Positions 1-64,000 of a stretch of DNA of 64,000 bases are shown here, piece by piece. The stretch lies in NCBI RefSeq assembly GCF_001983935.1, contig NZ_CP017641.1:2914001-2978000 (forward strand), in the 5' to 3' direction. The position numbers were made by a program, and so were the translations under genes. How positions within the stretch are numbered: position 1 is the stretch's first letter; every line of letters begins with the position of its first letter. Origin of the DNA: Fuerstiella marisgermanici. Lineage in GTDB: Bacteria; Planctomycetota; Planctomycetia; Planctomycetales; Planctomycetaceae. The notes beneath the pieces are model-generated. The model had not been told where the DNA came from. It did no database searches and was given only the letters and a program-made list of their open reading frames with translations.

Positions 1-1253
1 CTGCACAGTTTTCGGTTGTCGTCACCATCTTCTGTATAGTCGAGGACTCGACCGGTCTGCAGCGTTCCACCAAGACCACCAGCGGTCAGCAGCGGAACTT
101 TCGTGGAATCATGCTTGCTGCCTGACCACATATTGTTGACGAACAGAAGGCACGAATGGTCAAGCACGGTTGCGTCACCTTCCGGCATGGCGTCCAGTCG
201 ACTGGCCAGGTACGCCAACTGACTGCAATAGAACGACGTCACACGTTTCCAGTCTTCCGACCGTTCGTTGTGCGATGCCGAATGGTGTGCACTGCGGACA
301 TTTAGAAACGGATAGAACAGCCCGGAGATATCACGACACAATAACAATGTTGCGAACCGCGTTTTGTCGGTTTGAAATGCCAGAGCGATGATGTCGCACA
401 TCAGCCGCATATGTTCTCGAATATCTTCCGGCAGTCCGTTGTCCGGTCGAGGCATGGTGATAGCGGGCTTGCCCTGCGTTTTCGCTCGCTCAATCGCCCT
501 ATCCTGATCGCCTCGCATTCTTTCGATGCGTTTCTCGACCTCACGCACACTGGTCAGATACTCATCCAGCTTGGCTCGGTCGCTGGCGCTGGCCTGTCGG
601 CTCAGCCTTTCGGCGTGCTCTTTCACCCGGTCCAGAACACTTTTGTTTCGTCGGCTGCCGCGGTTGTCGAACAAGCTGTCAAAGGCCAGTGACGGATAAA
701 CTTCCATCGGCACGGGCGACGTGGCGTTCTGCCACGAAATGTGCGAACTGTACGCCATCGAAAAGTTTGTTTCGTGATAGCCGGTAATCGGTTGTTCGCA
801 TCCGAGTACCATGCTGGGCTGAGCCGTCTCCTGACCGAGATGGTTGGCCAGTAGCTGATCGACGCTGATACCGCCGCGAAGTTCGGCTCCCTTTTGCAGC
901 GAAGCACCGGACAGGATGTTGCCCGTCTGCCCAGGATGAATGCCAACGCCAGTGGAGTTCTTATTGAACAATCCCTGAATGACGTTGAGCTTCTGTTTGA
1001 GAGGCTCCATGGGTGCCAGGCATTCGCTAAGCTCCATTTCGGAGCCTTCATTTTTTGCCCACCAGTGATCCGGGTGCACACCACAGGCCATGAACAACAC
1101 GGCAAATCGTTTCGGGAACGGGCCTTGCTTTGTTGAGACCGATGGATCGAGTCCCCAGACGGGAATGGAATCAAGCCACGGAAGAGCCATAGTAACGCCG
1201 GCCCCACGAAGCAGAGTGCGGCGGCCGATTCGACGGTTGGTCAATTTATTCAT
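1..1253 (-). CDS. DUF1552 family protein, partial (C-terminus beyond the window)
   Basis: The minus-strand reading from the ATG at 1253 stays open to the window edge (417 complete codons). It begins MNKLTNRRIGRRTLLRGAG, a twin-arginine-like export signal followed by ALPWLDS, typical of DUF1552 proteins. Family-typical stretches follow: a FAVLFMACGVHPDHWW-type segment, the AHHSASHN motif and, near the edge, GGLGGTLQTGRVLDY. The start overlaps the stop of the upstream cytochrome gene by 8 bases (ATGAATAA), so the two are probably translationally coupled. DUF1552 proteins are predicted to be exported and almost always accompany DUF1592-type cytochromes in planctomycetes; their biochemical role is unknown. 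Roughly the last 30-60 residues should lie outside the window. Confidence 0.93.
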   Translation of the reverse strand, partial: MNKLTNRRIGRRTLLRGAGVTMALPWLDSIPVWGLDPSVSTKQGPFPKRFAVLFMACGVHPDHWWAKNEGSEMELSECLAPMEPLKQKLNVIQGLFNKNSTGVGIHPGQTGNILSGASLQKGAELRGGISVDQLLANHLGQETAQPSMVLGCEQPITGYHETNFSMAYSSHISWQNATSPVPMEVYPSLAFDSLFDNRGSRRNKSVLDRVKEHAERLSRQASASDRAKLDEYLTSVREVEKRIERMRGDQDRAIERAKTQGKPAITMPRPDNGLPEDIREHMRLMCDIIALAFQTDKTRFATLLLCRDISGLFYPFLNVRSAHHSASHNERSEDWKRVTSFYCSQLAYLASRLDAMPEGDATVLDHSCLLFVNNMWSGSKHDSTKVPLLTAGGLGGTLQTGRVLDYTEDGDDNRKLC

Positions 1254-4242
1254 GCTGGAAGGCCTTCCCTCGCTTATTCAGGAACTGCGGGCTGGTCACA
1301 ATACTTTCGATTAAACTGCTCAGCCGATATTCATGGGTTTGAAGTTGCTTCTGAATATCGCGAATCAGCAGTTCGTCGGACAAAATCAAACTTCGCCCCA
1401 ACGCATAGGATAGCAGCTTACGACTTAGGTTTTCGACAAATTCTTCCTGACGATATTCGACAAGGTAACTTCGCAGTTCGTCGACACCGGCCGCAGAATG
1501 GCCGCCGGGCAGGATGGCGGCCGTATCGACCGGGCGACCGCCCAGATCTGTCTGCCGCCGTTCACCGATCGGGCCGAAGCCTTCAAAGACCAGACCGACC
1601 GAATCGATTCGCTCATGGCAACCCGCACAACTTTTGTGTTCGCGATGTTTGGCAAGAGCTTCTCGCAGCGTGAGTTCCCCCAGCTTCGATTCGTCTGCAG
1701 GAAGTTCGGGCACGTTGGGAGGTGGCGGCGGAATGCGTTCGCCCAGAAGTCTCCGCACAACCCAGTAGCCGCGCTTCACCGGGCTGGTTCTTAGCCCCGG
1801 CGCGTTCTTCGTTAAGAACACGCTCATCGGCAGCAGCCCGCCACGACCGTGTTGCGTCGCGTCGTCCAGGCGAGCCCATTCGTGTTCGTTTGCTGTTACG
1901 TTCTCGGCACCATAGTGCTTCGCGAGCACCGCGTTCACGAAGGTATAGTCACCGTCCAGTAGATTGGTAATCGATTGGTCCCGCCGAATCAGGTCGACCA
2001 AAAACTGAATCGGTTCTTCGAACATCGCCTGACGCAATTCGTCGGTGAATTCCGGAAACCGTTCGCGATCGACGCTGTTGTGTTCTTCAAATCGACGTAT
2101 GTCCAGCCAGTTGCCGCCGAATTCCACGGCAAGAGCCCGCATGCGATCGTCCTTCAGCATCCGTCGCGTTTGAGCAACCAGCACGTCACGCTGATGAAGA
2201 GTGCCCGCCTCGGCCGCTTGCAGCAATTCAGCATCCGGCATGCTGGACCACAGAAAATAGCTAAGCCGACTCGCGAGTTCGTAGTCCGTCAACGGCCGAC
2301 GAACATTGTTGTCCGCCGCCATGTCGACTCGGTAACTAAAGTGCGGCGACATCAGGATGGAAACAACCGTGTCCTGAATGGCTTCTTCATGATTCAGCTC
2401 TTCCTCGTTTCGCAAAGCTTCATAGAACGCTTTTACGCCATCGCGTTCCGAAGTAGAAAGCGGACGCCGGTACGCGAGTTCTGCGAAGTCGATGGCCGCA
2501 TGCACATGAGACGCCTCAGCGGCCTGCCGAGCATTCTCGACCCAGCGGATCTGCGAGTTAATGTTGCGGAAGTACTGTTCGACAGCTTCGATCGCAACAC
2601 CTTTGCCACCGTTGTCGCGAGCCTTCTGCAGATAAACGACTGCCAGCTTGTCGATCATATCAGCCGACTGAGCGTTCTTGTCTTCGGCACGAGCAAAGTC
2701 GAACTGTGGGTCTCGCATGTAGCGTGAATCCGTGCGTTCGAACCACAAAAATCCGACGTACTGACGCATCGGAGCCGACGCGATAAAGTCGAGTTCCTGC
2801 CACAATGCATCCAACTCACGCTGCTGTTCGTCATTCAATACCAAATCGTACAGCGGACCATCATCACGAAAGTAGCCCATCATGCTGTGAAATCCGGCAC
2901 TCAGCAGCCGTCCCTTTTCGCCCTGCTGCTTGCTGGATTCCTTCACGTAGTCACGTCCGCGTTCCGAAATGAAGAAGGCATCCGGAAACACGTCACAGAA
3001 TTTGGCGAACGCTTCTTCATAGCGTTTTCGTTCATTCACATCTGCGGGGACCAAAAGGTCTTCGTCGATCGAAGGCGTTTCGGCGGACTCGGGATCCTCG
3101 GTGGCGGCTTCCTCTTCGTCCGTTGGTTCCACTGTCAGCAGGTCAGGATCGAACGTCCTGCGGTTCGCGGCACGTTGACGATTTCGCCACAACACAAACG
3201 TTTGCGAACCCTGATGAATGCCGTCAACGCTGATCCTTTCGACGTCCGGCACAACTTTTGATCGAACGCGCAACACGAAGTCGCGCATCGCTTCGCACGC
3301 CGCTCTGGCCTTTTCGGCCTGGCCTTCATCGGCCGGAAGTTTGCGCCACATGTCCTGAAGTGACATGATCGGGCCGACGGCTGACGTCTCATCCGTCAGC
3401 AGTGACCAAACCGTTCGCAGATATTTGGCGCTCACCCGATTTTCCGCCGCCACCTCGGCAAGAGTGCCATTCGATTGCGAAGACGTTGTACGCTGCCGAT
3501 GCTGCCAGGCGGCGTAGAAGTAGTCTGCGAGATCCACCGGCTGCCGCTTATAGAAGTCGACGATCCGTTTCACGCAGTACTTGTCTCGGTCCGTATCCGT
3601 CACTACCGCGTGCGGCGCGAATTCGATTCCGTCAGGCTTCAGCACGAGATGTTCGACAACCTGCCGCGCAGCACCCAGATACTTGTTCAGCAGCGCGGGC
3701 GACATCGTCAGTGATTCGCCCGAGTTGTCGAATCCCGCTTCATTGGCCGCATCAACGGGGAATGTGTCGGTCGGCCGGATGTCGACACCCGTAAGATCGC
3801 GAACGGTGTAGTTGTATTCCGCGTTACTCAATCGGCGAGCCAGCACAATCCCAGGATCACCGGCATTGCGAACAGCCTCGAACTCACGAGCGTCCCGAAT
3901 CCACTTGACGATCGCCGAACTTTGCTCCGCTGTCGGCCCTGGCTCAGCGTCTGCTGGCGGCATCTCCCCGGCCTCAATCCGGTCCAGAACGATCGCCCAT
4001 GTCTGGTGAGCGGTTCCAACATCATGCGCTGACGAATAGCCGCTTAAGTCCAGCTTGGCTTCCGGGTCTTCGCTGCCGTGGCAGTCCAGACAATACGTTT
4101 TCAGATAGGGAACAACGGCTTCCTGAAACGCTTGGTTCAGTTGGCTGTCGTCCGCATCTTTAGCCGTCGCGGCATTCAGCGAACACGCAACGATCGTTGA
4201 AAGGCAAAGAAGTGTGGTCGCTGGTCGATTGGGGAATGGCAA
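1246..4242 (-). CDS. Planctomycete cytochrome c protein (DUF1587/1595/1592/1588/1585), long form
   Basis: Predicted exported haem protein of 998 aa. An N-terminal signal peptide (hydrophobic LLCLSTIVACSL) is followed by a haem-binding CLDCH near residue 53. In order come the DUF1587 segment (RRLSNAEYNYTVRDLTG), a large insertion of about 300 residues, DUF1595 (ELAYRRPLSTSERDG), DUF1592 (ELASRLSYFLWSSMPD), DUF1588 with a second CAGCH motif after a PPPPPNVPELP stretch, and DUF1585 at the end. The insertion makes it about 350 residues longer than its paralogue at 10.5-12.4 kb. The only start I find in frame after the upstream stop is TTG at 4242, with a weak ribosome site, so the exact start is uncertain. 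It is first in an operon with the DUF1552 gene. Polysaccharide-linked or respiratory redox roles have been suggested for the family, but none is shown here. Confidence 0.93.
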   Translation of the reverse strand: MPFPNRPATTLLCLSTIVACSLNAATAKDADDSQLNQAFQEAVVPYLKTYCLDCHGSEDPEAKLDLSGYSSAHDVGTAHQTWAIVLDRIEAGEMPPADAEPGPTAEQSSAIVKWIRDAREFEAVRNAGDPGIVLARRLSNAEYNYTVRDLTGVDIRPTDTFPVDAANEAGFDNSGESLTMSPALLNKYLGAARQVVEHLVLKPDGIEFAPHAVVTDTDRDKYCVKRIVDFYKRQPVDLADYFYAAWQHRQRTTSSQSNGTLAEVAAENRVSAKYLRTVWSLLTDETSAVGPIMSLQDMWRKLPADEGQAEKARAACEAMRDFVLRVRSKVVPDVERISVDGIHQGSQTFVLWRNRQRAANRRTFDPDLLTVEPTDEEEAATEDPESAETPSIDEDLLVPADVNERKRYEEAFAKFCDVFPDAFFISERGRDYVKESSKQQGEKGRLLSAGFHSMMGYFRDDGPLYDLVLNDEQQRELDALWQELDFIASAPMRQYVGFLWFERTDSRYMRDPQFDFARAEDKNAQSADMIDKLAVVYLQKARDNGGKGVAIEAVEQYFRNINSQIRWVENARQAAEASHVHAAIDFAELAYRRPLSTSERDGVKAFYEALRNEEELNHEEAIQDTVVSILMSPHFSYRVDMAADNNVRRPLTDYELASRLSYFLWSSMPDAELLQAAEAGTLHQRDVLVAQTRRMLKDDRMRALAVEFGGNWLDIRRFEEHNSVDRERFPEFTDELRQAMFEEPIQFLVDLIRRDQSITNLLDGDYTFVNAVLAKHYGAENVTANEHEWARLDDATQHGRGGLLPMSVFLTKNAPGLRTSPVKRGYWVVRRLLGERIPPPPPNVPELPADESKLGELTLREALAKHREHKSCAGCHERIDSVGLVFEGFGPIGERRQTDLGGRPVDTAAILPGGHSAAGVDELRSYLVEYRQEEFVENLSRKLLSYALGRSLILSDELLIRDIQKQLQTHEYRLSSLIESIVTSPQFLNKRGKAFQHE

Positions 4243-4601
4243 AGGATCACCGTCGCCTGTTGGAATCTGTGAAGGAATGCTGGAGGGAAATGCAGCGGGG
4301 AGTGAAACGTATCATCAGGCCTAACGAATGCCGCGTCAATCACAGGATCAGCCGCACGCCAGAAACGACGAAGGGATCCTCAGGCCAGAAGCGTTGTGAC
4401 GCACCGCGCCACCCATGCGACAAACCGGGTGCACGCAGAATTTCTGATCGCTTCGTCTACTGCACAGCGGGGCACGCGGAGCTGGTCAGATCGGAAGACT
4501 CGCAGGCGCCCATTTGATTCTCGAGAAACGAAACGGGACACTACTTTCCGGCACACTTTGGCGGTGTCTGTATCTGATTCCCAATTCATCGAGAATGTTT
4601 C
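4243..4601. other. Divergent intergenic region, presumed promoters
   Basis: This 359-bp gap separates the minus-strand cytochrome gene from the plus-strand esterase gene and must carry both promoters. I see no convincing sigma-70 hexamers, operator or RNA gene. A short CACCC/GGGTG inverted repeat lies near 4412-4432. Confidence 0.4.
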
Positions 4602-5741
4602 ATGTCTAAGCAGCGGATGACTGTTCTGGTCGCTTTTCTTACGGTCTCGTTTCTATCCCAGGAAACAGCCTTCGCCGCGCCGCAAAAACGTGAGACGCCG
4701 CCCACGCGGAAGTTTGACGCTCCAGGTTCACCGACGTTCGTGCGTCTGGATGCGAAGCCCGGCTTGAATCCCCCTCTTGATGTGAATGGCAATTTCCTGA
4801 TCGGGCCCGAATACACACCGGCTCCGGAGAACAAACCGGTCGAAGGCGTGCCGCAGGGCCGAGTGCAGCAGTTCGCCATCGATTCGAAGGACACCAAACT
4901 GCTTAACCCGGGGATCGCTCGAAAAGTCTTCGGCACGGTGGACCCCACAAATCCCAAAACGCTGATCGTCGACACTCACGAAATTGACTACCAGCGGCAG
5001 ATCACCGTTTACGTTCCCGATCAATACGTGCCCGGCATCGAAGCACCATTCATGGTCATCCACGACGGTCCCAAAGGCAAACCGAACCTGACGGTGCCGC
5101 ACATTCTGGACAACCTGATCGCTCAGAAACGTGCTCCCGCTTTGATCGCCATCATGATCGCCAACGGCGGCGGCGATGCTCAGGGGCACCAGCGAGGAAA
5201 AGAATATGACACGATGTCGGGTGTGTTTGCCGAGTACATCGAAACCGAAGTGCTGCCCCGTGTAGAGAAAAACTGCGACGTCAAACTGACTAAAGATCCC
5301 GACGGCCGCGCCGCGATGGGCAGCAGTTCCGGAGGTTCCGCCGCACTGATTATGGCGTGGTATCGCACGGACCTCTATCGCCGCGTGCTGACAACGTCAG
5401 GCACGTTCGTGAACCAGCAATGGCCCTTCAACCCCGAAACACCCGGCGGAGCGTGGGACTTTCATGACAAGCTGATCCCGGAAAGCCCCCAAAAGCCGCT
5501 TCGAATTTTCCTTGCCGTCGGCGACCGCGACAACTTCAACCCAAACGTCATGCGCGACGGCATGCACGACTGGGTGGAAGCCAACAATCGCATGGCAAAA
5601 GTATTGAAGGCCAAAGGCTACGATTACCAATACCTGTTCTGCCAAAACTCCGGCCACGGCGTCCGCAACGCCAAATCCCAGTTCCTCCCGCACGCGATCG
5701 AATGGGTTTGGAAAGGGTATGAGCCGAAGCAGAACAAGTAG
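4602..5741 (+). CDS. Secreted alpha/beta-hydrolase, enterochelin-esterase-like
   Basis: A 379-aa protein with a signal peptide (VLVAFLTVSFLSQETAFA then APQ). It has the putative-esterase fold seen in Fes/IroE-type siderophore esterases and similar secreted carboxyl esterases. Visible features are the oxyanion-strand region FMVIHDGP near residue 150, the nucleophile elbow MGSSSGGS near residue 240, the acid region VGDRDNFN near 306 and the catalytic-histidine region NSGHGVRN near 350. The substrate cannot be read from the sequence; in planctomycetes such proteins often act on xylan or other plant or algal esters. The ATG follows a GAGAA ribosome-site-like stretch. It stands alone, divergent from the cytochrome gene. 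Confidence 0.82.
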   Translation: MSKQRMTVLVAFLTVSFLSQETAFAAPQKRETPPTRKFDAPGSPTFVRLDAKPGLNPPLDVNGNFLIGPEYTPAPENKPVEGVPQGRVQQFAIDSKDTKLLNPGIARKVFGTVDPTNPKTLIVDTHEIDYQRQITVYVPDQYVPGIEAPFMVIHDGPKGKPNLTVPHILDNLIAQKRAPALIAIMIANGGGDAQGHQRGKEYDTMSGVFAEYIETEVLPRVEKNCDVKLTKDPDGRAAMGSSSGGSAALIMAWYRTDLYRRVLTTSGTFVNQQWPFNPETPGGAWDFHDKLIPESPQKPLRIFLAVGDRDNFNPNVMRDGMHDWVEANNRMAKVLKAKGYDYQYLFCQNSGHGVRNAKSQFLPHAIEWVWKGYEPKQNK

Positions 5742-5742
5742 T

Positions 5743-5797
5743 GTGGGCACTGCCCACGGAGTATCGAAACCACAACGGATTCGTGGGCAATACCCAC
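5743..5797. repeat. Palindromic intergenic element (GTGGGCA-C-TGCCCAC)
   Basis: Two bases after the esterase stop there is a perfect 7-bp inverted repeat around one base (5743-5757). A related shorter palindrome, GTGGG-caata-CCCAC, follows at 5783-5797. It could act as a terminator hairpin for the esterase gene, but no T-run follows. Dispersed palindromes of this look are common between planctomycete genes. Confidence 0.55.
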
Positions 5798-6200
5798 CCT
5801 ACTTCACTACTCCACTTCGCAAAACAGCACGTCGAAGCCGTCCATTGGTTCGGTCGCCATTTCGTTCATTATCGCGGTTTTGTCGATGCGGCGTTCGGCA
5901 GTACACCGCAACGCTCCCTGTTCCGGTGGCTTCTGCAACTGTCGCCAGATTCGATTAATCAGGTGATCTCGGTCGACAACATTCTTCGGATCAATCTGCT
6001 TCGCCATCACACAACTCATTGCACCCCACTAAAACATGCGACGAAACCATCGTGCGACAAGATTGTCGCATGTCAATGAACCTTGTGCGTATTGGAGGAA
6101 AGCGCAGCAATCCAAGTTACAGTGTAGTCCGGTCCTGCTATGCCGCTGTTGCCGCCTGCTGATTGAGCTTGGGCCTGCTACGGGTTCGCATGCATGTTTC
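5798..6200. other. Gene-free stretch between convergent genes
   Basis: About 400 bp between the esterase and the end of the kinase-RDD gene. Short open frames exist in several phases, but none has family-like composition or a ribosome site. I see nothing functional beyond the palindromes at its left edge. Confidence 0.4.
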
Positions 6201-9200
6201 CTATCGCGGCACCAGATAGCAGCCGGACAGACTGTCGGACAGACTGTCGGACAGAAACCGCGTCCGCTTCGCCGTCCAGACTAGTAGAAGGATGCCCACT
6301 ACAGCGAAGCCGACGCTTGACCACTCTGCAAACAAGAAAGAAAACCCGTGTTGGGGACCTCGTTCTATCCGGGAACACCCTAAAGCGACCAGAAAGGGGA
6401 TGCCAGGCAGGAAGGCTCGCCACAGTAGCCGAAGTCGCGACGCAGGTTCGCCGTGACAGTCAGCGAAGGCGACTCCAAGACTACGAACCAGCCAGCCTCC
6501 GCGCAGGGAAATTGCAGCAAGCAAGCTGGGAATCCAGAAAAATACGGCCCATTGAGCCATATTGAAAAGTGTTTCATTGAAAGCACTGGACCGCCCGACA
6601 GTAACCGTCACGAAGAACCGCTCGCTCACGTCTTTCGCCGCAGCAAACTCCGCGGGTGTCGGCTCCGGTTCAGCCATCAGCGATTTGATGAGAGCCCGGT
6701 CTTCCGGACCGATGTGTGACTTTGCCCGTGGCGAATTCCACTGAGCCGTATCGTTGTACACATCGCGATACTCGTGGGCGATGTAGGTTTTTATCGCGGA
6801 CATCAACTTCGCGTGTTCTTCCGCCCTTCGTTGATGTTGACGTTTTTTCTGAACGTTCAGTGTCTGAATAGCATTGCTTAACTCGCCGACTCGCGGAAAT
6901 GCGTTGTACTGAGGATTTAGCAGCATGTAGCTGAGCAGCCCGCTCAGTCCCCACGAGATAGGCAAAGAGAATGTGATGAGCAACAGAATCAATCTGCGCG
7001 TGCGACTCACCGTAGCATGGCCCTCCTGAAGCCTGTCCGCAATTTGTCGAGTCTGCAACAGAGATTCGGAATTCCACAGACCGATTAGCTTTGGTCTACA
7101 TGACAACGGAACAGTCGTTGTTTCGTCCGCTGCCAGAGGTTTCATGACATGTTGTGCCAGCATCGCGACAAAGCGGATGCAGGCGGATTCCTGATCACTT
7201 CGACTGCTGTGCGTAACGATTGTTTCTTCACGCCGATCAGTTGAACAATCGGGAGCACGAAATGGCAGAAGTTTTAAGTCACCGGTATTGGCCCACAGGT
7301 TTTGCAACGACAGCGTTGCAGGCAAAGTCCTCTCTTCCAGTGAGCATTCCAGTTCCTGCGTCAGGCTTTGAATGAGTTGCCGACCATTTTCCCACCCCAG
7401 TTGGATGTGACCAGTCAGGCCATGGCCACTCGGTGCTTCGTAGCAATCCCAGTTCTCACTCCCTCGTTGGCCGCCAAGCCATCGCAGTCTTCCGGGGCGA
7501 GCCACGTTGCGATCGGCATTGCTGATGGCCGGACTGTTGTCGGCTCGTGTCCTGATCCAGACGCGACGCAGCAGTTTGGGGTCGTAGGCCAGCAGTGTCG
7601 ATTCGCCTTCGTCTTCATTCAACATAGCCAGCACGACGTACGGACCGATTGTCTGCGATGAATCGGCAGCGACGAAGGCTTCGTCCGGCTGACTTAGCTG
7701 GTTGTGCTGAGCGGCGATCATTATCGGGGGCACTAAGGTGACACGAGTCCCCGTCAGCCGGTCGTGGAACGCAGTTTTGTCCCTGGACCTCCACATGGGT
7801 AGAAACAAAGCGGCCGTGAGTACGAACCCGAAGTAATACAAGAAGCCGACAGCTTGTTGAGTTTTGAAATAGGCTTGGGATGCGTTGAAGACGTTGGTTT
7901 CATTGCCAAACTTCACTAACACAATGACCGCCCCAATCAGGAAAGGTATTCGAGTCGTGGCGTCGTAGATCAATGCTCTGAGCGTCGCCGAAGCAAACGA
8001 AGGATGTCGCCCCGTCGCGCTGACCCGCAAGCCCAGGATTCGTTTTCCCGGCGTTGCCCCGAACCGCGATTCACAGATCGCGAAATAGGTAACAGCAATC
8101 ACTCCGGCAATCACAGTGCCATAAACGGAAAGCCGGTTGCTTTCGAACGGATTGATAAACAAAAATAATATGGCACGAGCTAAGAGTGTCACGAGACTGA
8201 TGACGAATACGTCCAGCAGACCGGCAAGGAATCGTTGTTCAAGGCTGGCGGAAATGGGCGTCTGCGATCCGAACGGGGTTAGGCGTTCGCGTAACGCAGC
8301 GTAGCTGGAAGGTCGCGAGCCGCTGGACTTTGCCAGACAGGATTCGATCACGCGACTGAGTGCAGCGGGCACTTCCGGATTTCGGTCATGGACGCTGGGC
8401 GCCGATTTGTCCAGCACCGTCGCCAGCAACTGCACCAGGTTCTTCCCTTCGAACGGTGGCTTGCCGGTAAGCAGGTAGAACAGTGTGACTCCAACGGCGT
8501 AGATGTCGCTGCGCTGGTCGAGTTGCTCGCCACGTAACTGTTCGGGTGATGCGAACGCTGGCGTCCCCAGGAACACGCCCTCCTGAGTCATGTTCGACAT
8601 GGCACTCAGGTCGGTCGGAGCGGTCGAAATAGAAAGCCCGAAGTCGCCGATTTTCACCTGCCCGTTTCGATCAACAAAACAATTCGCCGGTTTTACGTCC
8701 CGATGCAGGACACCTTTTTGTTCGGCCGCTTCCAGGCCGGCAATTACCTGCAGAATTGAGTCGACCGCCTGTTGCACCGGCATCGGTCCAAATTTATCAA
8801 CTTGCGACGCCAAAGTGCCTCCGGCAATCAGCTCCATACTGATCGTCGGAATGCCACCAATTTCTTCGGTTCCGAATACGTACACGCTGTTCGCATGATT
8901 GATGGCCGCTGCCAGACGGCCTTCCCGAAGAAACCGGCTCCGTGCTTCCTGACTATCCAGGGAATGCGACAGCACCTTTAAGGCGACACGCCTCCCGGAC
9001 GGCAGGTGGTCCGCCTCGTATACCGTCCCCATTCCGCCATGCCCTAGACGTCGCACTATCCGGTAGTCGCCGAACAGTTGACCGGCAGGCAAATCTCCCG
9101 CAATCGGTTTATCGGTGGTCCCGGCCTGTGGCTCTGGACCGGCGGTCGGAATAAACGTGGTGGACAGTAACGGACCACCTGAACCCGTCTCAGATTCTGT

Positions 9201-9302
9201 TGGCAAAAATGCACGTTTCATCAGACAGGTTGGACAGAGCGCACCCGGAGAGCTTTCGCGGAGAGGCTGGCCACATTCGGGGCATTGTTCGACTTCACTC
9301 AT
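6201..9302 (-). CDS. Ser/Thr protein kinase fused to RDD-type membrane domains
   Basis: A 1033-aa membrane-bound Hanks-type kinase. A zinc ribbon opens the protein (C7, C10, C23, C26). The kinase domain is complete: glycine loop GHGGMG around 87-92, catalytic Lys K109, HRD at 200-202, DFG at 220-222 and GTPAFASPEQ after it, so it should be active. Residues about 353-525 match an RDD domain (LEQRFLAGLLD, FGATPGKRILGL, HDRLTGTRV). More membrane segments follow, and the C-terminal part again looks RDD-like (RLRLLWRAFLPGIPF). The protein ends in a short SLSD repeat coded by 12-bp tandem DNA repeats. The ECF sigma gene lies 157 bp upstream on the same strand, an arrangement known for planctomycete ECF-kinase pairs. 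The substrate is unknown. Confidence 0.93.
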   Translation of the reverse strand: MSEVEQCPECGQPLRESSPGALCPTCLMKRAFLPTESETGSGGPLLSTTFIPTAGPEPQAGTTDKPIAGDLPAGQLFGDYRIVRRLGHGGMGTVYEADHLPSGRRVALKVLSHSLDSQEARSRFLREGRLAAAINHANSVYVFGTEEIGGIPTISMELIAGGTLASQVDKFGPMPVQQAVDSILQVIAGLEAAEQKGVLHRDVKPANCFVDRNGQVKIGDFGLSISTAPTDLSAMSNMTQEGVFLGTPAFASPEQLRGEQLDQRSDIYAVGVTLFYLLTGKPPFEGKNLVQLLATVLDKSAPSVHDRNPEVPAALSRVIESCLAKSSGSRPSSYAALRERLTPFGSQTPISASLEQRFLAGLLDVFVISLVTLLARAILFLFINPFESNRLSVYGTVIAGVIAVTYFAICESRFGATPGKRILGLRVSATGRHPSFASATLRALIYDATTRIPFLIGAVIVLVKFGNETNVFNASQAYFKTQQAVGFLYYFGFVLTAALFLPMWRSRDKTAFHDRLTGTRVTLVPPIMIAAQHNQLSQPDEAFVAADSSQTIGPYVVLAMLNEDEGESTLLAYDPKLLRRVWIRTRADNSPAISNADRNVARPGRLRWLGGQRGSENWDCYEAPSGHGLTGHIQLGWENGRQLIQSLTQELECSLEERTLPATLSLQNLWANTGDLKLLPFRAPDCSTDRREETIVTHSSRSDQESACIRFVAMLAQHVMKPLAADETTTVPLSCRPKLIGLWNSESLLQTRQIADRLQEGHATVSRTRRLILLLITFSLPISWGLSGLLSYMLLNPQYNAFPRVGELSNAIQTLNVQKKRQHQRRAEEHAKLMSAIKTYIAHEYRDVYNDTAQWNSPRAKSHIGPEDRALIKSLMAEPEPTPAEFAAAKDVSERFFVTVTVGRSSAFNETLFNMAQWAVFFWIPSLLAAISLRGGWLVRSLGVAFADCHGEPASRLRLLWRAFLPGIPFLVALGCSRIERGPQHGFSFLFAEWSSVGFAVVGILLLVWTAKRTRFLSDSLSDSLSGCYLVPR
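6224..6254. repeat. 12-bp tandem repeat inside the kinase-RDD C-terminus
   Basis: The unit CGGACAGACTGT is present twice exactly, then seven bases of a third copy. It encodes the SLSDSLSDSLSG tail of the minus-strand kinase. A 12-bp period keeps the frame, so slippage would lengthen or shorten the tail without breaking the gene. Confidence 0.85.
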
Positions 9303-9459
9303 GTTTTGGTCCGCTACAGGCAGGTAAGAGGCAACCTACCTAAAACGCGCACCGAAAAAGGTTACCGATATTCTCAGAATGCCGCCAGGAATCGACGAAA
9401 TCAGCCGGATATGCCTTAAATGCCGCAGATGAATGATGTGTCTCGCGGGGAAACGCGGC

Positions 9460-10206
9460 CTACTGTAATGCCGCGTAAAGTTGCCGCACTTCATCAGGGA
9501 TTAGTTCTCTGGAACCCACAGTAACGGCGATTTCCTGTTCCAGAATTTCACGATAGGTGGCCCGGAGGCGGTGGACGCCAACCTTCACCTGTCCCACAGT
9601 CATGGCGTTAGCGTCAGCTGTTTGTTGATAAGGCAGCCGATCACCTCCCGCCGTCAGGTACGGCCGCAGCACGGAGAATACCAGCCCGTTTCCCTTCGCC
9701 GAATAAGACGCTTCAACACGTTCCAAGACTCTATCCAGAAGTCCGATGGCCCATTCACGATCGAATTCTCGTTCCGCCGTTCGTCCGTCGGCAGGCTCTA
9801 TCGATAGACCGTCTTCGACTGAATCAAAGTTTAGGGAAAGTATCAGACCGCCTCCCCTTTTCAATCGCGTCCCCTTCTTCCATTCATTAACCATGTAGTT
9901 CTTCAACGCGGCCAAGAGAAATGTACGAAAACGCCCTCGGTCGACATCTGCGGCCTGAAGGAAACGCTTCTCAATCAGGCGTTCGAAAAATCCCTGCGTC
10001 AAATCCTGAGCATCTGCTGGTTGATATCCAGAACGACGTACAAAGATGTAAAGCGGCTTCCAGTACTGGTTGCAGAGCTGCGCAAGAGCGTCCTCTGAAC
10101 CAAGCGCATGCTGGTTGCCAGCAGCAACGACCATGCTCCAGCGGGTCGTGTGAAACTTGGGCGGCGTCCCGTGATCAGATTCGTCGAGATCGGTCATGTG
10201 ACGCAT
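9460..10206 (-). CDS. ECF-type RNA polymerase sigma factor, kinase-associated
   Basis: A 248-aa sigma-70 family protein. TRWSMVVAAG near residue 25 opens a region-2-like helix set. The segment around GYQPADAQDLTQGFFERL fits conserved sigma region 2.2, and region 4 (DANAMTVGQVKVGVHRLRATY) is the expected helix-turn-helix. I chose the ATG at 10206 because GGAG lies 9 bases upstream; the open frame extends to GTG at 10236, and a second ATG is at 10197. Downstream on the same strand is the kinase-RDD gene, so this is probably an operon in which the kinase controls the sigma factor, as proposed for ECF groups genetically linked to Ser/Thr kinases. No anti-sigma factor is adjacent. Confidence 0.88.
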   Translation of the reverse strand: MRHMTDLDESDHGTPPKFHTTRWSMVVAAGNQHALGSEDALAQLCNQYWKPLYIFVRRSGYQPADAQDLTQGFFERLIEKRFLQAADVDRGRFRTFLLAALKNYMVNEWKKGTRLKRGGGLILSLNFDSVEDGLSIEPADGRTAEREFDREWAIGLLDRVLERVEASYSAKGNGLVFSVLRPYLTAGGDRLPYQQTADANAMTVGQVKVGVHRLRATYREILEQEIAVTVGSRELIPDEVRQLYAALQ

Positions 10207-10488
10207 GCTAGGCAGCTCCGAAGTCACGAGCAACACACCCGAACGCTGGACCAGTGTTAAGAAGCTCGAGACGCTTAGCTAGGCAGGAATACTCAGAACG
10301 CGCCGCGCCTGAACTGGACTTCGCTTCTGGTGCTGATTTCACGCTGGTGACGGTAGTCGTAAGCGGGGCCGGAACCGGCAATGCCGCTGTTGCGGTTGAT
10401 CGTGGGGAATTGTGGTACGAATTCGATTGGACTTCGGCTACAATTTAGCTCCCTCCCAACGATCCCACCTTTTGCTATTCCCAACGCC

Positions 10489-12438
10489 ATGCTGCGAAGT
10501 TTTTTTATTGGCTGCGCTATCCTTGCACCGTCTGTCGGCCAGTGTGCTGACGCGCAGGCGGCTGACACTGTCGTTGACGTTGCGAAGGCGTTGATGACGG
10601 ATGCGGAAGCGGTCAAATTTTTGAATCACTATTGCGCGGACTGTCATCAGGGCGAAGACGCGGAAGGCGGTCTGGATCTTGGTGACTTCAAAGCTGCCAC
10701 GCAGGTGGTGTCCGACATCGAAGCGTGGAACAGAATTACCGATCGCATTGCCAGTGGCCAAATGCCGCCGGTAGACAGCGAGATGCCGACAACGGAAGCT
10801 CGATTGAATGTGGTCGCGTGGATTCGATCGACCATTCACCACGCTGTCTGCGACGACGGAGCTCGCCCCGGCGGCGCGATGTTGCGACGCCTGAACCGTG
10901 CCGAATATGCCAACACCGTTCGCGATTTGCTGGGCATTCAGATCAACGCGGGGCACGACTTGCCAGCGGATGGTGCCGGCGGAGAAGGGTTCGACAATGC
11001 GGCCGAGACGCTTTTCGTTTCTCCGATTTATGCGGAAAAGTATCTGGAAGCAGCTCAGTCGGCTTTAGGCCATGCCCTGAAAGATCCACGCGACAGAAAA
11101 CAGATTCTCGTCGCAGAACCGGATGATAAACGGTCGCCTCAGGAAGCGGCTCGCATCGTGTTGAGCAAATTCCTGCCTCGAGCCTTTCGACGTCCGGTCG
11201 ACGATGCGGAAGTTGAACAGTACGTTCAGCTTTTCGACAAGGTGTACGAGCAGGACGAAATGTTTGTGCCTGCGATTCGGTTCGCGATTGAAGCGGCCAT
11301 GGTGTCGCCCAAATTTCTGTTCATTTGGGAAGAGCCCGCCGGCCCCGAACAGACGTTGATTTCTCAACACGAAATGGCGTCGCGGCTGTCCTACTTCCTG
11401 TGGGCGTCGATGCCCGATCGCCAGTTATTTCAACTCGCGGAAGAAGGCAAGCTGCACGACAAAGACGTGATCGCTAAGCAGGTTGTCCGCATGCTGGAAA
11501 GCAAGATCGATGATCGCGGGCATCGCCGTGGCGCGAAGGTTCACGAATTCGCCACGCGGTTTATCGAACAATGGTTGGGAACTCGCGCCCTGGGGCGTGA
11601 ATTCAAGCCGGATGAATCGGTGATCAGAAGATTTGATTCTGAACTGGAAGGCGGCATGAAGATCGAGCCGGTGTTCTTTTTCGAAGACCTGCTGGCGGAA
11701 AATCGATCGCTGTTGAATCTGATCGATTCGGACTTCACCTACGCGAACTCTCATCTGGCTCGCCACTACAAAATCAAAGGCACGTTTCGCCAACATCCCA
11801 AGCGAGTCGAATTGCCGGAAGGCAGTCATCGCGGTGGGTTGCTGGGGATGAGTGCCGTGCTGGCCGTGTCTTCGTTTCCTCATCGCACCAGCCCGGTGCT
11901 GCGAGGCAAGTGGATTATGGAGACGTTGCTGGGTTCAGCGCCTCCGCCACCGCCGCCGGGTGTTCCGGAACTTGAAGAGAATGGTCACGACGACAAAGCC
12001 GTTTCTTTGCGTGAACGTCTGGAACGGCATCGAGCGGATCCGGCGTGTGCATCGTGTCACGCGATCATGGACCCGCTGGGCTTCGGGCTGGAAAACTTCG
12101 ACGTCGTCGGCCGCTGGAGAACGGAAGTGGATGGCCTGCCGGTCGACGCCAGGGGCACGCTTCCCGACGGCACCGAATTCGCCGGCCCCGAGGCGCTAAA
12201 GAAGTTATTGTTGGAACGGAAGGACGCGTTCATCCGCAACCTCACAGCAAAGATGCTGGGCTATGCGTTGGGGCGAGGCCTGACGAACGAAGATCACTGC
12301 GTGGTTGAAGCCATTGTGAAAAAACTGGAACAGGACGACTACAAAGCTCAAACGCTGATTCTGGAAATCGTGAACAGCGTTGTCTTTCGATACAAACAAG
12401 GAACCTCTGATCATGAACAATCAACAGCCACTCGGTAA
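10489..12438 (+). CDS. Planctomycete cytochrome c protein (DUF1587/1595/1592/1588/1585), short form
   Basis: A 649-aa exported haem protein. From the ATG at 10489 it has a clean signal peptide (MLRSFFIGCAILAPSVGQC); an upstream in-frame ATG at 10381 would add 36 residues before that signal, which is unlikely. The haem motif CADCH lies near residue 46. DUF1587 (LRRLNRAEYANTVRDLLG), DUF1595 (FLPRAFRRPVDDAEVEQ), DUF1592 (EMASRLSYFLWASMPD), DUF1588 with CASCH after PPPPPPGVPELEE, and DUF1585 follow. It lacks the large insertion of the paralogue at 1.2-4.2 kb. Its end overlaps the start of the DUF1552 gene, which implies coupled translation. Confidence 0.95.
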   Translation: MLRSFFIGCAILAPSVGQCADAQAADTVVDVAKALMTDAEAVKFLNHYCADCHQGEDAEGGLDLGDFKAATQVVSDIEAWNRITDRIASGQMPPVDSEMPTTEARLNVVAWIRSTIHHAVCDDGARPGGAMLRRLNRAEYANTVRDLLGIQINAGHDLPADGAGGEGFDNAAETLFVSPIYAEKYLEAAQSALGHALKDPRDRKQILVAEPDDKRSPQEAARIVLSKFLPRAFRRPVDDAEVEQYVQLFDKVYEQDEMFVPAIRFAIEAAMVSPKFLFIWEEPAGPEQTLISQHEMASRLSYFLWASMPDRQLFQLAEEGKLHDKDVIAKQVVRMLESKIDDRGHRRGAKVHEFATRFIEQWLGTRALGREFKPDESVIRRFDSELEGGMKIEPVFFFEDLLAENRSLLNLIDSDFTYANSHLARHYKIKGTFRQHPKRVELPEGSHRGGLLGMSAVLAVSSFPHRTSPVLRGKWIMETLLGSAPPPPPPGVPELEENGHDDKAVSLRERLERHRADPACASCHAIMDPLGFGLENFDVVGRWRTEVDGLPVDARGTLPDGTEFAGPEALKKLLLERKDAFIRNLTAKMLGYALGRGLTNEDHCVVEAIVKKLEQDDYKAQTLILEIVNSVVFRYKQGTSDHEQSTATR

Positions 12439-13831
12439 GCGAACCGTCTTTCTGGACGAAACCCAAAACCGAGGAACCCAACTTCCTCGCCGAACACTGC
12501 TGCGCGGAGCAGGAGCCGCCCTCGCGTTGCCGTGGCTGGAAGCCATGGTGCCTCGAACGGCTCGCGCGGCGGACAGCCCAACGGCGGCCAGTGAATCAGC
12601 GGACGGCGCGCCCGTACGGATGGCGGCGCTGTTTATGCCCAACGGCGTGCGGCAGGACATGTGGACGCCAGAAGGTGAAGGTCGTGACTTCAAGATGTCT
12701 GCGGCGCTGAAGCCCCTGGAAAAGCATAAAGATGATCTGCTGGTTTTCAGCAACCTGTGGAACCAGGCCAGCAAAGGCGGCGACGGCCACTACGTGAAGA
12801 CGTCTGGTTTTCTGACGTGTACCACGATTAACAAGTCTCTGGGAATCGACCTGAACTGCAACGGCCAGTCCATGGATCAAGTGGCCGCTCGCGCTGCCGC
12901 AAAGCACACACCGTTGCCTTCGCTGGAACTCGGCATCGATCCGGTTAGCACGGGCGTCGACACAAATGTCGGCTACACGCGAGTCTATGGTTCGCACGTC
13001 GCGTGGAGTGGCCCGACAAGTCCACTGGCGCGAGAACTTAATCCGCGTTCCGTTTTCGAACGCCTGTTCCGAGCCGCCTATCCTTCGAAAGAAGCGGCCG
13101 GAAGGAACATGTTGCTGCTGGATCGGGTGATGGATGACGCCAAAGAACTGAAGAACCGTCTGGGCGCGTCGGACCGACAACGGATGGATGAATATCTGCA
13201 ATCCGTGCGAGCGATCGAACAACGACTGCAGAAACAGCAGACAGCAGGAGCCAACCCATGGACGCCTCGAGCCGCGCTGAAGGTCGAACAACGCCCGCCA
13301 GCCGACCGGCCCGATGAGTTCCCCGATCACGTGCGACTGATGATGGACATGATTGCACTGGCGTTTCAAACCGACACGACTCGCGTGTGCACGTTCATGT
13401 TCGGCAATGCGGTCAGCGGGCGTAACTTTTCGTTTCTGGATGGTGTTTCCGGTGCGCATCACGACACATCGCATCACCAGAATTCTGAAGAGAAACTGAA
13501 AGCGTACCAGCTGATTACCGAGTGGCATGTCGCGCAGTACGCCTATCTGTTGGATAAGCTTCGTGGGATGCAGGAAGGCGAAAGCACGGTGCTGGACAAT
13601 TCGATGATCCTGTTCGGTTCCGGACTCCGCGACGGTAACAGTCACAGCCCGCACAATCTTCCGATCGTTGTGGGCGGCAGCGCGGGCGGGCGTCTTGCCA
13701 CGGGCCAGCACTTGTCGTACGGAAAGGACACTCCACTGGCGAATCTGTACGTGGCGATGCTAAACGCCTTCGGCCACGAAACGAACCAGTTCGCAGACAG
13801 CACGGGCATTCTTCCGGGCGTACTGGCTTGA
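12413..13831 (+). CDS. DUF1552 family protein
   Basis: A 472-aa predicted exported protein. The ATG at 12413 has an AAGGA-type ribosome site about 10 bases upstream inside the preceding gene; an in-frame TTG at 12380 is the only earlier choice. A twin-arginine-like signal (RRTLLRGAGAALALPWLEA) is followed by the family pattern: MAALFMPNGVRQDMW, VRLMMDMIALAFQTDTTRV, GAHHDTSHH and NLPIVVGGSAGGRL. It overlaps the cytochrome gene by 26 bases and forms a two-gene operon with it, like the pair at the window start. Function is unknown. Confidence 0.95.
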   Translation: MNNQQPLGKRTVFLDETQNRGTQLPRRTLLRGAGAALALPWLEAMVPRTARAADSPTAASESADGAPVRMAALFMPNGVRQDMWTPEGEGRDFKMSAALKPLEKHKDDLLVFSNLWNQASKGGDGHYVKTSGFLTCTTINKSLGIDLNCNGQSMDQVAARAAAKHTPLPSLELGIDPVSTGVDTNVGYTRVYGSHVAWSGPTSPLARELNPRSVFERLFRAAYPSKEAAGRNMLLLDRVMDDAKELKNRLGASDRQRMDEYLQSVRAIEQRLQKQQTAGANPWTPRAALKVEQRPPADRPDEFPDHVRLMMDMIALAFQTDTTRVCTFMFGNAVSGRNFSFLDGVSGAHHDTSHHQNSEEKLKAYQLITEWHVAQYAYLLDKLRGMQEGESTVLDNSMILFGSGLRDGNSHSPHNLPIVVGGSAGGRLATGQHLSYGKDTPLANLYVAMLNAFGHETNQFADSTGILPGVLA

Positions 13832-13864
13832 CAGATCGCGACGCTCAAGGCACAAAGACGACCG

Positions 13865-13884
13865 GTCGGTGTAAGTCGGTGTAA
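13865..13884. repeat. 10-bp exact tandem duplication
   Basis: GTCGGTGTAA occurs twice in direct succession in the gap before the membrane-protein gene. It is too short to assign a role; it could be a slippage product or a binding-site pair. Confidence 0.6.
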
Positions 13885-13956
13885 CAGGTTCGCAATGCGT
13901 GCGACGTGTGATCGAGACTTCGGTGAAATCAGATTCTGCAAAGATTGAACGCGGCA

Positions 13957-14787
13957 ATGGACGGCAGCACTCACCAGGAAGGTGGCAACCGAGATGCGAA
14001 GGTTCATCTGACGTTTGTCGAATTTCTGTTTTCACTAGCGGCCGCAGAGATCGCCGTGAGGTATGCGACCGTCTTTGATACGGGAGCGGACTGGTGGAGC
14101 TGGAATTTTCTGGCGCTGAATTCGCACATGCTGATGTCTCTGGTGTTGATCGCCGCCAGCTATCTTGGCTGGCAGAAGTCTGAAATTTCACACCGCGACA
14201 CGTCCCAAATATCCAGCCTGATTTCCTGGGAGTTTCTGGAACTGCTGCTGGACGTTGTGCTGGTCGTGGTCTACTTCATCCTCGTTCATCTGTCTGAGAT
14301 TCCCGTTCTGGAACCAAATGCTGCGGCAGGGACGGCAGCAACGATCCGGGTTTCACTCATTCCCGAAGCCCTGTGCGTTCCCTTCGTATTCATCATGTAT
14401 TTGGTTTGGGACGTGATTTCCAAACTGCCATCGAGAATCGATCGGAAGACGGGAAAGCCATTTGGGCCCGGCAAACTTTTTCGCCGCGGGCGAATTTCGT
14501 GCGTGGTTGCGACCATGTCGGTAACGATGTCGGCCGTCTTCTGGGACCGGGAAGCGACGGCTCAGGACGTCATCGCCTTCGACTTGGCAGTGATCGCGCT
14601 GGTGGTGTTGTTTCGCGAACTGAAAGAACATGTGGACAGCACTGGCATCAATTTTGCATTGGTACAGCGAGGATATGTTGCGTTGGCGCTGGCCATGTTT
14701 TTTATTCCGTCCGTCGCGTTATGGTTTGGGTGGACGCATCATGTTCGTTCTGCCATGCAGGCGGTGAGTGACCTGCTGCCTGGATAG
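13957..14787 (+). CDS. Multi-pass membrane protein of unknown function, upstream of nhaA
   Basis: A 276-aa protein with about six hydrophobic segments, including LVLIAASYLGW, LELLLDVVLVVVYFILVHL, IPEALCVPFVFIMYLVW, DLAVIALVVLF and ALALAMFFIPSVALWF. I do not recognise a family. The ATG at 13957 follows an in-frame TTG at 13945. The gene ends 53 bp before nhaA on the same strand, so the two may be co-transcribed; a role in ion or pH homeostasis is only a guess from that. Composition is like the neighbours. Confidence 0.75.
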   Translation: MDGSTHQEGGNRDAKVHLTFVEFLFSLAAAEIAVRYATVFDTGADWWSWNFLALNSHMLMSLVLIAASYLGWQKSEISHRDTSQISSLISWEFLELLLDVVLVVVYFILVHLSEIPVLEPNAAAGTAATIRVSLIPEALCVPFVFIMYLVWDVISKLPSRIDRKTGKPFGPGKLFRRGRISCVVATMSVTMSAVFWDREATAQDVIAFDLAVIALVVLFRELKEHVDSTGINFALVQRGYVALALAMFFIPSVALWFGWTHHVRSAMQAVSDLLPG

Positions 14788-14840
14788 TTGAAGGCGTTTT
14801 CTGATTCGTCACTTCCCCCTTTTTGCCGGGTGGCCCGCCG

Positions 14841-16040
14841 ATGCCCAAACCTCGCCTCGATCTTGCCGCTCAGTTTCTGTTTGAAAACTCGCTGTTCCTG
14901 ATCGGCGGTGCCATTGCAGCATTGGTCTGGGCGAATGTGGATCTGGAATCGTATCACCAGTTTTTGCACACGTCGCTGATTCCGGGTTCTCACGAGGTCG
15001 GGTACTCGTTGCTGCATGTTGTCAACGACGGATTGATGGCCGTGTTTTTTGCGATGGCGGCCAAGGAAGTTTGGGAATCACTTCTGCCAGGCGGCCCGCT
15101 CTCAAAGTGGAAGACGGCGGCAACACCACTGATGGCAACTCTGGGAGGCGTCGTGATGCCGACCTTCGTGTACATCACCGGCTGCTTGATCGTGGGACAA
15201 TGGGACACGCTGGGGCGAGGATGGGCGGTTCCGTGCGCGACCGATATCGCGTTCAGTTATCTGATCGCTCGCATCGTGTTCGGAGCCGGGCACCCCGCCA
15301 TCGCATTCCTGTTGTTGCTGGCGATTGCCGACGATGCTGCCGGGCTGTTGATTCTGGCGGTCGCGTATCCTCAGGAAGCCCTCCAACCTCAGTACCTGCT
15401 GGGCGCCGTTGGCGCGGTCGCATGGGGACTGCTGTTGCGTCGTTTGGGAGTCCGCAGTTTCTGGGTGTACCTGCTGGGGCCCGGTGTGTTGAGCTGGCTG
15501 TCGTTTCACTACGCCGGAATTCACGCGGCGCTCGGACTGGTGCCCATCATTCCCACGCTACCTCATGCCGCTCACGACCCCGGACTGTTTGCCGAAGACG
15601 AACAGGACCACGACACGTTAAGCGAGTTCGCTCGCTGGTGGAAGAATCCCGTCGAACTGATTCTGGGCCTGTTCGGCCTGGTGAACGCCGGCGTGGTGTT
15701 TTCCAACACCGGCCCGGCCACCTGGCTGGTGTTGAGCGGCCTGTTAATCGGAAAGCCGCTGGGCATCACGCTGTTCACGTTTCTGGGCGAGAAGCTGTTT
15801 CACCTTGAGCGGCCGGATGGCATGACGTACGGCCACATCGTGACATTGGGAATGGTGGCTGCCATCGGATTCACCGTGGCGCTGTTTGTGTCGACGGCCG
15901 CGTTTAACGAACCCGGTGCGATTCAGGACTCCGCCAAAATGGGAGCCCTCGCCAGCTTCGCCGCCGCCATAATCGCCATCCCCCTTGGCCGCGCGCTGAA
16001 AGTGAAGTCCGCCGCAGCACCGCTGGAGACGTCGGAATAA
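14841..16040 (+). CDS. nhaA: Na+/H+ antiporter NhaA
   Basis: A 399-aa inner-membrane protein of the NhaA family, which exchanges internal Na+ or Li+ for external protons. The family motifs are visible: VNDGLMAVFFAMAAKEV after the first helices, the ATDIAFSYLIARIVFG segment, and LLLLAIADDAAGLLILAV containing the paired aspartates that bind the ions. A typical long C-terminal half follows (GKPLGITLFTFLGEKL, VAAIGFTVALFVSTAAF). I chose the ATG at 14841 over the in-frame TTG at 14823. The unknown membrane protein directly upstream may be its partner. Confidence 0.93.
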   Translation: MPKPRLDLAAQFLFENSLFLIGGAIAALVWANVDLESYHQFLHTSLIPGSHEVGYSLLHVVNDGLMAVFFAMAAKEVWESLLPGGPLSKWKTAATPLMATLGGVVMPTFVYITGCLIVGQWDTLGRGWAVPCATDIAFSYLIARIVFGAGHPAIAFLLLLAIADDAAGLLILAVAYPQEALQPQYLLGAVGAVAWGLLLRRLGVRSFWVYLLGPGVLSWLSFHYAGIHAALGLVPIIPTLPHAAHDPGLFAEDEQDHDTLSEFARWWKNPVELILGLFGLVNAGVVFSNTGPATWLVLSGLLIGKPLGITLFTFLGEKLFHLERPDGMTYGHIVTLGMVAAIGFTVALFVSTAAFNEPGAIQDSAKMGALASFAAAIIAIPLGRALKVKSAAAPLETSE

Positions 16041-16043
16041 ACA

Positions 16044-16074
16044 GCGAATCTCGCTGACTTGCGGCCGCGGGACA
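16044..16074 (+). repeat. Dispersed intergenic repeat, copy A
   Basis: This 31-base stretch (core TCGCTGACTTGCGGCC then CGGGACA) matches positions 62206-62236 with 27 of 31 bases identical in the same orientation. A weaker relative is at 36374-36399. All copies are between genes. Confidence 0.7.
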
Positions 16075-16331
16075 GGTTCTCGCCCAAAGTTGGCTTCAGA
16101 GCTGTGTCGGTCGCCCAGACACGGCCTAATGCGCGAGATTCCGCGTTTCCGAACGCCGTTCACACTTTTTTTCGGTTTTGTGATCCCGTTCGTGCCGCGA
16201 TTACGCAGGAGCCATCGGCAGCTATCCCCGCGCTGACGCCGTCTGCGACTGGGTGAGTAGCCGGGCTGCGGTTGTTGTTCCGCCGTGCTCTGAAATTCGT
16301 TCGCGTCCCTCGTTCGTGAAAGACCGTAAAA

Positions 16332-19300
16332 ATGGCCATGCAAACCACTATAAACGGACCGTCTGCTTCCCATGATCGTCGCTCTTCGTGGCGGATTTCC
16401 AGCGGACTCTTCAGCTACCGCGGCATCGCAAGAACGCTTCATGGGCTCCGTCGGCACTGTCGACAACGAAGCAGAATCGACCGCCACGAATCATGCGTGC
16501 AGTCAATGGAATTGCTGGAACAAAGAAGTCTGCTTTCAGCGATCAGCGTGAGTACTCTGGCTGATTCAGTCGATCCAGCGGACGGTGTGACTTCGCTGCG
16601 AGAAGCCGTGGCGGCAGCCAACGAGCGCCCCGGAGATGACACAATCACCTTCGATGCCAGCCTGTACGCCGACCAGCCCAACGTCATTCGACTGACAAAC
16701 GGACAGTTGGAGATCTCGGATACGGCAGGGAAAACTTCTATTATCGGGCCGGGTTCCGAACGGCTGCAAATCAGCGGAAGCTCCCTCGACCGCATCTTCA
16801 GCATTCAACCTGATGTCGACGCGCAAATATCCGGACTCACACTGACAGACGGCGTCGCTGCGCAAGGTGGCGCGGTCTTCAATTCCGGTCGACTCCAATT
16901 CTCAGACGTCCGTCTGACCAACAACAGCGCGGAAGGTGCTGAAGGAAGACGCGGCACGAAGGGCAGCGACATGACTCGCACACCCGATCCCGGACGACCA
17001 GGTCTGGCCGCTGGAAACGGATTGGATGCCGCAGGTGGTGCCGTCTTCAATGACGGCGATCTCAGGATTGTTGACTCGCTGTTTTCCGAAAATTCGGCCG
17101 TTGGCGGAAGCGGAGGTCAAGGAGGGGACGGTGGAATCGGCGGACGAGACAGCATCAAAGGATACCCCGGCGGGCGAGGCGGACAGGGCGGCGACGGGGG
17201 AAGTGCCAGGGGCGGTGCCATCTTCAATTCGGCATCGGCCACTCTGCATGTCGAAGACACTGGGTTCGCAGGGAACGCGGCCATCGGCGGCGATGGCGGT
17301 GCGGGTGGAAACGGCGGCCGAGGTGGCAGCAAGAAGGTTGGCGGACCGGGCGGCAATGGTGGCCTCGCAGGCGACTCTGGCGACGCGTTCGGTGGCGGCA
17401 TCTACAACGACGGAACGCTGGCCGTTCGGAGTCTTCAGTTTACCAGTGGCCAGGTTGTTGCCGGTCAGGCGGGGAGCCCCGGCAATGGCGGCCTCCCCGG
17501 AGCTGGCGATTACGGTCAGGGATCACGAGGTGATGATGGCTCGTCAGGCACAGCAGGAACCGCTCAGTCGGCGAATATCCACGGTTCATTTACGGAACTG
17601 CCCGAGGATGACTCATCAGGCAACGATACTCCCGTGTACACCATGTCCGAAGCCGTCAGTTTCAATGGCAACAACTTCATCGACATCGATCAGGCGCCGC
17701 CATCGTCGGGGACGATCCTGCTGCAATTCCAGACAAACCAAACCCAAAACTACGGAGCGATTCTGGGCCACTTTAATCACGCGGCCAGCGGACATCGCAT
17801 CTACCTGCATATCAAGGGAGCGGACTTGTACGCTCGGCTGGGATCCGGCAACGAGCACATGGTCGCCGCCAACGTCGCCGACGGTCAATGGCACTCAGTC
17901 GGATTCATCTATGGAAGTACTGCGAACATTGGTTCCGCGCAGGTCTATGTCGATGGGAAGCTTGGCGCATCTTTCACTCCACCTTCGGTTTCGCTTGTGA
18001 CAACACCGGAATTCATGCTCGGAGCAACTCCGGCTACTGTCAAGGGACAGCCTCAGTTGCACTTCAAAGGAAAGATCCGCGAAGTCGAAGTCTACGACTG
18101 GATTCTGCCGGAAAGCCGATTCATCGACGACCCAGCGCCCGTGAAACTGCCGGACCTCAGCGGCAAATTTTTCCAGGCATCTACCGCGGCCGTGCAACCC
18201 GGCGAAACGATCAGCGTCGTCTATGAAATTCAGAATGAAGGCGAATCGCGAGCCGACAGCTTCAAAGTAAACTTTTACGTCAGCGACGACGGCCTGATCA
18301 CGCCGGACGATATTCTGCTGCATACGGCCAACATCTCCGGACTTGACGCCGAAGGTTCAACTGGCCGGCGGACTGCACCGCTGACTTTGCCAGCGGACTT
18401 CAGCAGTCTGGACGATTTCTTCACGATCGGAATGCTGGTCGACGCGGCCGACGACATTTCGGAAAGCGATGAGAGCAATAACTCCAACGTTGGAGTCGGG
18501 CTGGACAAGATGACGCTCGACCTGGACACCACGACCGATTCGCCGCTGCCGCCGACGTCGCCACCAGCCGATCTGACAGTCACCGGCACCAACAATCAGC
18601 AGCCCACCTTCCGATGGGAGGCCGTTGCGAATGCTGATCGATACGAACTGTGGGTCTTCAATCTCGACACCGGACATCGTGTCATTCACCAAACCAGCCT
18701 CCGCACAACCTCGTTTCAACCGTCGCAGGACATCTCACGCGGACGGACCGTTGTGTGGGTCCGAGCCGGCAATGCGGCAGGCTGGGGCACGTGGAGTAAC
18801 GCCGAACGAATCTTTATCGGGCTGCAGCCGCCCGGACAGGTAGAAGTTTATGCATCAGCCAGCGTCAGCGAACCACGTCCTCCCCTGTCGTGGAGCATCG
18901 ATCCGAGTGCTCAGCGGTACGAACTGTGGGTGAATCATGTGAGTACGGGAAATCTGGCGATCCACAAAACCGATCTCACGTCGGCCACGTTCACTCCGGA
19001 GGTCAATCTGGAATCGGGAACGTATCGCATGTGGGTTCGAGCCATCAATGAAGCCGGCTTTGGCAAGTGGAGTCGCCCTGCAGACTTCACCGTCACCGCG
19101 TCCACGGCTCCGCAGACACCGTCGCTGACGACGACGTTCCGAGTCAACACTCCGCGGCCGGAATTTTCCTGGGAAGGCAGCACCGATGCCGATGTGTACG
19201 AACTCTGGGTACACGACCTGGCAACTGGTCAGAAGATTATTCACCGCAACGACCTGCATTCAGAAACCTACGTCCCCACCTTCGACCTGAACGGCGGCGA

Positions 19301-20003
19301 ATACCGTTACTGGGTTCGTGCGGGCAACTCAGTCGGCTGGAGCGAATGGAGTGCTCCACGTGACGTGCAGGTTGGCACTCCGCCAACACAGGTCGTGCTC
19401 ACAGAAGTGACTAACCTGCCCAACGGGCGCGCAGAAATTTCGTGGCAGGCCGCAACAACAGCGGACACGTACGAACTGTGGGTTAACAATTCAGACACCG
19501 GTCAACTGGTGCTGCACGAACGTAATCTGACGGCAACTTCGTTCGAGTCCAACAGTCCTCTTCCAGCCGGCACCTACACAGTCTGGGTGCGGGCGCATAA
19601 CGAATCCGGTCCCGGACGGTGGAGTGATTCGTTGAAGTTCGAGGTCACGACAAATTCCAGCCTGCCCGCAGTCACCTTCGGCTCGCAGCCATTGTCAGGC
19701 AGCACGACATTTGATGCACATGTCCGCTGGAATTCAGTATTCGGCGGGACACGCTATGAGTTCCGTATTGAAGGCATCCGAGCCAACAACATCGAATACC
19801 AATATTCCAGCACCACTGATCAGACAATGGTGATGGTTGACATGGAAGCAGCAGGCCTGCGGGTTGGCGAATACTCTCTGCAGGTCCGAGCCATCCGCAA
19901 TGCGACAGTTGGCACATGGAGTTCACCGCTGAAGTTCTACTACCCAGGCAAATGGCCCGTACAGGCCTACAACGGCTGGATTCTGGGACGTAATACCGAC
20001 TAA
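16332..20003 (+). CDS. Giant secreted mosaic protein: CSLREA-like, Gly-rich, LamG, CARDB, five FN3-like repeats
   Basis: A 1223-aa predicted extracellular protein. A long basic leader ends in MELLEQRSLLSA (residues 59-70), the LEPR-LLS-type tag of planctomycete secreted giants. A CSLREA-type segment follows (TLADSVDPADGVTSLREAV), then a beta-helix-like region. Residues about 197-413 are glycine-rich with GGxGGxGG runs. About 437-600 resemble a laminin-G/concanavalin fold (GAILGHFN, DGQWHSVGFIYG, AQVYVDGKLGA). About 603-726 match CARDB (VVYEIQNEGESRADSF, ISESDESNNSN). From 737 to the end there are five FN3-like repeats, four of them sharing a YELWV core and a WVRAxNxxGxGxWS motif. It is probably an adhesin or matrix protein. 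No C-terminal anchor or sorting motif is evident. Confidence 0.85.
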   Translation: MAMQTTINGPSASHDRRSSWRISSGLFSYRGIARTLHGLRRHCRQRSRIDRHESCVQSMELLEQRSLLSAISVSTLADSVDPADGVTSLREAVAAANERPGDDTITFDASLYADQPNVIRLTNGQLEISDTAGKTSIIGPGSERLQISGSSLDRIFSIQPDVDAQISGLTLTDGVAAQGGAVFNSGRLQFSDVRLTNNSAEGAEGRRGTKGSDMTRTPDPGRPGLAAGNGLDAAGGAVFNDGDLRIVDSLFSENSAVGGSGGQGGDGGIGGRDSIKGYPGGRGGQGGDGGSARGGAIFNSASATLHVEDTGFAGNAAIGGDGGAGGNGGRGGSKKVGGPGGNGGLAGDSGDAFGGGIYNDGTLAVRSLQFTSGQVVAGQAGSPGNGGLPGAGDYGQGSRGDDGSSGTAGTAQSANIHGSFTELPEDDSSGNDTPVYTMSEAVSFNGNNFIDIDQAPPSSGTILLQFQTNQTQNYGAILGHFNHAASGHRIYLHIKGADLYARLGSGNEHMVAANVADGQWHSVGFIYGSTANIGSAQVYVDGKLGASFTPPSVSLVTTPEFMLGATPATVKGQPQLHFKGKIREVEVYDWILPESRFIDDPAPVKLPDLSGKFFQASTAAVQPGETISVVYEIQNEGESRADSFKVNFYVSDDGLITPDDILLHTANISGLDAEGSTGRRTAPLTLPADFSSLDDFFTIGMLVDAADDISESDESNNSNVGVGLDKMTLDLDTTTDSPLPPTSPPADLTVTGTNNQQPTFRWEAVANADRYELWVFNLDTGHRVIHQTSLRTTSFQPSQDISRGRTVVWVRAGNAAGWGTWSNAERIFIGLQPPGQVEVYASASVSEPRPPLSWSIDPSAQRYELWVNHVSTGNLAIHKTDLTSATFTPEVNLESGTYRMWVRAINEAGFGKWSRPADFTVTASTAPQTPSLTTTFRVNTPRPEFSWEGSTDADVYELWVHDLATGQKIIHRNDLHSETYVPTFDLNGGEYRYWVRAGNSVGWSEWSAPRDVQVGTPPTQVVLTEVTNLPNGRAEISWQAATTADTYELWVNNSDTGQLVLHERNLTATSFESNSPLPAGTYTVWVRAHNESGPGRWSDSLKFEVTTNSSLPAVTFGSQPLSGSTTFDAHVRWNSVFGGTRYEFRIEGIRANNIEYQYSSTTDQTMVMVDMEAAGLRVGEYSLQVRAIRNATVGTWSSPLKFYYPGKWPVQAYNGWILGRNTD

Positions 20004-20050
20004 TATCTCAGCACTCGTACAACACCAATTCCGAACGGCATCTGCAACGT

Positions 20051-20070
20051 ACAGGCGAACAATTGCCTGT
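20051..20070 (+). other. Small hairpin before the LRR-kinase gene
   Basis: ACAGGC and GCCTGT form a 6-bp stem around eight bases, 34 bases before the kinase start. It could be a weak terminator for the giant-protein gene or a leader structure. There is no T-run. Confidence 0.35.
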
Positions 20071-20103
20071 GCGTTGCCGGCATCTACGGCCGAAAGAAAT
20101 CAA

Positions 20104-23100
20104 ATGAACCAGGACGACATCTTTCTCAAGGCATCCGAAATTACCGACGCGGCAGAACGAGCCGCATACGTGAATGATGTCTGCGCCGGAAATGCCGAAC
20201 TCGAACAGCGAGTCACAGCACTGCTAAAGGCAGACGAAGAAGCCAGTCGGTTTCTTGACACGCCCGCTATGTCCGACGTCAGAGCTCAGGTCCGGGAACT
20301 GCGGGAAGGTAGCAACGACCCGGCAGTTGATGGAGAGCTGGCGGGGCCATCCGACGAGACGACAATTGAACAGTGTGCCGTCCCGAATCAGAACGCCGCC
20401 GACGAAGTCGAAGATGAGTTCCGCAGGCACCTGTTGCCGGGAACTCGTGCGGGATGGCTGGGTCGACTGGGGCACTATGAAATCGAAGAAATACTCGGGC
20501 ACGGGGCGTTCGGTGTAGTCGCCAAAGCGTTCGACGAAAAACTGCATCGCGTGGTCGCGATCAAGATGCTTCGTCCCGAACTGGCGACCACGTCACCGCC
20601 CCGCAAGAGATTTCTCCGCGAAGCTCGCACCGCTGCCGCGATTACTCACGAAAACGTAGTCGGCATCTACGCCGTCGAAGAAGAACCGGTGCCGTACATT
20701 GCGATGGAATACGTGCCCGGCCCAACGCTTCAGGCCCGACTGAACGAGCAGGGACCACTGGAAGTGCAGGAAGTACTGCGCATCGCAATGCAGATCGCAC
20801 AAGGGCTTTCGGCCGCGCACAAAGTGAAGTTGATTCACCGCGACATTAAGCCCGGCAATGTGCTGCTAGCCTGTGATCCGGCCGACCGTGTCAAAATCTC
20901 TGACTTCGGACTCGCCCGAGCCGTCGACGACGCCAGCCTGACGTCCAGTGGTGTCATCGCCGGGACACCGTTGTACATGGCACCAGAACAGGCGCGCGGC
21001 GAAAAACTGGATCACCGAGCCGACTTGTTCAGCCTTGGCAGTGTCATGTACCAAATGGTCAGTGGCCGACCACCATTTCGGGCAGCCAACACGATCGCCG
21101 TGCTAAAACGCGTGTGCGAAGACACGCCTCGGGACATTCAGGATGTCATCCCAGACACGCCGCTTTGGCTTTGCGCCATCATTGTTCGGCTTCTGGAAAA
21201 GAACCCGGACAATCGCTACCAGAGCGCAGACCAAGTCGCCGAGCTTCTGACTCGCTGTCAGCAGGAACTACAAGCGAATGAAGTGGTCACCTGTGTGCCT
21301 GGAGCCAAACGGACGCCAGCGAAATCCTCGGATTCAACGCGGTCGGCGGAGAGAATTCCTTTGAGAAAACCAGCCGTGGGTTGGCTTGCCGCGCTGCTGA
21401 CGATCGCAGCGATCATCCCGCTGACCTACAAGGCTTTCAAGGCCGAATCGACGACGAGTTCTACGATGTCGACTGACGCCACTGTTCCTGATCGTGAACA
21501 AGTGACGGACGTATCTGGAACAAGCAACCATTCGACTCCATCCGACCAAGACATCATCGATTTCATCCGGTCAACCGGAGGCCGATTGACGCTCGGCGAA
21601 CCGCCACTGGCAGGAACCAGTTTGACGGCAATGAAGAATCCTCAACCACTGTCAACTTCAGTCGCCCATTTTGATTTTCGCAGGTCGAAACTCAACATCG
21701 CCAAAGTCTTCGGAGATGAACAGCTTAAGCAGTTTGCGGAACAGATGAAGGGCCGACCGGACATCAAAGTTGGCGTGCTTAACCTCGCCGGTACGGAAAT
21801 CACCAATGCCGGATTGCTGACGTTAAAAGAACTTCCGATTGAGGAGCTCCTGCTTTCAAGCACGAAAGTCGAGTGCGATAAAATTGCGGACGAGCTATCT
21901 AGGTTTCCAGTTCAGGACTGGGATTTTGGCGACCGACTGAGTTCAAAGGGGTTATCCAGGTTTTCCAGCAATCCGCACGTCCGAGGTTTATCGCTGGATA
22001 GCAAAGTCATTGGCACGCAATCACTTTCGCTGTTTGTGAATTCGGACCTGCGTCGCCTCCAGATTTACGGCCGCAACAATCGTCCACTACCGATGGCAGA
22101 CCAGTTTCGTCGCATTCCGAAGTTGACTGACCTCTATCTGCCCGGGTGGCTACATCTGCCCGAAGGGAACATGAGCAAACAGCAACTCAGCGAATTACGA
22201 AGAGTACTTTCGAAAACAACGGTTCATACCGCCAACTATTATGATCGGTTGCCTTCCCCTCCCGAGTATCCGGAAACAGATTTCGAGATACTCTCATTGG
22301 TGGAATCGGTCGGTGGCCGAATCAACCAGTATCGCAACGGTGGTTTAGTGGAACTGCAGAGGGGCGACAATCCATCGCTGTCGGCCGGGACAATCAACAT
22401 CAACCTCTGGAACAAACCTGAATTTACAGATTCCATGATGGAACGTTTAACCACGCTACTGAAGCAACGTCCGGACGTTGACGTCTTGTGTTTCCAGTTT
22501 CCCGGTACACCGATCACAAACAAGGGGTTACGATATCTTAAAGGTATGCGGCTGGGGCAAATCATGGCCAGAGACACGGCCATCGATTGCGACTTGATCG
22601 CGGACGAACTCTCAGAATTTTCCTTTCGGAAGTGGGATCTCACGCCACAATTGAACGAGGCCGGATTGCTGGCGTACCTTGAGAAACTTCGTACCGGAGA
22701 TGTTCTGACAATTCGGCCGGAACAAGTATCGCCATCCTTTGCCGTCAGGCTTTCGGATAGCAAGGTTCGTCACCTTGTAATACAGGGCTCAACGGCTGCT
22801 GAATTACCTAAGATTGACGTCCTGACAAAACTAACGAACTTATCCGATTTGACGTTTGATTTTGTTGACGATATTCCGCCAGCCTACCTTAGAGAACTTC
22901 GCGAACGCATGCCTTTGCTAGGCACCCGTCACAACGACCAGTTTACTCGTCCTGATATCAACGCGGTCCGTTCGAAGCTGAAAGAGGGAATGATCCTGGC
23001 GCACGGACGGAATGTCCCGCTCGCAGCTGAAGTCCCGGCGTCGTATCGCCTTGAATTCAGTGCCCGACGCGTGAGTGGAGAAAATGGAGTCGGAGTCATG

Positions 23101-23466
23101 TTTCAAATTGGCCAAAACTCTGGCGTCGTTACGTTCTCTGGCTGGGGCGAGTCCGGTGGCATGACCGGTCTCGCTTTAGTTGACGGAGTCAATGTGCCCG
23201 ATTCTCCGGACATGATTGCAGGCGACTTGTTTGCCGATGGCAAAGACCATCGCATTATGCTGAGAGTCACTCCAACGACAGTGAACGCCACTGTCGATAA
23301 AATGGCTCTCATTCAGTGGGATGGTGACCCGAGCCTTCTGACACCATTCGGTTACCTCAAAGGGAACCCAACACCACTGTATCTCCTGACGCACTCCGAT
23401 TTCTTTATTTCTGATTTGAGATTCGAAGCGATCGATACCGTGGAAGGCAAGGAGTTGGAGAACTAA
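20104..23466 (+). CDS. Ser/Thr protein kinase with duplicated LRR-like extracytoplasmic region
   Basis: A 1120-aa membrane kinase. Residues 1-55 are a small helical leader (DDIFLKASEI, LLKADEEASRFLDTP), also seen in the WD40-like protein at 27.8-30.6 kb. The Hanks kinase domain runs from about 125 to 400 with GHGAFG, catalytic K154, HRD at 245-247 and DFG at 267-269, so it should be active. One membrane segment (VGWLAALLTIAAIIPLTY) follows near 425. The outer part contains two homologous blocks (about 480-620 and 722-860) sharing FxGTxITNxGLxxLK and a DxIADELSxF motif, which suggests LRR-like sensing. The C-terminus looks like a jelly-roll domain (SYRLEFSARRVSGENGVGVMF). ATG at 20104 is preferred over TTG at 20074. 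Confidence 0.9.
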   Translation: MNQDDIFLKASEITDAAERAAYVNDVCAGNAELEQRVTALLKADEEASRFLDTPAMSDVRAQVRELREGSNDPAVDGELAGPSDETTIEQCAVPNQNAADEVEDEFRRHLLPGTRAGWLGRLGHYEIEEILGHGAFGVVAKAFDEKLHRVVAIKMLRPELATTSPPRKRFLREARTAAAITHENVVGIYAVEEEPVPYIAMEYVPGPTLQARLNEQGPLEVQEVLRIAMQIAQGLSAAHKVKLIHRDIKPGNVLLACDPADRVKISDFGLARAVDDASLTSSGVIAGTPLYMAPEQARGEKLDHRADLFSLGSVMYQMVSGRPPFRAANTIAVLKRVCEDTPRDIQDVIPDTPLWLCAIIVRLLEKNPDNRYQSADQVAELLTRCQQELQANEVVTCVPGAKRTPAKSSDSTRSAERIPLRKPAVGWLAALLTIAAIIPLTYKAFKAESTTSSTMSTDATVPDREQVTDVSGTSNHSTPSDQDIIDFIRSTGGRLTLGEPPLAGTSLTAMKNPQPLSTSVAHFDFRRSKLNIAKVFGDEQLKQFAEQMKGRPDIKVGVLNLAGTEITNAGLLTLKELPIEELLLSSTKVECDKIADELSRFPVQDWDFGDRLSSKGLSRFSSNPHVRGLSLDSKVIGTQSLSLFVNSDLRRLQIYGRNNRPLPMADQFRRIPKLTDLYLPGWLHLPEGNMSKQQLSELRRVLSKTTVHTANYYDRLPSPPEYPETDFEILSLVESVGGRINQYRNGGLVELQRGDNPSLSAGTININLWNKPEFTDSMMERLTTLLKQRPDVDVLCFQFPGTPITNKGLRYLKGMRLGQIMARDTAIDCDLIADELSEFSFRKWDLTPQLNEAGLLAYLEKLRTGDVLTIRPEQVSPSFAVRLSDSKVRHLVIQGSTAAELPKIDVLTKLTNLSDLTFDFVDDIPPAYLRELRERMPLLGTRHNDQFTRPDINAVRSKLKEGMILAHGRNVPLAAEVPASYRLEFSARRVSGENGVGVMFQIGQNSGVVTFSGWGESGGMTGLALVDGVNVPDSPDMIAGDLFADGKDHRIMLRVTPTTVNATVDKMALIQWDGDPSLLTPFGYLKGNPTPLYLLTHSDFFISDLRFEAIDTVEGKELEN

Positions 23467-23902
23467 CGTCGTTTCATCTATGGGATGCGACATGCGAATT
23501 GCTCCGCCGTCAAACATCGCTCAGGCATTCCAGAACTACGGGGACGTCGCTGGGACTCTGCCCATGACTGCCATATTGCACGGGGCGGAAAACCGGATTT
23601 CGACTTATTCAAAAAAAAAATCAGGGGGCATGGCTGGGCCTAAGCACGTAGCCACCGGCGCCGGCCGGTGCCGCCCGCAACTAATCACCAGCCCGGACGG
23701 GGCTTTGGCATGCAACAATATACTTTCCGTCGGCTGACACCGACGGCTATGGATTTTTTGCCCATCCGGGCTAAAACACAATCACCTCAACTTTTCTACA
23801 AAACAGTTGATCCCGTTTTCATCCCTTTTCCGCACGAACCAACAGTGACCACTTCTCTGTTGTTCGCCCCTAACCATGGGGCGAAAGTCTGAAAGGAAAA
23901 GA
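23467..23902. other. Palindrome-rich intergenic region
   Basis: This 436-bp gap carries several perfect inverted repeats: CACCGGC/GCCGGTG at 23653-23670, AGCCC/GGGCT at 23690-23704 and CCGTCGG/CCGACGG at 23727-23746. There is also a run of ten A at 23611-23620. No credible gene is present. The palindromes may be mobile intergenic elements of the REP type, or terminators for the kinase gene. Confidence 0.55.
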
Positions 23903-24373
23903 ATGATGAAGCTGCTGAAATCTCGAACTGTTGTTGTCGTCGCTGTGCTGAGTTGCCTGTCGTTGACTGCGGCGGAAGGTGGACCATTCAGGAACCGCCG
24001 AAATGCTGTGCAGCGGCGACCTGCTTCACAACACCATCAGTCGTATACGCCCCGCACTCGGATGGGGCAGCGACGGCAGGCACGCGTCGACGCGCGAGAC
24101 ACGCGAGACACGCGGGTGGCCGAGCGAACCGGAAGGACGGTGGATGAAGTGCGGCAGAAACGGATTCGGCGTCTGGAAACCCTCGGCGCAATTCTCGGCG
24201 GTGCGGGGGCCGGGCTGAGTGGAGCCGCCAGCACGATGGACTTCTCCACACCGACGGTCGAACCGTTCGGCACATCTTCGTCATCGCTTCCGTCCAATTT
24301 TTCTAATCGCATGCAGATGAACTCGTTCAACCGAAACTACTCGACGAACCTGTGGCATGCACCGGTGCAGTAG
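23903..24373 (+). CDS. Small secreted basic protein of unknown function
   Basis: A 156-aa protein beginning MMKLLKSRTVVVVAVLSCL, a good signal peptide, preceded by an AAGGA ribosome site at 23893-23897. The mature part is rich in Arg and Gln and carries short RDTRDTR and RRPASQHHQ stretches, then a glycine-rich hydrophobic patch (LGAILGGAGAGLSGAAS) and a Ser/Asn-rich tail. I recognise no family. The ribosome-site region and MMK start resemble those of the secreted Cys-rich protein at 43.8 kb. It stands upstream of the ECF sigma gene with a hairpin between them. Confidence 0.72.
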   Translation: MMKLLKSRTVVVVAVLSCLSLTAAEGGPFRNRRNAVQRRPASQHHQSYTPRTRMGQRRQARVDARDTRDTRVAERTGRTVDEVRQKRIRRLETLGAILGGAGAGLSGAASTMDFSTPTVEPFGTSSSSLPSNFSNRMQMNSFNRNYSTNLWHAPVQ

Positions 24374-24400
24374 AACGTTTTTTGTTGAAGAACCACTGTG

Positions 24401-24421
24401 GCGGGGGCTTTTGGCCCCCGC
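24401..24421 (+). terminator. Perfect 8-bp GC-rich hairpin (possible terminator)
   Basis: GCGGGGGC and GCCCCCGC pair around TTTTG, 28 bases after the stop of the small secreted protein and before the ECF sigma gene. No T-run follows, so intrinsic termination is uncertain; a leader structure for the sigma gene is the alternative. Confidence 0.5.
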
Positions 24422-24505
24422 TATTCTGCTGGACTGGAAGCCACAGCCACGCTGTGCTGGACGCGGAAAACCGAGGAACAAACCTTGTCTGTAGAAAACG
24501 ACAGA

Positions 24506-25093
24506 ATGTCGGAATCTCCACCTCAGAATAACCAAATCACGGTGATGCTGCAGCAGGCTCGGAAAGGCGACTCGGCCGCCGGGCGGCGCGTGTTTGAGGT
24601 GCTCGTGACCGACCTGGTTGCGGCGGCTCGCAACCTCATGACTTCTGAACGCACGGCTCACACGCTGCAGCCCACCGCATTGATCAATGAAGCCTGCGTG
24701 CGACTGATGCAACAGGACGTCGTGCAATCCGCAGAGAACCGTCGGTATCTTTTTGCGGCGGCGAACCGAGCCATGCAACAGGTGCTGGTCGACCATGCTC
24801 GATCCAGAAACGCTGCAAAACGAGGCGGCGAAGTCCAACGCCTTCCCATGGACGTGTTGCTGGATAACTTTGAGACTGAAAACGGGGTTGAGTTTTCAAA
24901 GCTGCATACGGCACTCGAAGCATTAGAAGCAGATTCGCCACGGCAACGCGAAGTCGTGGAACATCGCTATTTCGGCGGCTTCTCTGTCGAAGAAACGGCA
25001 CAGCTAATGGGTCTCGGCACAGCCACGGTCAAGCGGGATTGGAAACTGGCGCGAGCGAAACTGTATGCGACGCTCACGCAGGTGCGTGAGTGA
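24506..25093 (+). CDS. ECF sigma factor, TIGR02999 (Sig-70_X6) type
   Basis: A 195-aa sigma factor of the group defined by TIGR02999. The hallmark strings are present: HTLQPTALINEACVRLM near residue 50, RRYLFAAANRAMQQVLVDHAR, and NAAKRGG. Region 4 follows (HRYFGGFSVEETAQLMGLG then TATVKRDWKLARAKL). I chose ATG at 24506 because the family normally begins only a few residues before the first helix; the frame is open to GTG at 24398. This group usually lacks a classical anti-sigma factor and is found beside Ser/Thr kinases, and a kinase gene lies convergent just downstream (23-bp gap). Confidence 0.92.
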   Translation: MSESPPQNNQITVMLQQARKGDSAAGRRVFEVLVTDLVAAARNLMTSERTAHTLQPTALINEACVRLMQQDVVQSAENRRYLFAAANRAMQQVLVDHARSRNAAKRGGEVQRLPMDVLLDNFETENGVEFSKLHTALEALEADSPRQREVVEHRYFGGFSVEETAQLMGLGTATVKRDWKLARAKLYATLTQVRE

Positions 25094-25115
25094 GGCTTTC
25101 CACCGACGTTTGCAA

Positions 25116-27839
25116 TCACCGCAGACGCAATCGACGTGGGATCGGCAGGTCACGGATATCAGCACCTGCTTTGTCCTGGCGAACGCTGCCTCGCACAATT
25201 GCTGTCGGGGTGAAATCGCGGGGCATTTGTTCTGCCCAATCATCGCGCAGCGAACGCGGCTGTGTTGATGAGTTGCTGGAATCCAAATCCTGCCCCAACT
25301 TCTGCCGTTGCCAGTCCTTATTAAATTGACAAATTGTCGCCATCTGGCCGGACGCCTGTTGAGCCACGAAGGGTTCGCTTCTGCCCGCGTAAATATTCTG
25401 TTCACCTGCGAAGCCTATGGCGTCAGCGATCAATCGCGTGTCAATCGGACTGGCCCATTGAATCAAGGGAGCTGGTGAGCTCACAGCACTCATTGTCGTC
25501 ACCAGTGACTCGCGCAGATCGATTGACAGCGGAACCGGCCGTAGTGAAAACGGTCGGCAATCAACCAAGACGACCGCCTGCTGAGTGTTCAACGTGCAGT
25601 TATTGATATGAACGGCCATCTGTTGATGCTTCGCTGTTCGTGCGACGGAATGAACAGCGTGCAGCACGGGCCCGGTGCCAGTCAGCAGACTTTGCTCCAT
25701 CGACAGCTTTGACTGCGTTGAAGAATTCCGCAGCAGCGTGCCGGGACCTCGCAGAAAGCATCGCAGCATCCGTACCTTCAAGGCGGCCGGTGCTTCGCCC
25801 AATGCATCCACATCCCATTCGCGAGCTCCCGTAAGATGCGTGATCGTCACGTTGTCGAAGTTGCGTTCGCTTTCCGTGAGGACCGTTATGCTGGTGTCCG
25901 TGAGTTCCAGGTCAGATGTGTCGATACGGAAAATGTCTACGTGGTCGTCGTTTTCAGGTAGTCGCACGTACAAGTCGACATACCGCAACGTGAGACCGCT
26001 GTTAAGAACGGTCCAGCATGCCGCGGCACTGGCAGCATCAAGCACAATTAGCGCGCGGTTTGCTTGCGTGCCCTGGATCGTAATGGAATGACGCTGCTGA
26101 ATCGGTGCGGTCAGGTGATAGGTGTCGGACGCAATCAGCGTCAATATGTCTCCGTCCACGAGATCCGACTGCCAGTCTTTTGAGAACGCTCGCACAACCG
26201 ACTCACGAGGATCGCGGGAAGTTTGCTCAGGAGCGATGGCCGATTCCTCTTCGGGAACAGTTAGCATTTCCCTGGCCTTTGTCGAATCGGCAAGGACGTC
26301 AGAATCGACCGTCTCACTGGTAGGTGTGTCACTATCACCTGAAGCTTCAACCATCGGCTGCGGCTCGTTATGTGACGAGCTTGCAGAGTTCGCGACGCCA
26401 AGGTCGTCTGCCGCATTGTCCACGACATCGCTAGTATCTGAATCTAAGGATTCTGGCAACGTGTCGTTGTCCGCAGCGGACGACCGTGGCGATACTTCTA
26501 CAGCTTCCGGCTGTACCTGCGGTTCCGTCGCCGCAACCGAAGGTTCAGCACCGACCGGAAGCCGGTCCTTCAACAGCTGAATCCCCAGATAGACGCCGCC
26601 CAGCACCAGGGCAGCCATCACCGGAATGATATAAACTAAATTCAGAAAGCTGCCTTCGGGAGCGCGGATCTGACTTGCGCTGTTGAATGACCGCTGAGTC
26701 GCCGGGATCGAGTGCTCAGAAAATTCAGCCGTATCCTCCGTTGCTACTGCAGCCGAAGGGCGTGTGTCGGCTACTGCCGTCGGCAACGCAACTGCGGACA
26801 CGTTTCCGTCAATCACGGTTTGACTCAGCAGATCAGCTTCCAGCGATTTTAAATCGGTGACCAAAGCCGCCGCGTCGGCGTACCGGTCGTCCGGTTGCCG
26901 TGCGGTCATCCGTGCGATGATCCGATCGACAGCAAGCGGAATCCGAGGATTCCGTTCGCACACCGAGGGGATGGATTCTGTGACGTGGCTTAGCAGCTTT
27001 CCGGTTGTCGGCCGATCAGCATACGGTGCCTTGCCTGTCAGCAGATGAAACCACGTGCATCCCAGCGAGTACAAATCCGACCGATGATCGACTCGACTGG
27101 TATCCTGACATTGTTCGGGACTCATGTAATCCAGCGTGCCCATGACCGAGTGATCGGCCGTGACTTTTTCTTCGGATTCAACGCGTGCCAGGCCGAGATC
27201 CAGAATCTTCAGGACGGCACCCTCCAAAACCAGATTGGCTGGTTTGATGTCGCGATGCACAACGCCGTTCTCGTGAGCGTGTTGCAATCCTTCGGCGGCC
27301 TGCCGAATCAACGACACCGATTTGCCCAGCCCGAATGGGCCCTGTGTACGCAGCAACTCAGATAGATTTCGGCCGTTCACCAACTCCATCACAATAAAGT
27401 GCGTTCCACGCTGCTGGTCAACGTCGAACACCTGCACAATGTTGGGATGCTTTAAACGTGCGACGGCTCGGGCTTCACGTTGAAAACGCTTCAGAGCGCC
27501 GCCATCGGGAACCTGCTGCGCAGGAAGCACTTTTAGTGCCACCTGGCGATCGAGGCGTTCCTGTTGAGCGAGATAAACGACGCCCATGCCGCCTTCGCCC
27601 AGGCGATCCAGAATGCGGCATCCGCCCAGAAAAAAGCCTTCAGTGCGTCCCGATGCCAAACGCTTGGCCTGGTATTTTGTGAGAACGCCTTGCTCCACCA
27701 GAAACTGTGCAAAACCGTGAGGCATGTCGGCTTTGGCTTGCTGCCGCCATGTGCGCAGAAGTTCGTTTAGCCGGTCTTTGGTCACCAGCTTCGAACGATG
27801 CGCGAGTGCAGCAAAATCTTTCGCAGTCGACAGAGCCAT
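25116..27839 (-). CDS. Ser/Thr protein kinase with right-handed beta-helix-like C-terminal region
   Basis: A 907-aa membrane kinase. The first 70 residues form a helical leader common in planctomycete kinases (FAQFLVEQGVLTKYQAKRLASG). The kinase domain has GEGGMG at 81-86, K103, HRD at 195-197 and MGTLDYMSPEQ. The magnesium motif is DLG at 214-216 in place of DFG, as in many planctomycete kinases, and should still work. After an acidic/Ser linker a membrane segment lies near 398-421 (VYIIPVMAALVLGGVYLGI). A second acidic linker leads to a region of short beta-strands (DGDILTLIASDTYHL, SGLTLRYVDLYVR, FDNVTITHLTG) that resembles a parallel beta-helix. It is second in a tandem with the WD40-like gene, whose stop is 3 bp upstream. 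Confidence 0.9.
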   Translation of the reverse strand: MALSTAKDFAALAHRSKLVTKDRLNELLRTWRQQAKADMPHGFAQFLVEQGVLTKYQAKRLASGRTEGFFLGGCRILDRLGEGGMGVVYLAQQERLDRQVALKVLPAQQVPDGGALKRFQREARAVARLKHPNIVQVFDVDQQRGTHFIVMELVNGRNLSELLRTQGPFGLGKSVSLIRQAAEGLQHAHENGVVHRDIKPANLVLEGAVLKILDLGLARVESEEKVTADHSVMGTLDYMSPEQCQDTSRVDHRSDLYSLGCTWFHLLTGKAPYADRPTTGKLLSHVTESIPSVCERNPRIPLAVDRIIARMTARQPDDRYADAAALVTDLKSLEADLLSQTVIDGNVSAVALPTAVADTRPSAAVATEDTAEFSEHSIPATQRSFNSASQIRAPEGSFLNLVYIIPVMAALVLGGVYLGIQLLKDRLPVGAEPSVAATEPQVQPEAVEVSPRSSAADNDTLPESLDSDTSDVVDNAADDLGVANSASSSHNEPQPMVEASGDSDTPTSETVDSDVLADSTKAREMLTVPEEESAIAPEQTSRDPRESVVRAFSKDWQSDLVDGDILTLIASDTYHLTAPIQQRHSITIQGTQANRALIVLDAASAAACWTVLNSGLTLRYVDLYVRLPENDDHVDIFRIDTSDLELTDTSITVLTESERNFDNVTITHLTGAREWDVDALGEAPAALKVRMLRCFLRGPGTLLRNSSTQSKLSMEQSLLTGTGPVLHAVHSVARTAKHQQMAVHINNCTLNTQQAVVLVDCRPFSLRPVPLSIDLRESLVTTMSAVSSPAPLIQWASPIDTRLIADAIGFAGEQNIYAGRSEPFVAQQASGQMATICQFNKDWQRQKLGQDLDSSNSSTQPRSLRDDWAEQMPRDFTPTAIVRGSVRQDKAGADIRDLPIPRRLRLR

Positions 27840-27842
27840 GGT

Positions 27843-30551
27843 TTACAAATTCTTGAAGTGCTTTCCGAATCGCCGGAAGAATTCTTCTGGTGTCAGCGTC
27901 TGCTGGCCTTCGTCAGTCTTGATTTGATAAACGATTTGTTTTCGGAAACCATCGGAAGATCCGATAATGCGGCCGTCCGGTGTAAACGTCGCATAGTCGT
28001 CCGCACCAAACAGAATAATCGAACCAAGGTGTGCGCCGTTGCGTGTATCGAAGAAGCGAATTTGATTGCCGCCCACAATACCGGCGCCGACAGGTGCGGT
28101 TGGGGAAAACGTCACCGCGTAGCGGCCTTTGTAGCCTTCCAGCGGAATTGCGATCGCTGAGGCTGCTGCAGGATCCTTTAGGTTAACTTTGTTTAGTTGT
28201 TTGCCACCGCTTGTCACGCCGAAAAGTTCGTCGTCAGAAATCCACCGCGCGTGCGGACGGACCCAGTCCGGTTCCAGCACCGTCTGGTAGTCTTTCGTGG
28301 TGAGGATCACAATTTTTTCGCCTGCGATTGCCAGGTGCGTGCAGGACGGATTGATTTCCAGTTCCGTACGGCAGCCTTCCGGAAGTTCGCGCATTTCCTG
28401 AACGACATTCGTGGCGGGATTCCATTCGAATAGATGTTCGCTGCCGACCAGCACGGCCACCTGGTTTCTCTCGTCCCATGCGACGTCGCTGATCGATTCG
28501 TCGTTGGGGATCACCAGCGAAGTCCTCGTGGAATCGCTAAGGCGGCAATGAACAACTGGTCCACGCCATACGAGTGCCAGCACGCTGCTTCCATTTTCGG
28601 TCCAGACGGCGCGGTGAAGGTCGCTGGGGCTGAAATCGAACCGAACTCTTGACGACAACTTTGGAGGATCAGACAGAAAGGCCTGGAACTGTTGCTTGAC
28701 AACGCAAAGTATTCGGTTGTTTGCTGCAACATGCAGACGACCGTTCCGCATTCCCGTTTGGCCTCCATCCAGCAAGCCAGCTCTACGCCCGGAATTGAGG
28801 TCAAAGCGAGTGGGATAAGAACCGGGCGTCAGTAGCTGGCTTCCGTCGTGGTTGAACGCCAGTGAAGACATCAGTCGTATATCGCCCTGAAGCAACTTAT
28901 CCTGTGGCTCGCCATCGACCAACAGGTTCGCCTCCTGCCCACAAACCACGCCCTTTTTAAGGTTCCGTGAGTACGTCAGCGGGGCGCCCCATCCATCATT
29001 CCGATGGCTGGCGACGATCCTATTCTCACTCACACTGTAGTGATCGACGGTTTGGTCCGTGCCTGTCATTAGCACGATGTCATCATTCAACCAATCCCAG
29101 CAGCGGACGTGTCTGTACGCCTTCGGATAGACGAGCGTCTCGCATATAGGCTTTGTGTCGGTCGAATTAGCATCGTAAACGGCAATCTTGCCGTCCGACC
29201 AACCTGTCGCCAGAAGGCCGCTTTCGGACCACGACTGCCCGGTGAGCCAACCGGGCCGGGCAATCTGAATCAGTTTTTTCAATGGCCGCGAATTCTCATA
29301 CACATCGATAGTGCCATGTTGGACCGTTGAAATGTAGCGATCGTCCGGGGCCAGGCTGATATTCCGGTGGTCGCTCGGAAAGTCGAATTCCTCCTCAACC
29401 GAAAAATCATCTGCGGCATATACGCGAATCTTCTTTGCCCCATGGGAAATGGCGTACAGTTTCTGCCGGTCGCTGCTCAGTGACCAAGCGCCTCGTATCC
29501 CGCCGAGTTTTCCGATCACCTGCCCGGACTCCACATCCACTTTAAAAATGTGGTAGCCGTTTGAGGTCAAAAGGGAGGAACTATCCTTTGACCACGCTAT
29601 CTGTCCAATGCCGCTCGGCATCAAAATCAGCTTCTCAAACCGCCCTGTCGCAACATTGATGATTCGGAGGTTTCCATCTTCGCAACTGATGGCGACGCGC
29701 CTTCCATCAACGCTAATCGCTGGAAAGGCCTTGTTTTTGTAGCCGATCGTATCGAACGTCCACGATCGTACTCCGGGCAGTGGCGCAGGGTTCGTCACGG
29801 GGGCGCCCGCACTCATGGCGGTCGGCAGCGTTTCCAACTGGCGTTTGGTCAATGGCGGGGCATTCACGGCCGCCGTGTAAAACGTGGGTGGTGCAGGAGT
29901 GGCTGGCGCTGGTGGCTCAGGTTCAGACACTTCCGGTGTTGGCTCAGGATCGGGTGTGTCGAATTCTGCAGGCGGCGGTTCCTCTGCAAAGCTGTCGTCC
30001 TGGATTGTCACTGGTATCTCTTCGTTGGATAGCGACTGCCGGAACTTTAGAGCTCCCACAATCAACCCGGCGAAGACAAAGCAACCCACGACGCCGAAAA
30101 CGATCGTTAGCCATTGCCCGAAGACGCCCTGCTGCGGTTGGCGAGATTTCGATTTGCTGACCGAACCTCGTCGAGGCGGAAGCTTGCCTGCAGTCCCAAT
30201 CTGCTGGCGAGCGGGCTTTTGTTTCACTGTCTCCCGCTTAGGCGCCTTCTTGCGAGGTGTGGCCCTATTTGAGGGCTTGCTAGCATTAGCTGTCGGAGTC
30301 TTCGATGCACATGTGCGGTTTGAAGAAGCTCGCGGCGGTGTCTTTTTTGCGGATTTCGCGGAAGCCTGATCGGCACCATGCAGCGGTTTGTCAAGGAATC
30401 CTCGCTTGTCGACGGAGGCGTCCGCCGCCAGGAGCTGGCGTAGCTGTTTACGAACTGAAGCCGGTTGCGCCTTCAAGAACGCTGATCGCCGAGTACCGCG
30501 CAGCTCTGATGCCTTCAAAAACAGCTCATCTAGTGACGGCTTTTCGCTCAC
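27843..30551 (-). CDS. Membrane-anchored WD40-like beta-propeller protein with a kinase-type leader
   Basis: A 902-aa protein if it starts at GTG 30551, which has GGAG about 9 bases upstream; the frame is open to 30632. Residues 1-60 (SLDELFLKASELRG, LRQLLAADASVDKRGFLDKP) match the leader of the LRR kinase at 20.1 kb, but no kinase domain follows. Instead there is a basic linker, one membrane segment near 147-168 (WLTIVFGVVGCFVFAGLIV), a Pro/Glu-rich spacer and about 600 residues of repeated strands of WD40 or YVTN type (GRRVAISCEDGNLRIINVATG, GKIAVYDANS, NGSSVLALVWRG, FTPDGRIIGSSDG). It is probably a signalling scaffold working with the downstream kinase, with which it is almost certainly co-transcribed. 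Confidence 0.82.
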   Translation of the reverse strand: MSEKPSLDELFLKASELRGTRRSAFLKAQPASVRKQLRQLLAADASVDKRGFLDKPLHGADQASAKSAKKTPPRASSNRTCASKTPTANASKPSNRATPRKKAPKRETVKQKPARQQIGTAGKLPPRRGSVSKSKSRQPQQGVFGQWLTIVFGVVGCFVFAGLIVGALKFRQSLSNEEIPVTIQDDSFAEEPPPAEFDTPDPEPTPEVSEPEPPAPATPAPPTFYTAAVNAPPLTKRQLETLPTAMSAGAPVTNPAPLPGVRSWTFDTIGYKNKAFPAISVDGRRVAISCEDGNLRIINVATGRFEKLILMPSGIGQIAWSKDSSSLLTSNGYHIFKVDVESGQVIGKLGGIRGAWSLSSDRQKLYAISHGAKKIRVYAADDFSVEEEFDFPSDHRNISLAPDDRYISTVQHGTIDVYENSRPLKKLIQIARPGWLTGQSWSESGLLATGWSDGKIAVYDANSTDTKPICETLVYPKAYRHVRCWDWLNDDIVLMTGTDQTVDHYSVSENRIVASHRNDGWGAPLTYSRNLKKGVVCGQEANLLVDGEPQDKLLQGDIRLMSSLAFNHDGSQLLTPGSYPTRFDLNSGRRAGLLDGGQTGMRNGRLHVAANNRILCVVKQQFQAFLSDPPKLSSRVRFDFSPSDLHRAVWTENGSSVLALVWRGPVVHCRLSDSTRTSLVIPNDESISDVAWDERNQVAVLVGSEHLFEWNPATNVVQEMRELPEGCRTELEINPSCTHLAIAGEKIVILTTKDYQTVLEPDWVRPHARWISDDELFGVTSGGKQLNKVNLKDPAAASAIAIPLEGYKGRYAVTFSPTAPVGAGIVGGNQIRFFDTRNGAHLGSIILFGADDYATFTPDGRIIGSSDGFRKQIVYQIKTDEGQQTLTPEEFFRRFGKHFKNL

Positions 30552-30630
30552 GCAGAGTTTCTCCGGGGAATTCGTTCTGGCGAAGGCTTTCTGGACGCAA
30601 AAGTCGCGACAGGACGACTGCCGCAAAGGC

Positions 30631-30661
30631 AAGCAGCCCGGTCCTGGGGACCGGGCTGCTT
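30631..30661. other. Strong 14-bp perfect hairpin between divergent genes
   Basis: AAGCAGCCCGGTCC and GGACCGGGCTGCTT are exact complements around a 3-base loop (TGG). It lies in the gap between the WD40-like gene (minus) and the unknown plus-strand gene, about 80 bases before the proposed GTG start of the former. It may be a leader or attenuator structure, or a bidirectional terminator. Confidence 0.7.
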
Positions 30662-30945
30662 ACGCGGAGCACCGTGGTCTGCCGATCGGTTACCAGCGTT
30701 CGGCGGACCTTTTTGCACAGGGGAATGTGCCACTGCAGGGTCGCACATGATCGAGTTGCCTGGCAAGTGTGAACGGGAAGTCCTCGTTTGAATACGCCAA
30801 GCTGAGGGCGCGCTGCGCCCGGAGTTGCCGCAATGTTTCAACAACTCGATTGCACTGCGGTGCCAGACCTACGATGCTTGCGGTCTACTTGTTTCGCCCT
30901 CGACTTTGCGTCGCGGGTCCCCGTACGGATGTTCGGAGTGAATTG

Positions 30946-31695
30946 GTGAGTGAGGAACTGATCGGGCCGATTCTGGCCGGCGACTGGTGGTTCAGACGAT
31001 CGGAATCGGTGCCTAGTCTGGTGTCCGGAGACCTGGTCCCACTCCACAAATTAAGTGCCGATGCCGCTCGATTGTGCGCTCATCGCGTCAGTCTGCAGCT
31101 GGTTGGTGTCGACGAATGGCTTCGGCAACTGCAACAACCTGCGGCGGATCAGTTACGAACGTCGCGTGTTGAACGTCGGACGATGAGAACAATGATGGGT
31201 GTAAGCAACGATTCACAATGGGGCCGTATGCTGCGTTCCGGCGTACGCAACTGGAGTCCCGACTTTTTGACCAAACTGGCACTGTTAAGAAACGTGGAAG
31301 ATCCCTCGCCCGCCACTATCGACTGGGCCGCTCATTTCACGTGGCTCACATTTCGCCAGCAGCAACTTTCGGATGGCACGATCCCGCTGGGAGTATTCGC
31401 TTATGCAGCCTGTGCGATGGAGCGTTGTGATCGGTTTGAACCGCTTGACGACGACAACTCTCAGTCAGTCCTTCAATGCCTGCACGAAGTGTCCGCCAAC
31501 TTCGAACACTGGCAGCGTCGCGCACTGGCTCGGTGCCTCGCGTACACCAGACGATCGTTTCCACTGTTGTCTGGTTTACAGGTCAATGAACTTCGACACT
31601 ATGTCACTCACGAGCCCGACTTGTTTTTTAGGATCGCAGAAGATTTTAGCCGCGATTTACACAATCGTCTGGCCGAATGGGGGATCGTGAAATGA
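30946..31695 (+). CDS. Unknown protein, translationally coupled to an anti-sigma-like gene
   Basis: I do not recognise this protein. From GTG 30946 (GGAG 8 bases upstream) it has 249 aa; an ATG at 30874 and a GTG at 30769 are other possible starts, but the extra residues look unlike protein. It has no signal peptide or membrane segment and is rich in Leu, Arg and Trp. The C-terminal part is mostly helical (LQCLHEVSANFEHWQRRALARC). Its stop overlaps the next start in an ATGA, so the two products are probably made in fixed ratio and may interact. The neighbour's anti-sigma-like start suggests a regulatory role, but no sigma-factor motif is visible here. Confidence 0.68.
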   Translation: MSEELIGPILAGDWWFRRSESVPSLVSGDLVPLHKLSADAARLCAHRVSLQLVGVDEWLRQLQQPAADQLRTSRVERRTMRTMMGVSNDSQWGRMLRSGVRNWSPDFLTKLALLRNVEDPSPATIDWAAHFTWLTFRQQQLSDGTIPLGVFAYAACAMERCDRFEPLDDDNSQSVLQCLHEVSANFEHWQRRALARCLAYTRRSFPLLSGLQVNELRHYVTHEPDLFFRIAEDFSRDLHNRLAEWGIVK

Positions 31696-33413
31696 TTCAG
31701 CACGTCGACACGGAACAGCCCGATCGCAGCATCGTCATCACCGATTTGGATCTGGCAGCGTATGCCGAAGGCTTTCTTTCACCCCAGCGACGCGCGGAAG
31801 TTGACAGCGTTCTGAGTCGCTGTCCGGAACTTCGAAGCCTTGTCGGCCACTGTGATGCTGTTGGTCAAGTTTGCCAGGATCACGAGTCCGCTGTCCACGT
31901 CGATAAATTCTCCCAGCACACCGTAGTCGCCCCGGCATCCGCAGCGACCGATCGCACGGACGCGCGGGGCAGTCGTCGCAACAAAGTCTGGTGGACGCGC
32001 GTGGCCAGCGCTGCCCTGCTTTGCGTTGTCTTGATCGGTGGCAGCGCGCTGCACACGGCTTCTGCAGCGGTGGCGCGGCTGGACCATGTTGAACAGGAAA
32101 TTTTAACCGACCAACTGGTGCCAGGTTCAGAACAGTCACAGGCGGCGAGGCGTACGCTTCTGGAGCTTGGCGATTCGCTGTTGCTTTCTTCCCGTGACAA
32201 CCGTCGACGAAAACGTTTGCTGGCGACGATGTACCTTGCCGACGCGAGGATCAAATTTGACCGTATTAACCTGGGCGAACTATCGGGTATCGCGTCAAGT
32301 GATGCTGTGAACCTGTGCGTTCGAGTGATCGATGCCCTGACGACTCAACGGATACTCTCGAATGTCGAACGGCAGCTGCTTGTCGAAGCATGGTGGATCA
32401 AAGCCAACGTCGAATTCGCTTTCGGCACGGTCCATCGCGGCGACCACCGTGCCAATGGTCGCCTGAGATCAGCGGTGGATTCGCTGCTGTCGGCGGCTCA
32501 AATATGTGAAGACAGCACACCGGATTTCGCAAACCTCTATGAATTGAAGATTCGAGGACTCTTAGCCAAGGCGCTGCACAAGGGAGCTGCGACTGCTCTA
32601 AAAACGGATCCTGAATTTCACCGAAATCTTCGCACCAGTTATCCAGAATTGAACGACATGCCCGCTGGCCAAACTGTGGAAGTCCTGTGTCGCCAGGCTA
32701 CGCACCAGCAGGGAAACGATCCCCGTTTTGCCGTGGCATTTCTAAACATACAGAACACACTGGCACTGCATTTGTCGCAGCGGCCGGGAAGGACTTCCGA
32801 GGCGGAAGAGACCTATCAACGGGCGTTGGAAGCTGCTGCTTCTGTAGACGCTTCCAATTTGCCGAGTGCTGTTGGGCGTGAATTACCTTTGATCCACGGG
32901 CGGCTGTTTGGCAACCTGGCTGACCTTCATGATACGGAGTCGGACCTGGACTCCGCAGCGCGCGAACGGGATTCCGCCATTGGCATCTTCAAAAACGAAC
33001 TTCGGCTGCAGCGGAACAATGAGCTGTTTTTTGAGCTGGGGTGGGTGACCGCTCGCCAGGTGCTGACCCAGTACCGCCGCCTGCAGCAGGGAGCATGCGA
33101 CGAGGGCGCGGTGGTTGCGTTGCTCGGCTCGTTGGACACGCTATCCGGAGGATTCCAATCTATGGACGGCTTCCAGCTCGCACCACACGAAGTGTTCTTC
33201 CTAAACGTCGTTCGAGCGGAACTTTCGGGAGCGACGGGACCGCGGCCGAAGTTTTCTGATTATGTGAATGTGACCACGTCGTTTGCTGTGTCCCCAAGGC
33301 AGGTCTCGCTGTTTCTTTCTTTTGCCGACCACGAATGGCTGCAGGAGGATGCTGACTTTCAAGCGGCGGTGGAAGCGATTGCCTCCGCGCAGCCGAAGGA
33401 TGCCGCTCTTTAA
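31692..33413 (+). CDS. Anti-sigma-factor-like membrane protein with TPR-like C-terminal region
   Basis: A 573-aa protein. The N-terminus ([33 protein letters not shown]) follows the pattern of zinc-type anti-sigma domains, where a helix is followed by HxxxCxxC, but the zinc ligands are mostly missing, so it would be a degenerate version. A membrane segment lies near residues 102-120 ([17 protein letters not shown]). The remaining 440 residues are helical and TPR-like ([34 protein letters not shown]), presumably outside the membrane. The start is fixed by the ATGA overlap with the unknown gene upstream. Which sigma factor it would bind is unclear; the nearest is the TIGR02999-type factor 6 kb away. 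Confidence 0.75.
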
Positions 33414-33655
33414 GATCGCAACGAGCAGCCGCGAGGCATGGAAAGTGGCTGATTTGCGTCGGCCCGCCCGGATCTCTGCCAGCAGACCGCCCCCTCAGGC
33501 GAGCCGCCTTGCGAGCACTGAGGCGTGTTTCACGACACGAAGGTCCCTCGTGCAGAGCGACGAGCTTTACTGTTGCGTGTCGGCAGAGTTTGCTAACCTC
33601 CTTTCCTGGTTGCCGCAGAACTCTTTTGCCGGTCGTCTTCATAGAAGGAACACGT

Positions 33656-34021
33656 GTGTCTGAGGTACTTGATAGTTTCGAACTGGAGTGGCACGGAAAC
33701 GTTGTCGTCGTCGTGCCCGCGAAGTCGGTGGAATCGCTGAACTGGGACCTGGTCGAGCAAGCGGCGGACGTCATTATGGATCCGCTGGCGACACAGGAAT
33801 TGCCTTTGGTCATCGTCGATTTAAAGGACGTGGGCTATTTTGGTTCGGTCTTCCTGGCTCTACTGCTGCGATGCCACAAGTTCCTGAAACGCCGTGGCGG
33901 AGAACTCGTTCTGTGCAGTGCCAACGACATGGCGCGTGAGCTGCTGAAAATTACGGCTTTGGATACGATCTGGGCCATCTACGATACTCGCAACGAAGCC
34001 ATGCAGGCGATTGACGGATAG
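33656..34021 (+). CDS. STAS-domain anti-sigma factor antagonist-like protein
   Basis: A 121-aa single-domain STAS protein of the SpoIIAA/RsbV type, which in the known systems binds an anti-sigma or switch kinase. The fold is clear: [40 protein letters not shown] and [20 protein letters not shown]. The position of the usual phosphorylated serine is occupied by the G-S of YFGSVFL, so it may be phosphorylatable. I chose GTG at 33656 because AAGGAA lies just upstream; the frame continues upstream but without protein-like sequence. Confidence 0.88.
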
Positions 34022-34174
34022 GCTCTGTCGATTAGTACGTGAGCGGCAATGCGCTAGCCGCCGGTGAAGAAACAAACCGCGGCCAGCGGCTCACGGTCAC
34101 AGCCATATACGGCCCCTTTCTAAAAAAGTCCGTTCGAGACAAACCCCAAGCAAGATTGCACGGAGGCACAACCT

Positions 34175-35209
34175 ATGTCAAAAAAGCACGTCACTCACCC
34201 ACGCGAATCTGAAAGCGAAGTGATTGAACATCTTTCGGAACTGCCTCAGCATTCCGAACTGATCGACGAAATCAAAGAAACGGCCGACAAGCTCGGCGCA
34301 GACGGAGCGACTCGCGGCGACCTGAAAATCCTCAGCCGTGCTCTGCGTGAACTTCGCTACGCGTTTAAAGTGTTTACGCCCTATCGGCGCAACCGAAAAG
34401 TGACGGTCTTCGGATCGGCTCGCACAAAACCGGAAGCCGCTGAATGGAAGCAGGCCGAATTATTCGGCAAACGCATGGCCGATGAGGGGTGGATGGTCGT
34501 CACCGGTGCCGGCGGCGGCATTATGGAGGCGGCTCACGCAGGCAGCGGCCGCGAAATGGCGATGGGACTAAACATTTTGCTGCCGTTCGAACAGGAAGCC
34601 AACCCGATCATCGAAGGTGACGACAAGCTGGTCAACCTGAAATACTTCTTCACCCGCAAGCTACTGTTTGTGAAGGAGGTGCATGCCGTCGTCTCATGCC
34701 CGGGCGGCTTTGGTACTCAGGACGAAGCCTTCGAAACGCTAACGCTGGTCCAAACCGGCAAACGCGACCTCATGCCGATGGTCTTTCTGGACAAGCCAGG
34801 CGGCACGTATTGGTCTGGCTGGATGGACTACATCAAGGCCGAGCTGCTGGAACGCGGCATGATTTCGCCCAGTGACTTAAGTCTCTTTAAAGTTACGGAT
34901 AGTGCTGAAGAGGCGGTCGATGAAGTGCTGGATTTTTACAGCGTGTACAACAGTATGAGGTTCATTCGTGACAAACTGATTGTGCGTTTGCACCGCGAAC
35001 CATCAGACCAGCTGGTAGAACGTCTGAACGACGAATTCTCCGACCTTGTGGAATCCGGCAAGATCGAAAAGACGGCAACTCACAGATTGGAAGCCGACGA
35101 CGAACACCTGACTCACCTGCCACGGTTGTCTTTCACCTTCAATCGGCGTGCGGTCGGACGATTGCGTGAAATGGTCGACCTGCTGAACAAAGAACTGGCT
35201 GACGGCTGA
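34175..35209 (+). CDS. LOG family protein (TIGR00730-type Rossmann fold)
   Basis: A 344-aa cytosolic protein with a lysine-decarboxylase-like Rossmann fold. The LOG signature PGGFGTQDE lies at 176-184, and [12 protein letters not shown] near 109-120 contributes the nucleotide pocket. Characterised LOG proteins hydrolyse cytokinin or purine ribonucleoside 5'-monophosphates to free base and ribose phosphate. The first 70 residues and about 80 residues at the C-terminus exceed the compact LOG core (about 190-200 aa), so this belongs to the longer group whose substrate is less certain. GGAGG precedes the ATG by about 10 bases. It stands alone, convergent with infC. Confidence 0.9.
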
Positions 35210-35242
35210 CGATGGAGGTCAGGCAACGCAAGGCAAACGAAA

Positions 35243-35266
35243 CCTCTCACAATTTCCTGTGGGAGG
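35243..35266 (+). terminator. Hairpin after the LOG gene (possible terminator)
   Basis: CCTCTCACA and TGTGGGAGG form a 9-bp stem with one G-T pair around ATTTCC, 34 bases after the stop. No T-run follows, so factor-independent termination is unproven. Confidence 0.45.
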
Positions 35267-35437
35267 ACGCGGATGAGTAGAACGGTCGCGGGGCACAGCC
35301 GCCTGTGTCGCTGCTGTTACGGAGGGACTTGCCGCTTTGTGACGTGGTGCACGCCTGCTGCAGTTGCAGATCGCCAACGGGACCGACGGCAGCCTTAATG
35401 GACCAAACGCCGTAGTCGAGCGGACATCGCATTCGGG

Positions 35438-35476
35438 TCCGACCTCCCCTTCGGCTTTGCTTAGGGGAGGTGAAAA
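35438..35476 (+). repeat. CCTCCCC hairpin element, copy 1
   Basis: TCCGACCTCCCC, a CGGCTT-containing loop and a GGGGAGGTGAAAA arm form a stem-loop. A close relative is at 53294-53334 in another convergent gap. Such elements may serve as bidirectional terminators or be dispersed repeats. Confidence 0.6.
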
Positions 35477-35513
35477 GCTTCGTGGCCAGCCAAGGGGCCC
35501 ACGGAACGGTTCG

Positions 35514-36053
35514 TTACTTCGCGGACGGTGCCAGCAGGACCGACATCATACGACCGCTTTCCATTCGAGGATGCTGCTCAACAAGGGCCACATCTTCCAA
35601 TGACTTCACGATTTCTTCCAGCATCTCACGACCGCGGTCGTGGTGAGCATTCTCGCGACCTCGAAACATCACGTTGATTTTGACTTTGTCACGTCGTCCG
35701 AGGAATTCGCGTGCTTTATTGACCTTCACGTCGATATCGTGCTGGCCGGTTTTGGCGCGCAGACGTAGCTGTTTAAGCTGTGTTTTATGGTGTTTTGGAC
35801 CGCCCGTCTTTTTGGTTCGCTGGTAGATGACTTTGCCGTAATCCATGATTCGGCAAACAGGGGGGCGTGCTTCAGGGCTGACTTCAACAAGGTCCAGGCC
35901 CTGTTCCTGAGCGATTTCGAGGGCTTTGTCAGTTTCCATCTCCCCCAACATTTCGCCATCAGCATTGACCACACGAATAGGGGTGATGCGGATGCGATCA
36001 TTCATGCGGGGCATGTTTTTGACCGGTTCCGGCATAGAACGAGAGCGCTTAAT
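35514..36053 (-). CDS. infC: Translation initiation factor IF-3, probable ATT start
   Basis: IF-3 binds the 30S subunit, prevents early 50S joining and checks the initiator tRNA. The protein shows the IF-3N part ([40 protein letters not shown]) and the IF-3C part ([32 protein letters not shown]). An in-frame ATT at 36053 lies 6 bases after a perfect GAGGAGG and is followed by AAG, exactly the arrangement of infC genes that start at AUU. The next ATG, at 36035, has no ribosome site. I therefore call 179 aa starting with ATT. IF-3 discriminates against AUU, so this predicts autoregulation. No rpmI or rplT follows downstream: the next gene is the convergent LOG gene. Confidence 0.95.
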
Positions 36054-36059
36054 GGGTTA

Positions 36060-36066
36060 CCTCCTC
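36060..36066 (-). promoter_or_regulatory. Ribosome binding site GAGGAGG of infC
   Basis: Reads GAGGAGG on the minus strand, 6 bases before the ATT at 36053 and 24 bases before the first ATG. The spacing fits ATT and not ATG, and this decides the start. Confidence 0.85.
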
Positions 36067-36607
36067 TTTAATTGGGAATCGAGTTCAGGCCACCGATATT
36101 GACGACCTGTGGGTTTCACTAAAGTAATATGGGCGAATGCGACACGAAAGGGAACCGAACTGACGGCTCAACGCCCCTAATTCACCGAATGAAGTCTACG
36201 CCCGCCACCCGAGCAGGGATAGAGCAACCCCGTAATTCTTTATCGGCTCGCAAAAATCCGCCCGTTTGACCGCTTCACACCACCTCAAATGGTGGCCTGT
36301 CAGGCCCGACGTTGCTCGTTTGAGCCCCCATTTCTTCGATGTGAACAGGCGTTTCGGATTTGGGGAGATCGCACGAATGTCGGTCTGCGGACGTGGGACG
36401 ACAATTCGGAAGAAAAACCATAAACGGGCGGCTCGCTTAGTCATATGAATATAAACCTGGGTACCCTTCCTAAAACATCCCTCATGAGAGGTCCCGCTCT
36501 ACCCGATTGTTCGGGCAGGTCGATTTGCCGAGCCGTTCGTTTGACGTCGTCGGCTCGAGAAAAACTGGCGATTCGTCCTGTCCACCGCTGCTGTTTCCTC
36601 AACCATT
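36067..36607. other. Long divergent intergenic region between infC and the glycosyltransferase
   Basis: A 541-bp gap that must hold the infC promoter and leader and the promoter of the sugar cluster. Two adjacent small hairpins, CCACC-tcaaat-GGTGG and GGCCT-gtc-AGGCC, lie at 36280-36306. A diverged copy of the dispersed 31-nt repeat is at 36374-36399. Short frames here do not look coding, and I find no tRNA. Confidence 0.45.
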
Positions 36608-37846
36608 ATGCTGGCACTTGTCGTCATCTTTTCTCTGGCTGTTCTGGCAGTCGTGGCTGCCCAGCTGAAGTGGGGAAATGATTTCGTCAGTCTTTATCGA
36701 CAGGACCAGCAGCCCAAATACGACGGCGAAATGCCGCACGTTGGTGTGATTCTTTCGCTGCGAGGCGCCGATCCATATTTGGAAGATTGCCTTCGCGGGC
36801 TGATGTCTCTTGATTACGCTGGCCACGAAATCCGGATCATTATCGACAGCGACGTTGACCCGGCGTTTGAGATTGTGCAACGCATTTGTGACCAAATGAG
36901 TGCGATCAACGTCACCATCGAACTGCTGGACCTGTGTCAGGAGACTTCCAGCCTGAAGAATTCAGCGTTGATTCAGGGGATCAACGGCTGTTCAAGCCAG
37001 TGCGAAGCCTTCGCATGGCTGGATTCCGACACGGTCCCATATCACGCCTGGCTGACCGATTTAGTCACGCCATTGTTAAGTGACGAGGTCGGCGCATCGT
37101 GTGGGATTCGCTGGTATGCCCCGCCGAATCAATCGATTGCGAATTACGTTCGCCATCTGTGGAATTCGGCAGCAGTCGTGCAGATGGTCGCCTTCCAGAT
37201 TGGCTGGGGCGGCGCCTTCGCGATCCGCAAGTCGGCAATCGTGGAGACGAACCTGCTAAGCAAATGGGCTCGCGCAATGACCGAAGACACCGTGGCATCG
37301 GATGCTGTTTTGGCAAATGGAAAACGCATGGCGTTTGTCGCGGCCGCGACAATGCCGAATTCCGAATCCGCGTCGCTTAGTTGGTGTATCTCATTCGTCA
37401 CGCGGCAACTTCAGGTGTTGCGATACTATCACCGAGCCTGGACGCCGATCCTGCTGTACGGAATATTTTCCACGGTCGCCGTTCTGGGCTGTATCGGAGC
37501 GACAATCGCGGCGGCGGTTGAGGGCGACTTGCTTGCTCTTGGAATCGGTGCAGGCGTGCTTTGCCTGTTTGGCCTGACGGTCGGATGGCTGATGCGTCGC
37601 GCTGAACATGAAATTATCAAACGTCTCAACGGACGAGCGATCGCTGCCCCGAGTTCCATCTGGCGATTAATGGCGGCGGCTCCAATCACGCAGGTCGTGC
37701 ATGCTATCGCTCTCACCCGAGCCTACCTGCGAACGACCATGATCTGGCGCGGAATTCGATATCGAGTTCGATCCGGCATGGATGTGACCCGGGAAAACTA
37801 CGCCCCGTACGTTCCGGAAACGGACACTGTTAAACACTCATTGTGA
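36608..37846 (+). CDS. Membrane glycosyltransferase, family 2 / ceramide-glucosyltransferase-like
   Basis: A 412-aa GT-A type transferase that should move a sugar from a nucleotide donor to a membrane-bound acceptor. One membrane segment opens the protein (MLALVVIFSLAVLAVVAA). The catalytic region follows with HVGVILSLRGADPYL, the metal-binding AWLDSDT near residue 140, GWGGAFAIRK near 198, the catalytic ED in MTEDTVASD, and a QxxRY-type motif (QLQVLRYY) in place of QxxRW. C-terminal membrane helices follow (ILLYGIFSTVAVLGCIGATI, GAGVLCLFGLTVGWL). It is first of three tightly spaced genes (8 and 26 bp gaps), so the acceptor product is probably modified by the methyltransferase and epimerase. 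Confidence 0.87.
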   Translation: MLALVVIFSLAVLAVVAAQLKWGNDFVSLYRQDQQPKYDGEMPHVGVILSLRGADPYLEDCLRGLMSLDYAGHEIRIIIDSDVDPAFEIVQRICDQMSAINVTIELLDLCQETSSLKNSALIQGINGCSSQCEAFAWLDSDTVPYHAWLTDLVTPLLSDEVGASCGIRWYAPPNQSIANYVRHLWNSAAVVQMVAFQIGWGGAFAIRKSAIVETNLLSKWARAMTEDTVASDAVLANGKRMAFVAAATMPNSESASLSWCISFVTRQLQVLRYYHRAWTPILLYGIFSTVAVLGCIGATIAAAVEGDLLALGIGAGVLCLFGLTVGWLMRRAEHEIIKRLNGRAIAAPSSIWRLMAAAPITQVVHAIALTRAYLRTTMIWRGIRYRVRSGMDVTRENYAPYVPETDTVKHSL

Positions 37847-37853
37847 ATAGAGA

Positions 37854-39089
37854 ATGCCCGGACAGCTACGAACGCGAAAAACTCAGGGACCACTCCCACA
37901 ACACCATCGCAACACATTGATCGGCGGCGGCATCATTGCCGCAGTGACTGGCCTGCTGCTGTTTCTGTTCGTCAGAACGGGCGGGTGGCAAGACACTTGG
38001 GGCTGGTCCACGTTGGCAACAGTGACGGCGGTCGCCGCAATTCTAACCATCGCCGGGTGGTGTGTGCTGGCGATCGTTTTCCGTCGCAAGATCCCACCAC
38101 GTGACACGCGAATGGGGCCAACTCCCCCTTACAACGCTGAAGAATACGCGGCGGTCGGACTTGGCCCTCTGACCGATTCTGCCGAAGGTCGAGATCTCTA
38201 CATCGATCTGATGAAACGCGCGGTCACCAATATTTTGTATGAGGACTACCCTGTCTTTTTTGCGCTGGGTACAAAAAAATGGGAGGTGGCTCAGGAATTC
38301 GACCTGGCCCATCGAGTCGCCGGCAACGACGGTCCGACTCAGGCCCACACCATGATTGGTACTCAGCGCCTTGAACATATTCAGTCGTGCATTGAACAGA
38401 TTCTGGCGGAGAACATCCCTGGCGACTTTGCGGAAACAGGATCGTTTCGAGGCGGTGCCACAATTTTTATGCGAGCGGTTCTGAAAGGGCACCACGTCAC
38501 GGATCGCAAAGTCTTCGTCTGCGACGCCTTCGTCCCGCCGCAACCGGAACTCGCCCCGCAGCCGCTTCTGACACTCGTGCAGGCCATTGCCGCGATACCG
38601 GGCGAAGCGAATCGCCGTCGGATTTTTTCCATGATGGAACGGATGCCGCAAAAGCATCGCGCGTTCCCGTTGTGTGAGAATCCCAGCGACGACTGGATTA
38701 CGTTTGTCCTGTGGGCTCTACAACATCCGGAAGTCATTCAATGCGGCGACACAACCAGTCTCGAACACGTGAAGTCTCGCTTCGCCCGCTATGGTCTGCT
38801 CGACGAACAAGTCGTCTTCATTCCCGGATATTTCGCTGAAGTGCTGCCGGACGCTCCGATCGGTCCATTGTCCCTGTTGAGGCTGGACGGAGACACGTTC
38901 GAGAGTACTCATGACGCGATCGTAGCTCTTTACCCAAAGCTGTCGCCAGGCGGATTCTGCATCATCGACGATTACAACACGTTCGACGATTGCAAACGAG
39001 CCATCACTGAGTATCGCGAGCAAAACCATATCGATGAAGAGATTCATGCCGTCGGAAAACATGCTGCGTTTTGGCGGAAGAAGATCTGA
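37854..39089 (+). CDS. Membrane-anchored TylF/macrocin-type O-methyltransferase
   Basis: A 411-aa protein. Two hydrophobic segments near residues 22-40 and 52-75 (GGGIIAAVTGLLLFLFV, TVTAVAAILTIAGWCVLAIVF) precede a TylF domain. That domain shows GDFAETGSFRGGATIFM (SAM site), KVFVCDAFVPP, and SLLRLDGDTFESTHDAI with GGFCIIDDYNTF, whose aspartates bind the metal in characterised members. TylF enzymes methylate sugar hydroxyls with SAM. The membrane anchor is unusual, since family members are normally soluble, and suggests a lipid- or polymer-linked sugar substrate, in keeping with the upstream glycosyltransferase. Confidence 0.88.
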   Translation: MPGQLRTRKTQGPLPQHHRNTLIGGGIIAAVTGLLLFLFVRTGGWQDTWGWSTLATVTAVAAILTIAGWCVLAIVFRRKIPPRDTRMGPTPPYNAEEYAAVGLGPLTDSAEGRDLYIDLMKRAVTNILYEDYPVFFALGTKKWEVAQEFDLAHRVAGNDGPTQAHTMIGTQRLEHIQSCIEQILAENIPGDFAETGSFRGGATIFMRAVLKGHHVTDRKVFVCDAFVPPQPELAPQPLLTLVQAIAAIPGEANRRRIFSMMERMPQKHRAFPLCENPSDDWITFVLWALQHPEVIQCGDTTSLEHVKSRFARYGLLDEQVVFIPGYFAEVLPDAPIGPLSLLRLDGDTFESTHDAIVALYPKLSPGGFCIIDDYNTFDDCKRAITEYREQNHIDEEIHAVGKHAAFWRKKI

Positions 39090-39115
39090 ATTCGACTTTA
39101 AGTATCGTCCGCCCT

Positions 39116-40063
39116 ATGAAACGAATTGTTATCACGGGTAGCTCAGGCTACCTCGGCCGAAAACTGGTTTCTGCTTTACAATCGCAGGGCGCATGCGTAC
39201 TCGGAATTGACGTGAACGCGGCCGATGCAGACGAACCCGATGAATTTCATCAGGGCGACGTTCGGTCAGCCGCGCTACTGAACGTCATCAAAGCGTTCAA
39301 ACCAGACACGATGATCCACTCCGCGTTTTTGATCAAGCAGTCTCGCGATGGACGCCAGATGCATGACATCAATGTTGGCGGGACGAAGAATTTGGTCCGG
39401 ATCGCTGATGAGGTGAAGCCCGAACGCTTTCTGTTTTTCTCCAGCGCCACAGCGCTGGGCGCATGGCCGGATAATCCGGTGCCGATTCCCGACGGAACCA
39501 ACGCGAGGGCTCGCACCGAATATCAATACGCGGCCGAAAAAGCTGATTTGGAGACTGACATTCAGGACCTGGCATCGCGGCATTCCGATATGTCTGTTAG
39601 CTGGGTGCGTCCGTCGATCGTTGGTGGTCCGCGCATGGACAATTTCCTGTCGCGGTTCATCTTCACGATGCCGTTCATGATCAGGCTGGACGGTTACGAT
39701 CACCCGATTCAGTTTGTCCATGAGGATGATGTTGTCGGAGCCGTCCAGGCGATTCTCGCCAGCAACGGTCGAGGTCCGTTCAATCTGGGGCCGCCGAACC
39801 ACACGACTGTGACTGAAATCGCGGGACTCACCAAACGCCTTGCGATTTCGGTTCCATTCTGGATGGCCTACGCAACCGCCTGGGTTGCCTGGCAATCACG
39901 CTTCTGGCTGCACGAATCGCCACCCGGATTTCTGTACTTCGGCCGATATCCGTGGGTCGTATCGCCAGACCGATTGACCAACGAAATCGGTTATACGTTT
40001 CGGTTTTCCAGTACCGAAGTGATGCTGGAATCGTTCCAACATCAAGCCAAAGTGACGCCATAA
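39116..40063 (+). CDS. NAD-dependent epimerase/dehydratase (extended SDR)
   Basis: A 315-aa extended short-chain dehydrogenase. GSSGYLG at 8-14 is the nucleotide-binding glycine motif, GIDVN follows the second strand, SSATALG carries the catalytic serine region near 109-115, and Y138-x3-K142 is the active-site pair. Substrate is probably a nucleotide- or lipid-linked sugar, although hydroxysteroid-dehydrogenase-like relatives also fit. I chose ATG at 39116 because the Rossmann strand starts at once (MKRIVITGS); the frame is open upstream to TTG at 39071, inside the methyltransferase gene. Third gene of the presumed sugar operon. Confidence 0.9.
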   Translation: MKRIVITGSSGYLGRKLVSALQSQGACVLGIDVNAADADEPDEFHQGDVRSAALLNVIKAFKPDTMIHSAFLIKQSRDGRQMHDINVGGTKNLVRIADEVKPERFLFFSSATALGAWPDNPVPIPDGTNARARTEYQYAAEKADLETDIQDLASRHSDMSVSWVRPSIVGGPRMDNFLSRFIFTMPFMIRLDGYDHPIQFVHEDDVVGAVQAILASNGRGPFNLGPPNHTTVTEIAGLTKRLAISVPFWMAYATAWVAWQSRFWLHESPPGFLYFGRYPWVVSPDRLTNEIGYTFRFSSTEVMLESFQHQAKVTP

Positions 40064-40194
40064 CTCTTAAAACGACTTTTCAAAAAATGTAGACGGAATT
40101 TGGAAATCCTTCCGGATGCGAACATTGGCTTTTCGTTTTGACCTTAGAACGCCAGGCCCGTTTCGCCGCACCTGTTTCAAGGGTTTCCAACGCG

Positions 40195-41328
40195 ATGCAT
40201 GCTCGAAATTCCCTCCGCCAGCACACTGCTGCCCGTAACCGTCGGGGTTTCACCCTGATCGAACTCCTGGTCGTGATCTCAATCATTGCCACCCTGATGT
40301 CGCTAATCCTCCCAGCTATCCAGAACGCGCGCGAGGCGGCTCGGCGGACTCAGTGTTTAAACAATATGCGGAATGTGGGCACCGCAGTATTGGCGAACGC
40401 GACAAAGCGGAATGATCAGATTCCTGCCTATGGACGCTATACTCCCATTCCGCCGCCGGGAGTCGCGAATCCAACGCCGCATCAAGTCGAATGTGCTCCG
40501 CTGGGCGGCGTAAACTGGGTGGTTGACTGCCTAAGTGAAATGGACCGGCAGGATATCTTCGACCGCTGGGACACGAACGCCGCGGTTGGCGATCCCGGGA
40601 ATACTGCTCTTGGTCAAATGTCGCTGCCGCTGCTCACCTGCCCGGATGACGATTCCGCATTTCAAAAACCGGGCGGACTCAGCTACGTCATCAACAGTGG
40701 CTTTGGGGATCTCAACAAGATCGGCGAATATGTTGGAGCACTCGCTGCCGGCAACAACCCGAGCGAATTTCAAATGCACAACTTTACAGCGATCCCGGCC
40801 GACTGGAACGAAGACTCAATCGTTAACGGAGCCGCGTCGGCCCCTTTCAGCGATGAAGCCGATCAGGCGATCACCAAAGCGTCGGGCCTGTCCTGGGTCC
40901 AGGTTCGGTCGAACAACATGAGCCAACGGCTTGCAACCGTTTACGATGGAATGTCGAACACGCTGATGCTGGCCGAAAATGTCAATGCAGGAGTCGCAGG
41001 GACATGGTCGAACCCTTCGCCAGCCAATTGCACGTTTATCTATCCTTTCGAAGCTACATTGGCGGACAGTACAAACTTCCCTGACCCGCCTTTGCCGACC
41101 GGCTGGTCCGGGACGCCCAACGCGAATCTGCATAAGGGGGAAGGCGTTCCCACGCCATCTTCATTCCATCCGGGGATCGTGAACTTTGTCATGGTCGACG
41201 GTTCGACTCGCACCATCAGCGAAAACATCGATCGCGAAGTTTACGTGCGCCTGATTACCCCGGCAGGCTCAAAACTCCGCTGGCCCGGCTTTCGCCCCGA
41301 AGACCCACTCTCCGCTGACCAATTCTAA
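40195..41328 (+). CDS. DUF1559 protein with type IV pilin-like N-terminus
   Basis: A 377-aa protein of the planctomycete DUF1559 (SBP_bac_10) family. A short basic leader ends in RRG, then [19 protein letters not shown]: the prepilin cleavage site is G18-F19 with the conserved Glu at +5. The mature start continues with [19 protein letters not shown], and the C-terminus has the family's [16 protein letters not shown] motif. These proteins are processed like type II secretion pseudopilins; their role is unknown and planctomycete genomes hold dozens of them. I chose ATG at 40195 over TTG at 40138 because the leader is then of normal length. Confidence 0.95.
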
Positions 41329-41387
41329 GCCATGCGGGGGACGGCCCCGCTGCCGGTTGGCGTGGTGGGCGGGTGACGGTGGGAAGA

Positions 41388-41406
41388 CTGAAGCGCCGGC
41401 GGTGCT
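41388..41406 (-). repeat. 19-nt inverted copy of the element at 53480-53498
   Basis: The minus strand reads exactly the 19 bases found on the plus strand at 53480-53498 (core CACCGCCGGCGC). It is itself palindromic at its edges (TGAAGC ... GCTTCA) and sits between convergent genes. Confidence 0.7.
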
Positions 41407-41499
41407 TCAGTTGGTTGCTGGACATTTATGGACGGTGCCGCGTTGGACTTGAAAAGCCAGTGCGGTTTACGAATTGTCTGGCAACGACCGGACGTCTAC

Positions 41500-42678
41500 T
41501 TATTTCCACCAGTTGAAAAAGCCGCGAGGTTTTTGCTTGGCAGGTGCCTGGTCCACAGCCGGGGCAGGAGCTTCGAACGAACCGTTTTCGTCGGCGGTGC
41601 GGCGAAACGAGATTGGCGTGTCCCAGTTCGGTTCCGCGATTTCTCGTCCGTCGAATTCGGATGCCGCTGCGCCACTGCCGGCCGACGGACTGCCATCATA
41701 CATTGAACCGCCGTCGCCGAACGCACTTTGTACGGGGCTACCGAATTCCGGCGGCTGCAACGCAGCTTTCGGTGGACCGAATGGCTGGTCCACTGGTGAA
41801 AACTGCCCTGGCCGTGAAAGCTGCGAACGTGAACGCGAACGGATCACATCTCCCAGATCCACGACCTGCATATTGCGAGCTGGAATCCGCCACAGTTCGT
41901 CCGGCAGATGCGGATTCGTATCGATGTTCTTGAACGTGAGCGTGATCTCCGAATCCGTCGCCGGAAACTCCAGCTTGACTCGCCCCGGCAGGAAGTGGCC
42001 ATTATGCAACTGATGCTGGCTAAGCGTCGCTCGTGCGATCGTGTGCGATTCGCTGTCGAAAATAACGTGTTCTCGAACGACACCGCGAAGCGTGTCTACC
42101 TTGATAACACGCCGAATCGGCCGGCCATGCGGCGTGTCTTCGATAGCTAACAGCCACAATTGGTGAGTTCCCTGGGGCGCTTGCGTTAATTCATAGTCGT
42201 TTGCGTCCAGCGGCGTGATGCCCAAAATCAGCATCAGCCATTTGGGATCGATGTACGGCATTCCCGTGGGGATCTGCTGCAGCAAAGCGGTGTCTTCGTG
42301 ACGCCATGTCAGAACCGCTGGGTCACCCGGCCGGGAGTACATCCAGCAGCGGCTGGCGTTGGAGCCCAGATCGGCTTCCGCCATGATATTTTCCGCCGTC
42401 AGACGAAAGTAGTTCGGGGACTGGCAGGCAATGACACCCTTCAAGTTGGGCCGCAGACCATTGGGCAGTCGGACTGTCATGACCGTTGAAGTCGATCGCC
42501 AGCCATTGAGACCCTGGTTTTGGCGGTTCAGATAGTCGACGAGTTCGTGGCAGCTATAGCTCATGGGCAAAGCCGGATCGACGTACTGAGGCTCCTTTCG
42601 GAACCATGACGTCTGGCAGCCGCTGCCGAACAGCAGCACGGTCGTCAGAATCAGGATGTCGCAGCTTCGATTGATCAT
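41500..42678 (-). CDS. Probable lipoprotein of unknown function
   Basis: A 392-aa exported protein. From ATG 42678 it has a short signal ending in LLFGSGC, a plausible though not ideal lipobox; the frame extends 27 bases further up. The central part is a beta-rich domain resembling LolA/outer-membrane-lipoprotein-sorting folds (FRLTAENIMAEADLG, RVIKVDTLRGVVREHVIFD, ATDSEITLTFKNID), but I do not claim the family. The last 110 residues are rich in Pro, Ser, Gly and Phe and are probably disordered. It follows the 162-aa gene on the same strand with a 94-bp gap. Confidence 0.72.
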   Translation of the reverse strand: MINRSCDILILTTVLLFGSGCQTSWFRKEPQYVDPALPMSYSCHELVDYLNRQNQGLNGWRSTSTVMTVRLPNGLRPNLKGVIACQSPNYFRLTAENIMAEADLGSNASRCWMYSRPGDPAVLTWRHEDTALLQQIPTGMPYIDPKWLMLILGITPLDANDYELTQAPQGTHQLWLLAIEDTPHGRPIRRVIKVDTLRGVVREHVIFDSESHTIARATLSQHQLHNGHFLPGRVKLEFPATDSEITLTFKNIDTNPHLPDELWRIPARNMQVVDLGDVIRSRSRSQLSRPGQFSPVDQPFGPPKAALQPPEFGSPVQSAFGDGGSMYDGSPSAGSGAAASEFDGREIAEPNWDTPISFRRTADENGSFEAPAPAVDQAPAKQKPRGFFNWWK

Positions 42679-42772
42679 TCCCTGATCCCGAGACGGGCCT
42701 TCCATTGCCGACGGTTGAATTTTTTCCTGCGTTCGCCCGGCCGCTTACTTGCGACAGCAGCCGAACGGACTG

Positions 42773-43261
42773 CTAGGCAGCCACTTGAGCCGAACCGCCG
42801 AAGAGTTGATTCTGCAACTCAACAATCTGATCGTCTGACAACTCCCGCTCCACAACTTCAAACGGCCCTTCGCCTCCGCTGCCGATCAATCGCATCGCGG
42901 GAAGGTCGTCGATTTCGATGGAATCCTCCAAAATCAAACGCCGTTTCCGCAACAGCAACAAAGCCAAAACGTACTGATAATCCTGTTCGACAACGTTCGG
43001 TGCTTCGCACAGCTGCATAAAGTAGTCGAACAGTGAATCCGGATCGATCTTTTGCTGATTCGCTTCTGCGTCAGCCGGCACTTCACACCGCCAATGGCCA
43101 ATCGCGTTTTCCGGCGGGCCGGTCCAGGCTTCGTCGGAGTAGTCCTGCCGGGTGAGCTTGCCATCAACTTCAACCAGCACAGACCAGCAATTCGTGCCCG
43201 CAACCAGAGGCTCTCCGGTTGACGCACACACCTTAGAAATCGGTCGGATATTAAAGTCCAT
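42773..43261 (-). CDS. Small conserved-type planctomycete protein with CxSTG...C motif
   Basis: A 162-aa soluble protein beginning MDFNIRPISKVCASTGEPL. C12 and C25 with an intervening TG and the following WSVLVEVDG suggest a compact strand pair, perhaps metal-binding. The pattern reminds me of hypothetical proteins of this kind in planctomycetes, but I know of no function. The C-terminal half is helical (PDSLFDYFMQLCEAPN, YQYVLALLLLRKRRLIL). The frame is open to 43453, but the residues before M at 43261 do not look conserved, and GAGG is close before that ATG. Confidence 0.72.
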   Translation of the reverse strand: MDFNIRPISKVCASTGEPLVAGTNCWSVLVEVDGKLTRQDYSDEAWTGPPENAIGHWRCEVPADAEANQQKIDPDSLFDYFMQLCEAPNVVEQDYQYVLALLLLRKRRLILEDSIEIDDLPAMRLIGSGGEGPFEVVERELSDDQIVELQNQLFGGSAQVAA

Positions 43262-43796
43262 GGCCTCGACTGCCTGCCGTAAAACTGTGAGATTCCAGCG
43301 GATGCTACGTGAATCGGCAGATTCGGCCAAGAGGAATGTCGGAGTCCTGCGGTGAACTGCAAAGCCCCGGCAGGACACGATTCTCCCGGCATCCGGATTC
43401 AGCAAGCGAAGCGAATGAGAAACCAACTGTCGGGTGTTGATAAATCGCAACATGCGAAGTTTGCGCAGCTGTCACAGTGCTATTGAATTGCAAAACCTGA
43501 GATTCCAGATAGTCTTCTCAAGCTTCCCAATCTACCCTTACTGCTAGCCGTTACGTGTTCGCTGTGTCCCGGCGCACCTTGGACGCGAACGTTTTTCCAG
43601 ACCATCGAATGCTTGACTCTTCGCGCACAGATGGCATGTACAGGTAAGGATCGTTTGATCAACGACTGACAGTTCAAAAACAGAGACCTCAGCAACCTGC
43701 AAAGTGCGACGCTGAGTGCCAGTTGTCGATCGAACGATCCTGACGAGCCAGTGGCTCTCATCTCCCGATCACCAAGTCGAATTTCAAAGGACAGAA
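43262..43796. other. Divergent intergenic region
   Basis: A gap of 535 bp between the 162-aa gene and the secreted Cys-rich gene if the short start is right; part would be coding if a start near 43453 is used. It should hold both promoters. I see no RNA gene or clear repeat. Confidence 0.35.
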
Positions 43797-44261
43797 ATGA
43801 TGAAGACGTTTACGAAACTTGCCGGACTGAGTCTGGCAGTACTGATTTCCGGTTCTGCGTTCGCTCAGAACCTCACCGCCATCCCCGCCGCTCCGGGGAC
43901 AGTTTACGGTGCGCCAATTGACGGCCACGTCGTGCACGACGGGTTCATTCACGACAGCTATCCTGGACCGATTCATCTGGATGCGGCCCCGGAACCACTG
44001 TTTACGCGAGTGAAGTACAAAGACAAAAAGAAAGCCCATCCCTGTGCCGTCACGAAGATCATTCGAGTGAACGATCCGTGTGCGTGTGATGACGGTTGCT
44101 GCGGCCCGAAGTGTGTCTTTATCGAAATTTGCGTGCCGCCATGCGGTTGCGAGAACGTCAAGTGCCGTCGCGACGGCGACCGACTTCGATACGACTACGG
44201 CAAGTACGCTGTCGACATTCGTGTGAAAAAGGGTTACATCGTTGTGGATTACAAACGCTAA
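43797..44261 (+). CDS. Small secreted cysteine-rich protein
   Basis: A 154-aa exported protein, with start MMKTFTKLAGLSLAVLISGSAFAQ and a good AAAGGA ribosome site six bases before the ATG. The mature protein has a His/Pro/Gly-rich first part, then a cluster of about ten cysteines (HPCAVTK, DPCACDDGCCGPKCVF, CVPPCGCENVKC). It ends in alternating charged strands (YDYGKYAVDIRVKKGYIVV). Disulphide bonds or metal binding outside the membrane are likely. I recognise no family. A strong terminator follows, so it is a single-gene unit. Confidence 0.8.
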   Translation: MMKTFTKLAGLSLAVLISGSAFAQNLTAIPAAPGTVYGAPIDGHVVHDGFIHDSYPGPIHLDAAPEPLFTRVKYKDKKKAHPCAVTKIIRVNDPCACDDGCCGPKCVFIEICVPPCGCENVKCRRDGDRLRYDYGKYAVDIRVKKGYIVVDYKR

Positions 44262-44318
44262 TCCCTGGGTAAGGTTCGCAGGTGAGGAACCTTTCTAAAT
44301 ACGTCAGTCGTCTGAACC

Positions 44319-44350
44319 AAACAGGAAGCATTCGTGCTTCCTGTTTTTTT
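44319..44350 (+). terminator. Intrinsic terminator with UUCG loop
   Basis: AAACAGGAAGCA pairs perfectly with TGCTTCCTGTTT around TTCG, and the 3' arm runs into seven T. It ends the Cys-rich protein gene, whose stop is 58 bases upstream. It is the clearest Rho-independent terminator in the window. Confidence 0.92.
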
Positions 44351-44554
44351 GCGCATTGTGGATAGCTGCCGACCGGTCACTGCGGCTATCAAAAACCTGG
44401 TCGCAGATTCGAATCTGACAAACGCACCGATCCCCGCCTGTTTGACGCTGGCGTCTTGAGTATTCCTTGCACACCCGTCAAGATGCTTGTGCAGCGGAAA
44501 TTCGGGTGCGAATTTTCGCGACTCCTTTCTGAATTTTCTGTGAGACCTCTCGAT

Positions 44555-47071
44555 ATGGATCTGCCAACATGTCCATCCTGCGGCCAGTCCGTTCTGGACG
44601 ACGATGCCGTTGACTGCCCTTTCTGCGGTGCTGCGATGGATGGTTCCTCGCCTGCGAAAACGAAGAAGGCTGCACCCGCCGCCAAAAAGAAATCTGCGCC
44701 ACCAGCCGACGGAAAAACCAGGCCCGTCAAAAAGTCGCCACCAGCGTCGGATGCCAACGAAGATCCGTTCGCAATCGCTCAAACACCGGCAGCCACAAAA
44801 GCCATTCGGTGTGCACCGAAACCCATGAAGGGGCGGCTGCACAAAGTGGTCTGCCCCATGTGCGACACGCCCGGTTTTATCCCGAAAGCAGCCGTCGGTC
44901 GACAGGTGAAATGCGCGAACAAAGAGTGCCTCGTACCCATCTTTACAGCAACAGATTCGGACGGCCAAAAGCCAGCGAAGGCGCCCGCTCGAATCAGCGA
45001 TGACGAACCTGAGATTCGACGCAAAAAAAAGACGACGGACAAGCCAGCGAACCCGATGATCAAATACGCGATCGGTGGAGCCATCGCGCTGGCGGCAACG
45101 TTCGGACTGTTGCAGTTTTTAAATAAGCCTGCTCCCGATCAGTTAGGCGCATACATTCCACCGGCCGGCACCAATTCAAACACAGATTTTGAAGACGATG
45201 ATCCGGATTTGGATGCCCCCGCTGGCAAGCAATCGGAAGAAGCGGTCGAAGTCGCTCCGCAGCGGTCCGCCGTTCAATTGATTGCCACCATGATCGATAC
45301 TGCGCGGGTGACCGCCGGCAATCGCGACAAGCCGTTTTGTCGGCAGCTGACGGCCGACGCCTATTTGCGCATGAACATGGAAGCTGAGGCGCAGGCGGAA
45401 TTTGAGCAGATGCACAGAGTCGCCAGCAGTCGCGGCCGGCAGACTCAATATTATCGAACAAAGCCGCTAGTGGCTGACTACTGGAGTAAACTGAAGGCCG
45501 GCGACGCTGCCGGAGCGACCGCCGCGCTGAAGGAAGCTCAGGCCGCAGCAGAAGAAATTCCGTCCGCCGTGCTGTTGGCTCAGGATACAGCGGTCACCCT
45601 CGCGTCCGCCGTCATGAACAGCGGCGACGCAGAAACCGCTCAGAGTTTAATTACGGGGCAGCAGCGAGACAGCACCGTGGCGACTCAACAGGACCAAGTG
45701 AAATACGGCGCGTGGAATTCGCTTGCATTGAAGCTTGTTCATGCGGGCCGTTCGTCACTGCCGCCGCTGCAGGTGTTTTCGTGGAACGAACCTTTGATGA
45801 CGGCGGTTGGAGTCGATCTGTCGATCCACGGTCAATGGCAAGCGGCCACAGACTGGGCGTCAGCGTTGCCGAACGAGCAAACCGCCAGCGACACGTTTGC
45901 AGCAGTGGCGGACCAAATGGTGCAAACCAACGCTCCGGAAGCGGCTCGGGCGGCGCTGGCCACAGCAGCCGAAGCCAAAGGCAGCGACATCGCGCTGCGG
46001 ACGCATTCCGTGCTGGCTCTGGCAGATGGATCACAGGCTTGGTTTGACAAAGCGGCGGCTGGATTCACCGCTCTGCCGAGCGTCCAGGTGGCGAGTTTGG
46101 GGACGATCCCTGAAGTGATCAACATGCGAGCCCCCAAGCTGGACGCTGTTCGTTTGCGCGCCAACTCGCTTGCAGACTTTGTGGCGGCCGCGCACAAGAA
46201 TGCAGCGGCCGATCAGGCAACCGCAGGTCTGAAGCGGTTCACGGAAGAAGTGTTGTCGACCGTTCCTCCCACTAGTGAGGTGCGACAGGCGGGCGGTGAA
46301 ATCGATCGCAATGACAACGCCGTCGAAGAAAAAGTGAAGCAGGCGCTCAGCCTTTCAAACTCCAATCAGGTGCGATCCCGTTTCACTGCCTATCGTCGGT
46401 CGCTGGACGGTTTAATCCGAGCCAGCGAAGAACGGCGGCTGATGGTCATGGAACTGCTCGCCCAAATCGTTCAAAGCGGTGGGCTGCCGATCGTTCAAAC
46501 GGCGCTGCAGGAAGATGGCGGCTTGCTGCGTCAGGAAGTCGCCGTGGATTCCTTAAGCGGCTTACTGTTTGTTGCCGCAGCAACAGTGGGGCAGGAGTTT
46601 CCTGAAGCATTGCAGAACGACGCGGCAGTGGCTGTCCCGGCAGCTCGTGTGGCCAGGACAGACCCGTTGCCGGAACAGGAACTCATTCCTGTCCTCGTGC
46701 AAAGCTGGCAGCAGTTTCAGCAGACATCGGACCTGAAGTCCGCCGCGATTTTGCAATCCAGCCGCGCATTGCCGGGGCTGCAGTCTGCGATGGCTGAACG
46801 GATGGCCGAACAGTTAGCTCAAAGCTCAACGACGCCGGAACAGCTATTCGCTTCGGTCACTCAGCTAAAAAGCGACTTATGGCGTGAACGGTGCGTCGCG
46901 GTGATGTCGCGAATTCTGGCCGACCGAGGCTACTCCAAGCAGGTTGAGCAGGCAATTATCAGTGGATCGCTGACTCCGGTCCAGCGTATACTGTCCTGGT
47001 ACGGTTTGACTCGCAGTGCAATCGATTCCGCAACTGCGTCCGCTGAGGGCACCAAAGCGGCGGGGGCCTGA
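44555..47071 (+). CDS. Zinc-ribbon membrane protein with helical-repeat region
   Basis: An 838-aa protein. A double zinc ribbon (C6, C9, C21, C24) opens it, then a Lys/Ala/Pro linker and a second CxxC...C(x4)C ribbon near residues 100-126. One membrane segment follows near 170-188 (YAIGGAIALAATFGLLQFL). The last 600 residues are helical repeats of TPR/solenoid type rich in Ala and Gln (LTADAYLRMNMEAEAQAEFEQM, AAATVGQEFPEALQ). It is probably an inner-membrane scaffold. No enzyme motif is seen. ATG at 44555 is chosen; the open frame before it is not protein-like. The Uma2-type gene follows after 37 bp. Confidence 0.78.
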   Translation: MDLPTCPSCGQSVLDDDAVDCPFCGAAMDGSSPAKTKKAAPAAKKKSAPPADGKTRPVKKSPPASDANEDPFAIAQTPAATKAIRCAPKPMKGRLHKVVCPMCDTPGFIPKAAVGRQVKCANKECLVPIFTATDSDGQKPAKAPARISDDEPEIRRKKKTTDKPANPMIKYAIGGAIALAATFGLLQFLNKPAPDQLGAYIPPAGTNSNTDFEDDDPDLDAPAGKQSEEAVEVAPQRSAVQLIATMIDTARVTAGNRDKPFCRQLTADAYLRMNMEAEAQAEFEQMHRVASSRGRQTQYYRTKPLVADYWSKLKAGDAAGATAALKEAQAAAEEIPSAVLLAQDTAVTLASAVMNSGDAETAQSLITGQQRDSTVATQQDQVKYGAWNSLALKLVHAGRSSLPPLQVFSWNEPLMTAVGVDLSIHGQWQAATDWASALPNEQTASDTFAAVADQMVQTNAPEAARAALATAAEAKGSDIALRTHSVLALADGSQAWFDKAAAGFTALPSVQVASLGTIPEVINMRAPKLDAVRLRANSLADFVAAAHKNAAADQATAGLKRFTEEVLSTVPPTSEVRQAGGEIDRNDNAVEEKVKQALSLSNSNQVRSRFTAYRRSLDGLIRASEERRLMVMELLAQIVQSGGLPIVQTALQEDGGLLRQEVAVDSLSGLLFVAAATVGQEFPEALQNDAAVAVPAARVARTDPLPEQELIPVLVQSWQQFQQTSDLKSAAILQSSRALPGLQSAMAERMAEQLAQSSTTPEQLFASVTQLKSDLWRERCVAVMSRILADRGYSKQVEQAIISGSLTPVQRILSWYGLTRSAIDSATASAEGTKAAGA

Positions 47072-47108
47072 GCGTGATATTGATCGACTTCATCAGGAGT
47101 TCCTAAGC

Positions 47109-47756
47109 ATGATCAACTCGGCGGTAGCTTCCACCATGGCTGAACGCCTTGAAGAACTGGGCTGCATTGGGCTTGACCGAGTGCGGCTGGACCCGGCTCC
47201 TGGAACGGCGACGATTGACGATCTTGTCGCAGCCAACAGCAACGGGGCGCGTCGCTGCGAACTGATCGATCATACACTGGTGGAGAAGGTCATGGGGTAC
47301 GAAGCTTCTGTCGTAGCGGCGGCCATCCTTGAGTTTCTCCGGCGACATGTCGCGTCGCGAAAGTTGGGGCTGGTGTCTGGGGCGGATGGGTTCTTTCAGT
47401 TGCTGACCAGCTCAGTGCGCGGACCTGACGTGGCTTTGGTGTTGCGTGACCGACTTCCGAATGGCCGCTTTCCGACGGACGCATTTCCTTCGATCGCGCC
47501 TGATTTAGTGGTGGAAGTGTTGAGCCCCGGCAACACAAAGCAGGAAATGTCTCGCAAGCGGATTGAGTACTTTCATTCCGGTGTACAACTGGTGTGGATG
47601 GTCGACTGTACGCACCGCACCGTCGCGGTTTATCAGTCGCCAGACCGGCCTGTGATCCTAAACGAAAATGACATGATCACCGCTGAACCGGTGCTGGCAG
47701 ACTTCTCGCATCCGGTCGCTGAATTTTTCGCGGATCTGGATCTAGGTGCAGAATAG
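47109..47756 (+). CDS. Uma2 family (DUF820) endonuclease-fold protein
   Basis: A 215-aa protein with the PD-(D/E)XK nuclease fold of the Uma2 family. The family order is visible: ELIDHTLVEKVMG (first Glu), GPDVALVLRDRLP (Asp), APDLVVEVLSPGN (the D...E-V pair) and SRKRIEYFHSGVQLVWMVD. Uma2 proteins are very numerous in planctomycetes and cyanobacteria; their target is unknown. The ATG at 47109 has AGGAG about ten bases upstream. Confidence 0.92.
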   Translation: MINSAVASTMAERLEELGCIGLDRVRLDPAPGTATIDDLVAANSNGARRCELIDHTLVEKVMGYEASVVAAAILEFLRRHVASRKLGLVSGADGFFQLLTSSVRGPDVALVLRDRLPNGRFPTDAFPSIAPDLVVEVLSPGNTKQEMSRKRIEYFHSGVQLVWMVDCTHRTVAVYQSPDRPVILNENDMITAEPVLADFSHPVAEFFADLDLGAE

Positions 47757-47871
47757 CGTTTCTTCACGTCGCCGAATGCGCGCGGACGTTGGATCGCAAT
47801 TGACATCAAGCGACGTTTCGGCGTAGAACCCCGCGTCCTGAAATTCCTCGTCTGTTCGATGGAGCGAACAC

Positions 47872-49263
47872 ATGCGCTGGATTGTGCTGTCAATTGGATT
47901 GTTTTTCGTCACCGGCTGCGGTTCCGGGTCCCCCGAGACTCCCGCTGACACGGCAGGCGTGCCGCTGTCGATCAAGAGTCCGGTGGAAGCGGAGAATGTC
48001 GGCGGTAACAAACCAGCCACGCTGCCCGAAGCTATGGCGAACCCAGCCGTTGAACAGCTGGTAGCAAAGGCCAAAGCGGGCATCGTCGGTGGAAAAGCGC
48101 CGATTGCCGTCGAAGCACTTAGCCAGGCCATCGGGATCGACCCGAAAGACCCCACGCTGTTTCGCATGCGAGCCGACGTGTATGCGTTGATTGGTGAATT
48201 CGCCAACGCTCGAGCTGACTTTTCGCTGGCCATTCAGGCCGACCCGAACAACGCCGAACTGCACAACGTGCGCGGCTACTTCTTGATGACTCGCGGAGCG
48301 ACCAACGATGCTCTGAACGATTTCAACAAAGCATTGGAACTGAATCCCAGCCTGGCGGCGGCATGGAACAATCGCGGGCTGATTCACCTTTCTGCCAACA
48401 ACTACGACGCTGCCGAAGCTGACTTCGTCAAGGCAACGGAACTCGATCGCAAGTACGTCGATGCCGTCAACAACCTTGGCTTTGTCAGAATGAAAGCCGG
48501 AAAACTCGACCAATCGCTCAGCGATTTACAGCAGGCCGTGAAGCTGAATCCGAAGTACACAACGGCATGGAATAACCTCGGCCTTGTGAACATGCAGAAG
48601 GAAAACTATGACGCAGCCGTCGAAGCGTTTTCTAAAGCAATCGAACTCGCTCCGCTGGACGTTCGCTGGCGAAACCATCGTCGCGCCGCGTACCTGAAGC
48701 TGGAACGATTTGAAGAAGCAACGGCCGATGGCAACCGAGTCGCGTGGTTGACGGGCCTGGCTCAACTTACGAACCACGCCGCTCAAAAATCCAATGACGC
48801 CAATGCGTGGATTCAGCGAGCTCGGCATTTGACATCCGGCTCCGAATTCGGCGCTGCGGTCCAGGACTATTCCCGCGCCCTGTCGCTGGATCCTGCCAAC
48901 CTTGCCGCTCTTAATGGCCGCGCCTATGCGTGGTTTCAAACGGGGGAACTTCAAAAAGCGATTGCCGATTGCGATCAATCACTGGTTGTCGAACCATCGG
49001 CGAATGCGTTCTCCGTTCGAGGCGACGCGTGGCTGGCACTGAAGAATTTTGATCAGGCAGTGAAAGACTTCGAAGCAGCCAATCGTTTCGACGAGGTTGT
49101 TGCAGAAGCCTATAAAGGTCGAGCCGAACAGCGCAAGGCAGCCGGCCAAACGCAACTCGCACAGGAAGACCTGAAGAAGGCTCAGCAGATCCTGTCCGGC
49201 GTAGCTGGCCAATCAGACAGCCACGAAACAGCCGCCAAGCCCGTCCCGTTTCCGGCTCAATAG
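47872..49263 (+). CDS. TPR-repeat lipoprotein
   Basis: A 463-aa exported lipoprotein. MRWIVLSIGLFFVTGC ends in a good lipobox, so it should be lipid-anchored. From about residue 75 on it is a chain of about nine TPR units (NAELHNVRGYFLMTRGATNDA, AAWNNRGLIHLSANNYDAAEA, TAWNNLGLVNMQKENYDAAVE, LAALNGRAYAWFQTGELQKAI). It is presumably a protein-protein interaction platform in the periplasm or at the outer membrane. GGAG precedes the ATG by eight bases. Confidence 0.9.
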   Translation: MRWIVLSIGLFFVTGCGSGSPETPADTAGVPLSIKSPVEAENVGGNKPATLPEAMANPAVEQLVAKAKAGIVGGKAPIAVEALSQAIGIDPKDPTLFRMRADVYALIGEFANARADFSLAIQADPNNAELHNVRGYFLMTRGATNDALNDFNKALELNPSLAAAWNNRGLIHLSANNYDAAEADFVKATELDRKYVDAVNNLGFVRMKAGKLDQSLSDLQQAVKLNPKYTTAWNNLGLVNMQKENYDAAVEAFSKAIELAPLDVRWRNHRRAAYLKLERFEEATADGNRVAWLTGLAQLTNHAAQKSNDANAWIQRARHLTSGSEFGAAVQDYSRALSLDPANLAALNGRAYAWFQTGELQKAIADCDQSLVVEPSANAFSVRGDAWLALKNFDQAVKDFEAANRFDEVVAEAYKGRAEQRKAAGQTQLAQEDLKKAQQILSGVAGQSDSHETAAKPVPFPAQ

Positions 49264-49311
49264 CCGCCGGTTCGGCAGCTTGAAACAGTGAGTGCTGGTG
49301 CAGAGTTCGAA

Positions 49312-49749
49312 CTACTGCTGCGCCGCGTCGATCTTTGAGATACGGGCGACATGTCGTCCGCCTTCAAACCGCGTCTTCAGCCACACGTCGACAATCGCCA
49401 ACGCTGTTTTCAGGTCCATCATCCGCTCGCCCAACGCTAGGACGTTGCCGTCATTGTGTTGACGGTTTAGGCGAGCAGATTCTTCATTCCAGCACAGCCC
49501 GCAGCGGACGCCGGGAACTCGGTTGGCCACAATCGCTTCGCCATTGCCGGAACCGCCCAGCACGATGCCGCGGTCAAACTCACCGCGAGCCACCGCTTCG
49601 GCCGCAGGGCGGATGTAATCCGGGTAGTCGACTGAATCCGTTGAATCCGTGCCGAAGTCGTGAGGCTCATGCCCCAGCTCAATCAGCTTCGCGATGATCT
49701 GCTGTTTGTATTCGTAACCGGCGTGGTCTGAGGCGATTGCGATCTTCAT
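49312..49749 (-). CDS. rpiB: Ribose-5-phosphate isomerase B, glutamate-type active site
   Basis: A 145-aa RpiB/LacAB-family sugar isomerase interconverting ribulose and ribose 5-phosphate in the pentose phosphate pathway. ASDHAGYEYK near 6-15 and DYPDY near 41-45 are family motifs. The loop that in E. coli carries the catalytic cysteine reads GIVLGGSGNGEAIVANR here: no Cys, but Glu at 71, as in the mycobacterial-type enzymes where Glu acts as the base. NRQHNDGNVLALGERM closes the phosphate site. It starts 19 bp after trpA on the same strand, so it is probably co-transcribed. Confidence 0.93.
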   Translation of the reverse strand: MKIAIASDHAGYEYKQQIIAKLIELGHEPHDFGTDSTDSVDYPDYIRPAAEAVARGEFDRGIVLGGSGNGEAIVANRVPGVRCGLCWNEESARLNRQHNDGNVLALGERMMDLKTALAIVDVWLKTRFEGGRHVARISKIDAAQQ

Positions 49750-49768
49750 GCTGTGGTGCCCTATTCCT

Positions 49769-50587
49769 TCAGACCCGCGTTGAAGGTTTTACGGCCGCAA
49801 CGGCGCGGCACATGTCTTCAGCGAATTCCTGTACCGAACTGGCAGCTTCGGCCGCATTGGCAGCCTCAGTCATGCGTCGCACGATGGCGGACCCCACGAT
49901 GATACCGTCGGCGACACCTTCCAGTTCTGCAACCTGTTCCGGGCTGCTAATGCCAAACCCCACGGCAAGCGGCAGAGTTGTGGACTTCCGCATCGACTTC
50001 AGTTGATCAGTCAATTCTGCTGGCAACTGTTTACGCACGCCCGTCGTCCCCGCGACAGATACGCAGTACACAAAGCCGCTGGACGCATCCAGAATCTGCT
50101 GCGTGCGAGCTTCTGTCGTTGTCGGCGCGATCAGCTGGACAAGGTCCATCCCTTCAGCCTTGGCCACCGCTGCCATCTCTTCTGCTTCGTCGGCCGGAAG
50201 ATCAGGCATAATCAAACCGCTGAAGCCAACTTGCGCTGCCTTATTTGCGAAACTCTTAATGCCGTAGCGGAAGACGATTGCGTAAGACACCATCGCCAGC
50301 ACAGGCGGCAAACCTTCTTCCTTGAGTGATTCCATCATGTCCAGAACCTGCTGCACCGTGAGGCCGTTGTCGAGGGCTCTGGTGTACGACGCCTGAATCA
50401 CGGGGCCGTCGGCGATGGGATCGCTGTAGGGAAACCCTAGTTCAATCAGGTCCACTTTCGCATCGCGTAGCGCTTTAAGCACAGCGGCCGTGGTGTCGGT
50501 TGAGGGATCGCCTGCCGTGATGAAAGGCATAAATGTCATGCGGCCCGCTTGAGCTGCATTGTCAAAGGCTTCGGATATCCGGGACAT
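49769..50587 (-). CDS. trpA: Tryptophan synthase alpha subunit
   Basis: A 272-aa TIM-barrel enzyme that splits indole-3-glycerol phosphate into indole and glyceraldehyde 3-phosphate, passing indole to the beta subunit. The catalytic Glu49 and Asp60 fall at the standard positions in DLIELGFPYSDPIADGPVIQ. MPDLPADEAEE, GTTGVRKQLP and VGFGISSPEQVAEL are further signatures. I chose ATG at 50587, which gives the usual family length and N-terminus (MSRISEAF); the open frame runs on to 50956 but overlaps the divergent neighbour. No trpB is adjacent; rpiB is downstream. Confidence 0.95.
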   Translation of the reverse strand: MSRISEAFDNAAQAGRMTFMPFITAGDPSTDTTAAVLKALRDAKVDLIELGFPYSDPIADGPVIQASYTRALDNGLTVQQVLDMMESLKEEGLPPVLAMVSYAIVFRYGIKSFANKAAQVGFSGLIMPDLPADEAEEMAAVAKAEGMDLVQLIAPTTTEARTQQILDASSGFVYCVSVAGTTGVRKQLPAELTDQLKSMRKSTTLPLAVGFGISSPEQVAELEGVADGIIVGSAIVRRMTEAANAAEAASSVQEFAEDMCRAVAAVKPSTRV

Positions 50588-50841
50588 TGAGGGTGCTAAA
50601 GGCTGAAGGCAAAAATGCAAAAGGCGGAATGATTGGAAGCGGCAGATTAACGGCTGGGCAGGCTGAGTCCAAATGTGGGCGACGGTTCCGCGAAAGATGG
50701 ACCTCTTTTCTGCCCGATCCTTGCCGACACTGCTCCAGAAGTCCACAATAAGTGCTACGGAACGCCTTTGAGACGCATGCCGAACTGATGGTCTGTTAAA
50801 CGCGTCACTCCCGCCCCACACCCAACCTGGTTCCCATCGCC

Positions 50842-53208
50842 ATGAAACATCTGCTCCAGCTTGCCGCCGTTGCCATTCCATTGTGCAGCTACTTCGCATC
50901 ACTGCCGGTCTCGCAAGGCGACGAAGCGAAGCCGACTGCCAAAGACGCGACACCACCCAAAGAATCCACAGACGACGTGCTTCTGGAAGGGCATTCCGGG
51001 CACGGTGAAGTGTTTAACGAAGGACCACGCCAGGCGGCCTATCTGATGGACGGAGTCGGCAACGTGCATTTCGACGTCACCACTAAATCGGACGAAGCGC
51101 GAGCTTTCGTGCGACAGGGAGTCGGTCAACTGCACGGCTTCTGGTACTTCGAATCCGAACGCTGTTTCCGCCAGGCAGCCATGATTGACCCTGACTGTGC
51201 CACGGCGTACTGGGGCATGGCGATGTCAAACCGCAAAAGCACTGATCGCGCGAAGGGCTTCATCGAAAAAGCGACGGAACGAAAAGACAAAGTCTCCAAG
51301 CGAGAACAGATGCTGATCAAGGCATTCGAGACCTACATCAACGCGAAGGCTGGATCGAAAGAAGAAAAAGAAAAGCGAGCAAAGAAGTACGTCACGGATC
51401 TTGAAGCCATACTGTTTGATTTTCCGGACGACATCGAAGTGAAAGCGTTTCTCTGCGAATTCCTCTGGTCAGCTAAACGTGAAGGCATCGACATGGTCAG
51501 CTACTTCGCGGTTGACGCTTTGATTCAGCAGGTATTGGACGTGGAACCGTTGCATCCGGTGCACCACTATCGCATTCACTTATGGGATTCGCACAAGGCT
51601 GAGATGGCGTTGGAATCTGCGGCTCGCTGCGGCCTGGCGGCTCCCGCGATCGCTCATATGTGGCACATGCCCGGCCACATCTATTCGCGGCTAAAACGCT
51701 ATCACGACGCTGTCTACCAGCAGGAAGCCTCTGCACGAGTTGACCATGCTCACATGATGAAGGACCTTGTGATTCCCGACCAGATTCACAACTTCGCTCA
51801 TAACAATGAATGGTGCATTCGCAATCTGGTACACGTTGGCCGAGTCAACGATGCCATCGATTTGGCGAAGAATATGATCTCCATGCCGCGGCATCCGAAG
51901 TACAACCACATTGGAAAATCGGGCAGCTACAAATACGGTCGGCAGCGGTTGCAGGACGTCCTGCGAACATACCAGCTGCACGAACAGCTAATCGCCCTCG
52001 CCGACACCCCGTACCTGGAAAAGTGCGACAACGAAGGCGAAGACTTAAAGCGAGACCGCTACCTTGCCTCTGCACTGGTCGCCGTCGGTGACGTTGAGAA
52101 AGCAAATGCGATCCGCAGCGAACTCGACAAAGCAGCGACTGACGAAAAAGCCAAGCAAAAGAAAGCGGGCGACGAAGCCGAAGCAAAGGCCAAAGAGGAA
52201 AAGAAGAACGAAAAGGAAATCAAGAAGGCTCGCAGCGACGCAGAAGGCAAGTTCAAGAATCGTCTTAAAGACATCGACAAAGCCATCGCTGAAATCGACG
52301 GTCGTCTGGCCGCGCGTGAAGGCGACGTCAAAAGGGCACTTGAGCTGTTCAAAAAGGCGGACGGAGTTCCTGTCGAAGAACAGGTGGCACTAATGCTGCA
52401 GGATGGTCAGAAAGACGAAGCAGTCAAGAAGATCAACGCTCACGTTCGCAGTAACCGCGGCGAAGTCCGCCCCCTTGCCGCTCAGGTCGCAACACTGTGG
52501 GCGGCCGACAAGAAGGACGACGCCAGGAAGGCATTCGAGGAACTTCGGAAGCTATCCAGTGCTGTCGATTTGCAAGTGCCTGCCTTCGCTAACCTGACGC
52601 CTATCGCCACTGAGCTTGGGTTCGACGCGAACTGGCGAATGGAAGCGACAGTCGCGTCGGACACTGGAGCTCGCCCGGCGCTGAGTTCGCTGGGTCCGTT
52701 TCGCTGGCAGCCCGTGCAGGCTGCAAACTGGACGTTACACGACGTCGACAACAATCCGCGTTCACTATCAGATTTCGACGGCAAGCCCGTGGTCGTGATC
52801 TTCTATCTGGGTGCCGGGTGTCTGCACTGTGCTGAACAGCTGCAGGCGTTTGCTCCGAAGACAGAAGAATTCCGCAAGGCAGGCTACGAGGTCGTCGCGA
52901 TCAGCTCAGACAAACAGACCGTGATGAAACGGGCGTATGAGGACCTGGAAAACGGATTTCCATTCCCACTGGTTTCGGATTCTGACCTGAGCATTTTCAA
53001 GGCCTACCGCTGCTACGATGACTTCGAAAAACAGCCGCTGCATGGCACGTTTGTCATCGACACCCAAGGGCGTATCCGCTGGCAGGACATCAGCTACGAA
53101 CCGTTTATGGATCCGGACTTCGTCCTGAAAGAAGCCAACCGTTTACTCGGCCAGGACAACTGGGAAGCCACCACAAAGACCGAACGGCTCACCGTGTTGC
53201 CAAAGTAG
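50842..53208 (+). CDS. Exported TPR-like protein fused to a peroxiredoxin/thioredoxin-fold domain
   Basis: A 788-aa protein with a signal peptide (LLQLAAVAIPLCSYFASLPVSQG). Residues about 60-620 are TPR-like helices (CFRQAAMIDPDCATAYWGMA, HMWHMPGHIYSRLKRYHDAV). A highly charged coiled-coil Lys/Glu/Ala segment lies near 430-480. The last 150 residues form an AhpC/TSA fold: LHDVDNNPRSLSDFDGKPVV, then FYLGAGCLHCAEQLQAF with a C-x2-C pair, YEVVAISSDKQTVMKRAY, and HGTFVIDTQGRIRW. The CxxC suggests thiol-disulphide or peroxide chemistry in the periplasm. It is divergent from trpA. Confidence 0.87.
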   Translation: MKHLLQLAAVAIPLCSYFASLPVSQGDEAKPTAKDATPPKESTDDVLLEGHSGHGEVFNEGPRQAAYLMDGVGNVHFDVTTKSDEARAFVRQGVGQLHGFWYFESERCFRQAAMIDPDCATAYWGMAMSNRKSTDRAKGFIEKATERKDKVSKREQMLIKAFETYINAKAGSKEEKEKRAKKYVTDLEAILFDFPDDIEVKAFLCEFLWSAKREGIDMVSYFAVDALIQQVLDVEPLHPVHHYRIHLWDSHKAEMALESAARCGLAAPAIAHMWHMPGHIYSRLKRYHDAVYQQEASARVDHAHMMKDLVIPDQIHNFAHNNEWCIRNLVHVGRVNDAIDLAKNMISMPRHPKYNHIGKSGSYKYGRQRLQDVLRTYQLHEQLIALADTPYLEKCDNEGEDLKRDRYLASALVAVGDVEKANAIRSELDKAATDEKAKQKKAGDEAEAKAKEEKKNEKEIKKARSDAEGKFKNRLKDIDKAIAEIDGRLAAREGDVKRALELFKKADGVPVEEQVALMLQDGQKDEAVKKINAHVRSNRGEVRPLAAQVATLWAADKKDDARKAFEELRKLSSAVDLQVPAFANLTPIATELGFDANWRMEATVASDTGARPALSSLGPFRWQPVQAANWTLHDVDNNPRSLSDFDGKPVVVIFYLGAGCLHCAEQLQAFAPKTEEFRKAGYEVVAISSDKQTVMKRAYEDLENGFPFPLVSDSDLSIFKAYRCYDDFEKQPLHGTFVIDTQGRIRWQDISYEPFMDPDFVLKEANRLLGQDNWEATTKTERLTVLPK

Positions 53209-53293
53209 TCGGCGGTCGGCGGCGAGCCGGGCGCGGAACGTATTTTGGTGGGCCGGCCCGCGCGTGGCCCCCTCCCGGACGTTGCTTCGCTTG

Positions 53294-53334
53294 TCCGACC
53301 TCCCCCCAACGGCTTCGCCTGGGAGAGGTAAAAA
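53294..53334 (+). repeat. CCTCCCC hairpin element, copy 2
   Basis: TCCGACCTCCCC, then CGGCTTCGCC and a GGGAGAGGTAAAA arm: the same plan as 35438-35476 in the same orientation, with small differences in the loop and 3' arm. Both copies lie between convergent genes. Confidence 0.6.
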
Positions 53335-53479
53335 TTGGCGGCGATTATTCGAAACCCGCACGGTCTCTAACGCGGTAGGGGGAAAGTGTTTCCACACACA
53401 AACCCCAAAAACTTGGAGTCATAAATTGCACATCCCGAGACCTCTGGCAACTGCATCCCACCTGAAAGCGACCAGCGGG

Positions 53480-53498
53480 AGCACCGCCGGCGCTTCAG
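53480..53498 (+). repeat. 19-nt copy of the element at 41388-41406
   Basis: Nineteen bases identical to the reverse complement of 41388-41406. Here it is the right part of a larger imperfect palindrome beginning CTGAAAGCG at 53462 and ending CGCTTCAG. Confidence 0.7.
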
Positions 53499-53517
53499 CT
53501 TGGTCGTGCGCACCCAA

Positions 53518-56319
53518 TCACCACGCCAATCGCCCGCCGGGGCTACCCGGCTTTGCAATGGTGTCGATCTGGGAGGTGGCTCGCAGGAGCGCGTTGTCGG
53601 CGAGTGAGTAGCGGACCTGGGACTCAAGGTAGGCGAATTCGGCGGACTGTAGTCGAGCCTGCATTTGCAGTAGGTTTTCGAGGTACAGGTCTGCAACGGC
53701 AACGCCGTCGGCCAGCACGGCGCGGCGAGTTTCTGTGTACTTCAGAATCTTATTGGCTCTGTCCAACGCTTCTTTTTGCTGAGCCAAAACGGCTCCGTAC
53801 TTGTTGCGTTGAATGACCTGGTTGCGGACATCCTCCGTCACCATGCCGATCGTCGCTTCCAGTTGAGCCTGCATGCGACGGATGGCAACGTGCCCCTGTT
53901 CGGCTTTCGCCTGAGCCGCTCTGTTGCGGTACGGGATTTCGAAGTTGAAGCCAATTCCAACGCCAGGTTCTGCCCTTTGAAACTGATCAAGCCAGGCTTG
54001 GCCGATGTTTGAATTTCCGCGAAGGCCCGCCACGTAGCCAGTCAGAACCATATCCAGAACGGGCAGGATTTCGTTGGCAGCCACATCAAATCTGACCGAC
54101 GCCGCTTTGATTTCACGAATGGCTTCATGAATTTCCGATCGTTCATGCAGCGCTTTTTCGATCTGTTGTTCGGGCTGCATCGGTTGGCACTGACGCATCG
54201 GTAGAGTTTCCGGTAGCACTTCCTGATTGACGAAATCTGTAAACCGAGAACCATAGATCAGCCGCAGCAGTGCATCCTGAGCTCGAACGATGTCGTGTCT
54301 GGCTTCGATCGATGAGGCCTTGCGAGTGGCGACTTCAGAACGAGCTCGGTCCATCATCGCCGGCGTGACGTCTACTTCGATGCGTCCCGCCATCTCGTCG
54401 GCAATCTGAGTCGCTCGTTGCAACGACGTGACTGCCTGCAAATACTGACCTCGGCGCAGAACCAACGCCCAGTAAGACGAAGCGACTTCCAGCAGGTGAT
54501 CCTGAATGCCCGCCTGCAGCCGATCGTATGCCGTGTCTTTGCCAATTTCGGCCAGGCGAACCGCGCTGGTGTTGTAATGCTCGCCCGCTCCCTGCAGCAA
54601 TGGACGTTGGTAGTCAAAAGTGATCCGTGACGTGCCCTGATAGTTGGGGCTGATGAATTGTGAGTTACTGCTTTTGGTGCCAAAGTTTTGAGCGAGCTCG
54701 AATTCGGAGCCATCCCGCGATAGCCGTTTCACGCCGCTTCGCGAACTCAGCGTTCGGCTGCGCAGTTGCTGAGCAGCTCCATCAAGCGTGCTTCCAACGG
54801 GATTGCTGTCGCGGTTCCAAATCGTTTCAGCGAAAGTGGTCCAATCGAAAGCCGCATCAAGTCGGTCGACTTCCGCCTGCTGGATAAACCAATCGGAATT
54901 CAAAACTTTGAGCTCCGGCGCTTCTGTCAGAGCCAGCCCCAGCGCCTGCTGCAACGACATGGGCAGCGCGTGACGGCCGGTTAGAATCGGCTGACCAATT
55001 CGTTCTTCCCACCACAGCAAACTGCGGCGATCGGCGCCTAAATGACTGGAGTCGCTTGCAGCAAAACCGCTTTGGTTGGAGGCGAATGGCTGCGACGGAA
55101 ACGTGGAATTGGTTGACGGCGCGGCGAGCGTAGTGGCCGGCGGCGCGTCTGCGTTGGGGATCTGCAGCCCGGCGTGCCCAGCCGTCATCGTTGGCCGGCT
55201 CGCTCGCGGCGCATCCGTTGTGCCATACCTTTGGGGAAGGACCGAATACGGCATCGGGTCCTCATTTTCTGCCACGTTCGAAGTCGAGGCTTGTCCGATC
55301 GTATGTGTTTGAGAGCTTGGAGGTACATGCACGGGACGCGAGTCGGTGGCTGCCGCCGCCTGTGTCTCTGAACTTCGATCAGGCGTCAGAAACGAATGCC
55401 CTGCGGTCGCTGGTGATCGTCTGGGCGGTGCTGAATCGGCTTCGCCCGGAAGCTGACTGAAACGCAGATCCGCATCCCCTTCGGCGATCTGTTGTCGAGC
55501 GTCCGTTTCGGCGGCAGACGAAGGCAACACGCTAACCGGTCGGACTTCATGAGAATGTCCGCTCTGCAATCTGCTACCCATGTCCCGTTCGCCGGGTAGA
55601 ACAGAAATCGCGGGCGACGCCGTCCTTTGTTGAACGTTAGCGGCTTCACGCCGATTGGCTTCCACTGAACGAGCGCCGTGATTTGTGATCAGCGGCGAAG
55701 CTACGTTGCTCGGGCCATCTTTCCCGCGTGGCATGATTGAAATGGAGTCATCAAAAGCAGCATCTAGTGTCGGCCCTGCCAACTGGTTTGAGCCGTGCTG
55801 ATTCGGCAAGACCGAAATCGGCCTCGGACGACGCCCGTTCGCTGCCGTCAGGTTTGCAGCTTCAAAATCGGAGGACCACCGCGCGGAACTCACGCCGCTG
55901 CTACGCTGCGACGCTGTGAGCGGCGCGCCAAACGAATGCCCGCTGTTGACTGATGTCGATTCGAACTGCGAACTGACCTGACGAATCTTCTGGTGTTTCG
56001 GCTTCGCTGCGATGCCGGATCCTGAATTTCCGGACGCCGCAATGTATTCGGCATGCCGCACATTGGGCTCGATCGACAGTGTGAATTCGGCTGTCTCGGC
56101 TTCTTCTGACGGCTGCGGCTGACTCGCGGTCAGCGGTAACGTCGTCCACACGGCGGTGCAAAGAAGTGCAGCCCCCAGCAAGGCAAAGCCATTGCGGTGA
56201 ACGGCGACAGGCTGGGATCTTCGAGCCTTCGTCGTGGCGGAAGGCGGTTTAACACCACCGTTTCCAGCCACCCGCGATTCCGGCGCTTCAGTTCCGATTT
56301 TTTCGGCGGGTGACGTCAC
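53518..56319 (-). CDS. TolC-family outer-membrane efflux protein with long N-terminal extension
   Basis: A 933-aa protein, twice the usual TolC length. The C-terminal half (from about residue 453) is a TolC/OEP domain with two repeats: LPMSLQQALGLALTEAPELK, DHLLEVASSYWALVLRRGQY, and ARLQSAEFAYLESQVRYSLAD. The first 450 residues are unlike TolC. There is a hydrophobic segment near 48-67 (FALLGAALLCTAVWTTLPL) after a 40-residue polar start. A low-complexity Ser/Ala/Pro-rich region with a recurring SVLP-type motif then runs to the OEP domain. The start is GTG at 56319, with no earlier ATG in frame. It is divergent from the GAF-HlyD, M50-HlyD and HlyD genes and is their likely outer-membrane channel. 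Confidence 0.88.
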   Translation of the reverse strand: MTSPAEKIGTEAPESRVAGNGGVKPPSATTKARRSQPVAVHRNGFALLGAALLCTAVWTTLPLTASQPQPSEEAETAEFTLSIEPNVRHAEYIAASGNSGSGIAAKPKHQKIRQVSSQFESTSVNSGHSFGAPLTASQRSSGVSSARWSSDFEAANLTAANGRRPRPISVLPNQHGSNQLAGPTLDAAFDDSISIMPRGKDGPSNVASPLITNHGARSVEANRREAANVQQRTASPAISVLPGERDMGSRLQSGHSHEVRPVSVLPSSAAETDARQQIAEGDADLRFSQLPGEADSAPPRRSPATAGHSFLTPDRSSETQAAAATDSRPVHVPPSSQTHTIGQASTSNVAENEDPMPYSVLPQRYGTTDAPRASRPTMTAGHAGLQIPNADAPPATTLAAPSTNSTFPSQPFASNQSGFAASDSSHLGADRRSLLWWEERIGQPILTGRHALPMSLQQALGLALTEAPELKVLNSDWFIQQAEVDRLDAAFDWTTFAETIWNRDSNPVGSTLDGAAQQLRSRTLSSRSGVKRLSRDGSEFELAQNFGTKSSNSQFISPNYQGTSRITFDYQRPLLQGAGEHYNTSAVRLAEIGKDTAYDRLQAGIQDHLLEVASSYWALVLRRGQYLQAVTSLQRATQIADEMAGRIEVDVTPAMMDRARSEVATRKASSIEARHDIVRAQDALLRLIYGSRFTDFVNQEVLPETLPMRQCQPMQPEQQIEKALHERSEIHEAIREIKAASVRFDVAANEILPVLDMVLTGYVAGLRGNSNIGQAWLDQFQRAEPGVGIGFNFEIPYRNRAAQAKAEQGHVAIRRMQAQLEATIGMVTEDVRNQVIQRNKYGAVLAQQKEALDRANKILKYTETRRAVLADGVAVADLYLENLLQMQARLQSAEFAYLESQVRYSLADNALLRATSQIDTIAKPGSPGGRLAW

Positions 56320-56600
56320 GAGTAATTCCAGTGCCTGAATGTGCGCAAGAAGCCTTCAAAGATGATGATCGGCCGGTTGCACCGATCAGCTTGAGTTTTC
56401 CGGTTATACGGGTTGTGCCGATGCGCGGCGGTCAGGCGGCAATAGGCGTTGCAGAATGAAGACACGTTGACCGAAACCAGCAGGGATTGCCGTTGTTGCG
56501 TCTGAACCGGCCGGGACACGCATGAATGTCCGGCCCAGGTCCGTGCCATGGTGTCTAATGAAAGCTCAGGCCAATCACGCATTCTTGACCGAAGTTTTCT
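56320..56600. promoter_or_regulatory. Divergent promoter region of the TolC / GAF-HlyD / M50 cluster
   Basis: This 281-bp gap is the only place from which both arms of the cluster can start. I could not identify convincing promoter hexamers or an operator. Confidence 0.4.
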
Positions 56601-58553
56601 ATGACGCCCACGGATCCAACAACCGCTCGTCCTGGTGCCGACGGAGCCCGTCCTGCCCCGGCCATGAAGTCGCGAAGTCTGAATTCGCAGATTCGGCCGT
56701 TGCTGCTGGACTGCCCGTCGCGGCAGGCGCTGTTTGAGAAGGTTCTGGAAATCTGCAGCGAACAGTTCAACGCGACGATTGGGCGAGTGGACTTCCGCAT
56801 TGGTGATAAGTCCGAATCGCGAATGACTCACAACGCGATTCTGGCCAAGGCGATGGCCGACCGCTTTAACGCTGAATTCCTCGCTCCGCTGGCTGACGAA
56901 GTAAAGTCGGCGGCCAATTCTGAACCCAAACTAAAACGCTTTGAACGAGGCGACCAAAAGCTGTCGCTGATCTCTGCACCGATCATCGACATCGCCAACG
57001 ACAGCGTCGAAGGCGTCGTCACGTTAATGCTGGGTGGAGGCACCTACAAAGCCGATGTTGTACTGCCGCGACTGGATGGGATCGTCGCCGTTGTTTCCGC
57101 CGTGTTGGTCGCAAAGAGTTCCTCGACGCAGCGGCGTTTTAGTGAAGAGCCCCCCAATAATGCGGCGGCCGCTGGCCTTGCGGCCGGTCGCAACGTCGCC
57201 GAACCGCACCAGGAATCACACGCTCTGGCCAACACGGCTCAGTTCGGTTCCACCAAAGAATTCGGCTACTCGATTGTGAATTCTCTGTGCGGACAACTGA
57301 AAGCCGAACAGGTCTTTTTCGGTGTGGAACACAATCAGCGTGTCACCGTAGAAGCCGTTTCAGGGATCGCCGACTTCAAAGCCAGCAGTCCCGGCATCGC
57401 ACTGGTCCGGCAGGCCATGGAAGAGTGCATTGATACGGCGGACATCACGGTCGCTCAAACGGAACCGCCGGAAGGCATGGATTCCATGCCCCTTCATCGA
57501 CAGTGGTCCGCCGAAAGCCACAACTCGTGCGTCTGCAGTATCCCACTAAAACAGCGAGACGAAATCACGGGCGTGATCAGCATTCGTCGCCCGGCCAACC
57601 TGCCGTTTCGTCAGGACGAACTCGACAAATTGCGAATGATGCTAACTCCGTACGGCGGGGCAATTCGTGTTGTGGAGAAGGCCAACCGATCGGTGGCGGC
57701 TCAGGTAAAAACAGCCGTCGGCGAAACGGCTCGCCGCAATATCAGCAAAGGATCGATCGGCCGCAAGGTAACTCTTGCCGCGATTGGACTTGCGTCACTG
57801 TGGTTTATCTTCGGGACGATGACATATCGCCCTCTGTGCCGCACTCGAGTAACCGCCGCGGGTCTGCGCCACTTTTCTGCGCCGTTCGACGGCAAGCTGC
57901 AAACCGTTCATGTGCGCCCGGGACAACGCGTTTCGGAAGGTGATTTGTTGGTCGAATTCGATACTGTCGACCTGCGGCTGCAGTTGAATGGCCTGCAACG
58001 GCAAATCGAAACCGCTCAGGTCGAACTTCGCCGAGCCATCAGTGACGACGACCTGGCCGTCGCGGCTTTGGCTCGATCACGAGTCACCGTATTGCGAACA
58101 GAAGCGGCCGCCATTCAACGTCAGATTCAGGATGCAACCATCGTTGCACCGATGGATGGAACCGTCGTGCTGTCCGATCTCGACCAGCGTAGCGGACAGG
58201 TTTTCCCGCAAGGGGATGAACTGCTGCAACTGGCGCCGGAAGGCAACTGGTTACTGGAGATTGAAGTTCCGGACGACATCATGAACTACGTAACGGCCGA
58301 CCAAACCGGAACGTTCGCCGCCGCGTCGCTGCCTACAGAAAAGCAGTCGTTCACGATCGAACACATCGATGGAGCGGCCACGCTGATGCAGGATCGCAAC
58401 GTGTTTATCGCTCGAGCACCGTTGAAGTCTCAACCGGAATGGATGAAATCCGGCATGGAAGGTACGGCTCGGATCGAAACGGTTCCGCGACCGGTGTGGT
58501 GGGTTGCGATGCACCGAGCTGTCGACTGGGCACGCACGAACTTTTGGTTTTAG
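56601..58553 (+). CDS. GAF domain(s) fused to a HlyD-type membrane adaptor
   Basis: A 650-aa protein. Residues about 25-175 look like a degenerate GAF domain, and about 220-357 a clearer one (EFGYSIVNSLCGQLKAEQVF, SCVCSIPLKQRDEITGVISI). One membrane segment lies near 389-408 (VTLAAIGLASLWFIFGTM). The rest is a membrane-fusion-protein fold: the biotinyl/lipoyl-like half AAGLRHFSAPFDGKLQTVHV, PGQRVSEGDLLVEFD, a short coiled coil, then DATIVAPMDGTVVLSDLDQ. The layout places a cytosolic sensor in front of a periplasmic adaptor, rare for the HlyD family. It is followed after 74 bp by the M50 gene. Confidence 0.87.
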   Translation: MTPTDPTTARPGADGARPAPAMKSRSLNSQIRPLLLDCPSRQALFEKVLEICSEQFNATIGRVDFRIGDKSESRMTHNAILAKAMADRFNAEFLAPLADEVKSAANSEPKLKRFERGDQKLSLISAPIIDIANDSVEGVVTLMLGGGTYKADVVLPRLDGIVAVVSAVLVAKSSSTQRRFSEEPPNNAAAAGLAAGRNVAEPHQESHALANTAQFGSTKEFGYSIVNSLCGQLKAEQVFFGVEHNQRVTVEAVSGIADFKASSPGIALVRQAMEECIDTADITVAQTEPPEGMDSMPLHRQWSAESHNSCVCSIPLKQRDEITGVISIRRPANLPFRQDELDKLRMMLTPYGGAIRVVEKANRSVAAQVKTAVGETARRNISKGSIGRKVTLAAIGLASLWFIFGTMTYRPLCRTRVTAAGLRHFSAPFDGKLQTVHVRPGQRVSEGDLLVEFDTVDLRLQLNGLQRQIETAQVELRRAISDDDLAVAALARSRVTVLRTEAAAIQRQIQDATIVAPMDGTVVLSDLDQRSGQVFPQGDELLQLAPEGNWLLEIEVPDDIMNYVTADQTGTFAAASLPTEKQSFTIEHIDGAATLMQDRNVFIARAPLKSQPEWMKSGMEGTARIETVPRPVWWVAMHRAVDWARTNFWF

Positions 58554-58627
58554 AAACCACCGCGCCCAGCCGCTTGTGTTTCTGCACAGAACCAGCTCGC
58601 ACGATCCCTGACAATTCCCGATAGACC

Positions 58628-60775
58628 ATGACAACACCTCAGCCAACCGCAAACACGCCCGCCGATCCTCTGGCTCAGGCCCGAGAACTTACGGTGACGT
58701 TGCGTTCGGATCTGAAGGTCAGCCGTCAGGTGTATCAGGGGCACCCGGTCTACGTCATCCACGATCCCGTCTCGTTTCGGACGCACCGCCTTTCGGTTTT
58801 TCAATACCGAGTCCTCGCGGCCATCGACCCGGCCATCAAACTGGATGAGAACTTCAAGTCGCTTGTCGCGAAGCAGGAATTCCATCAGGACGAAGAACAG
58901 ATCTACTTCGAACTGATCACGTCCTTTGCACGACTTGGCCTGATCGTTCTGCCGCAGTCCAACGGCGCGAAGCTGTTCGATCAGCACAACAAAGTCCGCG
59001 CGATGAAACGGCGGGGGAAGTTCCTGAGTGCTCTGTTCCTGCAGATCCCACTGGTCAACCCCGATCGATTTCTAACACGAACAGTCGGCCGGGTTTCGTG
59101 GCTGTTTACGAAAGCGTTTCTGGCCGTGTGGCTGGTGGCGATGGCCCTGACAGGATTTGTCATCGTCAGTCGGTTTGGTGATTTGGTCCAGCCGTTAAAC
59201 GGAATTCTGGCCACAAAGAACCTGCCCTTCTTGTGGGGCTCGTTCGTTTTACTGAAGATCTGGCATGAGCTGGGGCACGGTTATGCGTGCAAGACATTCG
59301 GCGGTTTCGTGCCGGAAATGGGCACTATCCTGATCGCTGGAACTCCGGCCGCATACGTTGATGCCACTTCGGCCTGGAGCTTCCCCGAACGCCGTCGGCG
59401 ACTGGCCGTGATGTGCGGCGGAATGTTTTTCGAATCGCTGATCTTCATCCCCGCTGTCTTTGTTTGGGCGTTCTCAAGCAGCCCCATGTTGGCGTCGTGT
59501 GCCTACCAATTGTTCATCATGGCGGGGTTGGTCACGCTGCTGTTTAACGCAAACCCGCTGATGAAGTTCGACGGTTACTTCATCCTGAGCGAGCTGATTG
59601 GCATTCAGAACCTTCGCCCCAAATCAGACGCTCAAATCAAAGGGATGCTGACGTCAACGTTGCTGGGCATTAAGCGTCCGGCGTCGAACGATTCGTTGCT
59701 CACGAAGGGCATGCTGGTCGTCTATGGCATCTCCGCGACGATTTACAAATTCTTCCTGATTATCAGCATCGCCGTTGTCGTGGCGATGAAGTTTCCAATC
59801 GTCGGCCTCGCACTGGCGGCGTTTCACGTGATCACTTCGGTAGGTTTTGGAGCAATAAAAATGGCAGGCTATTTGTTGAAAAGCAAAGAGACTGAGCCCG
59901 TTCGCGGTCGAGCCCGCCTGCTGGCAGCGGTGGTACTGATCGGCTTACCGATTGCGGCGTGCGTGGTCCCGTTTCCGTTTGGCGTCGTGACTCAGGGAAT
60001 CGTCGGCGCGGAAGTAGAACACTTCGTGAACGTCGATTCTCCTGGCGAATTTCAGACGCCACTGGTCGAGGCCGGCCAGCAGGTCACCGCTGAGGCACCA
60101 TTGGCAACGTTAAAAAACGATCGCCTACAGGAAGAATTAAGCGTCGCTCGTGCGAGTTTGAAGGAAGCCATTCTGCGATGGGAAGTGACTCAGGAAGTCG
60201 ATCGTTCCGAAGCCGCTCAACACAAAGCAACGGTGAAGGAATTGCAGCAGCAAGTCGAAGAAACGGCTCGCCAGGTCCATAAGTTGACACTCTCCGCACC
60301 AGACGATGGCAAAGTTGTGCGACTGCTGTCTCGCACCGACCAGGGCCGTTTTCTACGGGAAGGCACGCCGCTGGCTGTGGTTGTAAGAGGCAAGCCTCTG
60401 TTGCGGACGTGGGTCAATGAAGACCAGCTTGGCAGTATTCAACGAGAAGCCGGAACGGAAGTGACCTTCCGAGTACCTGGCAGGTCGACAACGACGTACA
60501 CCGGAAAGATTGTCAGTGTCGAACCAGCCGCTGAAGGTGTCTTCGACCAACTCGCACTGACCTACATTGGAGGCGGCGAAATTTTGATTGATCCAACGAC
60601 TCGCCGACCACTGGAACCCGTCTTCCAGATCGATATTGAACCAACGCAGGACATCTTAAAGCTGACCGAACACGGAGCTCGGATTCATCTGAATCTTCCT
60701 CGCCGATACGAAAGCGTGGCTGCCTGGACAGTTCGCAAGTGCATGCGTTTCGTGAACAAGCTACTGGTAACTTAG
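58628..60775 (+). CDS. M50 (site-2-protease-like) zinc metalloprotease with PqqD-like N-terminus and HlyD-type C-terminus
   Basis: A 715-aa integral membrane protein. The first 110 residues resemble the PqqD/RRE peptide-binding fold (LRSDLKVSRQVYQGHPVYVI, LGLIVLPQSNG). The protease core has the zinc site HELGH at 213-217 and the third ligand region NPLMKFDGY with Asp315, both intact, among about ten membrane segments. From about residue 455 there is a HlyD-like barrel/hairpin (VNVDSPGEFQTPLVEAGQQV, KLTLSAPDDGKVVRLL). The same architecture is annotated elsewhere as putative peptide zinc metalloprotease, the class that includes Bacillus YydH. It may cleave or move a peptide through the adaptor and TolC proteins coded alongside. 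Confidence 0.88.
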   Translation: MTTPQPTANTPADPLAQARELTVTLRSDLKVSRQVYQGHPVYVIHDPVSFRTHRLSVFQYRVLAAIDPAIKLDENFKSLVAKQEFHQDEEQIYFELITSFARLGLIVLPQSNGAKLFDQHNKVRAMKRRGKFLSALFLQIPLVNPDRFLTRTVGRVSWLFTKAFLAVWLVAMALTGFVIVSRFGDLVQPLNGILATKNLPFLWGSFVLLKIWHELGHGYACKTFGGFVPEMGTILIAGTPAAYVDATSAWSFPERRRRLAVMCGGMFFESLIFIPAVFVWAFSSSPMLASCAYQLFIMAGLVTLLFNANPLMKFDGYFILSELIGIQNLRPKSDAQIKGMLTSTLLGIKRPASNDSLLTKGMLVVYGISATIYKFFLIISIAVVVAMKFPIVGLALAAFHVITSVGFGAIKMAGYLLKSKETEPVRGRARLLAAVVLIGLPIAACVVPFPFGVVTQGIVGAEVEHFVNVDSPGEFQTPLVEAGQQVTAEAPLATLKNDRLQEELSVARASLKEAILRWEVTQEVDRSEAAQHKATVKELQQQVEETARQVHKLTLSAPDDGKVVRLLSRTDQGRFLREGTPLAVVVRGKPLLRTWVNEDQLGSIQREAGTEVTFRVPGRSTTTYTGKIVSVEPAAEGVFDQLALTYIGGGEILIDPTTRRPLEPVFQIDIEPTQDILKLTEHGARIHLNLPRRYESVAAWTVRKCMRFVNKLLVT

Positions 60776-60789
60776 ACAAAGAAGTACTC

Positions 60790-61656
60790 ATGAAAAATCT
60801 CAACACCATAGCGATCGTCGCAGCCTCTGCTTTCGCATGCACGTCGTTTGCCGCCGCGGATGAATCGGATCTGTTTCAACTAGGTGACCAGTTGCACGGC
60901 GTGGCACGCCCATCAGAAATCGCCGAGCTGCCGTCACTGGTGCCTGGCACGATCGTCGAAGTGCACGTGAAGGAAGGGCAGTTCGTGAAGAAAGGCACGC
61001 CGTTGGTGACCATGGATGACCGAGTTCCCAGAGCTCGCCTGCTGGCGGCCACGGTCGAAGCCAACCTGACCGGGGCTCTGAAACGAGCCGAAGTGGAACA
61101 CCGGATGGCAGTCAGTCGACTGAACCGGCTGCGAGCAGCATTGAGTCGCGGGGCCGGCGCCGGTTTTGAACTGGAAGAAGCAGAAGGAGTCCGAGATTCA
61201 GCCGCGGCCGCCATCGAACAGCAGCGAGACATCCTGAAAGCCGCCGAAGCCAACCGTCAACTTGCGGAAGCTCAGCTGGCTCAATACACCATCACCGCGC
61301 CTTTTGACGGACTGGTGACAGAAATTCACCGGAAGTCAGGAGCCATCGATCCTTCGCAGTTGATCGTCACCATGGCCAATTTGTCGACGCTGGAAGTCGA
61401 GATGCATCTGCCGTCTCGACTGTACGGCACCGTCCAGCGCGGACAGACGTTGCCTTTGAAGGCCGGTCAACCGATCGCAAACAGCATCAATGCTTCGGTG
61501 GTTTCCGTATCGCCGATTATCGATTCGGCCAGCGACACGTTTCGTTGTCTTCTGCAGATCAACAACAGCCAGACACTGCTTCCGGCTGGCTTTAGTGTGG
61601 TGTTGAAGAATTCGGACAACAACACCGCCATCGGACGCGTAACCAACGCCCGATAG
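60790..61656 (+). CDS. Periplasmic adaptor subunit (HlyD/membrane-fusion-protein family)
   Basis: A 288-aa exported protein. From ATG 60790 it has a signal peptide (IAIVAASAFACTSFAAA); an in-frame start at 60739 would overlap the M50 gene. The lipoyl-like halves (LPSLVPGTIVEVHVKEGQFV, KKGTPLVTMDD and YTITAPFDGLVTEIHRKSGA) flank a helical hairpin (AVSRLNRLRAALSRGAGAGF, EEAEGVRDSAAAAIEQQRDI). A beta-barrel domain closes it. The M50 stop is only 14 bases upstream, so it is co-transcribed, and it probably bridges the M50 or GAF-HlyD protein to the TolC channel. Confidence 0.9.
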   Translation: MKNLNTIAIVAASAFACTSFAAADESDLFQLGDQLHGVARPSEIAELPSLVPGTIVEVHVKEGQFVKKGTPLVTMDDRVPRARLLAATVEANLTGALKRAEVEHRMAVSRLNRLRAALSRGAGAGFELEEAEGVRDSAAAAIEQQRDILKAAEANRQLAEAQLAQYTITAPFDGLVTEIHRKSGAIDPSQLIVTMANLSTLEVEMHLPSRLYGTVQRGQTLPLKAGQPIANSINASVVSVSPIIDSASDTFRCLLQINNSQTLLPAGFSVVLKNSDNNTAIGRVTNAR

Positions 61657-61659
61657 CCA

Positions 61660-62001
61660 CTATTCTTCAATCAGTGGTTCCAGAATTTTCTGCAGTCCGG
61701 AAATGCCCAGAAACGCGGCGGCGTGAACGGGTTCACGAATGCTTGTTTCTCGATGGCGACCGCGATGATTCGCGATCGCCACGACGTAGCGGCCAAGGCC
61801 ACCGTACTGAGCCAGCTTTTCGCCGAATTCCTGCAGCGTGAGATCTTCATGCTGCAGCCAGCGGTTTAGGCGACGGATCTCAGAGGTGTTGGGCAGCGTG
61901 AAGGCATGCGGCGTCGGCGGCTTCAACTCTGCGCCGTCGACTCGATATTTGGCCGCCGACTTGGACTTTGAGTTTGTGGTGTTTGCCCGGGTTGATGCCA
62001 T
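61660..62001 (-). CDS. Short HDOD-like protein
   Basis: A 113-aa soluble protein. The stretch YVVAIANHRGRHRETSIREP then VHAAAFLGISGLQKIL resembles the core of HDOD domains (aNSa...HAI..LGi..L), but the full domain is about 200 residues, so this would be a truncated or minimal version. The basic N-terminus (STRANTTNSKSKSAAKYR) is probably disordered. Start ATG 62001, with GTG at 62004 also possible. It ends 3 bp from the adaptor-gene stop on the other strand. I am not sure of the family. Confidence 0.6.
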   Translation of the reverse strand: MASTRANTTNSKSKSAAKYRVDGAELKPPTPHAFTLPNTSEIRRLNRWLQHEDLTLQEFGEKLAQYGGLGRYVVAIANHRGRHRETSIREPVHAAAFLGISGLQKILEPLIEE

Positions 62002-62303
62002 CACTCGCGCTCCATCCTGGAAGTGAATGTCTCGAATCCTTTGCTACGTAGGTTTTATCGTCCGCGCATAGGATTCCACTTTCACTCCGGCACGTGTGTG
62101 GGACGCCCTATTTGCGTTTAGATCCGCTGGCTTGCGGTTATGCGCGTTCCGCGCGTGATGCCGACAAGCCATGGGCAAAAGTACCCACGTGATTCGCCGG
62201 CCACCGCGGATTTCGCTGACTTGTGGCCTCGGGACAAGCCGCTCGGACGATGAAGGCTGCTTCCAACAAGCCCTAATCGTCCCGCAACAAGAGAGAAACT
62301 GCT
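62002..62303. other. Intergenic stretch with one repeat copy
   Basis: About 300 bp between the ALDH gene end and the HDOD-like gene start, both on the minus strand. It contains the dispersed repeat at 62206-62236 and presumably the promoter of the HDOD-like gene. No gene is seen. Confidence 0.45.
62206..62236 (+). repeat. Dispersed intergenic repeat, copy B
   Basis: Matches 16044-16074 in the same orientation with four mismatches in 31 bases. The shared core is TCGCTGACTTG then GGCC and CGGGACA. Confidence 0.7.
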
Positions 62304-63794
62304 CTAGCCCAGGCCCCAGCCCATCGGGGCGTCGTCGTCGATGCCGATCACGATACTCTTGCGTTTCAAGTAAGCCAGCAGACCTTCCATGCCGAGTTCC
62401 ACGCCAGTGCCGCTTAGCTTGTGTGGTGACAACGAGATCTGCGGATAGCCGGCGAGCATCGTGTTTGCCCACACAATCCCCGTATCCAGCGCCTTGGAAA
62501 CTCGCAACGCCTTCGAACCGTCTCGCGTCCACACCGAACCAGACAGGCCGTAGTCGACGGAATTCGCAATGCGGACGGCTTCTGCCTCAGATTCGAATTG
62601 CACAACGCTTAAGACCGGGCCGAAGATTTCTTCGTCGTGAACCTGCATGCCCGGCTTTACGCCGGACACGATCGTCGGCTGTAGCCAGAATCCGTTGGCG
62701 CACGCGCCGTTAACTTCCGCTTTGCCACCGCCGCACAAAATCTGACGCCCCTCGCCACCGGATTCGGCCAGGTACTTCAAGGCGATTTCATATTGGCCGT
62801 TGGTGATCATCGGACCAATCAGTGTGTCTTCGTTCTTAGGGTCGCCGAGCGTAATCTTCTTCGCTCGTTCCACCAGCATGGCTTCAAATTCTGACGCCAC
62901 TGATTTTTCGATCAGCAGTCGCGAGCATGAAACACACAACTGACCGCTGTTGACGAATGCGCTTAACAACGCTGCCTCGGCCGCTCGTTCCAGGTCAGCA
63001 TCAGCGAAGACGACCATCGCATTTTTGCCGCCGCATTCCAGATTCACCATCTTCATCTGGGACGTAGCCGTGGACTGAATGTGCTGTCCAACGGACGTTG
63101 AACCCGTGAAGGAAATCTTCTTCACTGCGGGGTGTTCAATCAACGCCTGTCCCGTCTTCGATCCACTGCCCAGGACCACGTTTACGATGCCAGGTGGAAT
63201 GCCTGCTTCTGTACATAGTTTGGCAAACGCTACTGTGCCCAGCGGCGTTTCCTGAGCTGGCTTCAGCACGATTGCGTTACCAGCCGCGATCCCCGGAGCC
63301 ACCTTCAATGCAGCGTTGACGAAAGGATAATTCCACGGGAGGATTCCGGCCACTACGCCGTACGGTTCGTAAAGCTGCATCAGCACTTCGCTGGGCACGC
63401 CCGATTTGATCGAACCTTCTACCTTGTCGGCCGCTCCGGCATAAAACCGAATGATGGCCGCCGTCAGCGGGATTTCTCCCGCGCGAAGCTGACTAATTGG
63501 CTTACCGGTGTCCTGTAGTTCGATGTCGACCAATTCGTCCGACTTTTCTTCCACAAGATCCGCCAGCTTTAACAGCAAGCGACCTCGTTCAGCAGCGGCC
63601 ATTGTTTGCCACGACTTCTGCTCGAACGCTCGCTGACTGGACGTCACGATCCGATCCACAGCGGCAGCATCGCATTCGGTTTCTGATGCGATTGTCGATC
63701 CAGTTGCCGGATTCACGACGGGAAAGCTGGTCGGGCCTGCGTCGGTCACTTCGACGCCGTCGATGATCGGAAGTACAGAAGTTGGGTCTGTCAT
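62304..63794 (-). CDS. NAD(P)-dependent aldehyde dehydrogenase
   Basis: A 496-aa enzyme of the ALDH superfamily, oxidising an aldehyde to the acid. All key residues are visible: Asn155 in ILPWNYPF, Lys178 in VLKPAQETP, the GSTSVG cofactor motif at 231-236, the general base Glu253 in NLECGGKN and the nucleophile Cys287 in NSGQLCVSC. The sequence is closest in style to betaine-aldehyde or semialdehyde dehydrogenases, but the substrate is not readable. ATG 63794 overlaps the stop of the upstream sialidase-like gene (ATGA), so the two are coupled, which suggests catabolism of a sugar or amino-sugar. Confidence 0.95.
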   Translation of the reverse strand: MTDPTSVLPIIDGVEVTDAGPTSFPVVNPATGSTIASETECDAAAVDRIVTSSQRAFEQKSWQTMAAAERGRLLLKLADLVEEKSDELVDIELQDTGKPISQLRAGEIPLTAAIIRFYAGAADKVEGSIKSGVPSEVLMQLYEPYGVVAGILPWNYPFVNAALKVAPGIAAGNAIVLKPAQETPLGTVAFAKLCTEAGIPPGIVNVVLGSGSKTGQALIEHPAVKKISFTGSTSVGQHIQSTATSQMKMVNLECGGKNAMVVFADADLERAAEAALLSAFVNSGQLCVSCSRLLIEKSVASEFEAMLVERAKKITLGDPKNEDTLIGPMITNGQYEIALKYLAESGGEGRQILCGGGKAEVNGACANGFWLQPTIVSGVKPGMQVHDEEIFGPVLSVVQFESEAEAVRIANSVDYGLSGSVWTRDGSKALRVSKALDTGIVWANTMLAGYPQISLSPHKLSGTGVELGMEGLLAYLKRKSIVIGIDDDAPMGWGLG

Positions 63795-64000
63795 TTTTGA
63801 TTTCCGTAAAGCCATATGACGGGCAGCGACCGAAATCGGCACGACCATGAGTGGTCGCCAATTTTGCTGTCCCAGTAACTCATTGCCATCCGCTCGCCAA
63901 CAAACATCAGGCTCGTGTAAGAATAGGTTCGGCTGGCGTCGTCTTCCAGGTTCCCGACAGTTTGCCATGTATCGCCATCGTCGTCAGACACGGCGGCGGT
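63791..64000 (-). CDS. Sialidase/BNR-repeat (exo-alpha-sialidase-like) protein, C-terminal part
   Basis: Only the last 69 residues lie in the window. They contain a perfect Asp-box (SDDDGDTW, pattern SxDxGxTW) and a typical last blade ending SCRFRSLPVIWLYG. Proteins with such Asp-boxes are beta-propellers, including sialidases that cleave terminal sialic acids and many planctomycete relatives of unknown specificity. It is coupled to the ALDH gene by an ATGA overlap. The remainder, with the catalytic residues, is outside the window, so activity cannot be judged. Confidence 0.82.
   Translation of the reverse strand, partial: TAAVSDDDGDTWQTVGNLEDDASRTYSYTSLMFVGERMAMSYWDSKIGDHSWSCRFRSLPVIWLYGNQK

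Follow-up and report, generated by a model that had tools for sequence, protein, structure and literature searches.

Gene organization of the cluster

The cluster lies in a 64-kb window of the Fuerstiella marisgermanici genome (the window being the whole stretch of DNA analysed) and consists of four ORFs, all of which are open over the coordinates given here. A TolC-type outer-membrane channel of 933 residues is encoded on the minus strand (53518..56319); its best match to the Pfam OEP model (E 1.6e-13) covers residues 717-915, and a long N-terminal extension falls outside the match. The sequence places a divergent intergenic region of 281 bp (56320..56600) between this gene and three genes on the plus strand. 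The first encodes a GAF-HlyD membrane-fusion protein of 650 residues (56601..58553; HlyD_3 1.9e-14). Its GAF domain is weak when taken alone (5.3e-4, under the cut-off); 22 of 23 aligned GAF-HlyD sequences, the window protein among them, match GAF at E<=0.01. After a spacing of 74 bp follows the gene for a 715-residue fusion of RRE (PqqD-like), M50, and HlyD parts (58628..60775), assigned from profile matches, an AlphaFold2 model, and fold comparison. The last gene encodes a periplasmic adaptor of the HlyD/RND_mfp type (RND_mfp 2e-34, over the cut-off), in an ORF that opens at GTG 60739 (60739..61656). Translation probably starts at ATG 60790, 14 bp past the M50 stop; this start yields a signal-peptide-like N-terminus. 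Redoxin, trpA, and rpiB-like genes lie upstream of the cluster and an aldehyde dehydrogenase gene lies downstream. ORFs and profile matches thus confirm the arrangement reported in an earlier note on this DNA, namely a divergent TolC facing a GAF-HlyD protein, a PqqD-like/M50/HlyD protein, and a periplasmic adaptor.

Domains and folds of the M50 fusion

The M50 fusion (AlphaFold2 model, pLDDT 86.3) is built from an RRE domain (about residues 20-110), a membrane domain of the S2P type (about 113-446), and an HlyD region (about 447-697). The HELGH and NPxxxxD motifs described as intact in the earlier note were both found, as HELGH at 213-217 and NPLMKFD at 309-315. HExxH is present in all 80 related M50 fusions; the NP motif belonged to the search pattern, so that its 80/80 holds by construction. 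Structural comparison with VIA-align matched the model to MacA (9qgy_G; Z 15.3, rmsd 5.2, 217 aligned) and to an RseP orthologue (7w6y; Z 10.9, rmsd 3.1, 131 aligned). Among profiles, Pfam Peptidase_M50 scored 17.5 bits, short of its cut-off of 27.2, while the M50 part matched the NCBIfam daptide metalloprotease model at E 3e-42 (145 bits; cut-off 300) and the LiaK model at 5.5e-8. The protein as a whole matched no named family in NCBIfam or Pfam and none in PHROGs. Its S2P-fold membrane domain, which carries both HExxH and NPxxxxD, makes the fusion a predicted M50 (site-2) protease.

The N-terminal domain was modeled with a pLDDT of 93.1 as three strands followed by three helices, the winged-helix fold by which RRE domains are recognized. 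It aligns with 6jx3_B (Z 10.5, rmsd 3.0, 84 aligned) and with PqqD (5sxy; Z 8.3, rmsd 2.8, 85 aligned). A Foldseek search with this model returned nothing at E<=0.001 (best 0.011, probability 1.00), and the window protein itself has no Pfam PqqD match, although 27 of 37 aligned sequences do. In a PDB profile search, designed TIM barrels (E 0.0016) came out ahead of PqqD (E 0.014), so the assignment relies on fold comparison. The predicted fold is that of RiPP leader-recognition (RRE) domains, and the PqqD-like label of the earlier note is borne out.

A recurrent gene set

The gene set is not a chance assembly, since the same genome holds five further M50-HlyD paralogues (L015-L019) and other genomes yielded 80 related loci. 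Two further HlyD-type genes stand beside each of L015, L017, and L018, and one beside L016 and L019; the TolC of the L017 operon matches the window TolC at 33% (E 3e-84). Among the 80 related loci, 73 have a GAF-HlyD gene (or an HlyD gene of that group) and 52 have the adaptor. BLAST found a linked TolC at 11 of the 80, a figure that is probably too low given how fast TolC diverges; on this count, constant linkage of TolC to the set was not adopted. A small neighbour, DUF3467, recurs at 16 of the 80 loci. It has no PDB relative by sequence, and we suspect it as a candidate SecB-like chaperone.

This gene set had already been described by Kamneva, Poudel and Ward in 2015 (PMC4452313). In the parts of that paper covered here, the M50 protein is proposed as the missing pore that replaces an ABC transporter, so the same idea in the earlier note is not original, and a truncated "secondary SecA", without SecA_SW, is proposed as the ATPase. 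The module is reported there from Planctomycetes, Verrucomicrobia, Proteobacteria, and others, transfer between genomes is proposed, and its broader biological role is called completely unknown. The words 'giant', 'LEPR', and 'DUF3467' are absent from its main text, and a locus of Methylobacterium extorquens AM1 is among those it names. The locus of PMC4452313, as portrayed in the parts covered, comprises GAF-HlyD, M50-HlyD, and HlyD/biotin_lipoyl proteins, sometimes an OEP, and no ABC transporter. The window likewise holds an M50-HlyD fusion, a GAF-HlyD protein, and an HlyD/biotin_lipoyl adaptor (which in the module may come with or without OEP), but it differs in having a divergent TolC and no adjacent SecA. 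Since some secondary SecAs are encoded apart from partners that sit elsewhere in the genome (PMC4452313, same parts), the window cluster, which has no secondary SecA in the locus, is a variant of the secondary-SecA/M50/HlyD module rather than excluded from it.

No ABC, RND, or MFS pump was found in the whole window, where the best match to the E. coli probes AcrB, MacB, EmrB, and MsbA had an E of 0.28. AcrB reached E 0.42 and EmrB E 0.28, which gives no RND or MFS pump, and nothing MacB- or MsbA-like was better than E 1.2, which gives no dedicated T1SS ABC transporter; mislabeled rows of the probe search (e.g., an adaptor match labeled TolC) were disregarded. MacB/MsbA-like matches occur in 6 of the 80 related loci and AcrB-like ones in 2, none of them between system genes. 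The earlier claim that the set lacks a pump therefore holds in the window, and across the 80 loci its genes are widely found together with no pump; a dedicated ABC or RND pump linked to the set, the outcome that would refute the reading of the earlier note, did not turn up at any locus examined.

A short SecA as candidate motor

A short SecA is encoded just downstream of the M50 gene in 60 of the 80 related loci. The component list of the earlier note was right about the adaptors, the channel, the M50 protein, and the missing pump, but it overlooked this usual motor. The short SecA keeps its ATPase motifs and has 67-85 residues after RxxRQG, compared with 322 in E. coli SecA; 12 of the 15 sequences in the short-SecA alignment are BLAST segments and not whole ORFs, and a length check on 50 complete ORFs gave a median of 669.5 residues, with 44 of the 50 between 600 and 760. 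In the 119 genomes of the window's phylum, a short SecA is present in 15 of 28 M50-positive and 3 of 91 M50-negative genomes (p 5e-9), where the rule was a frame under 800 residues with a match past position 598 and the counts were read by hand. Under this rule, two M50-positive genomes were counted as lacking it (G167, whose M50-linked SecA sits in an 880-residue frame, and G250, with a partial match), and three M50-negative ones (G192, G221, and G234) were counted as having it.

The motor is not universal, given that 13 of the 28 M50-positive planctomycete genomes have no short SecA by the rule and that SecA was neither annotated nor found in the E. coli-type operons. Ten of the 80 loci, with enough flanking sequence, also have no adjacent SecA. 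Within the window there is none (best probe E 0.33), and no adjacent SecA was seen in its clade; three short SecAs are encoded elsewhere in the F. marisgermanici genome. Membership of SecA in the window system by adjacency was dropped, the gene being absent from the window. A quick tree carrying SecA labels, with those of the plasmid rows taken from annotation or ORF lists, joins L018 and L019 directly, as long branches.

Giant tagged proteins as candidate cargo

Giant genes often flank the related loci, encoding up to 16,239 residues among the cases read, and the N-termini of their products bear the tag LExRxLLSA or a variant of it. The interpretation in the earlier note had missed these neighbours too; its pump-free co-occurrence and PqqD-like fold stand. 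Seven of ten plasmid neighbourhoods have an annotated gene for at least 3,300 residues beside the set, and the tag was read in all seven; on an Azospirillum plasmid it belongs to a DUF4347 ORF of its own, which overlaps the start of the giant. A tagged ORF was found at 19 of the 80 genome loci, many of the remaining loci being covered by an incomplete stretch. Large ORFs near the loci carry the tag in 13 of 23 cases and are without it in 10; several of these ten look like antisense shadow ORFs opposite real genes.

Many of the proposed cargo N-termini exceed the cut-off of the model for LEPR-XLL domain proteins (NCBIfam NF012209, LEPR-8K). A match over the cut-off is present in 18 of 19 genomes in which a large ORF runs off an M50 locus, the property for which these genomes were chosen, and in 1 of 14 controls. 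The E. coli giant is not recognized by LEPR-8K, and its tag was read by eye. Across 145 genomes of the order of G015, the tag occurs in 16 and the M50 fusion in 40 (a few of them partial or short-frame matches, such as G034), and all 16 tagged genomes are among the 40 (p 8e-11, or 3e-10 when the seed genome is left out). Of 19 tag matches, 12 are no more than 10 kb from an M50 gene. Either the tag or DUF4347 is found in 33 of the 40 M50-positive and 8 of the 105 M50-negative genomes (p 2e-18), leaving 7 M50-positive genomes with neither, the 8 M50-negative ones having DUF4347. In the 119 genomes of the window's phylum, DUF4347 (E<=1e-20) is present in 7 of 28 M50-positive and 0 of 91 M50-negative genomes (p 2e-5).

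A Sec-like hydrophobic core is absent from 41 of 42 tagged N-termini and present in 53 of 74 adaptor and TolC controls, where the tagged proteins start at the first M upstream and the stretch tested differs from the first 60 residues used for the controls. The 42 include two L068 ORFs that are not giants and one mis-anchored row (the 3,546-residue ORF of F. marisgermanici, in which the match fell on a stretch ahead of the tag). E and R are fixed in the search pattern, which for 19 of the 42 rows additionally demanded S, D, or A at the S position.

The literature searched, with preprints and most subscription journals outside its scope, holds no recognized link between the module and LEPR-XLL or DUF4347. 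The covered part of PMC10868602 describes a LEPR-XLL protein of about 8,000 residues with no link to this exporter, the name also occurs in that of PMC9611531, and PMC12322963, in the part covered, adds nothing on export. The likely cargo class is the new element here, beyond the gene set already described.

In F. marisgermanici itself, LEPR-8K finds nothing at E<=0.001; at E<=10 three matches pass the cut-off, one in a 730-residue frame (G000:C1:2807998). As the model matches only at this looser threshold, the tag has diverged in this genome. The best cargo candidates are ORFs of 9,818 and 2,584 residues with the tag LE[EQ]RILMSA, and the same LMSA form is found at L057, L091, and L156, all window-clade loci or genomes. 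The tag of the 3,546-residue ORF reads LEDRVLFDA. No giant adjoins the cluster within the window, and the nearest tagged ORF is 33.5 kb off. That ORF, on the plus strand (16320..20003), encodes a possible cargo-like protein with an N-terminal MELLEQRSLLSA tag (motif scan) and Pfam LamG, CARDB, and fn3 matches; CSLREA_Nterm is under the cut-off (5.7e-4), and the membership of this protein is uncertain. The five other M50 fusions could serve the giants of this genome, which counts against the window cluster.

Proposed export mechanism and alternatives

The module co-occurs with and adjoins both tagged giants and short SecA, and on balance we favour the reading that the window cluster is a variant of the secondary-SecA/M50/HlyD module that exports very large tagged surface proteins. 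We infer each functional step, drawing binding, cleavage, and pore formation from fold and neighbourhood. The cargo would carry a basic leader ending in L-E-x-R-x-[LM]-[LMF]-S-A, for which the E. coli-type branch has L-E-x-R-x-[LMV]-[FY]-D-[AG]. On the cytoplasmic side, this leader would be bound by the RRE domain of the M50 fusion, and the M50 site would cut at or near the tag. A short SecA, which in this genome is encoded elsewhere, would then pull the chain across the inner membrane, either at the M50 protein or at a neighbouring SecYEG. TolC, together with the HlyD parts found in three of the proteins, would carry the chain on through the periplasm and the outer membrane, and the GAF-HlyD protein may act as a gate.

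Other readings deserve weight in different measure. The giants might cross the inner membrane through canonical Sec or another exporter, with the M50/HlyD/TolC set acting afterwards to trim, release, or anchor them. M50 proteins are proteases and are not known to form pores, the E. coli-type operons and ten loci with sufficient flanking sequence have no adjacent SecA, and DUF4347 proteins occur in 8 of 105 M50-negative genomes, all of which would suit such a role; the near-absence of Sec-like cores (41 of 42 tagged N-termini), the co-encoding of adaptors with the protease in most loci, and the truncated SecA in 60 of 80 make it unlikely, if still a reading to reckon with. In ordinary tripartite efflux, the adaptors and TolC would work for an ABC, RND, or MFS pump whose gene lies elsewhere, and the M50 fusion would be a regulator; this would agree with the fact that TolC channels are commonly shared and encoded apart from pump genes. 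We give it a slim chance, as no pump stands among the system genes at any of the 80 loci or in the window, and the HlyD domain sits within the M50 protein itself.

The earlier note had a bound peptide cut and exported, and a small RiPP-like precursor handled in this way would fit both the RRE fold and the daptide (3e-42) and LiaK (5.5e-8) matches of the M50 part. The recurring neighbours are large genes with an N-terminal tag, however, and a short precursor was not noticed as a repeated neighbour of the 80 loci in a survey that excluded short ORFs, so that a small exported peptide is unsupported and has only a small chance of being the cargo. A signalling cascade, with the M50 fusion as a site-2 protease that releases a regulator and the GAF-HlyD protein as sensor, could draw on the GAF domain, the S2P-type fold, and the sigma-54 activator and histidine kinase beside L019. 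No such regulator is found among the 16 proteins scanned at L015-L018, which are part of the neighbours there, and the adaptors recur at all five paralogues; signalling is highly improbable.

Within the favoured export reading, the cluster resembles two known kinds of system. It shares HlyD-type adaptors, a TolC channel, and very long repetitive cargo with the type I secretion (HlyB/HlyD/TolC) of giant adhesins, whose cargo signal is C-terminal, but it has no ABC transporter and its proposed signal is N-terminal. With the RiPP systems for daptides and the epipeptide (LiaK) it shares a leader-recognition fold and a sequence-related M50 protease; here, RRE and M50 are fused to HlyD in one protein, and the proposed cargo has hundreds to thousands of residues instead of being a peptide. 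A bolder and more doubtful proposal, which we put forward tentatively, is that RiPP-style leader recognition exports giants: the RRE-M50-HlyD protein would read the LExRxLLSA leader, cut, and pass the chain along a path that is neither SecYEG nor ABC, driven by a SecA that has lost the end which engages SecY or, in some clades, working without a dedicated motor.

The question addressed is how bacteria export proteins of many thousand residues when neither an ABC exporter nor a Sec-type signal is involved. For the machine described in 2015, the analysis offers a concrete class of cargo together with a candidate signal, and, if the proposal is true, RiPP leader recognition and type I-like secretion would become joined fields.

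The four-gene cluster

The 8.92-Mb genome of Fuerstiella marisgermanici, a single contig, has a planctomycete-like gene content, with DUF1559 and many protein kinases; the window covers its positions 2,914,001 to 2,978,000. Open reading frames and domain searches bear out the earlier note's description of four genes. A TolC-type gene (53518–56319, −) diverges, across 281 bp, from three closely packed genes on the opposite strand: GAF-HlyD (56601–58553, +), a fusion of PqqD-like, M50 protease and HlyD parts (58628–60775, +) and an adaptor (60739–61656, +) that probably starts at ATG 60790. The cluster had also been described as lacking a pump, and four E. coli probes detect no pump of the ABC, RND or MFS type anywhere in the window. 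The observation is confirmed, and the interpretation placed on it, in which the M50 protein replaces the inner-membrane component and a peptide bound by the PqqD-like part could be cut and exported, is partly supported. The N-terminal extension of the TolC-type protein contains, at residues 165–367, six loosely spaced [IVFY]S[VIQ][LM]P repeats, such as ISVLPNQ, ISVLPGE and YSVLPQR; long TolC-related ORFs also occur at loci L025 (1,137 aa) and L052 (974 aa). Near the cluster, an 871-aa ORF (44456–47071, +) with a weak zinc-ribbon match overlaps an Uma2 family nuclease-like ORF (47016–47756, +).

The M50 fusion was modelled with AlphaFold2 (pLDDT 86.3; alignment of 41 sequences). In the predicted structure, residues 194–326 resemble the RseP orthologue 7w6y (Z 10.9, rmsd 3.1, 131 aligned) and residues 450–693 resemble MacA 9qgy_G (Z 15.3, rmsd 5.2, 217 aligned). 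The N-terminal domain, also modelled alone (pLDDT 93.1), resembles the leader-bound RRE domains of a lasso-peptide B1 protein (6jx3_B; Z 10.5, rmsd 3.0, 84 aligned) and TbiB1 (5v1v_A; Z 10.1, rmsd 3.0, 85 aligned), as well as PqqD 5sxy (Z 8.3, rmsd 2.8, 85 aligned). The top Foldseek match is again an RRE (E 0.011, probability 1.00); no match reaches E ≤ 0.001. The window's protein by itself has no Pfam PqqD match; 27 of 37 aligned M50 fusion sequences have one. Because the predicted fold is of the RRE/PqqD type, the PqqD-like label given earlier is correct.

Related loci and the short SecA

A scan of one genome per species (84,980 species) matched at least 594 stretches, 589 of which were confirmed and the best 80 retained. 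Among these best 80 of at least 589 loci, all M50 fusions have HExxH, and the loci include the GAF-HlyD group (73), a short SecA (60), the adaptor (52), a DUF3467 gene (16) and TolC (11). Pump matches number six for ABC, two for RND and none for MFS, and no pump lies between system genes at any of the 80. The DUF3467 protein, small (about 100–120 aa), conserved and encoded beside GAF-HlyD, is possibly a chaperone. Five further M50 fusions are encoded in the window's own genome, where the operon at L017 reads TolC, SecA-like, adaptor, GAF-HlyD, M50-HlyD. The module matches 78 of 72,556 plasmid records, and its E. coli form occurs in 24 of 5,426 E. coli genomes, at 25 places, 21 of them on plasmids.

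The short SecA gene lies on the same strand as the M50 gene and downstream of it at all 60 loci that have one, after a median gap of 176.5 bases (n = 60); of the remainder of the best 80 of at least 589 loci, 10 lack it with enough flank to judge and 10 have too short a flank. The TGEGK, DE-x-D and GRxxRQG residues are invariant in a 16-row alignment, and the proteins stop near residue 660 of E. coli SecA: 67–85 residues follow RxxRQG in 43 complete ORFs with the motif, against 322 in E. coli SecA. By the usual domain limits of SecA, this early end means that the helical wing and two-helix finger, which engage SecY, are gone. Loss of SecA_SW had already been described by Kamneva et al. 2015 (PMC4452313). 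Across 119 genomes of the window's phylum, a short SecA occurs in 15 of 28 M50-positive and 3 of 91 M50-negative genomes. The own genome has three: one within the L017 operon, one adjoining a TolC gene (L025) and one with no recognised partner in the stretch fetched (L024). In the tree, the window clade (nine rows, SH-aLRT 100) shows no adjacent SecA, five rows lacking it and four having too little flank to tell; the E. coli-type clade (five rows) likewise has none.

A tagged class of giant proteins

Giant genes near the module often encode an N-terminal tag of the LExRxLLSA type or a variant of it. Across the 42 tagged N-termini the most frequent residues read F-E-x-L-E-P-R-L-L-L-S-A-D, where the search pattern itself fixes E and R and partly constrains S; the unconstrained A is present in 34. 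Leaders are 40 residues long at the median and have a net charge of +5, and a Sec-signal-like hydrophobic window occurs in 1 of the 42, against 53 of 74 adaptor and TolC controls. A tagged ORF is found at 19 of the best 80 of at least 589 loci. The tag is present in 13 of 23 large unclassified ORFs near loci versus 6 of 336 smaller ones (three being cut giants), and in 17 of 11,500 shuffles. In several giants a DUF4347 domain follows it.

Ten plasmid neighbourhoods were fetched, and in seven an annotated giant gene adjoins the module. The largest product, 16,239 aa with annotated tandem-95 repeats, comes from a 48.7-kb gene of Variovorax paradoxus (CP063167.1). The genes for TolC, adaptor, HlyD and M50 fusion follow immediately downstream of it, and type II secretion genes lie on the other side. 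The others are from Pseudosulfitobacter (12,737 aa), Methylosinus (8,847 aa), E. coli NZ_CP081687.1 (4,459 aa, cadherin-like/DUF4347), Thalassospira (4,033 aa, LEPR-XLL), Azospirillum (3,383 aa) and Burkholderia anthina (3,302 aa, DUF4347). The E. coli operon is flanked on both sides by IS elements, and SecA is not among its annotated genes. The Pseudohalocynthiibacter plasmid has a large unannotated open frame, the Rhizobium plasmid no giant within the stretch fetched, and the Magnetospirillum plasmid an untagged repeat protein of 492 aa. The tag is readable in all seven giants; for Azospirillum it lies in a DUF4347 ORF of its own that overlaps the start of the giant. On that plasmid (NZ_CP032347.1) two overlapping ORFs are annotated, one for the tagged DUF4347 part and one for the Ig-like part, as if from a split gene or broken frame. 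Four of the tags (E. coli, Azospirillum, Variovorax and Burkholderia) belong to an LExRxx[FY]D type, and the E. coli tag has no match to LEPR-8K, the NCBIfam model for LEPR-XLL domain proteins.

Co-occurrence of tag and module

In 19 genomes holding 20 loci whose large ORF runs off the end, LEPR-8K scored above cut-off in 18, in frames of up to 18,012 aa; among 14 control genomes, seven match at E ≤ 1 and one above cut-off. The two planctomycete-like genomes among the 19 (L052, L056) match weakly (E about 0.03). The 18,012-aa tagged open frame is at G004:C10:53906, in the genome of locus L082.

The order of the Billgrantia genome G015 (locus L108) was then covered with 145 genomes (tag E ≤ 0.001, M50 fusion E ≤ 1e-30). 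The tag is present in 16 and the M50 fusion in 40, and all 16 fall among the 40 (p 8e-11, or 3e-10 once the seed genome is left out). DUF4347 is found in 25 of 40 M50-positive versus 8 of 105 M50-negative genomes, and tag or DUF4347 in 33 of 40 versus 8 of 105 (p 2e-18). Within 10 kb of an M50 gene, with gene ends estimated from open frames, lie 12 of 19 tag and 24 of 43 DUF4347 matches. In the window's phylum, DUF4347 occurs in 7 of 28 M50-positive versus 0 of 91 M50-negative genomes at E ≤ 1e-20, and in 10 of 28 versus 3 of 91 at E ≤ 1e-5.

The own genome has DUF4347 in three large frames (9,818, 2,584 and 3,546 aa), all distant from the window and two with an RILMSA tag. The LMSA form also occurs at L057, L091 and L156 (the last belonging to the genome that has L056), all of them in the window's clade; a pairing of this form with the clade is suggested by these five sequences, noticed post hoc. 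Within the window, a 1,223-aa ORF (16332–20003, +; frame 16320–20003) has a similar N-terminal tag, MELLEQRSLLSAISVSTLADS. Its multidomain LamG/CARDB/fn3 product matches CSLREA_Nterm weakly, scoring under the cut-off, and is a candidate for a further tagged surface protein.

Proposed working of the module

The tag and the absent Sec core together point to a special export route. Fusion of an RRE to protease and adaptor suggests that the leader is read at the exporter, and the truncated SecA of most loci suggests a motor without the SecY end. Where the short SecA is absent, canonical SecA or another energy source would be needed, or else the motor step of this model would be wrong.

Kamneva et al. 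2015 (PMC4452313) described this set of genes and suggested that M50 could be the pore and SecA the ATPase; the paper calls the module's broader biological role "completely unknown", and DUF3467 is absent from its main text. A search of the open-licence literature other than preprints gave no paper with a cargo link, so priority is uncertain. This analysis contributes the association with a cargo class, the recognition of the RRE from its fold, the DUF3467 and DUF4347 companions and the SecA-less window clade. The window's cluster represents one variant of an already known module; a cargo class that we have not found reported is strongly associated with that module.
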